Of a stretch of DNA of 35,723 nt, positions 1 through 35,723 are shown piece after piece. This DNA comes from a virus: positions 1-35,723 of the IMG/VR virus record IMGVR_UViG_3300028027_000131. One strand, given 5' to 3'. Numbering within the stretch: position 1 is the first letter of the stretch; each line of letters starts with the position of its first letter. A program made the position numbers and the translations under genes. The notes below the pieces were generated by a model. It saw only the letters and a program-made list of their open reading frames with translations. It had not been told where the DNA came from and made no database searches.

Positions 1-157
1 CTCTATAAGCAGCTTCCCTGTCCTTCATCCTGTATTGAGGACCATACGCTATTCTAGCAGTATTATTTTGAAATGTAATAGACTTGGCATTCTTCTTAAA
101 TTCAGCCTTAGCCATAATCATCATGTCTCTTCTAACATCTTCTAATGTGCAACTCAT
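1..157 (-). CDS. Partial unrecognised gene downstream of the giant RNA polymerase
   Basis: This is a gene cut off by the left edge. The ATG lies at 157-155, nine bases after the stop of the giant polymerase gene, and 52 codons stay open to the window edge. The visible peptide starts MSCTLEDVRRDMMIMAKAEF, is helical and basic, and continues through a Tyr/Arg-rich stretch. I do not recognise a family. The tight spacing suggests co-transcription with the polymerase gene. In some crAss-like phages further large polymerase-linked proteins follow, so this could be the N-terminus of another virion protein, but that is inference from position only. Confidence 0.6.
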   Translation of the reverse strand, partial: MSCTLEDVRRDMMIMAKAEFKKNAKSITFQNNTARIAYGPQYRMKDREAAYR

Positions 158-166
158 AGTTATTTT

Positions 167-3100
167 TTAGATACAATCAGGTATATTATTAATATCTTCT
201 TTAGTAATATTATTCTGTAGTAGCATATTGGTAATATCTTTACCTTGAACTTGTTCAGTAGTACTAACACTACTCTTATTAGCTTTAGTCATAGAATATT
301 GTTTAATTTTGTTCTGACTAAATAAAGTTTCAGGCACAGTCATATTTATATTATATTCTACTACATGATTATGAATACCTAACTTATCAGTTAATTCATA
401 CTCAAAACCATGTTCACTTTTACCTACAAATTTATACAGATTATATTCACCATCTTGCTCGTGTGCAATAAATTTAACTGGTTCTTTACGATCCATTTCT
501 TTGATAACAAAATCATCTGATTTAACTGTATCAGGGTTAACTGTAAAACCAATTATACGTTTACCTTGAGTGTTTCTAGTAGACACATTACTGAAATCAT
601 CTTTAACTCTAGGTACAAATGCAGCATTTCTATACATATTTCTATAGAATTGCTCTATAAAATTAGTTTGATCGCCATAGTCGTACATTCCAGGGCCTAT
701 TCTGTTATATAAATAGTCACTTAATGTATTACCATTAGAATCCCTTATAACGCTTAAATAAGCCTCTGTAGGTACTAAATGAGAGAACCCATTCGGACCG
801 AAAGATAACCCCGCTGTAAAGTAGCTATATTTAATCAAGTCTAGTCCCAACTTATTAAGACTTTCATTAGTACTATTCAATAAGTCTAACCATGCATTCT
901 GTACATCATTACGTTGGCTATCAGTAAAGCTACCAGTATTATCAAATACTAATCTATCTGTAGGATTATCATTATCAGCGGCTTCATATCTTAATCTCTT
1001 TAGTAAAGCGTTATCCTGTAGATCAGAATTATTATCAATAGTTTTAAATACTCTTAATGGTAAATCCATTATAATATCCTGTGCTTCAGATATATCAAAG
1101 AAGTCAAATCCTGATATTGTATAGGTCACTATATTATCATTAATAGTATTTAATTGCTTAGCACTTAATCTATTAAATTTATGGTTAGCTCTAATCTCTT
1201 GCTTAATACTATCAAAGAATTCATTCCGATATGGGAACATTTGGTTTAGTATAGTCTCAAGAGGTAGCTCAATGCCATATCTGTTAAAATAAGTCTCTAA
1301 GTTAGTATCAGTATCATTCTCAGTTACAAATTCTTCCACACCATCAATTAAGAATCGCTCATCTCTAATATCAGCTCTTGCATTCAGCATTACTTCAGCA
1401 TCTGCTAATGTTGGACCCAAAGGTTTAGTATCAGCTTGTGTAGCCTGGATAAGCTTACCTAATGCCTTTGCAGAGGCCTTATAACTATTATAAGCTATAA
1501 GAACATTAGACTGTAATTCAGTATTAATATCAGTACTTCCAACTGCATCGAACATGTCTTGAGTATTCAAATTAGGTGTATCAGCATTTAAGTCTACATT
1601 CAGTGAGTTAGCTACATCTTTTATTACTGAATCTTCACTAATATCTTCAGTAGCAATTCTATTCTGAATGTGCTGAACTACTGGCTGATTTACAAAGCTA
1701 GAGGCGGTAGCGATATCATAACCTGTAGCTAGTATTAATGAAAATAAATCAGAGGTTTCTGTTGTATATCCAATATCAGAAGCTACAGGATCTTTTGCAT
1801 TATCCATAACAGCAGCTTGTGGCTCTGCAAAATTCTTAGTAATAAGCTTATTAGGTACCTTTATTTCCTTTAAGGTCTTAGAGCCATCTTGTTTTGTTAC
1901 GACCTCAAACTGAGTAACGGCTTTTTTCTGGCTGATAGACACCTCGGTTTTATAATCAAATCTAACAGGTTGCTTTAGTGACAAGTTAGCATTTTGTCTA
2001 AGGGCATGGTGTGCATTGTGTATAGAAGCAATACCTTTAAGTTGAGTACCTACCATATTTCGCTTAGCCATTACATCATTAGACATCATATCATATACAT
2101 CTAATTCCTGACCTTCCGTAGCTGTTTTATCCCTAAATAAACCTGCTAAGTCTTTCAGGTAATCAAAACCACCAGGCGTTAGAATGCTAGGCAATGTGGC
2201 TGGATTTCTAAGAACCCCAAGCATTATATCAATCTTAGCATTATCTCTAGCTCCCTTGGATTGATCTGACCAAGGCTTTTCTAAATCATATTTATCTACC
2301 TCATACGTAGTACTAGTTACGTTCTCAGTAATTGTACTTGGTAAATATTTAATCTCATCATATAATTCTTGTTCACGAGAATCTAATTCTTCATTATTAG
2401 CAGCCTTGTTATATACAGTGCGTACTTGGCTGTTGCTTGTAATGTAGCCACGCTCACTAAGTTCTTTTACTATACCAGAATAATCAGACTCAGATTTACG
2501 CTTAAAAGACTTCATCATTACATACATCTTATCTACATCAAAGTCACTACCTGAGATAGTTGTGATTTCAGCAGGTAACATAATAGCTCCTCCAGATTCT
2601 AACGGTAAGAACCCTACTACTTTTAGAGGTAGCATAGAGTATTTATCCTCTGTAGGAATACGATATCCAATCATATCTAATAACTCAGGTGCTTTCTGCT
2701 CAACCTCGGTAAAGTTAATATTTCCATCTGAATCTACAAAATCTTTATAGAACTCTTTTGACCAAGCTGGTAATAATACTTCAGCATAATCTAAACCAGT
2801 ATCTTTTATAATACCTTTAACAATTAAGTTTTTAAAATCTACCGTCTCTGGAAATAGTTCTGACGAATTAGGGTTATATTCTACTTCGGCTGTTTTAAGA
2901 ATTTTATCAACAATTTCTTCTATAAGATCTCCTGAATCTCCTATCACAGTTAAAATAGATACTAAAATATCTTCATTATCTTTAGCAAAACTATACTCAG
3001 AGTCCGACATTCCATACTCAGATAGTATCTCGTTATCAAAATCTCTACCGTCTGATATAGTGCTATCTTCTTTACCTGTAAAAATTTCAGAAACCTCTAT

Positions 3101-6100
3101 TAATTTTGAAGTATCAAAAATAATATCATTATATTCTACGGTTTTACTATAATACCGTAGATCCTCATCTTTAGCAGTGGTTTTATCTTTGAATACTAAT
3201 TTGAGTTCTTTAGATAAGCCAAAACTACTAGCCTGTACAAATGAACCACCTGCAATCTTCTGCTTAGTAACTCTACTCTTAAATATGGATGTTAATAATT
3301 GTTGAGATACGTTAGCATATAATGGATGAAATAGAGGTAAATTAAGCCTATCGTTAGCTTCATCATATGTAATAGCTAATTCATACTGTTCACCTTTACC
3401 CCGATTCCTAGCTTCGTCTAGGAGTATATTATAAACTTTCTTCCAACTGATAGTACCATCTTCATTAGTTAATTCACTAGATGCCGATTCATAGCCCTCT
3501 ATTAGATCCTGTAATATAATATCTTCATATATCTTACGAAGCTCTTCAGCCTTTTTGGAGATAACCTGATTACCATCTTTAGTAACTACATAATCAACGC
3601 CTTCAACCAAGTCGGACATTATCAACTTACGTATCTGACTACCAAATAAATTGTTGGAATCCCTAAAGTGTTCAGGTACTTCCTGCTGTATTCCTCTATC
3701 AGCAGTATTCATTTGAATAAGACTTTTAGAAGATAACTTATCAATAGTAGTAACCTTAGTTAGACCAGTTTTAACTGCTGATTCAAAGTTAGCTATACCT
3801 ACATTTAGATCAGTCATTTTATTATAAAGATTAGCTAATGTAGGATTCTTATAAGAGCCATCATTATTAGTAGAAAGAGCCAATTGAGGTAACAGTAAAA
3901 ATTCACTATTCTTGTGCTGCACGGGAACCATTCTCTTTAAGTTCTCATCATATACCTGAGTATACATAAAGGGTTTAATAGGCTGCATAACTAAAGCTAT
4001 ATCATTAGCAGTACCTAGCCCCTGTTCTAACCTCTTATAAGCTGATTGTAATTGATCATTCCATCTACCTAAGCCAATCATGGTTTTACGATACATAGGT
4101 AAAGTAATATACGCCTGTGCATCAGTTACATTTACCTCATTATATGAAGCTATAATTGCTTTACGCTGATCCTCTGTAATATACCCACTATCCTTAGATT
4201 GCTGTAGTGCCTTCTTAATAGCCTCCAAATTAGGTGCAGGTATTTTTTGATCTTTTAAATAAACAGTATTATAGGTAGTGCCCACTTTAATATCCTCACC
4301 AGTCTCTGGATCAATATAATAAGCAGATGTATCAGGTATATACTTAGGAGAGTAAATCTCCTTAGCTCTCTTAATGTAATCTACCATTCTATTACCTGTG
4401 CCTTTACCCCCTTTGTAGAAAGCAGGATCACCTATAGTCAATAATCCAAAGGATGCTCTCATTAAGTAATCATTATAATAGAACTCTTCTAAGAAACTAT
4501 CCAACCCTTTAGATGATACCCTTGAATCTATTCTGCTATTTGTGTAATCTACATTGCCATTAATATCTTGTAATATTACTTTATTAGCAATAAGAGATTC
4601 CTTATATTTATCTACCTTATCATTAAGATAATTCTCAATAAGTTGTTTAGCTTTTTCAGGATTAGCTTTAGGACTACCTTTAAAGCCATTAAACATAGGC
4701 ATTGCATGATAACCTGATTCAGTGGAAGAATTAATTTTATCACTGTAATTATTATAATTATCACCTTGATACTCTTGTAAAGCCTTAATCCTACGATATT
4801 CACCTTCAGCTAGTGATAATAAGTAATTAACAATCTCAGACTTTTGATAGCGCTTAAACCTAGTCATAATCATGTTAGGAGCATCAGATAATACAGGTGC
4901 TCTATAGAAACTATATTGCTTATTACCATTATTAAAGTACCCATTTAGACTCATTACCTGATAGTCAGCTTCTGACATATTAGGGTAGTCAGTTCTTTCT
5001 GAGCCTTCAACTAAACCATCAACTACATGTACCTGAAAAGCTTCACTCAGTTGCTGAGGTTCAGTTTGTAAGTTACCCATAGTTTGAAGTATAGGATTAG
5101 ACTGAAATAACGGGTCTCTCAAGTAGCTATTTACAACATCTAATACTTTATTAGGATCTTGCAAATTAGATACTAATTTAGACAGGTAATTAGGTACTAA
5201 GTGTGAATATACAGTTTTACCTGATATATTTCTAAAAGACGATTCAAATAATGATGGTGTGGCTTTTTTAGCCAAAGTAGCCAATACTCTAATAGACTCT
5301 TTCTCTGAAACTCCAATACCAGCAGTTTCTTCAAAAGGATTCTTACCTTCCGCGAATCTATCAATAATCTTAGCTAACGATTTATCACCGTTTAAGACCT
5401 TTCTAAGGTAGTTATTGTCTAAAGCATACTGGAATACCTTAGGCTCTATTTTAAAGCCTAATTCCTCTGTTATATCGCTAATTTGAACTATATGATCACT
5501 AGTTAATTTACGAGCCTTTAATATCTCGTCAAACCTAGTCTTAATTTCACTAGCCTTATCAGTGTTTATGGTATATTCACCTTTACCTTTATTAGTAAGT
5601 ACCTGACTATTTACAAGTACATTATTTTTCCACTTAGTAATGATGTTATTTACAACGCCTTTTTTATTAGCCTCAGTAACTACATAGTTATCTTTACGCT
5701 TAAGCACCATCAAGTACTTTTGATGAGTATTATGGAATGCATTGAAAAATTTAGCACCAAATTGACTATCACCATTGAGCTTATCTAAAATGATGTTATA
5801 CTCTGGGTTAAAATAAGCAGCATCTTTAAGATACTGTTTCATCATATCTAAACTAGTAGAATCTGCAAGGTCTTGTAATAGAGTATTATATAGATCTTCA
5901 TAATCTACATACCTATTTAAACCTATAGCATTAGCTGGTTTATCTGAAGGTATATATCTAAGAAATTTCTTAACCTCATAAGGGGTATTAGTTTTACGAC
6001 TACGTTCTGTATAAGATGATTGCCAGTTTTCTACCTGACTAGCCTCCTCACCCTCTACAGATTCTTCCTCACGACCTGTTTCTGGTACATCAACAACCTT

Positions 6101-9100
6101 ATTTAAAGATATTCTAATACCATTATTAGTATCGAAAGCTCTAATACTTTCATGTATGATACTACCTGGATTACCGTTTTCATCATAAAAGTAAGTTAAT
6201 ACCTCTGCTAGTTCATTCTTAACATCGTCAGAAGTATTTTCATTTTCATAAATATCAAGTAAATTATTATAAGCAATATCATATATACCTACAGGACCGT
6301 ATTCTCTAGATAATTCAGACATTACTTCTACATCTGATAAATCAGCAAAGTTAACATCAGCTTCTCTTAAATTAGGTACAATATCTAATAGAATATGCTT
6401 ATTAATACTTTCTACAATATCTTTTGTATAAGAGGAAGGCCAATCAGCTATCTTAGTTCTTTGAATATTAGCACCGAATGAGCCATAATCTATTTTAGCA
6501 TTCTTATAGAAACCAGTGTTAATTCTAAAGAACATCTCATCTTTACCAGTAATATTATTAGTAAAGAATGATTTTATAGTTAACCACAGCTTCTTAAAGA
6601 AATCATTAACTTGTTTACCTAAAGTAATATCAGCTTGTTGTGAAGCTACATATTCTGCAAACTCATCTGCTAACTGTTCTTCAGTATACTTTTCCCCAAG
6701 TACTTGAGCACGTTGTTTGTCATTTAGGAATAAGTTAAATGCTGCGTGGAATGCTTCATGATATGCTGTACCTGTTGCTGCGTTTTTAGCAATATATACT
6801 GCTGCTTTATCGAATACACCCCATGCTTCTCTACCACCTGCTACAATCTCTTTAAGGTTATCTAGTACAGTAATAGGTACTTGTGGAAAATTCTTTTTAA
6901 ACCAAGCAATCTCTTCAGCTTTATTCCACTTAACATAGGGTATATTTGGGTCTACAAGACGTGTTTTAGGCTTGTTCTGATTACGACGTACCTCTTCCAT
7001 TAAGGAAGACTTGCCAGCCCCTGAAAGTGGATTATTACGACGTTTAAATTGTTTAGGTTTATCAGGCTTAACTTGTGCTTCCTTAGAGGTAGGCTGTGGA
7101 ACCGCTTGACTACGTTTATTATTTGCTATAGATACTATATTCCTACGATCTCCATTATCTTCCGCCCACTTCATTATTTTATTAGAAGTAAGGGATATAA
7201 TAGTATCTTTAGGTGTTACAATGTAAGAACTATTCTTATAGGGAATAATTACAGCCGAACTATTTAACGTCTCTAAATTACGTTCTGCTACAGATTTTTT
7301 AGCATTAGTACCTTCCAAAGTAGGATTATATATCTGTATAGTACCATTATTATTTCTTTTAGTAACTATATAAGTCTCCCCTTGATACTTAATATATCTA
7401 CCTGTTTCAATATTAAGATTAGATATAGGCTGATTAACTGTTTCTTCACGCTGTTCTATAACATCTTGAGTAGCTGTAGAATCACTTATAGACTCTTTTA
7501 CTGAAGGCTTAACCTGTCGCTTGCCTTGCTCCACAAACTCTTTAAATCCTTCTATATCTCGTTTAGAACCTAATATATGTACTTGATTCGGGTCAGGAAC
7601 AACTATGTGTATATCTCCTTCATCATGAAGTCCCCCCCCCTCTGCTACATGAACTACAGAATCATAATTGCCATAATTACCGTCCTTAACTTCTCTCCTG
7701 ATTTTTTTACTACCAATTAAGCTTTTATCGTAATCATCCAGGGTCATTTCTCTAACAATATCTTGAGACAAAAAAGACTCTTCCCATATAAAAGGGTTTC
7801 TTATATTGAGCAAAACAGAGTAAGTGGTCATGCCCTCATCTATATCGCCACCAACAGATGATACAAACGCAGAAGCTTCAGGGTCCTTCCTAGACTCAAG
7901 GTTTTGATATGAAGATACAGCACTGCCTCTATTCATTGTAAAGTAAAATCCTTTGCCGTATGCATTTGCGCCCTCACCAGATAGGAGCATTAAAGGATCG
8001 AATGAATCTATGCCCTTAGGTCCACCATGATAATATATTTTATTTGGGAAAACTGCCTTACTATTTGGAAATACGGTATCAATATACTGAGAATACTGCT
8101 CTTTTGTGCCGATACTAGACAGTCCAGGACTATTACGAAATATAATATCTACACCGTCTTTAGCATCCACAGATGTATCTGGTTGCGACTTGGGCTCTCT
8201 TATTAACTCAGCAACAGAACTACCTATACGCTCCTGAGTACTAGTAAACTCTTCATTCTCAACTATTGATTGATCTACTAATATACTTGTATTGTCATAA
8301 TATTGACCAGGAACTGTATTCATGGTAAGAAAATCATTTACTAACTCATTATACCTACCATTAACAGCACCAAAGCCAAAGTCATGTTCACCAGCCATGA
8401 CCTCATTAACCTTATTCTTATCAATATTAAATATTAGACCACCTAACCATTCATTTACTACATCTAAATTATCATTCTGAATATCATCTAAAGGAACTTT
8501 GTAGTAATTATCCAATATAAGCTGATTGTTGTTTCTATCTAAAGTAGCATTACCAATAAGATATTGCTTAATTCTATTATTAATATCTACCATAGTAGAT
8601 TCATTGGAATTAGCTTTAACATCTCTTAGTATATCAATGACATTTTGACGAATCTTCTGACCGTTATTTCTAAAGGTATCAGATTCATTTTCATAATTAG
8701 ATAACTTCCTAACGAAAGCTCTAAGTAACAACGTATCACCTATTAAAGGATTGTATGTACCTATAATAATTTGACCCGGATACTTAGTATCAACACCTTC
8801 AATAGAATCAATTCCACTTCTAGGGGCTGCCCATCTAACACCTGAATTAGTTTGTTCAGTGATACCAATTACATATCCACCAAATTTAGAGTATTCAGTA
8901 CGATTCTTATCTTCTTCACGCAACACTGTTAATGGAGAGTTACGCTGATCGCTCCTACTAAAAGCTGTAATATATCCTGAAACCTGCGAGGTGTACTTGC
9001 TTGTAATATATCTCTTATTACCTTGAGTCTTAGAATCTAAGTCTTTAGATAAAACTTCTCTTAGGTACATCAACTCTGCAAATTGACCTTTAGCTGCTGG

Positions 9101-12100
9101 TATTAAACCAACTACTTTACGATTAGCAGGAGTTTTAACCGAAGGATCTCCATTCTTGTATACAACAATCTGAATACCTTTTTCAGCCACATCTTTCTTG
9201 CTAAATGGATCTTTAGTGTCTAGCTCAAAATGCAGTGTAGTACCTGGCTTGTATTCACCCTGATTAAGACCTTGCTTATCCACTACAGGAACAGCATTTA
9301 CACCTATGAAGTTACGACCCTCATTTCTACCTCCTTTTTGATAATCTCCACTAAATGAGAATACCTTTCTATTACTACGACTAGGCGCAGATGCTATATT
9401 AATTAAGTCTTCAGATGTACCAATAGGTTCAGTAGCCTCATCAACTACTTGTTCTTCCTGTTGTACAGGGTCTACAGCAGATTCTTTATAATTAACATTA
9501 TTTTTAGGGTCTCTATTAGTCTTAATAGCTTCAGCTTTGGCATTCTGATTACTATAATATTCTTTAACAGATTCACTTAAATTATTAGCATTTTCTGATT
9601 CAGATACTTTATCAAACCATGTGTCTAATGTTTCAGGAGAAGAGGGCTGAAATTTATTTAGTAACTGCTGCTCCTCAGATGTAAGATTATCTTGATTCTT
9701 AGATATAAAAGAATCCAAATGATCTGTTAAACCATCAGATTCCTCTGACCATAAATGTGGCTTATTAGAATACCTTTTTTTAGCGAAATTAGACGGTTTA
9801 CGAGCACTTTTAGTTATGTCTGATACTGATACTCCTGGTTCAGAAATAGCCCCTGATTTAGTCTTATTTTGACTAATAATAGCATTAGCATCTTCAGGTT
9901 TCATAGCAGATATATCTTCCCTACTATAACCTAAGTCAGCCAACTGTTGCTTCATATCTTGAGTAATCATTACAGGAGTACTAGCCTCTTTCTGTTTAAA
10001 TTCCCTTAAGATATTTTCATACTTAGTATTTACAGACTTTCTAGCCTGAGATACTATTGGAGATGCCATCTCAGATCCAGACGGAAGATTATCTAACTCT
10101 TTTTGCCAAGCGTCTCTAATCTCCTCCTCTGAAGTAAACCCAGTTGATTCTTCAGGTGTATATTCTGATTCAAATACTACCTCTCCCTCTTCAGTATCTG
10201 CTAATTGATCTGTAGCTTTATTTTGTATAGCATCACCAATAAGGTTTTGTACGTTAGTACCCCTAGCCTCTTCCTTAAGCTCAGTAGCCTCTTGTGGAGT
10301 TTCTACCTTATCTACAATATTTTTAGCACGTTCTTTTTGAACCTTCTTAGCTTTTTTACGAGCACTATCTTGCCACTTAAATGTACGCATTTTATTGGCC
10401 ATTTCAGTAGCATTCTTAAGCTGTAATCTATTATATAACCTTTCTTTATACAGTCTCTTAGACTGTTCTAAACTAGGGGAATTTAGATCTAATTTAGAGT
10501 CAGATTTAGCCTCCTCAGAAGATCTATCAGATTTTAATTGATTATTTTTAGCAGTAGTATTTTTAATAAAAGTTTCTAGCTCCTTTATACGAGATTTAAT
10601 TAATGCTTTACGATCGGAATCTTTAACTCGCTTTTCAGTAGATTTAAGCCAATTTAAAGCACTTTCTGCTGCTGGCAATATTATCTGTTCATTCTTAGTA
10701 ATATCTTGTCCATATGAGCTTAAATCATTAAAATAAGGTATATCTTCGAGTACAGAGTCATATTCATTAGACATAGCCTCATCTTGTTTCTGATGAAACT
10801 CTTTATTAAAGTCCTCTTCTGTAATTAATCCAACAAATTCAGGTTCATAAGTACGAGCATTCTTTTCATATATCTGACCTATACGTTTAAGATCTTTAAC
10901 TACATTAGGATTCTTTTTCTTAGCATACTCTACATCTTCGGGTGTGATACCCAGGAATTGCTGCTCTTCCTCCGTCATATTAGGAACTTGCTCGATAGCT
11001 TCTATTAGATAATCTAAGTTACCAGCTTGTGCAGCTTTAATACCTAGTGAAGTCATTCCAAACTGATCAGCTTTTTCATTAAGTAATTGACTACCTGTTT
11101 GTTCAGCAGCTTGTTTAAGACCTCTATACATTTGCATAGATTTACCCCAGGAGTCTACGTCCCTAATACGAGCATCTCTATCTGATTCAATACCTGCAAT
11201 TCTATTAGGTACATCCATTAGTTTTCTACCTACAGTTTGCATAAATCCAGCACCCAATGCCCCAAAAGTAGCTGATGTCCAGAAATCCCCAGAATTAATA
11301 GCATCACTAACAGTTTCGCTAAGATTACGTTCTTCTACCAAACCAGCTCTAGCTAAAGCCATTTCCCTAGCACGTTCTCCTACAACATATTGATAAGCTT
11401 CCTCACCAGCTTCACTAATCATAGTAGTCCCAATGGACTTAGCTTTACTAAAAGCAACAGGAGCCACATCTTTACCTAGCTTCTTAGCAAGACCCATTGT
11501 AAGCTTTTCCGTAGATTTACCAAATGGGGTATTTAATAGTAAGTATTCAGGTAAGTCCTGTACAAGCATAGCCCAATTAGCCCTATAACTATCAGCAGCA
11601 GCTTTAGCACCTATTTCATTTGCAGTATCCTCGTCAATCTCATATAAATTATTACCCTGTTCATCTTGGCCTATTACAGGTAAAGATACATCATAATTCT
11701 TAGCAATCTTTTCAGCCTCTAAAGATCCTATTTGTTTACCAGTAAGCTCTTGAACCATTTCAGGCATAAGCTGACTAGACTCCATCATAGATTCCATATG
11801 ACGAGACACTACCGCTTGTGATAAACCTTTAGTAGCCCATTTAGAAGCTTTACCTAATTTACTTGATAAATTAAGACCTTTTGCTAATAAAGAAGCACCT
11901 TTAACTACAGCACCTGATGGTATCATTAATGACATAGTACTAGCTACAGATGGTAAGTTAGACATCCACCAAGTCCAATCTTCAGGATTCCAACCACCTT
12001 GTTTTGTAGGGTCTGTATATATAGGTGTAGCTTCTTCAGACCATGTACGAAGTTCCTTACCTAAATCACTAAACCAGTTACCAAATTCCTGTTCAGTACC

Positions 12101-12502
12101 CTTAGCTAGGTTAGCATATTGTTCTAAGTCTAACAAGTAACCAACTCCTTCTATAGTACCACCTACTAATTGACCTGTAACAGCCTGATTAACCGCACTA
12201 CCTAATGAAGCATACCAAGGTTGTTTTTTGTGTCTATATTGAGCAACCCCACCTGGAGAAATTATATCAGAATATTGCATTCCCTCATTAAAAGTAGATT
12301 TGTCAGATACAAAATCACCGACATCAGTAGCAACTCCTGTTCTACCTGCCCTCTGACGAAATACCTGTTCCTCAAATTTTCTCGAATTAAGGGCGGTCTC
12401 GGAAGATTGATTATTAAGTAAGTTCTCTTCTGGGGATAAATTACTTCCAATCCTATTATAAAACTCGTCTATATCTAAAAATGCTTTGCCTTTTTTTGCC
12501 AT
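167..12502 (-). CDS. Giant polyvalent virion protein: ART-like domain, zincin and crAss-type RNA polymerase
   Basis: This 4111-aa protein carries the signature of the crAss-like phage virion RNA polymerase: GSDFDVDKMY, with DFDVD at residues 3320-3324. These aspartates would bind the catalytic metal in the double-psi beta-barrel, as in phi14:2 gp66. Just upstream is the matching block YRIPT...S.LPLKVVGFLP. Before the polymerase, residues 1490-1660 look like an ADP-ribosyltransferase of the polyvalent-protein type (YHGG at 1491-1494, YGKGFYFT at 1515-1522, then a DPNQVHILGS block). H1915-E-A-F-H1919 is a zincin metalloprotease motif. The first 450 residues hold Gly/Ala-rich, membrane-like stretches (about 99-125, 183-210, 405-420). 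By family knowledge the protein is packaged in the capsid and injected to transcribe early genes. It starts 11 bases after the preceding cargo gene. ART and protease activities are inferred from motifs. Confidence 0.93.
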   Translation of the reverse strand: MAKKGKAFLDIDEFYNRIGSNLSPEENLLNNQSSETALNSRKFEEQVFRQRAGRTGVATDVGDFVSDKSTFNEGMQYSDIISPGGVAQYRHKKQPWYASLGSAVNQAVTGQLVGGTIEGVGYLLDLEQYANLAKGTEQEFGNWFSDLGKELRTWSEEATPIYTDPTKQGGWNPEDWTWWMSNLPSVASTMSLMIPSGAVVKGASLLAKGLNLSSKLGKASKWATKGLSQAVVSRHMESMMESSQLMPEMVQELTGKQIGSLEAEKIAKNYDVSLPVIGQDEQGNNLYEIDEDTANEIGAKAAADSYRANWAMLVQDLPEYLLLNTPFGKSTEKLTMGLAKKLGKDVAPVAFSKAKSIGTTMISEAGEEAYQYVVGERAREMALARAGLVEERNLSETVSDAINSGDFWTSATFGALGAGFMQTVGRKLMDVPNRIAGIESDRDARIRDVDSWGKSMQMYRGLKQAAEQTGSQLLNEKADQFGMTSLGIKAAQAGNLDYLIEAIEQVPNMTEEEQQFLGITPEDVEYAKKKNPNVVKDLKRIGQIYEKNARTYEPEFVGLITEEDFNKEFHQKQDEAMSNEYDSVLEDIPYFNDLSSYGQDITKNEQIILPAAESALNWLKSTEKRVKDSDRKALIKSRIKELETFIKNTTAKNNQLKSDRSSEEAKSDSKLDLNSPSLEQSKRLYKERLYNRLQLKNATEMANKMRTFKWQDSARKKAKKVQKERAKNIVDKVETPQEATELKEEARGTNVQNLIGDAIQNKATDQLADTEEGEVVFESEYTPEESTGFTSEEEIRDAWQKELDNLPSGSEMASPIVSQARKSVNTKYENILREFKQKEASTPVMITQDMKQQLADLGYSREDISAMKPEDANAIISQNKTKSGAISEPGVSVSDITKSARKPSNFAKKRYSNKPHLWSEESDGLTDHLDSFISKNQDNLTSEEQQLLNKFQPSSPETLDTWFDKVSESENANNLSESVKEYYSNQNAKAEAIKTNRDPKNNVNYKESAVDPVQQEEQVVDEATEPIGTSEDLINIASAPSRSNRKVFSFSGDYQKGGRNEGRNFIGVNAVPVVDKQGLNQGEYKPGTTLHFELDTKDPFSKKDVAEKGIQIVVYKNGDPSVKTPANRKVVGLIPAAKGQFAELMYLREVLSKDLDSKTQGNKRYITSKYTSQVSGYITAFSRSDQRNSPLTVLREEDKNRTEYSKFGGYVIGITEQTNSGVRWAAPRSGIDSIEGVDTKYPGQIIIGTYNPLIGDTLLLRAFVRKLSNYENESDTFRNNGQKIRQNVIDILRDVKANSNESTMVDINNRIKQYLIGNATLDRNNNQLILDNYYKVPLDDIQNDNLDVVNEWLGGLIFNIDKNKVNEVMAGEHDFGFGAVNGRYNELVNDFLTMNTVPGQYYDNTSILVDQSIVENEEFTSTQERIGSSVAELIREPKSQPDTSVDAKDGVDIIFRNSPGLSSIGTKEQYSQYIDTVFPNSKAVFPNKIYYHGGPKGIDSFDPLMLLSGEGANAYGKGFYFTMNRGSAVSSYQNLESRKDPEASAFVSSVGGDIDEGMTTYSVLLNIRNPFIWEESFLSQDIVREMTLDDYDKSLIGSKKIRREVKDGNYGNYDSVVHVAEGGGLHDEGDIHIVVPDPNQVHILGSKRDIEGFKEFVEQGKRQVKPSVKESISDSTATQDVIEQREETVNQPISNLNIETGRYIKYQGETYIVTKRNNNGTIQIYNPTLEGTNAKKSVAERNLETLNSSAVIIPYKNSSYIVTPKDTIISLTSNKIMKWAEDNGDRRNIVSIANNKRSQAVPQPTSKEAQVKPDKPKQFKRRNNPLSGAGKSSLMEEVRRNQNKPKTRLVDPNIPYVKWNKAEEIAWFKKNFPQVPITVLDNLKEIVAGGREAWGVFDKAAVYIAKNAATGTAYHEAFHAAFNLFLNDKQRAQVLGEKYTEEQLADEFAEYVASQQADITLGKQVNDFFKKLWLTIKSFFTNNITGKDEMFFRINTGFYKNAKIDYGSFGANIQRTKIADWPSSYTKDIVESINKHILLDIVPNLREADVNFADLSDVEVMSELSREYGPVGIYDIAYNNLLDIYENENTSDDVKNELAEVLTYFYDENGNPGSIIHESIRAFDTNNGIRISLNKVVDVPETGREEESVEGEEASQVENWQSSYTERSRKTNTPYEVKKFLRYIPSDKPANAIGLNRYVDYEDLYNTLLQDLADSTSLDMMKQYLKDAAYFNPEYNIILDKLNGDSQFGAKFFNAFHNTHQKYLMVLKRKDNYVVTEANKKGVVNNIITKWKNNVLVNSQVLTNKGKGEYTINTDKASEIKTRFDEILKARKLTSDHIVQISDITEELGFKIEPKVFQYALDNNYLRKVLNGDKSLAKIIDRFAEGKNPFEETAGIGVSEKESIRVLATLAKKATPSLFESSFRNISGKTVYSHLVPNYLSKLVSNLQDPNKVLDVVNSYLRDPLFQSNPILQTMGNLQTEPQQLSEAFQVHVVDGLVEGSERTDYPNMSEADYQVMSLNGYFNNGNKQYSFYRAPVLSDAPNMIMTRFKRYQKSEIVNYLLSLAEGEYRRIKALQEYQGDNYNNYSDKINSSTESGYHAMPMFNGFKGSPKANPEKAKQLIENYLNDKVDKYKESLIANKVILQDINGNVDYTNSRIDSRVSSKGLDSFLEEFYYNDYLMRASFGLLTIGDPAFYKGGKGTGNRMVDYIKRAKEIYSPKYIPDTSAYYIDPETGEDIKVGTTYNTVYLKDQKIPAPNLEAIKKALQQSKDSGYITEDQRKAIIASYNEVNVTDAQAYITLPMYRKTMIGLGRWNDQLQSAYKRLEQGLGTANDIALVMQPIKPFMYTQVYDENLKRMVPVQHKNSEFLLLPQLALSTNNDGSYKNPTLANLYNKMTDLNVGIANFESAVKTGLTKVTTIDKLSSKSLIQMNTADRGIQQEVPEHFRDSNNLFGSQIRKLIMSDLVEGVDYVVTKDGNQVISKKAEELRKIYEDIILQDLIEGYESASSELTNEDGTISWKKVYNILLDEARNRGKGEQYELAITYDEANDRLNLPLFHPLYANVSQQLLTSIFKSRVTKQKIAGGSFVQASSFGLSKELKLVFKDKTTAKDEDLRYYSKTVEYNDIIFDTSKLIEVSEIFTGKEDSTISDGRDFDNEILSEYGMSDSEYSFAKDNEDILVSILTVIGDSGDLIEEIVDKILKTAEVEYNPNSSELFPETVDFKNLIVKGIIKDTGLDYAEVLLPAWSKEFYKDFVDSDGNINFTEVEQKAPELLDMIGYRIPTEDKYSMLPLKVVGFLPLESGGAIMLPAEITTISGSDFDVDKMYVMMKSFKRKSESDYSGIVKELSERGYITSNSQVRTVYNKAANNEELDSREQELYDEIKYLPSTITENVTSTTYEVDKYDLEKPWSDQSKGARDNAKIDIMLGVLRNPATLPSILTPGGFDYLKDLAGLFRDKTATEGQELDVYDMMSNDVMAKRNMVGTQLKGIASIHNAHHALRQNANLSLKQPVRFDYKTEVSISQKKAVTQFEVVTKQDGSKTLKEIKVPNKLITKNFAEPQAAVMDNAKDPVASDIGYTTETSDLFSLILATGYDIATASSFVNQPVVQHIQNRIATEDISEDSVIKDVANSLNVDLNADTPNLNTQDMFDAVGSTDINTELQSNVLIAYNSYKASAKALGKLIQATQADTKPLGPTLADAEVMLNARADIRDERFLIDGVEEFVTENDTDTNLETYFNRYGIELPLETILNQMFPYRNEFFDSIKQEIRANHKFNRLSAKQLNTINDNIVTYTISGFDFFDISEAQDIIMDLPLRVFKTIDNNSDLQDNALLKRLRYEAADNDNPTDRLVFDNTGSFTDSQRNDVQNAWLDLLNSTNESLNKLGLDLIKYSYFTAGLSFGPNGFSHLVPTEAYLSVIRDSNGNTLSDYLYNRIGPGMYDYGDQTNFIEQFYRNMYRNAAFVPRVKDDFSNVSTRNTQGKRIIGFTVNPDTVKSDDFVIKEMDRKEPVKFIAHEQDGEYNLYKFVGKSEHGFEYELTDKLGIHNHVVEYNINMTVPETLFSQNKIKQYSMTKANKSSVSTTEQVQGKDITNMLLQNNITKEDINNIPDCI

Positions 12503-12513
12503 ACTTAAATAAC

Positions 12514-14646
12514 TTATTGTACCTGTTCTGCTTTACGTTTACGCTGATAACCCAGTCTCCTGGTAACGGAATCTGCATACCTAGTTAAAAACTCACCTTC
12601 GCTTACAGGGATGACCTGCTCTGGATTAATTGGGTTTATCGTTATAATACTTGTAACAAATTCATTGGTTTCAGGATTATAAGCTTTATATGCTGAATAA
12701 GGTATTCCATCAACAACAACCTGTGGTTTAAACGTCTCGGTATTCTCAAAAGTAAGATCTCGTAGACTGCCTAAAAAATCAGATACTTTTTTCTGAGTAT
12801 CAACAGCCTCCTTAGGTAGTATTTTAGAATTAGTAGCATCTATTTTGTAATTGTTGTCTTTAGGTTCATTGGTAGTAACCTTAAACATATTTTCACCTGG
12901 TATATATGATATATCTGATATACCAACATCTTCTGATAACACTTCTTTCAGATTAACATCATCTTGGCCACCATCATCTTCTATTTGAATTGCTGACATT
13001 TCCCCAACTGAAGATCTAACTCTTCTAAATAAATTGTCTGCTACCTCCTTATCATATATATTTACTTCACTAAAATGAGTAGCAGCTTGTTTCTTCTTAT
13101 GATTAGCGGCAGCTTGGATAGCTGTTTGGGCAATAGTAATATCATCCATATCTGGATTATTCTGTTTAAGGGTTTCCATAGCCTCTGTTATTACAGGATT
13201 CTTTTCTATATATTCCTGTAAGTTGTCCCCCTGCTCTTTGAGTCTATCCCTATTTTTATCTATACCGAATTGTAATTCAGTAGTGAGGTCAACTAGAACT
13301 GCACTTTCCCTACCTTGTCTAAATAAGTCTAATCCTTTATTATTAAACTGATATAAGCCTGTTTCAGGATCTAATGCAACATACTCATGATTTTCCCCCA
13401 GTACAGATAATAAACTAGATAATTCCTCTGGATTTTGTTCTCTATTCATAAAAGCTTGATGAACCACGTCTCTAATCTTACCAAACCTTTTATTCTTCTC
13501 GACAGGAGATAAGTTAGATAAATATTGGCCAGCGGCTCCAACAGCTTGACTAACTGCATTACTTATGTTATATGACCATTTATTTTTTAAATCCCCAAGA
13601 GAGTACTCTCCATCTTTTACTCTATTAATAGATTGTCTTGTACTGCTATTCATTGGAATAGAGGAAGTGCTTACAGATTTTTTCAAAGTACTTATTGAAG
13701 GAGTTATATCATATTTAGATAAAATATCGGTAATATTAGAAATAGTCTGTTTAGCTTTATCTATAGTATGAACTCTCTCAATATTCTCATCAGCTTGAGA
13801 TTGTATATTACCCAATTGTTGGCTTTCACTTATGTTCCCAGTATATCTTTGATATAAGGGCCTACCAGAAGCATCGGTATTTTTACCTACGTTTGCCAAA
13901 TACTCGGGATCTTGACGTTCTTCTATGGTTGATCCTTGAACTAGCTGATTGGCATAATTATCCGATATTCGTCTACGCTCGCTTTCCGGTAATTCTGGAC
14001 TTTGAGCAGATAAGCTTTCATACATCTGACTTGCTACGTCCTGTAATTCTACTGGTAAAACACCTTTATAGTTACTACGCTCTAACATCCAAGGGAATTG
14101 TGCATTTCTACGCCACTCCCCAGGAGTTTGTTTAGTGCCTAGTTTACCAAATCTTCTCTCTAATTGCTGCTCATATAAACGTTGATCTAATACTTGTGAT
14201 TGTAGTTCCTCTGGAGTAATCCACTCACCAGTTTCAGGATCTTGCAAAGGGGCAGCTGTAACGTCTTGAGTTAAAATAGCATTAGGTCCTAATTGAGCTA
14301 ATCTTTTGCGTTGTTCTTCAGCTAACCTACGACGTTCAGGTGCTAACTGAAAGAATGGATTTTGTCTAGTCTTACTAGTTAATCTAGCAATATCTTTAGC
14401 AGCAGCTCCATAATCACCTCCATACCTATCTACTACTTCTTGTACTTTAGACTGGAAATCTCCTAGTACTTTATTTTTAATAGGTATATCCGTAGGATGC
14501 GTGGGTACTTCAGCAAACATATCTTCCATAGCTACTTGTTGCTGCATAGCTAAATCATGCCTCGCTTGATCTTGTGCTAATTGTTGCTGTAACATGCCTA
14601 CATTACTAAATATAGGCTGTGGTATATATTGTATTGGTGTAGCCAT
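12514..14646 (-). CDS. Putative internal virion (cargo/ejection) protein, 710 aa
   Basis: This is a soluble, mostly helical 710-aa protein. The N-terminal 120 residues are rich in Gln, Ala and charged residues (QQQLAQDQARHDLAMQQQ), followed by an Arg/Glu-rich stretch, and predicted helical segments continue to the end. There is no signal peptide, membrane span or enzyme motif that I can see. It sits directly upstream of the giant polymerase gene (11-bp gap) and 2 bp after the 320-aa gene, in the position where crAss-like phages encode the helical cargo proteins that are packed in the capsid with the polymerase. That role is inferred from position and composition. The ATG at 14646 follows the previous stop almost directly, which supports this start. 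Confidence 0.6.
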   Translation of the reverse strand: MATPIQYIPQPIFSNVGMLQQQLAQDQARHDLAMQQQVAMEDMFAEVPTHPTDIPIKNKVLGDFQSKVQEVVDRYGGDYGAAAKDIARLTSKTRQNPFFQLAPERRRLAEEQRKRLAQLGPNAILTQDVTAAPLQDPETGEWITPEELQSQVLDQRLYEQQLERRFGKLGTKQTPGEWRRNAQFPWMLERSNYKGVLPVELQDVASQMYESLSAQSPELPESERRRISDNYANQLVQGSTIEERQDPEYLANVGKNTDASGRPLYQRYTGNISESQQLGNIQSQADENIERVHTIDKAKQTISNITDILSKYDITPSISTLKKSVSTSSIPMNSSTRQSINRVKDGEYSLGDLKNKWSYNISNAVSQAVGAAGQYLSNLSPVEKNKRFGKIRDVVHQAFMNREQNPEELSSLLSVLGENHEYVALDPETGLYQFNNKGLDLFRQGRESAVLVDLTTELQFGIDKNRDRLKEQGDNLQEYIEKNPVITEAMETLKQNNPDMDDITIAQTAIQAAANHKKKQAATHFSEVNIYDKEVADNLFRRVRSSVGEMSAIQIEDDGGQDDVNLKEVLSEDVGISDISYIPGENMFKVTTNEPKDNNYKIDATNSKILPKEAVDTQKKVSDFLGSLRDLTFENTETFKPQVVVDGIPYSAYKAYNPETNEFVTSIITINPINPEQVIPVSEGEFLTRYADSVTRRLGYQRKRKAEQVQ

Positions 14647-14648
14647 AA

Positions 14649-15611
14649 TTATCCGTTATATCTCCTTACAATTTGTTTAGGCTGAGTTATTTTCTGAAAC
14701 CAGTTCAAACTAGGATCTTGGTATTGACCTATTGAATAATCTTGACCTAAACTATTAATTAATGCATCTTGTTGTCTAATACCTGCTACGTTCATCATTG
14801 TTTGAGGTATAGCTTGTATAGCAGCACTAGTATAAGCATCTCGATTAGCTCTAGCTTGTTGTTGCGCCATAAAATTAGCTTGAGCTTCTTGGGCCTGTAG
14901 TCTAGCATTAGCTTCAGAAACTCTAGCTCTCTCAGCAGCATTCATACGTGCTTCTTGTGAGTACAAACCAGATAATGCTTCAGCAGTACCTCTGTTCATA
15001 GCGGCTTCTTGTGCAGCTGCTGTAGATAAATACTCACCCCTTGTCCTTGAGCCTCTAGCTGCATTACTTCTAGCTATTCTACCAGCTGTACTTGATTGCC
15101 TCTGTACACCAGAGCGTTCCCTAGCTAAAGATATTTCTTCTGGTGATAATCTATTTAAACTCATCTCTGGTATATCTCTCATGGCTCTATTTGCCATAAA
15201 CATATTAGCACCAGCAGTAATTGCTCCCGATGCTATACTTGGTATAATAGACGTACTGTAGTTAGATAACCCAGATGTAGGCAACATTCCTGCACTTGTA
15301 GAAGTCATATCAACCTGAGGGCTTTGAAAATAATTTACATCTGTCATCCAAGGTTCAATAGGAATCATTCCTTCGTCATAATCGGCATTTAAATAATCAG
15401 TTAAACCTCCATTAGCGTATTGTTGTTGTGATTTCTGATTACTATCATTCATTCCATTAGCCTGTCTATATTGCTCTTGTTCTTGCGCTAGAGTAGCTAA
15501 TTCCTTATCTAACTGTTCTTTTTCAATAGGATCCCAATTAGCACGTTTATATTTATTTATAATACCTTTTGCACGAGAGGCAAATGTAGGCTTATTTTTC
15601 TTACTAGCCAT
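14649..15611 (-). CDS. Putative internal virion protein, Ala/Gln/Arg-rich coiled coil
   Basis: The protein has 320 residues. The first 60 are basic, then acidic and helical, followed by a YANGG element at 65-69 and a Pro/Ser-rich linker with an IEPW motif. A Gly/Ala segment (about 125-145) might insert in a membrane. Residues 150-270 form a long Ala/Arg/Glu/Gln helix with MAQQQARANRD-like repeats. It resembles the small helical proteins that tailed phages store in the capsid and eject, and its neighbours (419-aa, 710-aa and polymerase genes) fit that. No catalytic residues are visible. The YxxGG element recurs in the 419-aa neighbour, which suggests a shared sorting or binding signal. Confidence 0.55.
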   Translation of the reverse strand: MASKKNKPTFASRAKGIINKYKRANWDPIEKEQLDKELATLAQEQEQYRQANGMNDSNQKSQQQYANGGLTDYLNADYDEGMIPIEPWMTDVNYFQSPQVDMTSTSAGMLPTSGLSNYSTSIIPSIASGAITAGANMFMANRAMRDIPEMSLNRLSPEEISLARERSGVQRQSSTAGRIARSNAARGSRTRGEYLSTAAAQEAAMNRGTAEALSGLYSQEARMNAAERARVSEANARLQAQEAQANFMAQQQARANRDAYTSAAIQAIPQTMMNVAGIRQQDALINSLGQDYSIGQYQDPSLNWFQKITQPKQIVRRYNG

Positions 15612-15632
15612 ATTAATATATCTTAAATATTA

Positions 15633-16892
15633 TTAAAATCTGTCTGAAAATATATAATCACCATATCGCACCTCCCCTGATTCTACACTACCTTTATTTC
15701 CAATAGGTATGCCTCCATAAGGAGAGGTTTCATGTGTGGAACCACCAGAGTTATATGCAGTTATATCTGGGTTGTATCTAGTTTGTTCTAAATAACCACC
15801 ATCTGCTTTAGTATAATACTCATGTCCTGCTCTATTACCCATTCCAAGATTTAACCCTGGTATATCAGCAAATCCAGCCACTTCTCTTTGAAGGTTCATT
15901 TGATTTAAATACGAATTTTTATCAGGATATACAGATTCATACTGTTCATTGTATATATCAAGAGTTTCCCTATCAGATAAAGGGGCATTGTTAAAATCAA
16001 TATCCCTGTAATTACCCATTCCCGGAGACCTCTCTACTTGTTGATATAAAGGCTCACCTCTCCTAGTCATTTGGTATACACTATTATTACCAGCCAAATA
16101 CTGTGTATTAGGCCCCTTAGTATATAACCTATTAAAAGCTTCCTGTAAATCTTCATTTGTGGTAGCATTTGATTGCCTCCTAACAGCATCTATTTGCTCA
16201 GGGGACATCTTTGCAAAATGTTGCCTATAGACAGGTCTGGTATCAAATTTAGTAGGCGCTTCTACTGTTTCTGTTGGTAACTGACCTATACCTAAACCCT
16301 GTATTGTACCACCATTAGGATATGAATTAAGCATTCCCCCTGTTTTAAAGGTAGGAGCATAGTTATAACCTTGGTTTCTATTATAGGAATTCAATCTATT
16401 TTGCGTCAAGGATTGTTTATTCATAGCAGCTTGTTGTTGCTGCATCATTTGCCGCTGTTGTTGTAACTGTTGCTTTTGAGCGATACCAGAACCAACTCCT
16501 TTTTGTACTCCCCCTAACATAGCACCCCCCATGGGACCTGCAATAGCTGTAGCACCTGCCATTCCAATGGCTGGCATAACATAATTTGAAGTAATATTAC
16601 TAACACCAGCACCTAGTTTAGTTTCATAAGCATCCTCACCTATTACATTACCAGCACCTACTAACCCCAAAGCATTATCCGCTGAATAAGTTAAATAATC
16701 ACCAGCAACATCAGCAACGCCGCCAGTAAACCCTTTTACTCCACTACGAATATCTTTACCGACTACATCACCTGCAAAATCAGCTACTTTTTTAAGCCCA
16801 GTAAATTCACCAACATCCTTTACAGCCCCTTTTAACCAGCTACCTAGGCCATACTGAGGAAGTGAACTTATATATTGTTTTCTATTACGCAT
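15633..16892 (-). CDS. Putative internal virion protein with GG elements and C-terminal THExxPxGGI/DYxFSDR motif
   Basis: The N-terminal 130 residues of this 419-aa protein are Gly/Ala/Val-rich and amphipathic to hydrophobic (clear apolar stretch about 105-130). A Gln/Met tract follows (about 139-158), then a disordered Asn/Gly/Pro-rich region with repeated GG elements (FKTGGML at 182-188, ADGGYLEQ nearer the C-terminus). The last 37 residues carry THETSPYGGIP, then SGEVRYGDYIFSDRF. I recall a similar THExxPxGGI...DYVFSDR module from internal proteins of Bacteroidota and marine phages, but cannot verify it here. Its place among cargo genes suggests a packaged, possibly membrane-active ejection protein. 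A hairpin lies just upstream at 16907-16930, between it and the preceding gene. Confidence 0.55.
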   Translation of the reverse strand: MRNRKQYISSLPQYGLGSWLKGAVKDVGEFTGLKKVADFAGDVVGKDIRSGVKGFTGGVADVAGDYLTYSADNALGLVGAGNVIGEDAYETKLGAGVSNITSNYVMPAIGMAGATAIAGPMGGAMLGGVQKGVGSGIAQKQQLQQQRQMMQQQQAAMNKQSLTQNRLNSYNRNQGYNYAPTFKTGGMLNSYPNGGTIQGLGIGQLPTETVEAPTKFDTRPVYRQHFAKMSPEQIDAVRRQSNATTNEDLQEAFNRLYTKGPNTQYLAGNNSVYQMTRRGEPLYQQVERSPGMGNYRDIDFNNAPLSDRETLDIYNEQYESVYPDKNSYLNQMNLQREVAGFADIPGLNLGMGNRAGHEYYTKADGGYLEQTRYNPDITAYNSGGSTHETSPYGGIPIGNKGSVESGEVRYGDYIFSDRF

Positions 16893-16906
16893 ATTATTTA
16901 ATAATT

Positions 16907-16930
16907 AAAGCCCCTAAATATAGAGGCTTT
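16907..16930 (-). terminator. Hairpin between structural genes, possible weak terminator
   Basis: AAAGCCCC (16907-16914) pairs with GAGGCTTT (16923-16930): eight pairs including one G-U, with an 8-base AT loop. On the minus strand it lies about 70 bases after the stop of the 80-aa gene and 15 bases before the 419-aa gene. The U-tract after it is poor (CTTTAATTATT), so termination is probably partial. The rest of the 16893-16998 gap is AT-rich DNA with a short TTGA...TCAA inverted repeat and no gene. Confidence 0.5.
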
Positions 16931-16998
16931 ATATGATTATTACAAAATAAATTTAATTCTCTATTGACTTTAAATCAATTTATAATATTAAAGTAATA

Positions 16999-17241
16999 TT
17001 AAATCTTAGCTTCTCTATAATAACTTATTACATCATGTAATTTAAAATTAAGATTATCTATATTATCAAACTCAAATGTTACCAGTAAATAACTGTCTAC
17101 AAACCTATTACCATCTTGAGTTTGAGGTACTTGAGTCCTAAAAGCTCTAGCTAAATAACTAACAGTTTTATTAGGATCATTTAATTTAGTAACCTTAGTA
17201 ATAGGATCTATATAACTATTTTGGTAAATTATCCTATCCAC
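16999..17241 (-). CDS. Small virion-associated protein; start uncertain (GTG), open frame extends upstream
   Basis: An 80-aa product results if translation starts at the GTG at 17241. The same frame is open for another 57 codons upstream, to a TAA at 17415-17413, and the extra peptide looks protein-like (GDKSYITLLINP, SFDNLDFRTETD). It contains no ATG, GTG or TTG. This stretch overlaps the end of the 412-aa structural gene by 34 bases in the -1 frame. The true product may therefore be longer, made by a rare start codon or by -1 frameshifting from the upstream gene, or a sequence error may hide a start. The C-terminus (LVTFEFDNIDNLNFKLHDVI) is mixed alpha/beta. The location after head/neck genes suggests a structural or neck role. 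No family is recognised with certainty. Confidence 0.6.
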   Translation of the reverse strand: MDRIIYQNSYIDPITKVTKLNDPNKTVSYLARAFRTQVPQTQDGNRFVDSYLLVTFEFDNIDNLNFKLHDVISYYREAKI

Positions 17242-17412
17242 AGTTTCTTTGGTAGTTGAGTCAGTTTCTGTTCTAAAATCTAAGTTATCAAAACTATTAA
17301 TTATATTACTATTAGGATTAATTAGTAATGTAATATATGATTTATCTCCTAATTTAGAATTAGGATTGTTATTTTCACTTAGAATATTATTAGTGATAGA
17401 CCTAATACAGTT
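17242..17412 (-). other. Open -1 frame without start codon joining two structural genes
   Basis: In the frame of the 80-aa gene there are 57 uninterrupted codons from 17412 to the GTG at 17241, with no ATG, GTG or TTG. It enters the 3' end of the 412-aa gene (stop at 17381-17379) in the -1 frame. The peptide reads like normal phage protein. I saw no convincing X-XXY-YYZ slippery heptamer in the 34-base overlap. Confidence 0.5.
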
Positions 17413-18617
17413 TTAAGATCAGTATGTACAGTAGAAACCGACTCATCTTCTGTAGCAATCATTACATTACCAAAGGATGATACCAGACTGTCAATACTAC
17501 GTGCATTCTTATCTACGTAAGAGAATGTTACTTGGTCATATACTTTACCAGAAGTGGCTTCAAGTACATTTTCTACAGGATAATCTGCAACTCTAAAGGG
17601 CTCTCCACGATTACCTTTCAGGAACCACTCATTTTGGGCAACTTCCCAATATGTACCAGCTCCAACAGAAGGAGCAGCCAACTCTGACAGAGTAGTGCTA
17701 CCAAACTCATCTTTAAGTTCAATAGTAAACTCAGTTACATCATAACGGATAACCCCAGCTTGGAAATCATCAGTCAACGGCAGTGCAGTCAGCTTAACAC
17801 CTGCGGCAGCACTAGCAGCAGCAGCAGAGGCAATATACTCAGCACTTGCTTCAGCAACTACTTCACTATCCCCTTGATAAGGCATATTAAGAGTAATAAT
17901 TTCATTGACAGTGTCAATAGCTGTTACTTTATAAACAGGATCAGTAGTAGCTGTTCCAAATCTTAAATAACCACCTACAGAAAGTACAGCACCAGCATTG
18001 GGAGGAGTAGTACCACCATCTGGAGAAATAGCTTGTACATATTTACTACCATTTACAACTTTAAGATTACCAGTACCAGTAACAGCTGCACCAGCATCAC
18101 TAAGCAGAATTTCTGCCTTAATAATAGGCGGATTTTCACGAGCAAAGTTCTTATTAAAGTTAACAGCTAATCCGTCTGCAATTTCAATTTGAGTAGCAGA
18201 GTCTGAACTATAGTAAGCTGCAAATTTTACAGGAATACCTCTACCAAAAGTTTTACTATTATCCCGCCAGAAAATATGAGTTACATACTCATTATTGTTA
18301 ATAGCATCAATAGAACCAGAAGTTCCATTATAACCAATAGCTCTAGACCTTTGGGTAGGAGCTGTATAAGTAACTGCACTCTTATCCTTAATATAGTCAT
18401 ACTCAATTACAGGAGTTTCAACTACAACACCTTTAGAATTTTTATAGGCTACTGTAAAGCGATCACCTGCTGAAAGAGCATCAGTTTTTGCAGTTTTAGA
18501 ACCCACGAGAAATACACCAATTTGACCTACAGCCAAATCATTTCTAGTTTCAGCAGCAGTTAAAAGATCAGTATCTTTTCCTACTAGCATATGGGTTACA
18601 TTACTTTGTGAAATCAT
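17379..18617 (-). CDS. Virion structural protein, beta-rich, 412 aa
   Basis: This protein is rich in beta-branched residues, Gly, Ala and Thr, and low in Cys. It starts MISQSNVTHMLVGKDTDLL and has alternating hydrophobic patterns typical of beta-sandwich or HK97-derived capsid or tail proteins. A low-complexity Ala stretch (ASAAAASAAAG) lies near residues 262-272. No catalytic motif is visible. The position, three genes after the major capsid gene, suggests an auxiliary capsid, decoration or neck/tail protein. I cannot choose between these from sequence alone. The ATG lies 39 bases after the previous stop in an AT-rich leader. The 3' end overlaps the open -1 frame of the next gene, so a frameshifted longer form is possible. 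Confidence 0.6.
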   Translation of the reverse strand: MISQSNVTHMLVGKDTDLLTAAETRNDLAVGQIGVFLVGSKTAKTDALSAGDRFTVAYKNSKGVVVETPVIEYDYIKDKSAVTYTAPTQRSRAIGYNGTSGSIDAINNNEYVTHIFWRDNSKTFGRGIPVKFAAYYSSDSATQIEIADGLAVNFNKNFARENPPIIKAEILLSDAGAAVTGTGNLKVVNGSKYVQAISPDGGTTPPNAGAVLSVGGYLRFGTATTDPVYKVTAIDTVNEIITLNMPYQGDSEVVAEASAEYIASAAAASAAAGVKLTALPLTDDFQAGVIRYDVTEFTIELKDEFGSTTLSELAAPSVGAGTYWEVAQNEWFLKGNRGEPFRVADYPVENVLEATSGKVYDQVTFSYVDKNARSIDSLVSSFGNVMIATEDESVSTVHTDLKTVLGLSLIIF

Positions 18618-18656
18618 TTTTATTCAATTTAAATTCGACAATTATATAATTAATTA

Positions 18657-19427
18657 TTAATCATTACGTTGTTGTTCATTAACACCTAGTTGGTATTTTT
18701 CTTCCTGAGTAGCTGCCTGTGCTATAATCACAGCTTCATCTACTATTTCCCTATGAAGAGTTTCGTCAAGAACACAGTGTCTTTGATTTGTAGGGTCAAA
18801 CTCATCTACTACAATCTCAGGTGGTGTAGCTAAGTATCTAACTCTGTATTTATCTACTGTAGCTGCTTCTGGGAGTATAAGCTCAGTACGTTTAGCAGAA
18901 GCAGCTGTGCTGGTTCCTTCAGCATGCTGATACCTACTAATATCCATTCTCCATATAAGATCCTTATATGGCTTTTTATAGGGATTATTTATATTAGCTA
19001 AATATTCATCATGCTTTACAGGTCTAACCCAGGCTTCTTTGGGTTCATCCACAAGCTTAACTGCTTCCTCTACTGAATATAAAAAGTCTATAGGCATATC
19101 AAAAAATACCCCTTCTGGGTGTGCTCCACCTTGTTGGGCAGACTGAGTAATAGGTTCCACACCATCAGGTAAAGCCACCCCTGTTGGGTCGGAAGAATCA
19201 TATAGTGCAGGTTTGATCAATTGCTCTAAATCACGCCTACGCTGTTCATCTGCTTCAAAACCCTTTTGATATTTATTAGCAAGAGGGTTATATCGTTTTA
19301 TAAATACCCTGAATTGGGCTTCAGTTAAAAGATAACTTATCTGTCTGTCGTCATATGCTGGAGCAGAGAACTCAAACAGACTATCAAATTTTAACTGAAA
19401 GTTGAATTTCATTTGATTCGAAGTCAT
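18657..19427 (-). CDS. Conserved crAss-like structural protein, possible head-tail connector/ring protein
   Basis: A 256-aa protein of mixed fold. The N-terminal half holds YDDRQISYLLTEAQ and a Gly-Phe-Glu-Ala-Asp/Glu-Gln-Arg-Arg-Arg-Asp-Leu-Glu-Gln-Leu segment near residues 56-71. Later come HDEYLANINNPYKKPYKDL and a C-terminal HCVLDETLHREIVDEAVIIA helix. From memory this pattern belongs to a protein conserved in crAss-like phages between the capsid gene and the tail/cargo genes. Other phages encode connector or neck-ring proteins in this slot, which is why that role is proposed. There is no membrane span or enzyme motif. It starts 19 bases after the preceding gene and is followed by a 39-bp AT-rich spacer. 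Confidence 0.55.
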   Translation of the reverse strand: MTSNQMKFNFQLKFDSLFEFSAPAYDDRQISYLLTEAQFRVFIKRYNPLANKYQKGFEADEQRRRDLEQLIKPALYDSSDPTGVALPDGVEPITQSAQQGGAHPEGVFFDMPIDFLYSVEEAVKLVDEPKEAWVRPVKHDEYLANINNPYKKPYKDLIWRMDISRYQHAEGTSTAASAKRTELILPEAATVDKYRVRYLATPPEIVVDEFDPTNQRHCVLDETLHREIVDEAVIIAQAATQEEKYQLGVNEQQRND

Positions 19428-19446
19428 TGACTATCAGTTTGTTATG

Positions 19447-20313
19447 TTATTTACTATTAAGCTCTAATCGTTGTTGAATCAAAAGTTTATCTTCCCGACC
19501 TGCAATTGAATCAAAATAATCTACAACTTGAGCCATATTTTTACCTAAGAGTTGGTCATTAGAAGACAATCTATAATTACCATTCTTTTGTACCACCTCA
19601 CCAATTTCCATTGCATCAAGTACAAATAGTTTAGAAGGTAGTTTTGCATCGTCTGCGGTGTTAATAAAGTCATCAATAGATAAAATACCAGGTGCTTTTT
19701 GCTTCTGACTAATAATCTTATCAAGCTCTGATTTAAGCCATTTAGTATCCTCCTTAGCTTTCTTAGGTACATTACCTTTAAGAACCCTGAGGATATCATA
19801 CATCTTCTTATTAGACTTCTTAACCTTCATAAACAGCTCCATAGCTCGTTCATTCTTCTCAGCAATCTTGTAGTTATCATCAATAATTTGTGACTCACTT
19901 ACTAAAGCGAATTCATAACCAGGATTACTGTTACGGGCTTCCCATGAGGGTGCAATACGTTTTTTATTAGCTTTAAGTACCTTATACTCTAACATATGTG
20001 AAGGAATACTCAGATCAAGGGTTTTACCCTCTTTAGTAAGGGTTACTGTAAATGTAGTCCAATACTCACTATGTCTATCATATACTGATAAAGAACCCTT
20101 TTTTAACCCTAATTCTTCCTCAAAGTACTCCTGTTCAGACTTACTCTCAAATATATCTACATAGCTACGTGTGCTATTAGAATAAGGTAACATATAGCCT
20201 TTAGTTGTACCCGAAAACATGAACTCCCCATCATGACCTTTACTGAAAAAAGACCGTTGTCTTACAATAGGTTTAATCTCTACTCTCTCTTCTCGCAAAA
20301 AATTGTTATCCAT
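19447..20313 (-). CDS. Unrecognised virion/assembly protein directly after the major capsid gene
   Basis: The first ~110 residues of this 288-aa protein are beta-rich with many aromatic and charged residues (RQRSFFSKGHDGEFMFSG, TFTVTLTKEGKTLDLSIP). The rest is helical and Lys-rich (MELFMKVKKSNKKMYDILRVL, KWLKSELDKIISQKQK), ending in a charged helix. No known motif is seen. Being the first gene after the capsid gene, it is probably a capsid-associated or head-completion protein; this is inferred from position only. A strong hairpin separates it from the capsid gene, which may lower its expression relative to capsid protein. Confidence 0.5.
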   Translation of the reverse strand: MDNNFLREERVEIKPIVRQRSFFSKGHDGEFMFSGTTKGYMLPYSNSTRSYVDIFESKSEQEYFEEELGLKKGSLSVYDRHSEYWTTFTVTLTKEGKTLDLSIPSHMLEYKVLKANKKRIAPSWEARNSNPGYEFALVSESQIIDDNYKIAEKNERAMELFMKVKKSNKKMYDILRVLKGNVPKKAKEDTKWLKSELDKIISQKQKAPGILSIDDFINTADDAKLPSKLFVLDAMEIGEVVQKNGNYRLSSNDQLLGKNMAQVVDYFDSIAGREDKLLIQQRLELNSK

Positions 20314-20347
20314 ACTGTGATTTAATTAAATTTAGTTGTTAATTAGA

Positions 20348-20377
20348 GGTCATGGGCAGAACCAACCACCCATAACC
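20348..20377 (-). promoter_or_regulatory. Stable hairpin just after the major capsid gene
   Basis: GGT-C-ATGGG (20348-20356) faces CCCAT-A-ACC (20369-20377): eight pairs around one C/A mismatch, with a 12-base loop. It lies about 22 bases after the capsid stop codon. No U-tract follows on the minus strand, so it may be a processing or mRNA-stabilising hairpin or a factor-dependent terminator rather than a classical intrinsic terminator. Confidence 0.45.
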
Positions 20378-20398
20378 GAATTGAGAATATATTTATTA

Positions 20399-21889
20399 TT
20401 AGCCGAGAACATTAGGTATAAGTTCCCCGAGCCTCATTGGGTTACGAACCATCACTCCAGCCCAGTCAGCTTTGGTAATCTCATAACCATCAACCTTACT
20501 AGCCATGATTTTGGGAGTACCTTGTCCACCTGGTGAATATGGATCACGCAATCCAGGCAAGTATCCAAACTGCTCAGGGTTGTTCTTAGAACGAACCAAC
20601 TGAATGTTAGGAGCACCTTGAGAAGAACCGAAGTCCATAATAGTCATTCTATGAGATTCTGCAAGACCTCCGTCTGGATGTGTAATCTTATTACGGACTG
20701 CATCATCATATTGAGGAATGTGCATAAACTCTAGACGGATACCATTAATATCAGCCAATTTAACGTATTGAGGACGCTGGAATGAAGCTTTACTTCCACC
20801 AGTAATTCCAGTAATACGATCATAGTCCAATGCGCTAGATGAAGCATAACGCTCGATTTCACGAGAGATAACTTTTAACCCATGCTCACCAGTACCGATT
20901 ACAAATCTACGAGAGTCTTCAGGAAGTTTACCTACTGATAAGCTCAAGCAGTAATCAACAAGGGTCTCAATATTGAACTTATTGTAGTACAATACATTTG
21001 ACGGAGAGATTTGCTCACGCAATCCCATACCTGCTTTGATTTCATAGCCAGAGTCACCGAGGTTAGCATATGTACCATCAGCTCTACGGTTAGATTGACC
21101 AAACATCAATAGTTTAGCTTTCTCACGACGGAACTGACGACGGAATTCCCAGTCAAGTTTATTCAGCCAAGTTTTAATCGGCTTATTATCTTTACCATGA
21201 ACACCAAATACTACAGGGCTATTCTCCTTTTTATTAATCATATCACCAGGAACTGTATGCTCTTTACGAATAAATGACATACGGTTGGCCATACGGAAGG
21301 GAGAAGTGAAGCTGAGATCAGAACCTTTCTTAGAAAGAGTTTGTTCTGATAGAGAATATTCTACACTCCAACGGGTTCCTGCCTCAATTTCTTCAGGTGG
21401 TAGATATAGTTCAGTGTTACCTGTTACAAGTTCAGCCTCGTATACAAAGTAAGCACCACGTTGCTCCCCATCAGTACGAAGAAGTACCTTATAGAGATCT
21501 GGGTTCTCTCCTACAATTACATGTTGCTGGAAAAACAGTTTTTCTGAGAACCACAACATAAATCGTTGACCATGTTTACCTACTTCATCAGTAGCTGCAA
21601 ATTCTGAACCACTTAGATCAGTAGCCTTTACAAGTGGAATATTCTTTTCTTCAGCACCTTGAAGCAACCATTCAAATTCTTTATCATCATCAAGATAATA
21701 AGTAGGATATTGCTCCATATATGAAATAAGGTCTTCACCAAGGTCAAGATATTCCAGTCTGGAAATAAAATCACCAATCATTTCAGGTTGCTCTCCAAAC
21801 AAAGCACCAAGATGGTTTCGGGTAGTTAGCCCCGCCCAGTCTTTAGATTCGACTCTTATGCTGGGAAAACTAGATTTACTTACACTCAT
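20399..21889 (-). CDS. Major capsid protein (HK97 fold, crAss-like)
   Basis: This is the 496-aa shell protein. Its length matches the roughly 490-500 aa of crAss-like major capsid proteins, and it directly follows the acidic scaffold gene downstream of the portal gene. Visible features are a helical N-arm (residues 1-60, RNHLGALFGEQPEMIGDF), a Gly/Glu-rich central region with RREKAKLLMFGQSNRRADGT, a helix with FVIGTGEHGLKVISREIERYA, and a C-terminal segment with MASKVDGYEITKADWAGVMV. These fit the spine-helix and A-domain pattern of HK97-fold proteins, though I assign it mainly by gene order and length. It has a short AT-rich leader, and a hairpin follows the gene. Confidence 0.87.
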   Translation of the reverse strand: MSVSKSSFPSIRVESKDWAGLTTRNHLGALFGEQPEMIGDFISRLEYLDLGEDLISYMEQYPTYYLDDDKEFEWLLQGAEEKNIPLVKATDLSGSEFAATDEVGKHGQRFMLWFSEKLFFQQHVIVGENPDLYKVLLRTDGEQRGAYFVYEAELVTGNTELYLPPEEIEAGTRWSVEYSLSEQTLSKKGSDLSFTSPFRMANRMSFIRKEHTVPGDMINKKENSPVVFGVHGKDNKPIKTWLNKLDWEFRRQFRREKAKLLMFGQSNRRADGTYANLGDSGYEIKAGMGLREQISPSNVLYYNKFNIETLVDYCLSLSVGKLPEDSRRFVIGTGEHGLKVISREIERYASSSALDYDRITGITGGSKASFQRPQYVKLADINGIRLEFMHIPQYDDAVRNKITHPDGGLAESHRMTIMDFGSSQGAPNIQLVRSKNNPEQFGYLPGLRDPYSPGGQGTPKIMASKVDGYEITKADWAGVMVRNPMRLGELIPNVLG

Positions 21890-21921
21890 TTTCTATATAT
21901 TTAATCAAATTAAACTTTTAT

Positions 21922-23115
21922 TTATTTACCAAATTGATTCAAGAAATGGTTAATTGAATCCTTAACCTCTGGATCACCTTTAGGTCTTGAACCATTATTA
22001 CCAGCTCCACCCCTTTTATCCAATGATTTAGCAGCATTCTCTAATTCTTGGTAGGCTTTAGACTTACCTGCTTTACTAAATACATCAAAGTTTGTAAAAC
22101 CACTAGTAGCTTCAAACAAGTAATTAAGCTTTATTTCAAAATCAATAGGGTTCTCAGAGCGATATTTACCAATTTTATTTACAGGATTACCATAATCGTC
22201 ATATGCTACTGGAGTAGTAATATTCTTTTGAATCTTATCTTTAAGACCTTTATTAATCTTTACACCAGGAATAATCTCCTCAGTTTTTTCAAGAGTCTGA
22301 TTAAATTGATTAAGTTGTTCCTGTTGCTGTTGCTTAAGAGCCTCCTGTTGCTGTCTAGCTTGTTCAATAGCTTGTTGCTCCTCTTGTGATTGAAATTCTA
22401 CAAGTTCATCTAAACTACTGAGAGCCTCCTCAGACAACTCACCTAGATCAGCTGTACGCTCAATCAATTTATCAATCTTTTCTTCACTGAATCTACTAGT
22501 ACGTTTATAGTAGTCCTTTAGAATCTGTTTCTGCAACCCCTCATCTTGTACAAGGCTATCTTTATCAATTTTAGAGTATTGTGTATTCTGAGAATTAAAC
22601 TCTAGTAATTTATCAAAAGGTACTCCTGCTTCATAACCCTCAATTAACTTCTTAACTTCAGGCGGTAACGTTTGTTTGTAATAATCAATTCCATTATATA
22701 CTTCATTACGTGCAGCCTCTATTAGGCTTTCTGGAGTACCATCAAATTTCTCTAAATCTAGATTGGGGAGGATGCCTTCATCAACCAACAACTTTGCGTA
22801 TGGAGCGAGAGAAGGAGAGTCATTGTTATCATCATTATTTTCTTCAGAAGAAGTTGCATCCTCCCCATCTGGATTATTATCTTCAGACTCTTCAAAATCA
22901 TTTTCCTCGGTCTCCTGATTATCATCTAAGTTGTTATCCTCCTCAGAATTATCATCAATTTCATTATTTTGCCCCCCAAACTCATTATCCTGTTCAGTAT
23001 TATCATCTTCAGGTGGTGTTTGAGTGGTCTCTTCTTCACCTATCATATCTGAGATGTCTCCCGCCATCATAAATAGGTCTTCACTAAACAAATTATTTTT
23101 ATTCTCTTCGCTCAT
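21922..23115 (-). CDS. Head scaffolding protein
   Basis: A 397-aa acidic protein. Residues 25-105 are an almost pure Asp/Glu/Asn tract (EEDNNLDDNQETEENDFEE), followed by helical segments. Residues about 235-280 form a Gln/Glu coiled coil (QEEQQAIEQARQQQEALK), and the C-terminus contains LDKRGGAGNNGSRPKGDPE and a final short helix ending NQFGK. An acidic, helical, disordered N-terminus with a basic or amphipathic C-terminal helix that contacts capsid protein is typical of phage scaffolds. The gene lies between the portal region and the capsid gene, the standard scaffold position. It has no protease motif. An upstream TAAATTTG box (23163-23170) may be a -7 promoter element. Confidence 0.8.
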   Translation of the reverse strand: MSEENKNNLFSEDLFMMAGDISDMIGEEETTQTPPEDDNTEQDNEFGGQNNEIDDNSEEDNNLDDNQETEENDFEESEDNNPDGEDATSSEENNDDNNDSPSLAPYAKLLVDEGILPNLDLEKFDGTPESLIEAARNEVYNGIDYYKQTLPPEVKKLIEGYEAGVPFDKLLEFNSQNTQYSKIDKDSLVQDEGLQKQILKDYYKRTSRFSEEKIDKLIERTADLGELSEEALSSLDELVEFQSQEEQQAIEQARQQQEALKQQQQEQLNQFNQTLEKTEEIIPGVKINKGLKDKIQKNITTPVAYDDYGNPVNKIGKYRSENPIDFEIKLNYLFEATSGFTNFDVFSKAGKSKAYQELENAAKSLDKRGGAGNNGSRPKGDPEVKDSINHFLNQFGK

Positions 23116-23162
23116 ACTTAATATTAATTATTTGCAATTATAATATATTAACTTATACAATC

Positions 23163-23170
23163 CAAATTTA
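23163..23170 (-). promoter_or_regulatory. Possible -7 promoter element upstream of scaffold gene
   Basis: On the minus strand this reads TAAATTTG, a full match to the Bacteroidota -7 consensus TAnnTTTG, about 48 bases before the scaffold ATG. No TTTG/TTG -33 element at the usual 17-23 bp spacing is evident, so this is tentative. Confidence 0.3.
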
Positions 23171-23202
23171 TTCAAAAGTCTAATAGACCTAATAAAATAT
23201 TC

Positions 23203-24120
23203 TTATTTTGCTACACTAGTTAAGAGTTGTTTTCGGACGTTTTTAGGGTAGTTACTAGACCTTACCCTACTCATAGCCCCACACTCGCAACGATAGACCG
23301 TATATCGGCCTGTATTAGTATAATACGAGCCTTCTGTATGCAGGTGGTCACTGCCACAATTAGAACATACTGGTTTATCTGATTCTAGGTATAATCCTAC
23401 ATTCGGATGTGCTTTAATATATGGTCTTAACTTAAGATATACTTCCTCTAATACTACCACATCTTGATCATTATAGGTAGACATTTCATCAATAGCAGCT
23501 TGTTCTCCCTCTAAACATCTGCGCCATAGCATAAAATCTGTCTTAATCTTTTTACCTACTCCAAAATATTCACCTAACGCATCTAATTTGTTAGAAGGAA
23601 ATCTAAACACTTTAGAAGCCTCTTTCTTTGTATCAATAGATGTCGTTACAGAGTAAGGAGGTAGACCATTTAATATAGCCCTAGCATTCATCATAGGAAC
23701 ATCAAAACCATTTCCGTAGTGGGCAACAACCATATCAGCTTCATTAATAAGATCCCATAAACTTTTTACAATTCTATAATCATCAAATTTTTTAACCTCT
23801 TCTACGGTAATTTTATCTGACATTATCTCTGTACCGTATAACCATTTTGCAGACCACGTAAGCATTATAGGATCTTGTATAACTTGATCTAAACTAATAT
23901 TCTCTTTAAACCTCCTCCATGTATAAGATATAGTTGGAGATGTTTCGATGTCAAATACCAGAATCTTTGGTAAGCTTGGATTTTTAAACCCCCTAACAAT
24001 TCTCTTAGCTTCTTTAATAGTCTCTTTACTACATTTAAACCTTCTACTCATCTTCCCTGCACCACTTTGCATATATTTTGGAAACTTCCTAAACTTCTCT
24101 ACTACTTGATCTAATGTCAT
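23203..24120 (-). CDS. DnaQ-like 3'-5' exonuclease with N-terminal HTH-like helix pair and C-terminal zinc ribbon
   Basis: This 305-aa protein has an RNase H-like DEDD exonuclease core: Exo I FDIETSP (D57, E59), Exo II VVAHYGNGFDVPMMNARA (about 133-150) and Exo III YNDQDVVVLEEVY near 220. The four acidic residues would bind two metal ions and remove 3' nucleotides from DNA or RNA. Residues 22-45 look like a helix-turn-helix (CSKETIKEAKRIVRG). The C-terminus has a CSNC...CEC zinc ribbon. It sits between ferritin and scaffold genes, so it may act in DNA packaging or genome-end processing rather than in a polymerase complex; no polymerase gene is seen nearby. A terminator-like hairpin precedes it and an 87-bp AT-rich spacer follows. 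Confidence 0.85.
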   Translation of the reverse strand: MTLDQVVEKFRKFPKYMQSGAGKMSRRFKCSKETIKEAKRIVRGFKNPSLPKILVFDIETSPTISYTWRRFKENISLDQVIQDPIMLTWSAKWLYGTEIMSDKITVEEVKKFDDYRIVKSLWDLINEADMVVAHYGNGFDVPMMNARAILNGLPPYSVTTSIDTKKEASKVFRFPSNKLDALGEYFGVGKKIKTDFMLWRRCLEGEQAAIDEMSTYNDQDVVVLEEVYLKLRPYIKAHPNVGLYLESDKPVCSNCGSDHLHTEGSYYTNTGRYTVYRCECGAMSRVRSSNYPKNVRKQLLTSVAK

Positions 24121-24148
24121 ATTAACGTTTAATTTGGTTGATAAAATA

Positions 24149-24176
24149 AAACCCTGTAACTATATATAAAGGGCTT
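24149..24176 (-). terminator. Intrinsic terminator between ferritin and exonuclease genes
   Basis: On the minus strand AAGCCCT pairs with AGGGTTT (core pairing CCCT 24152-24155 with AGGG 24170-24173, flanked by A/T pairs and one bulged base) around an AT-rich loop, followed by TTTTATTTT. It lies about 45 bases after the ferritin stop codon and would limit read-through into the exonuclease gene. The stem is short, so it may be partial. Confidence 0.55.
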
Positions 24177-24218
24177 AAATCTATTTGAAAGTACTGTTGT
24201 ACTGCATAGAAGTTCATA

Positions 24219-24764
24219 CTATTCCTCCCGTTGACCCATTTCCTTATCTATCAAAAGTATAGCGGAAGCATCCTTACCTGCAATATCCAACCTATCTAAT
24301 ATGTTAGAGAAACCTGCAACTTCATCTACTTGTTCTTGTACATACCACTGCAAGAATTCAAATGTAGTATGATCTTTCTCAGCCCAAACTTTATCAAGAG
24401 ATTTTTTATAAGACTCTTCTACATAAATTTCATGATCCAAGGCTTTCTTAATAACCTCTCTAAAACTAGTAAACTTATTGTTAGCTGGTTTAACCTGAGG
24501 AGCTTTAGGTAAAGTTATCCTATCCAACATATACTGATATATTCTATCCATATGTTCCAATTCCTCTTGGTAATGCAATTTCATATAATGAGCTGCGCCT
24601 GTATAACCCTTATATTCTAACCAAGAATACATTGCTTTATATATTTGAGCTGCTTCCAGTTCCATTGCAATATGTTCATTTAATATAACCTGTGTTTTAG
24701 CAGACAGCATAGATTTTGCTCTACTGCCTAATAAAAGACCTTCAATATCGTTATTGTTTGCCAT
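24219..24764 (-). CDS. Ferritin (bacterial non-haem type) with complete ferroxidase centre
   Basis: A 181-aa four-helix-bundle protein that matches bacterial ferritin FtnA along its length, with a ~18-residue N-terminal extension. Ferroxidase residues align to E. coli FtnA: E35 (E17), E68 (E50), H71 (H53), E112 (E94), E144/Q145 (E126/Q127) and E148 (E130); Y42 (Y24) and W140 (W122) are also kept. FLQWYVQEQ and IDKE near the C-terminus are near-identical to FtnA. By family knowledge 24 subunits form a cage that oxidises Fe(II) and stores iron. The start codon overlaps the portal gene by 14 bases, so it is co-transcribed with head genes, and a terminator follows. It ends in TAG, whereas most genes here end in TAA. 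A role in iron storage during infection or as a virion component is open. Confidence 0.93.
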   Translation of the reverse strand: MANNNDIEGLLLGSRAKSMLSAKTQVILNEHIAMELEAAQIYKAMYSWLEYKGYTGAAHYMKLHYQEELEHMDRIYQYMLDRITLPKAPQVKPANNKFTSFREVIKKALDHEIYVEESYKKSLDKVWAEKDHTTFEFLQWYVQEQVDEVAGFSNILDRLDIAGKDASAILLIDKEMGQREE

Positions 24765-27129
24765 TGGTATTTGCTTTAGATTTACGACTTATTTGCTCCT
24801 GTGCTTTATTATGACGAATAGTTTCATTAAGTTTTTTACGATCAATCTCAATCTTAGCCTTAGCTTCCTCTGTATCAGCCTCGTGTTCACGCCTATCTAA
24901 GTCTAATTTCTCCTCAGCTATATCAGAATCAGACTGTTCTATATTCTGTTGATATTGTAAATCAGCCTTGTAACGCTCAGTTTCTGCATCGGTTTCAATC
25001 TCATAACGCTTAAGTTCTCTATCAGCTTCTTTTGAAGCCTGTTCAGCCTGTGCTATACGCTCTTGAGTCTGCTGCTGTAGTTGCTGCATTTGCTCCTCAC
25101 GCTCAGCACGTTCTTGTTCATCACGTTCGATTCTACGAGACATCTCTGTAATGCTGTCACTTCTAAGTACATCAACTACAATACTCATACTAGCACCGTT
25201 TTGTACAGCAGCCTGACTAAGTTGTTTAAGTACTTGTCTAATTTCCATATCCTTAGAACTATTGGTAATAAATAGATCATACTCAGTAGATGCAAAATCC
25301 TCACCATTAAACTCAATAAATTGCCTAGACATATCATCTAGTACAAAATTAAGTTTTTTACTACTATGTTTTCGCCAAGCATATTTAGCTGTATCAAGTA
25401 GGGCCAACATTACCCTCTTCTTGGTCTCATCATGTACAAAGAACCACCTTTCAGTAATATGACTAGATTGGGTTACGGCTCTTTCAATACCCCCTACAGT
25501 TTCTCTATTATCTACCTGACCTAATCTTTGATCATTAACACCAGATATATCTCCAATCATTTTTTCAATGTATTGAAGCATCATCACAATCTGCTGTATA
25601 TAACTGCCAATATTAGGATCTAATACTTTACCTGTAGTATTGAAGTTGCCAGCTAATTTACCAGTAGATGCACCTTTCTTACCCTCATTAAACGGGTCCG
25701 TAACGGCCCACCCCAGAGCTTCTGCATAGTACATCCACTTATCTATTTCCCAGTCATCTGGAACCTTCGATACATCTAGTTCATAAATGGGACCTTTATA
25801 CTTAGCAAGTACCATTTCTAATCTGTACATATATACATTGAAAAGATACTGGTAGGGTTCCATTCTAGCCATTAAGGACTTACCGTAATCTGTACCTACA
25901 TACCCCAGAAAACATTTTGATTTATTAACAAAATGACGCATTTGTACTTCTCTAGGTTGCATCTTAACATATATATCTTCACCTATTTTAGTACCTTCAT
26001 AAGCTTCATTAATCCAAATCCACTTAACATTCTCACCAGCCTCTCTGTCTGGTTTATAGCTCTCGGGTACTAAACGCTCTTGCTCATCTCCGTTCTCGTC
26101 AAAATAAGTAAGTCTACCTATTTTTCTACGACCCAGCCACCTAGCTCTTACAACTCTTACATTGCCTTCATTATCATAAGGTAATCCAAACTTATAAGAA
26201 TTCTGGTTAAATTCTGTAATATCAATAAAACCATCCCCGTCTCCGAAATTTAGATTAGAATAAATAGGTGGCAACTGGTTTCTATACCCTAGTGGGCTAT
26301 CTTGACTACTAGTTAATCTATGAGCACTTTCAATACTATCTATTTCACTAGGCTTAAGATAATCATAAAACTCATCAATGACCTTACCAACAGGCTCATA
26401 AGTAATTTCTAATACGATATCAGAATCTTCTATTCGTTCTGAATCACCTCTACGTACAGAAAATACTGATCTAGGGTCTACTCTAGTGACTGTAGGTTCT
26501 TCACCTTCCACATCTACCCTATAAATTTCTTTACCAAATACTAGGGCATTTCTTATACCCTTATTAAATTTATCTTGTAGATCCTGTTCTCTCCACAAAT
26601 ATTGAAGTACTCTGGTAGCAGTTAGCTCATGCTTATCCTTCCACTCATAGGCCGCATACTTACCAAACTTAGAAATACGTTTTTGAACCTCTTGCTCTGA
26701 AAAAGATTCTGAAGTGAGTTCTTCAATAAGCATTTCCATTAGTATATCTGATAATTCAGTTTGCTGACTAGAGTATGTATCTAAATTCTTAGCACGAGCA
26801 TTCCAATCGAATCTACGTTTAATTTCTTCACCCTGTAACAAATCTATTTTAGGTACAGATAATGGATAGTTTTTCATTGTAGCAGGAAATACAGCATTTT
26901 CTAGCTGCATTGGGTTAAATATTTCTTCAACCTCATCTGCGTCAATAATATCATTGTCCATATTATTCCACACCTCCATCTTACGATGCTCCTCTAGGTT
27001 TCTATTTAAACCTACGACCTCTGCCCCATTAATACAATCAATATACCATTGATTAGTTTTTTTAGACTCAGGTATCTTTTGTACAGGAAAATGTAGTGGG
27101 TAACTATTGTTATTGTGCATTATAATCAA
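24751..27129 (-). CDS. Portal protein
   Basis: This 792-aa protein directly follows the large terminase gene. Its size fits crAss-like portals, which form the dodecameric DNA gate of the capsid. Visible elements are an N-terminal region with YRVDVEGEEPTVTRVDPRSV (wing/stem area), a central GVNDQRLGQVDNRETVGGIERAV segment typical of phage portals (ligand-type loop with D/N-Q-R), and a long C-terminal Glu/Gln/Lys coiled coil (about 665-780) that would form the barrel or internal crown. It is assigned by gene order, length and these features. A 64-bp AT-rich spacer with TTTAATTTGAATAAAT separates it from terminase. Its 3' end overlaps the ferritin start. Confidence 0.88.
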   Translation of the reverse strand: MIIMHNNNSYPLHFPVQKIPESKKTNQWYIDCINGAEVVGLNRNLEEHRKMEVWNNMDNDIIDADEVEEIFNPMQLENAVFPATMKNYPLSVPKIDLLQGEEIKRRFDWNARAKNLDTYSSQQTELSDILMEMLIEELTSESFSEQEVQKRISKFGKYAAYEWKDKHELTATRVLQYLWREQDLQDKFNKGIRNALVFGKEIYRVDVEGEEPTVTRVDPRSVFSVRRGDSERIEDSDIVLEITYEPVGKVIDEFYDYLKPSEIDSIESAHRLTSSQDSPLGYRNQLPPIYSNLNFGDGDGFIDITEFNQNSYKFGLPYDNEGNVRVVRARWLGRRKIGRLTYFDENGDEQERLVPESYKPDREAGENVKWIWINEAYEGTKIGEDIYVKMQPREVQMRHFVNKSKCFLGYVGTDYGKSLMARMEPYQYLFNVYMYRLEMVLAKYKGPIYELDVSKVPDDWEIDKWMYYAEALGWAVTDPFNEGKKGASTGKLAGNFNTTGKVLDPNIGSYIQQIVMMLQYIEKMIGDISGVNDQRLGQVDNRETVGGIERAVTQSSHITERWFFVHDETKKRVMLALLDTAKYAWRKHSSKKLNFVLDDMSRQFIEFNGEDFASTEYDLFITNSSKDMEIRQVLKQLSQAAVQNGASMSIVVDVLRSDSITEMSRRIERDEQERAEREEQMQQLQQQTQERIAQAEQASKEADRELKRYEIETDAETERYKADLQYQQNIEQSDSDIAEEKLDLDRREHEADTEEAKAKIEIDRKKLNETIRHNKAQEQISRKSKANTNGKQ

Positions 27130-27193
27130 TTATTTTGACAATTATAGTATTATATTATGATTTATTCAAATTAAAAATAATTTTGTATAGTCT

Positions 27194-29434
27194 TTATCGA
27201 AACTTAAGCCTAGAGGTGATGTTATTACCTTTATAAGCTCTGTTCCAAAAACTATCTTGAGTTTTATTCTTAATACTCTGAGCCTTACTGGATTCGGTAA
27301 CTTTCCTACGATCTTCTCTAAGTATCATTAACATTATAAAAGCACTTACACGGTCAGTATTAATTTCTTTAGAGTAGCTTATTAACTCCCTAATAAACGC
27401 AGGTGATTTTATTAATTCTAAATTACGAGTACCTTCCGGCTTATCATATGCCTGCTCTTCTAAATAACTAAGAGTCAAACTAAGCCCCCAATTAATAATT
27501 CTTTCATTAGTAGAAGTACCTACAGATTTATTACCACCCCCAGATACTTTCACAAGAGATTGATCTCTAAGTATTTCAGGAGTCTCACATAATAACTGTA
27601 ATGAGTTTTTATTCTTAAAGTAAGCATAAGGACCTTTTATATTATTTTCATAGTTACAAATAGCGTTAAAGAACATTAGTAACCTCCTAGCTTGCTCATA
27701 GTACTCTTCTGCTACATAAGTACGTGCTGTATATTCAGCAACAATCCTGTCTGTCCAAGAATCTAGTACAAATATTGACTGTAAGGATTGTTGAACATCT
27801 TCATTACCGTCTAACATAATAGGGTCCCACCCTGCTAAATATCTACCAAAAGGTATGTTTCCATCAGAATCTCTTTTAGGTAACTCATATAATTCTATAC
27901 AAGCTTCCATGCTTAAGCCTCGCTTTAACGGAAATTCCCTAATTACTTGCTTGTCAGATATTCTAGGAACAATTTTACCATCCTTAATATCCATTTCATA
28001 ACGATAAGTAGCATTAAGAATAGAATCTTTAGCTTCTAGTTCAGCAAGTATATTATTAAGATCTTGCGTAGGAAAGAAATTACCTTCCATTGTCATAAAA
28101 ACTTCAGAAGGTCTAATTGGTTGGTTGATTATTTCAGTAAGTAGCTTAACTTTATTATTAGATTTCTTAGCCCTTTCCCTAGCTTTTTCTATGGTAGCAA
28201 GAGCTTTCTCCTCATTAGAAATAAGGTTAGGCCCTTCTTTAAAATCATTTTGACCCTTAAAGGATGGTACAAAATATCCTATCTTACCTTTACCTTCCCA
28301 AGTGTCTTCAAACACTAAACAGTCATATGCCTCGGGATTATAAAATACATCTTTAAGCCATAGTGCTGTACCTGTAGTAGTATACCCCCCAGTGCCGAGC
28401 ATATATATAGGAAGGTATTTATTAGATTGTTTATTAGGCTGAGTAGCCTCTACTGCACCAAGTACCTCATGTATTGAACTTAAAAAACCAACCTCTTCGA
28501 GAAATGCACGGGTTGGTCTTGTTCCGTTGGCGGCCAGTGGGTTATCTTGGAATGTTCTGTGTACAATACTGCTACCAGATAATGTGTCGTGTATTGGATT
28601 CTTAGCGCCTGGCTCCCAACTGCCACCTAGTTCCGGTAGTAACGGTGAGGGAAATGTTTTATCCTCACCATTAATTCTAATAGTGACTTCTCCTGGTAGA
28701 TTATTAAATGAAAACTTTACTTTACTTAATAAATCAGCACTATACTTAGCTTCGATGGCCCCTACCAATGTCTGAGATATTGATACGAATTTCTTATCTT
28801 TACGACCTTGTAAATAAGCATCATAGTTTCTAGCCCCATCGGTTAATAGGGAATGTTGTATACAACTAGCAGTAAAGTACGATTTTCCATAACCCCTACC
28901 TCCCATTTCTAGAACGTTAAGAGCTTGATTAAGATATATATGTGGACCAAACTTTTCTGACATATCTGTACGCCAAAAATAAGTTCTAGCTGGCCAATAT
29001 TCTTTTAAAGTACCATCTTTTTTAAATAAGGACTTGTAATTATCTTCTAGTATATTACCCTTATGATCTACACAAAACTCAGTGTAGATTTCTTCCTTGG
29101 TCATATTCTGCACCTCCCTAAGGCATGTATACTTAGGATCATCTCTAAATCCACTAAAACCACATGCTTCTGAATATATAAAAGCCTTCTCCCACTCTAT
29201 ATCACGAAACCATGGTTGACCTATACCTTGGACTTTCCTACCCCCACCAAGGAACTGTATAGTACTTATATTTACATGATAGTATAATTCTGGAGGACAC
29301 CATCTATTACCAACCCACATACCCTCAAATATCTTACGCTTAACATCTTTAAAGAAATTAATACGCTCGAATTTCTGAGATATTGGATGAAATATAGGAA
29401 CCTCTTTTATTAGAAAGTTATCGTTATTTACCAT
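27194..29434 (-). CDS. terL: Terminase large subunit (ATPase-nuclease)
   Basis: This 746-aa protein is the motor that pumps DNA into the capsid and cuts it. The Walker A motif GGRGYGKS is at residues 178-185, the Walker B-like AFLEEVGFL near 311-319, and AGWDPIMLDG near 535 fits the first acidic motif of the RNase H-like nuclease; VLDSW follows on the next strand. The N-terminal 170 residues form the extension seen in crAss-like terminases (YYHVNISTIQFLGGG). It starts three bases after the preceding gene's stop (ATG at 29434, stop at 29438), and the portal gene follows, a standard packaging cluster. Confidence 0.93.
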   Translation of the reverse strand: MVNNDNFLIKEVPIFHPISQKFERINFFKDVKRKIFEGMWVGNRWCPPELYYHVNISTIQFLGGGRKVQGIGQPWFRDIEWEKAFIYSEACGFSGFRDDPKYTCLREVQNMTKEEIYTEFCVDHKGNILEDNYKSLFKKDGTLKEYWPARTYFWRTDMSEKFGPHIYLNQALNVLEMGGRGYGKSYFTASCIQHSLLTDGARNYDAYLQGRKDKKFVSISQTLVGAIEAKYSADLLSKVKFSFNNLPGEVTIRINGEDKTFPSPLLPELGGSWEPGAKNPIHDTLSGSSIVHRTFQDNPLAANGTRPTRAFLEEVGFLSSIHEVLGAVEATQPNKQSNKYLPIYMLGTGGYTTTGTALWLKDVFYNPEAYDCLVFEDTWEGKGKIGYFVPSFKGQNDFKEGPNLISNEEKALATIEKARERAKKSNNKVKLLTEIINQPIRPSEVFMTMEGNFFPTQDLNNILAELEAKDSILNATYRYEMDIKDGKIVPRISDKQVIREFPLKRGLSMEACIELYELPKRDSDGNIPFGRYLAGWDPIMLDGNEDVQQSLQSIFVLDSWTDRIVAEYTARTYVAEEYYEQARRLLMFFNAICNYENNIKGPYAYFKNKNSLQLLCETPEILRDQSLVKVSGGGNKSVGTSTNERIINWGLSLTLSYLEEQAYDKPEGTRNLELIKSPAFIRELISYSKEINTDRVSAFIMLMILREDRRKVTESSKAQSIKNKTQDSFWNRAYKGNNITSRLKFR

Positions 29435-29437
29435 TTA

Positions 29438-30001
29438 TTATAATTCACCTGACGCTGTTGCACTCTTAATCTTAGCATTCTTGTTAATATAATCCTCTTC
29501 CTCTAACTCCTTTTTAATCTTAAATAACTCCTCATAGATCTTAGCAGTCTTAGAAAGCATATCATCTAATTGCTTAGTATTATCTTTAATTAAGTTGCCT
29601 TCTGCATCCATATAACCAAATGTATATTCTTGTTCTGCTAAGAACTTATCTCTCTTCTTCATACGCTCCTCCCATGCAATCAATGATTTTTCTGATTGCG
29701 TTAAAGCTGCGTCAACAAAAGCATCCGTTAACTCTACTTTATCCCCCCAAAACTTATCAACATCCTTTTTCTTAATCCCTAGGAAATCAACCGCCATTCG
29801 CTCTTTTGCATCTGATAAGTAATACATATCAGATTTAGGATGATATACATGTGCAATAGCCCACATTAAATTGGAAGTAGTACCTTTACCACGGGACTTA
29901 TCACCTTTCCATAGTTGTCTAAAGGGTTCTATTGTAGTAAATTGTGGGTTTACTTCCCAGAAATTAGCGTCTGGTGTGAATAGCTCTAAAATATTACGCA
30001 T
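29438..30001 (-). CDS. Putative small terminase-like protein upstream of TerL
   Basis: A 187-aa protein with a helical, charged C-terminal half (KQLDDMLSKTAKIYEELFKIKKELEEEDY), a predicted coiled coil. The N-terminal half contains GTTSNLMWAIAHVYHPKSDMYY and KERMAVDFLGIKKKDVDKFWG, a helical region that could hold a DNA-binding or oligomer interface. It sits three bases upstream of TerL and overlaps the previous gene by eight bases. Small terminase subunits occupy this place in many phages and are helical oligomers. I infer that role from position and composition. A clear helix-turn-helix is not visible, so a crAss-specific accessory protein is the alternative. Confidence 0.5.
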   Translation of the reverse strand: MRNILELFTPDANFWEVNPQFTTIEPFRQLWKGDKSRGKGTTSNLMWAIAHVYHPKSDMYYLSDAKERMAVDFLGIKKKDVDKFWGDKVELTDAFVDAALTQSEKSLIAWEERMKKRDKFLAEQEYTFGYMDAEGNLIKDNTKQLDDMLSKTAKIYEELFKIKKELEEEDYINKNAKIKSATASGEL

Positions 30002-30512
30002 TAATATTCAACATTTTAAGAACTTGCTTAAGCTCTGATTTATTTTTGATGTAACCTGCAAATCTTGTGGGCCAATCCGGGTGAGGAGTCTCATAATCAC
30101 CTTGGACTATCAAGCACCATTTAGAGCCATAAGTATACAAGATACTTACTTTATCATAAGTTCCTCTTGGATCTTTATAATCAATAGTAAACTCATCTAA
30201 GGAATTCTTAACCATTGCCCCTCCAGTGTGCTCAAACCCTAACTCTTCAATATCTTCTTTGTCTAAATACTTAACTCTAATTAAATGTGGATTATTTTTT
30301 ACTGTAAAAGATATGTAATCTAATAATGACAACCTTCTAATACTAGCCTCTCTTTTTATAACAGATAGATTATGCAGTAGACTTTTATCACAGGACTCAT
30401 TTGTCTGATATATAATATTAATGTATGATTCTTCTTCGTAAGGGATTGTGTATTCAAATTCAAAGCCCACACAAAATTCATCAATAGAAGGTGTATAATA
30501 TTTATCTTCCAT
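29994..30512 (-). CDS. Conserved phage protein of unknown function (YTPSIDEF...VGFEFE type)
   Basis: A 172-aa protein beginning EDKYYTPSIDEFCVGFEFEY. That opening recurs, from memory, in a family common in Bacteroidota phages. It continues with a mixed alpha/beta region (NPHLIRVKYLDKEDIEELGF, TIDYKDPRGTYDKVSILYTYGSKWCLIV) and a short C-terminal helix. No catalytic motif is seen. The next upstream gene opens with a related NYTPIVEDF element, so the two may share an interaction tag. It overlaps that gene by 11 bases and the small-terminase candidate by eight, so it is translated as part of the packaging operon. Function unknown. Confidence 0.65.
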   Translation of the reverse strand: MEDKYYTPSIDEFCVGFEFEYTIPYEEESYINIIYQTNESCDKSLLHNLSVIKREASIRRLSLLDYISFTVKNNPHLIRVKYLDKEDIEELGFEHTGGAMVKNSLDEFTIDYKDPRGTYDKVSILYTYGSKWCLIVQGDYETPHPDWPTRFAGYIKNKSELKQVLKMLNINA

Positions 30513-30810
30513 CTTTATATATATTATAAGGTGCTTTTAATGGGTAACTAGGTAATCGTTCATACTTAGTAGAAGTTGCATCTCTCCTGACTTCGCCTGT
30601 TATATCATAATATCTACCATCTATTTTAGTAATAATATGGTCTAAATCATAATACGGCTCTGCATTAGGGAATACACTCTTTAGTATTAAGTAGAAGTGG
30701 TAACAACTACCTTCAGTATATACTTGTTGAGACCCTATAAAGGAGTCTCTTATAGTTGATATAAAATCTTCAACAATGGGTGTGTAATTTTTACTGTCCT
30801 TCTCCATCAC
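30502..30810 (-). CDS. Small Cys-His-Asp protein, possible papain/transglutaminase-like fold
   Basis: A 102-aa protein with GSCYHFYLILKSVFP (C36 at a helix start), DHIITKIDG (H58) and YYDITGEV (D69). The order and spacing Cys, His, Asp with Cys at the N-end of a helix and His/Asp on neighbouring strands is that of papain-like and transglutaminase-like folds, and the spacing suits a minimal domain. Catalysis is inferred from pattern only; the protein could be an inactive relative. The N-terminus NYTPIVEDF resembles the next gene's start. It overlaps genes on both sides (20 and 11 bases). It is too short for a full protease with prodomain. Confidence 0.55.
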   Translation of the reverse strand: MMEKDSKNYTPIVEDFISTIRDSFIGSQQVYTEGSCYHFYLILKSVFPNAEPYYDLDHIITKIDGRYYDITGEVRRDATSTKYERLPSYPLKAPYNIYKDGR

Positions 30811-31057
30811 TCTGCTTCTTTAAGTACTTACTAGTCATATGATCTATTTTAGCTTCTGATGCTTCAAATGTGCCTAATCTTCTAAGTAATACTGTTTCAA
30901 AGGTATTATAATCTCCTTTAACTCCTTGACCTATAGCATGTTTTAAGAACTTAAATTGTGAGTCAATTATCTCTTCTGCGGTACCATATGGTATATTAAA
31001 CTCTTTAGATAATTGTCTTATTAAGTCCCTGACTGGTTTCTGTATAACTTTACGCAT
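30791..31057 (-). CDS. HU/IHF-like DNA-binding protein candidate
   Basis: An 88-aa basic protein whose first half is helical (RDLIRQLSKEFNIPYGTAEEIIDSQFKFLKHAI). It ends in VLLRRLGTFEASEAK, similar to the HU/IHF strand block that ends in GTFE. Length and secondary structure order (two helices, then strands) agree with the family, though the DNA-clamping arm is short. crAss-like phages often encode such proteins near packaging genes. It could bend DNA for packaging or transcription. It follows the 64-aa gene by six bases and overlaps the next gene by 20. Moderate confidence because only the GTFE-type block is distinctive. Confidence 0.5.
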   Translation of the reverse strand: MRKVIQKPVRDLIRQLSKEFNIPYGTAEEIIDSQFKFLKHAIGQGVKGDYNTFETVLLRRLGTFEASEAKIDHMTSKYLKKQSDGEGQ

Positions 31058-31063
31058 ATTGAA

Positions 31064-31258
31064 TTAATTTGAATACTTGGTTCTGTAAAGATAAAGGTCA
31101 TAGTACAGCTCATCATGGTTAATTTCCACATTATAGGTATACCTGTTATCCCCTGCTGTAAAATTATCTAGTACATCTCTAGAGTTATTACTCGCTTTAA
31201 CCAATGATTCTAAATCTTTACATTGTATCCTGGCTATTTGATTCTTATTTAATTCCAT
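31064..31258 (-). CDS. Small unrecognised protein, 64 aa
   Basis: A short charged protein with an N-terminal helix (NKNQIARIQCKDLESLVKAS) and a Tyr-rich C-terminus (YTYNVEINHDELYYDLYLYRTKY). No motif or family is recognised. Its start overlaps the end of the 56-aa gene by 14 bases, and the HU-like gene follows six bases later, so translational coupling is likely. Confidence 0.55.
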   Translation of the reverse strand: MELNKNQIARIQCKDLESLVKASNNSRDVLDNFTAGDNRYTYNVEINHDELYYDLYLYRTKYSN

Positions 31259-31415
31259 CTATAAATCGTTTAATTCGTTCATATCCTACATAAATATCAT
31301 CTACTTCTCCCATGTTATTATATACCTGTAGTATCATAGCACCTTGAGAGTTCTGTAGAAACTCATTATCAAATTCATCAAAGCCCACTTCGTAAATATC
31401 GTCGAATTCATCCAT
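31245..31415 (-). CDS. Small acidic protein, 56 aa, with internal repeat
   Basis: Reading 31415-31245 on the minus strand gives 56 codons from ATG to TAA with no other gene in the space. The protein begins MDEFDDIYEVGFDEFDNEF and contains a related second copy, VDDIYVGYERIKRF, so it seems built from two similar units of about 18 residues. It is acidic and Phe/Tyr-rich in the first unit, basic in the second. The 11-base gap to the upstream gene and the 14-base overlap with the downstream gene fit the packing of this operon. Function unknown. Confidence 0.6.
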   Translation of the reverse strand: MDEFDDIYEVGFDEFDNEFLQNSQGAMILQVYNNMGEVDDIYVGYERIKRFIDGIK

Positions 31416-31426
31416 ATTTTAACTAT

Positions 31427-31657
31427 TTAATATGTAGCACAATACGTAATTATGGGTCCATTCCAAGGAGGTGTTCCAGTAGTATCCGGTCTAACCCAAG
31501 GTTCAATAGGGTGGTAAGGTATTTGTATACCACTGCTGGGTTTAACTACCCACTCATCATCTACCATAAGTTTCTTACAAATGTCTAAAAAATCCTTGTA
31601 GTTTATATCTTCTGTAATATATAGAATTTTATTAGAAATATCTACTGTAAATATCAT
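31427..31657 (-). CDS. Small protein with Pro/Trp-rich tail, 76 aa
   Basis: The first 40 residues form a compact alpha/beta unit (IFTVDISNKILYITEDINYKDFLDICKKL). The last 30 are Pro/Trp/Tyr-rich (YHPIEPWVRPDTTG, PPWNGPIITYCATY). Such a tail suggests an extended binding segment. I recall small proteins with similar Pro/Tyr-rich ends in Bacteroidota phages but cannot name a family. One base separates it from the upstream winged-helix candidate. Function unknown. Confidence 0.55.
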   Translation of the reverse strand: MIFTVDISNKILYITEDINYKDFLDICKKLMVDDEWVVKPSSGIQIPYHPIEPWVRPDTTGTPPWNGPIITYCATY

Positions 31658-31658
31658 A

Positions 31659-32024
31659 TTATACCTCTTTAAAATTGAACTCTAGTTTATAACCATCTTT
31701 ATATCTTACTGTATCTAAAAAGGGTACTAGTGTATTCTCCTTAGTAAGTAGTTTATGCCTTCTAAGTATTGATAAATTATTGTTAAAACTATCGGCTGTA
31801 ATACCTACTTTTAACATCATCTCTTTACGTGTGCTAGTATCAAATACCATCTTACGTCTGATATTATCCTCTAAGTCACTATACTTATCATTCTGATACA
31901 TTATTTCTGCTAATACATCTAATTCTTTAGGTCTAAGCTTACTTACAGGGGGGATACTCCTAACAAGCTCTAAGAATTGCCGAAAGAACTTATCCTTATT
32001 AGTCTTAATTGGAATCTGCTTCAT
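31659..32024 (-). CDS. Winged-helix-like protein, conserved in Bacteroidota phages
   Basis: A 121-aa protein. Residues 25-45 (KLRPKELDVLAEIMYQND) and 66-98 (TSTRKEMMLKVGITADSFNNNLSILRRHKLL) have the pattern of a winged helix-turn-helix: TRKEMMLKVGI as helix 2/turn, SFNNNLSILRRHKLL as recognition helix, then a beta wing (TLVPFLDTVRYKDGYKLEF). This kind of protein is frequent in phages of Bacteroidota and may bind DNA as a transcription factor. The DNA target is unknown. It starts two bases after the preceding stop codon, within the same operon. Confidence 0.6.
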   Translation of the reverse strand: MKQIPIKTNKDKFFRQFLELVRSIPPVSKLRPKELDVLAEIMYQNDKYSDLEDNIRRKMVFDTSTRKEMMLKVGITADSFNNNLSILRRHKLLTKENTLVPFLDTVRYKDGYKLEFNFKEV

Positions 32025-32026
32025 AT

Positions 32027-32281
32027 CTACTGTACAATATTAATTCCATAAATTGATTTATTCTTAACTAGCTTCCAGAATAAACTAAGCTGCTTTGGTG
32101 TTAGTTCTGTAATAAGATTACCACTTCTAAGTGGGCTACCCTCTAGAAACTCATACTCATCATTACCTCTATACCTAAGTGCATGTCCCTCAACATTATA
32201 GTAAATCTGGTCTTTTTTAGGGATTGCTACTTCTTTAAGAGGTTGTGTATATTTATAAAATAATTTACCTACTTCAATCAT
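32027..32281 (-). CDS. Small unrecognised protein, 84 aa
   Basis: An alpha/beta protein with QIYYNVEGHALRYRGNDEYEFLEG (strands) and TPKQLSLFWKLVKN (helix). No known motif is seen. The ATG overlaps the upstream stop codon by one base (TAATG), a classical coupled start, and the gene ends in TAG. Function unknown. It sits between the 80-aa gene and the winged-helix candidate. Confidence 0.55.
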   Translation of the reverse strand: MIEVGKLFYKYTQPLKEVAIPKKDQIYYNVEGHALRYRGNDEYEFLEGSPLRSGNLITELTPKQLSLFWKLVKNKSIYGINIVQ

Positions 32282-32523
32282 TATTTCAAATCTTTAGTGT
32301 CGCCAACAAATGTTTCTCCTGTATTCAATAGTCTGCCGAGGGAATCATTACCTTCCCAACCATTTTTACCTAGTTCTGCTAATACTTCATATGTAGGATA
32401 TAGTTTAGATAACCATACTACCTTACCCTTTTTATAATGCTTTAAGGACTTATCCTGAGCTTTTCTATACATCTTATACTCCTCTTGAGTCATCTCCTCA
32501 GGTCTCTCTGTTATAATGTTCAT
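32281..32523 (-). CDS. Small unrecognised protein, 80 aa
   Basis: A basic, helical N-terminal half (EEMTQEEYKMYRKAQDKSLKHYKKGK) followed by VWLSKLYPTYEVLAELGKNGWEGND. It resembles, from memory, small conserved proteins of crAss-like phages, but no function is known. It is the first gene after the tRNA and shares its stop codon base with the next ATG. Confidence 0.55.
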   Translation of the reverse strand: MNIITERPEEMTQEEYKMYRKAQDKSLKHYKKGKVVWLSKLYPTYEVLAELGKNGWEGNDSLGRLLNTGETFVGDTKDLK

Positions 32524-32547
32524 ACACTTAATTTAAGTTAATAATTG

Positions 32548-32619
32548 AGGCTGATACAGGAGTCGAACCTGTGTTGCTGGAGTACAAAACCAGAGTGATA
32601 ACCACTACACTAATCAGCC
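32548..32619 (-). tRNA. tRNA-Thr (anticodon UGU)
   Basis: The minus strand folds as a full cloverleaf. Acceptor GGCTGAT (32613-32619) pairs with ATCAGCC (32549-32555) without mismatch. The D-arm is GTG...CAC with a GG loop. The anticodon stem is CTGG/CCAG with loop TTTGTAC, giving TGT. The T-arm is ACAGG-TTCGACT-CCTGT with the standard TTCGA. The discriminator is U and CCA is not encoded. The T-T pair at the base of the anticodon loop makes the decoding call slightly less certain. It probably supplements the host for AC(A/G) codons. Confidence 0.88.
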
Positions 32620-32745
32620 ATACGCCAGGCTCCCACATTCCTGGCATGTTTACCTAAAGTTTTTCCTACTGTTACAACGTTGATTCGTCTTAATGAGTAG
32701 GCTTGTCCAGGGTGGTAAAATTATCCTTTAACCCTTGTGGTTTTA
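32620..32745 (-). ncRNA. Structured non-coding stretch upstream of tRNA-Thr
   Basis: There is no gene between the GroES-like gene and the tRNA, but three inverted repeats lie in series: AGGGT/ACCCT (32709-32713 with 32731-32735), CCTACT/AGTAGG (32665-32670 with 32696-32701) and GCCAGG/CCTGGC (32624-32629 with 32640-32645, 10-base loop). The last hairpin ends four bases before the tRNA 5' end. It may be a small RNA, a processing signal for tRNA release or a regulatory leader. No known class is recognised. Confidence 0.4.
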
Positions 32746-32752
32746 AAAAACT

Positions 32753-33091
32753 TTAATCTACCTTATAGTTAGTATCAGTAGTCCACAATAGTAGATTATA
32801 CTGATCTGTAAGCATAAAGGTATCTTCTCCCTTCTTATAGTAATAGACCCCAGCCTTCTCATTCTTCAAGTCTACTGCTACGTTACCCACATCTACCTTC
32901 TCCACTTTATCACCAATCTTAATAATCTTAAAGGTAGCCTTTGGTGTTAGCCCAATTGTATCAGGCATAATAATACTTGACTTCTTCTGAATTACTCTAA
33001 TTAGTACAAATGTAGGTGCTAGGTTAAGTTTATCAATATCCTCAATAACACTCAAATCTCCTACTGGTACTGTCTCCTTATTCTGCTCCAT
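32753..33091 (-). CDS. GroES-like fold candidate, 112 aa
   Basis: After a 28-residue tail the protein reads PTFVLIRVIQKKSSIIMPD...KATFKIIKIGDKVEKVDVGN, then VYYYKKGEDTFMLTDQYNLLLW. The order (strand with R/K, mobile-loop region with I-M-P-D, strand with IxxIGD, GD/GN turn, ED..ML, final LLxW) is that of the co-chaperonin GroES/Cpn10 barrel, and the length is close to T4 gp31. If correct it could replace host GroES during capsid protein folding. Sequence identity is low, so this is a fold-level guess. The gene is nine bases downstream of the two-TM gene. Confidence 0.45.
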   Translation of the reverse strand: MEQNKETVPVGDLSVIEDIDKLNLAPTFVLIRVIQKKSSIIMPDTIGLTPKATFKIIKIGDKVEKVDVGNVAVDLKNEKAGVYYYKKGEDTFMLTDQYNLLLWTTDTNYKVD

Positions 33092-33100
33092 ACTGTAATA

Positions 33101-33352
33101 TTATTTATAATTAATAATTGCGTAAATAACTATTCCTAAAGGAATCCAAGGCATAACGACCAATAATATCTGTAAAACTGTATCCATATTGTTAATTATC
33201 CACTGTCTTGATCCCGAGTCAAGGCTCTCAAAGTCACCATCATCTAAAACTTCTTCTGTAAATTCCCTCATAGTCATATTACACTGCTTAAGTGCGCCGT
33301 ATATTAAGCCTGAGGCGACCAGCATTGCTATTAAATGAAATACCCAATACAT
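33101..33352 (-). CDS. Small two-TM membrane protein, holin candidate
   Basis: The protein has 83 residues with a transmembrane helix at 1-21 (WVFHLIAMLVASGLIYGAL), an acidic central segment (29-47) and a second helix at 59-82 (VLQILLVVMPWIPLGIVIYAI). Size and topology match small class II holins, but many small phage membrane proteins look the same, and the endolysin is in a different transcription unit over 1 kb away. No signal-peptide cleavage site is evident. It lies two bases after the 112-aa gene. Confidence 0.55.
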   Translation of the reverse strand: MYWVFHLIAMLVASGLIYGALKQCNMTMREFTEEVLDDGDFESLDSGSRQWIINNMDTVLQILLVVMPWIPLGIVIYAIINYK

Positions 33353-33354
33353 AA

Positions 33355-33693
33355 TTACTTATTATTAAGATAATCTTCTAGTTGGTTCTGTAATAGATTA
33401 ATAGATTTACGTAGTGTAGTAGACCATGTATCATCTACTACTTCATTCCCTTTAATGTAAGCTGCGTTATGGGGTGCTGTAGTATCAAACTTAGATTCCC
33501 ATATAACCTCACCGTCCTCTTCTTCTGGGTAAATCTCTTCTCCTAAAGCCGCCAGTGTCTCTACATATAGATTCTCAGCTGCTGAAGTAGCCTCACTTAT
33601 TACAAAATCACCATTCTTATCTGTTAAGGTTCCACTATTAACTACAGGTGTCAATACATTTAGTACATTCAATAAAAACTCTTCTCTACTCAT
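33355..33693 (-). CDS. Unrecognised acidic protein, 112 aa
   Basis: A helical, acidic protein with a LLNVLNVLTPVVNSG helix, a SAAENLYVETLAALGEEIYPEEE region and a C-terminal TLRKSINLLQNQLEDYLNNK helix. No catalytic or binding motif is seen. It is tightly packed between the two-TM gene and the 109-aa gene (two-base gaps), so it shares their transcript. Function unknown. Confidence 0.55.
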   Translation of the reverse strand: MSREEFLLNVLNVLTPVVNSGTLTDKNGDFVISEATSAAENLYVETLAALGEEIYPEEEDGEVIWESKFDTTAPHNAAYIKGNEVVDDTWSTTLRKSINLLQNQLEDYLNNK

Positions 33694-33695
33694 AA

Positions 33696-34025
33696 TTACT
33701 TAGTTGATTTCAACAATTCTACAAACTCTTCATATCTCATATAAACCCTACTGTAATCCAGTATTGAATCAGTACTTACATCTACATTACCATCACTAGC
33801 TTTCTTATAAGCTATAATTGATTCAGGTCTAACATATAAATCAATCATTTCAATATACTCATCCTCATCAATCTCAGGCTCTTGCAGATTATCTGGTTTA
33901 ATGCCAAGATTCTCCGTCTCTTCAACTTTCTCATAATACTTATCATACTCTTTCTGAATAGCCTCGACTGATTCAGGTGTCATACTCTTAATAGGTAATT
34001 TAATAAACCCTTCTACTTGCTCCAT
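33696..34025 (-). CDS. Unrecognised acidic protein, 109 aa
   Basis: The N-terminal half is helical (ESVEAIQKEYDKYYEKVEE), the centre has PEIDEDEYIEMIDLYVRPESIIAYKK, and the C-terminus RVYMRYEEFVELLKSTK. It is strongly acidic overall. No family is recognised. It lies between two other small genes in the operon downstream of the promoter at 34357-34388. Function unknown. Confidence 0.55.
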   Translation of the reverse strand: MEQVEGFIKLPIKSMTPESVEAIQKEYDKYYEKVEETENLGIKPDNLQEPEIDEDEYIEMIDLYVRPESIIAYKKASDGNVDVSTDSILDYSRVYMRYEEFVELLKSTK

Positions 34026-34031
34026 ACTTAA

Positions 34032-34331
34032 TTATTTATTATAACGTTTCTTTAGTTTAGCTAATTCTTCCTGAAACTCATCATTGAGTTTAGGTAAATA
34101 TTTATTTTTAAAGTATTCAATATCCTCTTCATCTAGTGATATTAATTTACTTGGATAGTTACCCCACGTAATGGTACCTGGATAACTCGTATTATAAGCT
34201 AGCATGAAGTTGTGGGTAGGCATTGCTCTATGAAGATCTAATATATCTTTAGGATCTATGCTGTCGTTAAACTTGCGATTAACTTCATCCTCCTTTAGCA
34301 ATTCTGAAAATCTAAGTAAATCATTCGCCAT
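34032..34331 (-). CDS. First gene of the small-gene operon, unrecognised, 99 aa
   Basis: The protein contains DLLRFSELLKEDEVNRKFND, a central PTHNFMLAYNTSYPGTITWGNYPSKL segment and a charged C-terminal helix (KNKYLPKLNDEFQEELAKLKKRYNK). No motif is recognised. It is the first gene after the strong promoter-like element at 34357-34388, with a leader of about 20 bases. Function unknown. Confidence 0.6.
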   Translation of the reverse strand: MANDLLRFSELLKEDEVNRKFNDSIDPKDILDLHRAMPTHNFMLAYNTSYPGTITWGNYPSKLISLDEEDIEYFKNKYLPKLNDEFQEELAKLKKRYNK

Positions 34332-34356
34332 ACATTATTGTTTTAATTAACTGATA

Positions 34357-34388
34357 CAAACATAATACTTTTTTCTGATATATGCAAA
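34357..34388 (-). promoter_or_regulatory. Bacteroidota-type promoter (-33 TTTG, -7 TATGTTTG)
   Basis: On the minus strand TTTG (34385-34388) is followed after exactly 20 bases by TATGTTTG (34357-34364), a full match to the -33/-7 consensus (TTTG ... TAnnTTTG) of the main sigma factor of Bacteroidota. Transcription would start near 34350, about 20 bases before the 99-aa gene. It lies just after the terminator of the endolysin gene, so it starts a new transcription unit. Confidence 0.75.
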
Positions 34389-34410
34389 TATTTTATAAAC
34401 TTTTTTATAT

Positions 34411-34440
34411 AAAAAATCCCCAGGTAGTAATTACCCAGGG
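34411..34440 (-). terminator. Intrinsic terminator after the endolysin gene
   Basis: CCC-CA-GGTA (34418-34426) faces TACC-CA-GGG (34432-34440) with a 5-base loop and a 2x2 internal loop. On the minus strand it is directly followed by GATTTTTT and then an AT palindrome. It lies about 30 bases after the amidase stop codon. The rest of the 34332-34471 gap holds the promoter described separately. Confidence 0.75.
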
Positions 34441-34471
34441 ACTAAAAACAAATTATTATGAAAACGTACTA

Positions 34472-34861
34472 TTATAAATACTTCTTTTTAAACCAATTAA
34501 CATCAAAGTTAGGACATGTTTTATTACTGTCATAGTGGTAATGCCCTTCAACCTCCTTAATACTAAATTCCTTAGTATAGTACTTAATAAGCATAGCTAA
34601 CATCTTAAACTGGCTTTCAGTAAACTTATTCTTACCATGTAAGCATATACCTATAGAATCACCATTATGACCATAAGCATGTGCTCCCACATCTCTAATA
34701 TCTCTACCTACTTGTATATTACCATTAGACTGTATAAAGTAATGATAACCAACACCAGACCAACCACGCTCTTTATGCCATCTATCTATTACAGATATAT
34801 CATCGTGTGAATCAATATCACTATCACTACAGTGTATAATAATTTTATTTATTTTTCTCAT
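34472..34861 (-). CDS. N-acetylmuramoyl-L-alanine amidase (T7 lysozyme type endolysin)
   Basis: This 129-aa Amidase_2 domain would cut the bond between MurNAc and L-alanine in peptidoglycan. It aligns with T7 lysozyme: IIIHCS (H10), DRWHKERGW, GVGYHYFI (Y39), a GAHAYGHN...SIGICL block, and GHYHYDSNKTCPNFD, where H107 and C116 complete the zinc site with H10, and K114 corresponds to T7 K128. The protein is slightly shorter than T7 lysozyme (151 aa) and has no signal peptide, so a holin or other export factor is needed. One base separates it from the upstream membrane protein gene, and a terminator follows. Confidence 0.93.
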   Translation of the reverse strand: MRKINKIIIHCSDSDIDSHDDISVIDRWHKERGWSGVGYHYFIQSNGNIQVGRDIRDVGAHAYGHNGDSIGICLHGKNKFTESQFKMLAMLIKYYTKEFSIKEVEGHYHYDSNKTCPNFDVNWFKKKYL

Positions 34862-34862
34862 A

Positions 34863-35186
34863 CTACAAATATTTAAACCAACTAAACAGTTTCCTATTAG
34901 TTAAATAATTTGAGTCATCTTCATACATATTAGCCTCTACTTCAAAACTAATACTCCTATATGCCTTTAAATGGTCTTTATACTTAATATAATGCACTAA
35001 GTACTCTACACCATACCAAATATAGAATAATAGTATAAGAAGCTCTAATTGCTGCTTTAAATGAATCTTTTCATGGTTAATAAGAGAATCAACGTCTTTT
35101 AATTCCTTATTCCTAACAAATATAAAAGGCCATATAGTAATTGCTAAATAACCTTTTGGAACTAAATACTTACTTACTATTACCAT
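34863..35186 (-). CDS. Small membrane protein with HEKIH metallopeptidase-like motif
   Basis: I choose the ATG at 35186, giving 107 residues. A longer reading to 35330 would run through a structured non-coding region and adds no protein-like sequence. The protein has a hydrophobic N-terminal segment (YLAITIWPFIFV, 13-24), an H38-E-K-I-H42 motif inside LINHEKIHLKQQLELL, a second apolar stretch (LLILLFYIWYGVEYLV, 49-64) and AYRSISFEVEAN (75-86), whose Glu could be the third metal ligand. I recall this NHExxH...AYRxISFExEA pattern from a Bacteroidota family of putative membrane zinc peptidases. The gene is one base upstream of the endolysin, so a lysis role is possible but unproven. Confidence 0.65.
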   Translation of the reverse strand: MVIVSKYLVPKGYLAITIWPFIFVRNKELKDVDSLINHEKIHLKQQLELLILLFYIWYGVEYLVHYIKYKDHLKAYRSISFEVEANMYEDDSNYLTNRKLFSWFKYL

Positions 35187-35204
35187 GATTAAGTTGTTAT
35201 GAAT

Positions 35205-35560
35205 TAAATATAACGATCCCTTATAGATCGTCCCTTTTGGATCGAGGACCGTTAATTTGAGCCTTTCGTGCATCGTCAGCAGTGCTTTCATTTCTGAATA
35301 CCCAGGGATAACGTTACAGTGTCCATTCACCAGAGTTACCTTATCTCTATTCTATCCCAACTGTTAACTATACCTTTGCGAACTCGGTATAGCCGACTAC
35401 TCAAATAATTTTTGTGACTATCGGGGACATCTCATCGCTATGTTCAGATATTATTTCAATCCTGCAATTACCACCCAACTTCTGTCCAATACTAACAATG
35501 TGCTTTCAAGGAGTACCTTGGTTAAAGGGTCACGTTGCAATATTAATAAATATTTCTGTA
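35205..35560 (-). ncRNA. Candidate large structured RNA of unknown class
   Basis: This roughly 355-base gene-free region is richer in GC than its AT-rich flanks and holds many nested inverted repeats: CAAGG/CCTTG (35507-35511 with 35516-35520), TGTCC/GGACA (35483-35487 with 35425-35429, enclosing a branched region), CTATACC/GGTATAG (35368-35374 with 35386-35392), TATCCC/GGGATA (35353-35358 with 35305-35310), enclosing AGAG/CTCT (35332-35335 with 35345-35348), and CGATCC/GGATCG (35214-35219 with 35239-35244). Purine-rich loops on the minus strand (CGAAAG, CAGAAATG) favour minus-strand transcription. It does not match tmRNA, RNase P, SRP, 6S or group I/II cores that I can recall. Confidence 0.45.
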
Positions 35561-35723
35561 ATATCCAAATAAATTCCAAATTATTTTTATAAAAATCCTG
35601 TTTACTATAGACTTTATATTAATATCGTATAAAAAGACCCCCGTATCTTCTTATATATAATTGATACCCCCGGTTGTTTTATGGGTGAAAATAAGCCCCC
35701 CCCCCTATCAATTTATTATATAT
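35561..35723. other. Gene-free AT-rich end segment with three C/G runs
   Basis: No gene is seen here. The segment is AT-rich but holds C5 (35638-35642), C5 (35667-35671) and C10 (35696-35705) on the plus strand. GTATC and GATAC beside the two C5 runs form an inverted repeat around an AT loop (35643-35666). On the minus strand the G runs could form a quadruplex or a slippage-prone leader in front of the structured RNA. Confidence 0.5.

Follow-up and report, generated by a model that had tools for sequence, protein, structure and literature searches.

The analysed window, a single 35.7-kb viral metagenomic contig of 35,723 nucleotides, carries a ferritin gene directly behind the portal gene in the head module of a crAss-like phage. 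To judge from sequence comparison and a structural model, its product is a genuine FtnA-type maxi-ferritin. The best explanation of the gene, to which we assign a probability of roughly 0.6, is a late-made ferroxidase that would remove Fe(II) and peroxide during the copying and packaging of progeny DNA.

The ferritin ORF matches the Pfam Ferritin profile (PF00210) with an E-value of 2.1e-31 and a score of 109 bits, where 24.5 is the cut-off. The nearest profiles and structures are those of non-heme ferritins, and the closest sequence relatives in the PDB are the ferritin of V. cholerae (3qz3, E 2.5e-30) and E. coli FtnA (E ~1e-28). The predicted structure has a pLDDT of 90.7 and matches the ferritins of T. 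maritima, V. cholerae and E. coli with Z-scores of 24.8–25.7, with an rmsd of 1.1–1.3 over 161–164 residues for the T. maritima and E. coli proteins. Superposition on FtnA, proposed as a check in the initial annotation, yielded the four-helix bundle with its short C-terminal helix (1eum; Z 24.8, rmsd 1.2, 161 residues). In the alignment with E. coli FtnA, residue numbers differ by 18 throughout, which pairs E35 with E17, E68 with E50, H71 with H53, E112 with E94, E144 with E126, Q145 with Q127 and E148 with E130, as well as Y42 with Y24 and W140 with W122; all of the ligands and both aromatic residues named initially were thereby confirmed. These include the complete A/B diiron set (E35, E68, H71, E112, Q145 and E148, together with Y42), and the protein is probably complete and catalytically active.

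An end-to-end alignment with FtnA had also been claimed; it holds for the core and fails for the 18 N-terminal residues, which have no FtnA counterpart. Residues 4–12 of this extension are predicted, with low confidence, to form a short helix, followed by R/K residues. Extensions of about 16–20 residues are also present in portal-adjacent relatives (L003, L012, L013, L015, L018–L020, L041 and L049). Against the NCBIfam FtnA equivalog PRK10304 the protein scored 111 bits, below the cut-off of 178, which places it in the same family as FtnA and not as an FtnA orthologue. A Dps mini-ferritin identity was ruled out by the FtnA-type intra-subunit ligands and the C-terminal helix (residues 166–176).

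Table 1. Features of the ferritin locus and the surrounding head module in the window.
Feature	Position	Strand	Remarks
Ferritin gene, 181 aa	24219..24764	-	predicted FtnA-type fold; all A/B-site ferroxidase ligands; ATG start, TAG stop
N-terminal extension, codons 1-18	24711..24764	-	absent from FtnA
Portal 3' end / ferritin 5' end overlap, 14 nt	24751..24764	-	
Portal protein gene	24751..27129	-	phrog_6547, P22-like portal
Terminase large subunit, upstream of portal	27194..29434	-	phrog_6681
Weak hairpin and U-rich stretch downstream of ferritin	24145..24178	-	candidate terminator
Exonuclease gene, next downstream of ferritin	23203..24120	-	phrog_403 DNA polymerase exonuclease subunit
397-aa protein between exonuclease and MCP	21922..23115	-	scaffold-like by position only; no family match
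crAss-type major capsid protein (MCP)	20399..21889	-	PF23898, E 7e-113
crAss tail ring protein 3/4	18657..19427	-	PF25710
Auxiliary capsid protein	17379..18617	-	PF25650

The window phage is crAss-like (Crassvirales-type), with MCP, portal, large terminase subunit (TerL), ring and auxiliary capsid proteins all present (Table 1). The portal, exonuclease and crAss capsid assignments made earlier hold with Pfam and PHROG profiles. The placement of ferritin in the head cluster likewise stands: the gene is co-oriented with the portal gene and the reported 14-base overlap is exact, with the same overlap in the related contigs L001 and L003. The claim that ferritin has its own terminator fared poorly. 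A consensus terminator scan listed none downstream of ferritin; the candidate hairpin with its U-rich stretch folds at -16.1 kcal/mol (z -2.0), a value equalled by 10 of 200 shuffles, and relatives have only about 0–100 nt at its place. Elsewhere in the window, the two halves of a crAss cargo protein 1 domain (PF25725) lie on adjoining ORFs (14649–15611 and 15633–16892), and this gene may be split. A tRNA-Thr (anticodon TGT) is located at 32547–32619.

The arrangement of the window is repeated in three contigs of other metagenomes (L001, L002 and L003), and the gene order is kept in many more. The portal–ferritin junction of L001 (96% identity) and L003 (80%) is identical in arrangement to that of the window. 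These contigs bear on whether the ferritin locus is an assembly chimera or bacterial contamination, for which the window record, itself one metagenomic contig, leaves room, as do some unannotated 'phage' records with ferritin that resemble bacterial DNA. The initial annotation had named chimeric borders as the point on which its reading would fall; the recurrence of these borders in independent contigs refutes both chimera and contamination, to which we give practically no weight. Downstream of ferritin, L003 differs in having a 494-aa fibre-like ORF followed by a metallophosphatase-type protein. The conserved unit is therefore portal–ferritin, not ferritin–exonuclease.

Several other differences among these relatives were observed. 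At the exonuclease position of L003 (4095–5664), the metallophosphatase-type ORF retains the initial portion of the exonuclease, and the next ORF has an exonuclease-like end. Compared with the window protein (27194–29434), TerL of the near-identical phage L001 (L001:4260–7571) is longer by about 358 residues, located behind TerL residue 181 and close to the GGRGYGKS P-loop; they likely represent an intein. The head genes of L010 are 98–100% identical to those of the window at the protein level, and the cargo/tail ORFs beside the auxiliary capsid gene (window 12514–17241; L010:14639–18590) are without similarity.

A first profile scan identified 39 viral ferritin loci. A second, seeded with related phage ferritins, gave 92 loci, 80 of which were kept, and a few loci are common to both sets. 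Within the second set, 32 of the 80 ferritins are at most two genes after the portal gene, 30 show the same spacing behind a gene for a ring protein (phrog_15924), in many cases with a tail-fibre-like gene following, and four adjoin an MCP or head protease of a different type. A position test found 50 of the 54 testable loci so placed, compared with a mean of 8 for random ORFs under a null that ignores shared ancestry. A ferritin-blind sample was obtained from a scan seeded with the MCP of a related crAss-like clade; 58 contigs showed both portal and scaffold/MCP, and ferritin was present between them in 31. The initial doubt that ferritin is a standard crAss-like gene is borne out by the annotated phage collection, whose crAss-like records contain no ferritin, and not by the environmental contigs, where the gene is common. 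Ferritin matches in the 'phages' collection were discounted as probable bacterial DNA, since these records are unannotated and the four placed in a tree grouped with cellular ferritins. No ferritin-superfamily gene was found in the slot of the crAss-like relatives L021, L022, L024, L030, L034 and L035; ferritin is therefore dispensable in some settings.

All 27 phage ferritins in the first set and all 80 in the second keep the A/B ligands unchanged. This holds down to proteins 24% identical to that of the window, with variation at other positions. Iron oxidation is therefore apparently what selection retains, and the C site, conserved only in part (E67 and D147 vary), and Trp140, substituted in all but one of the 80 second-set proteins, appear relaxed. 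At the Trp140 position, these 80 phage ferritins (L048, L060 and L199–L276) have lysine in 53 cases and tryptophan in one; the position is invariant in the sampled cellular ferritins. Ferritin domains are also fused into longer phage proteins of 593 and 299 aa (L058:9563–11344, L059 and L057:9542–10441), and in L058 the fusion gene precedes that for a head maturation protease by a few genes. In L063 (9486–9995; the record is also L037), a gene for a ClpP-like protease lies between portal and ferritin.

Of the 27 contigs without ferritin in the ferritin-blind sample, 14 encode DUF5856 (PF19174, E 1e-16 to 1e-20) between portal and scaffold/MCP. Overall, the slot contains ferritin only in 26 contigs, DUF5856 only in 14, both side by side in five and neither in 13 (Fisher test for mutual avoidance, p 0.005, ignoring shared ancestry). 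The family is of unknown function in Pfam, and its PHROG label (phrog_858) is starvation-inducible; it is also annotated as a transcriptional regulator (examples are L322:5034–5423 and L317:6361–6747). A comparison of the DUF5856 profile with the PDB retrieved only Dps-family chains, with a weak best E-value of 0.03, and the predicted fold is closest to Dps proteins (Z ~12, modest by itself for helical bundles). In an ungapped alignment, the invariant H31, H43, D58 and E62 fall on H25, H37, D52 and E56 of HP-NAP, the established Dps ferroxidase ligands, and the Dps-type spacing H-x11-H-x14-D-x3-E is thus reproduced on a Dps-like bundle. DUF5856 is likely a Dps-type mini-ferritin. Like the window ferritin, it occupies the crAss-like slot and has a ferritin-superfamily fold by prediction, with its ligands Dps-spaced; in contrast, it is a mini-ferritin of about 130 aa, similar at the superfamily level only. 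No literature on DUF5856 was found in open-access papers. Two different ferroxidase proteins in one slot point to iron/peroxide chemistry, rather than any particular cage, as the selected function.

Ferritin lies directly behind portal in relatives at 61, 45, 40 and 39% identity and is retained there down to about 37%. In the window clade, the ferritin branching order (L012,(L013,(L003,(window,L001)))) is that of portal, and the distance matrices of the two proteins are correlated (Mantel rho 0.60, 0 of 2000 permutations). The ferritin gene has a GC content of 0.341 and a GC3 of 0.269, like its neighbours, and dN/dS between the window and L001 ferritins is 0.06. The TAG stop, initially read as a sign of recent acquisition, is shared with L001 and L012 (other relatives have TAA or TGA), terminates 3 of the 29 window genes counted and is uninformative about acquisition.

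A profile scan of genome contigs with the close phage-ferritin alignment found no cellular relative; cellular ferritins were obtained with a second such scan using FtnA-like sequences. Two ferritin trees, both with long branches and with cellular rows picked by similarity, supplied the comparison with host-type ferritins recommended in the initial annotation, and both separate crAss-like phage ferritins from the sampled cellular ones. In the first, 26 phage rows stand apart from Bacteroidota, proteobacterial and planctomycete ferritins (support 96/99), with the long-branch L051 and some other viral rows outside this group; in the second, which leaves out L051, one split divides all 48 phage rows from cells (94/90). 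The phage ferritins L061, L067 and L069 form a separate long branch, and in L061 head genes give way to a DNA polymerase (phrog_262) as the next large ORF. On the portal tree, the presence of ferritin is patchy, with at least five changes, and losses or transfers therefore occur. This patchiness, together with a protein that evolves faster than portal and MCP, would suit a recently captured host gene carried as a passenger without a selected role. The invariant ligands, low dN/dS and phage-like base composition argue against such a passenger, as do the portal-like topology and the separation from sampled cellular ferritins; it is already largely refuted and we regard it as very improbable. By these sequence comparisons, the window ferritin belongs to an old phage lineage rather than being a recent host acquisition.

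Retention of the A/B site, exchange with a Dps-type protein and location in the late block make a late-made ferroxidase the best reading. The ferritin would be synthesised alongside the portal and capsid proteins, and its cage would assemble in the infected cell. The diiron centre would oxidise Fe(II), with storage of the ferric product, and free iron along with O2 or peroxide would be removed while progeny DNA is copied and packaged, so that phage DNA and the proteins under assembly may suffer less Fenton damage. The computations establish the identity of the gene, its ligands, position and conservation, its age relative to hosts and its Dps-type stand-in. The 13 of 58 contigs with neither ferritin nor DUF5856 in the slot count against this explanation, as do the partial conservation of the C site and the substitution of the Trp140 equivalent. 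A gene lying among head genes could encode a structural protein as readily as a soluble one; the portal–MCP interval of crAss001 also contains lysis and hydrolase genes, and co-location alone therefore leaves the function unfixed.

The main rival, possible although we doubt it, is that the ferritin is a virion component, with the cage attached to the capsid or to the portal vertex, or enclosed in the particle, via the N-terminal extension, from where it would protect or act in the mature particle. Its position immediately after portal has a precedent in crAss001, where the gene directly downstream of portal encodes gp21, a head-fibre trimer anchored to the capsid by residues 1–38 (PMC10172136). 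Gp21 shares the slot of the window ferritin, but is a fibre on the virion surface without homology to it, and no gp21 or gp29 homolog was found in the window. The extensions of the window ferritin and its portal-adjacent relatives could serve as anchors; however, they vary in sequence between sub-clades, short extensions also occur in some Bacteroidota ferritins, and a general capsid tether is weakened because most other phage ferritins, including the portal-adjacent L051 and L052, have none. In other phages ferritin has a head maturation protease and an MCP as neighbours (L054), and some of the BFVD matches whose folds are ferritin/Dps-like bear the name prohead protease. Replacement by a smaller Dps-type protein speaks against a virion part. 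The combined proposal, a conserved iron-oxidising slot filled interchangeably by maxi-ferritin or Dps-type protein with the ferritin itself a virion-borne cage removing iron and peroxide, seems to us similarly doubtful. Less probable still is a role in storing up iron for phage enzymes or in depriving the host of it. The intact ferroxidase site would allow this, and a giant-virus ferritin has been proposed as an iron regulator (PMC7136201), but neither the diiron ribonucleotide reductase small subunit (PF00268) nor the anaerobic enzyme (PF13597) was found in ten ferritin-bearing records, which are perhaps fragments, and replacement by a Dps-type protein suits detoxification better.

Bacterial FtnA proteins of E. 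coli and V. cholerae (PF00210) share with the window ferritin the fold, core length, A/B ligands and equivalents of Tyr24 and Trp122; the window protein differs in its identity of only about 33–35%, 18-aa extension, phage head-module setting and separate tree branch. Encapsulins with ferritin-like cargo link an iron ferroxidase to the HK97-fold shell family. The likeness to the window is an analogy only; the phage has a complete set of capsid genes, and its ferritin is of the canonical FtnA type. Among viruses, ferritin occurs in giant viruses (PMC7136201), a Dps-like protein in Lactobacillus phages (PMC6669764) and individual phage ferritins in BFVD. Dps and Mn-catalase of Gratiaviridae and other gut phages, proposed to aid tolerance of oxidative damage, are likewise ferritin-superfamily enzymes of gut Bacteroidetes phages (Benler 2021, PMC8008677); these phages are different ones, their proteins are not maxi-ferritins, and a fixed post-portal slot is not known for them. 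The open-access full texts searched contained no report of ferritin in Crassvirales or crAss-like phages, including as a recurrent head-module gene.

Ferritin is generally regarded as part of the housekeeping of cells. In a large group of environmental crAss-like phages it recurs in the virion block with its catalytic residues conserved and is exchangeable with a likely Dps-type protein, which suggests that iron handling is a long-standing part of particle production in these phages. If this is correct, DUF5856/phrog_858, today of unknown function or misleadingly annotated, would gain a likely function, and control of iron and peroxide in phage assembly would become a general, testable part of phage biology.
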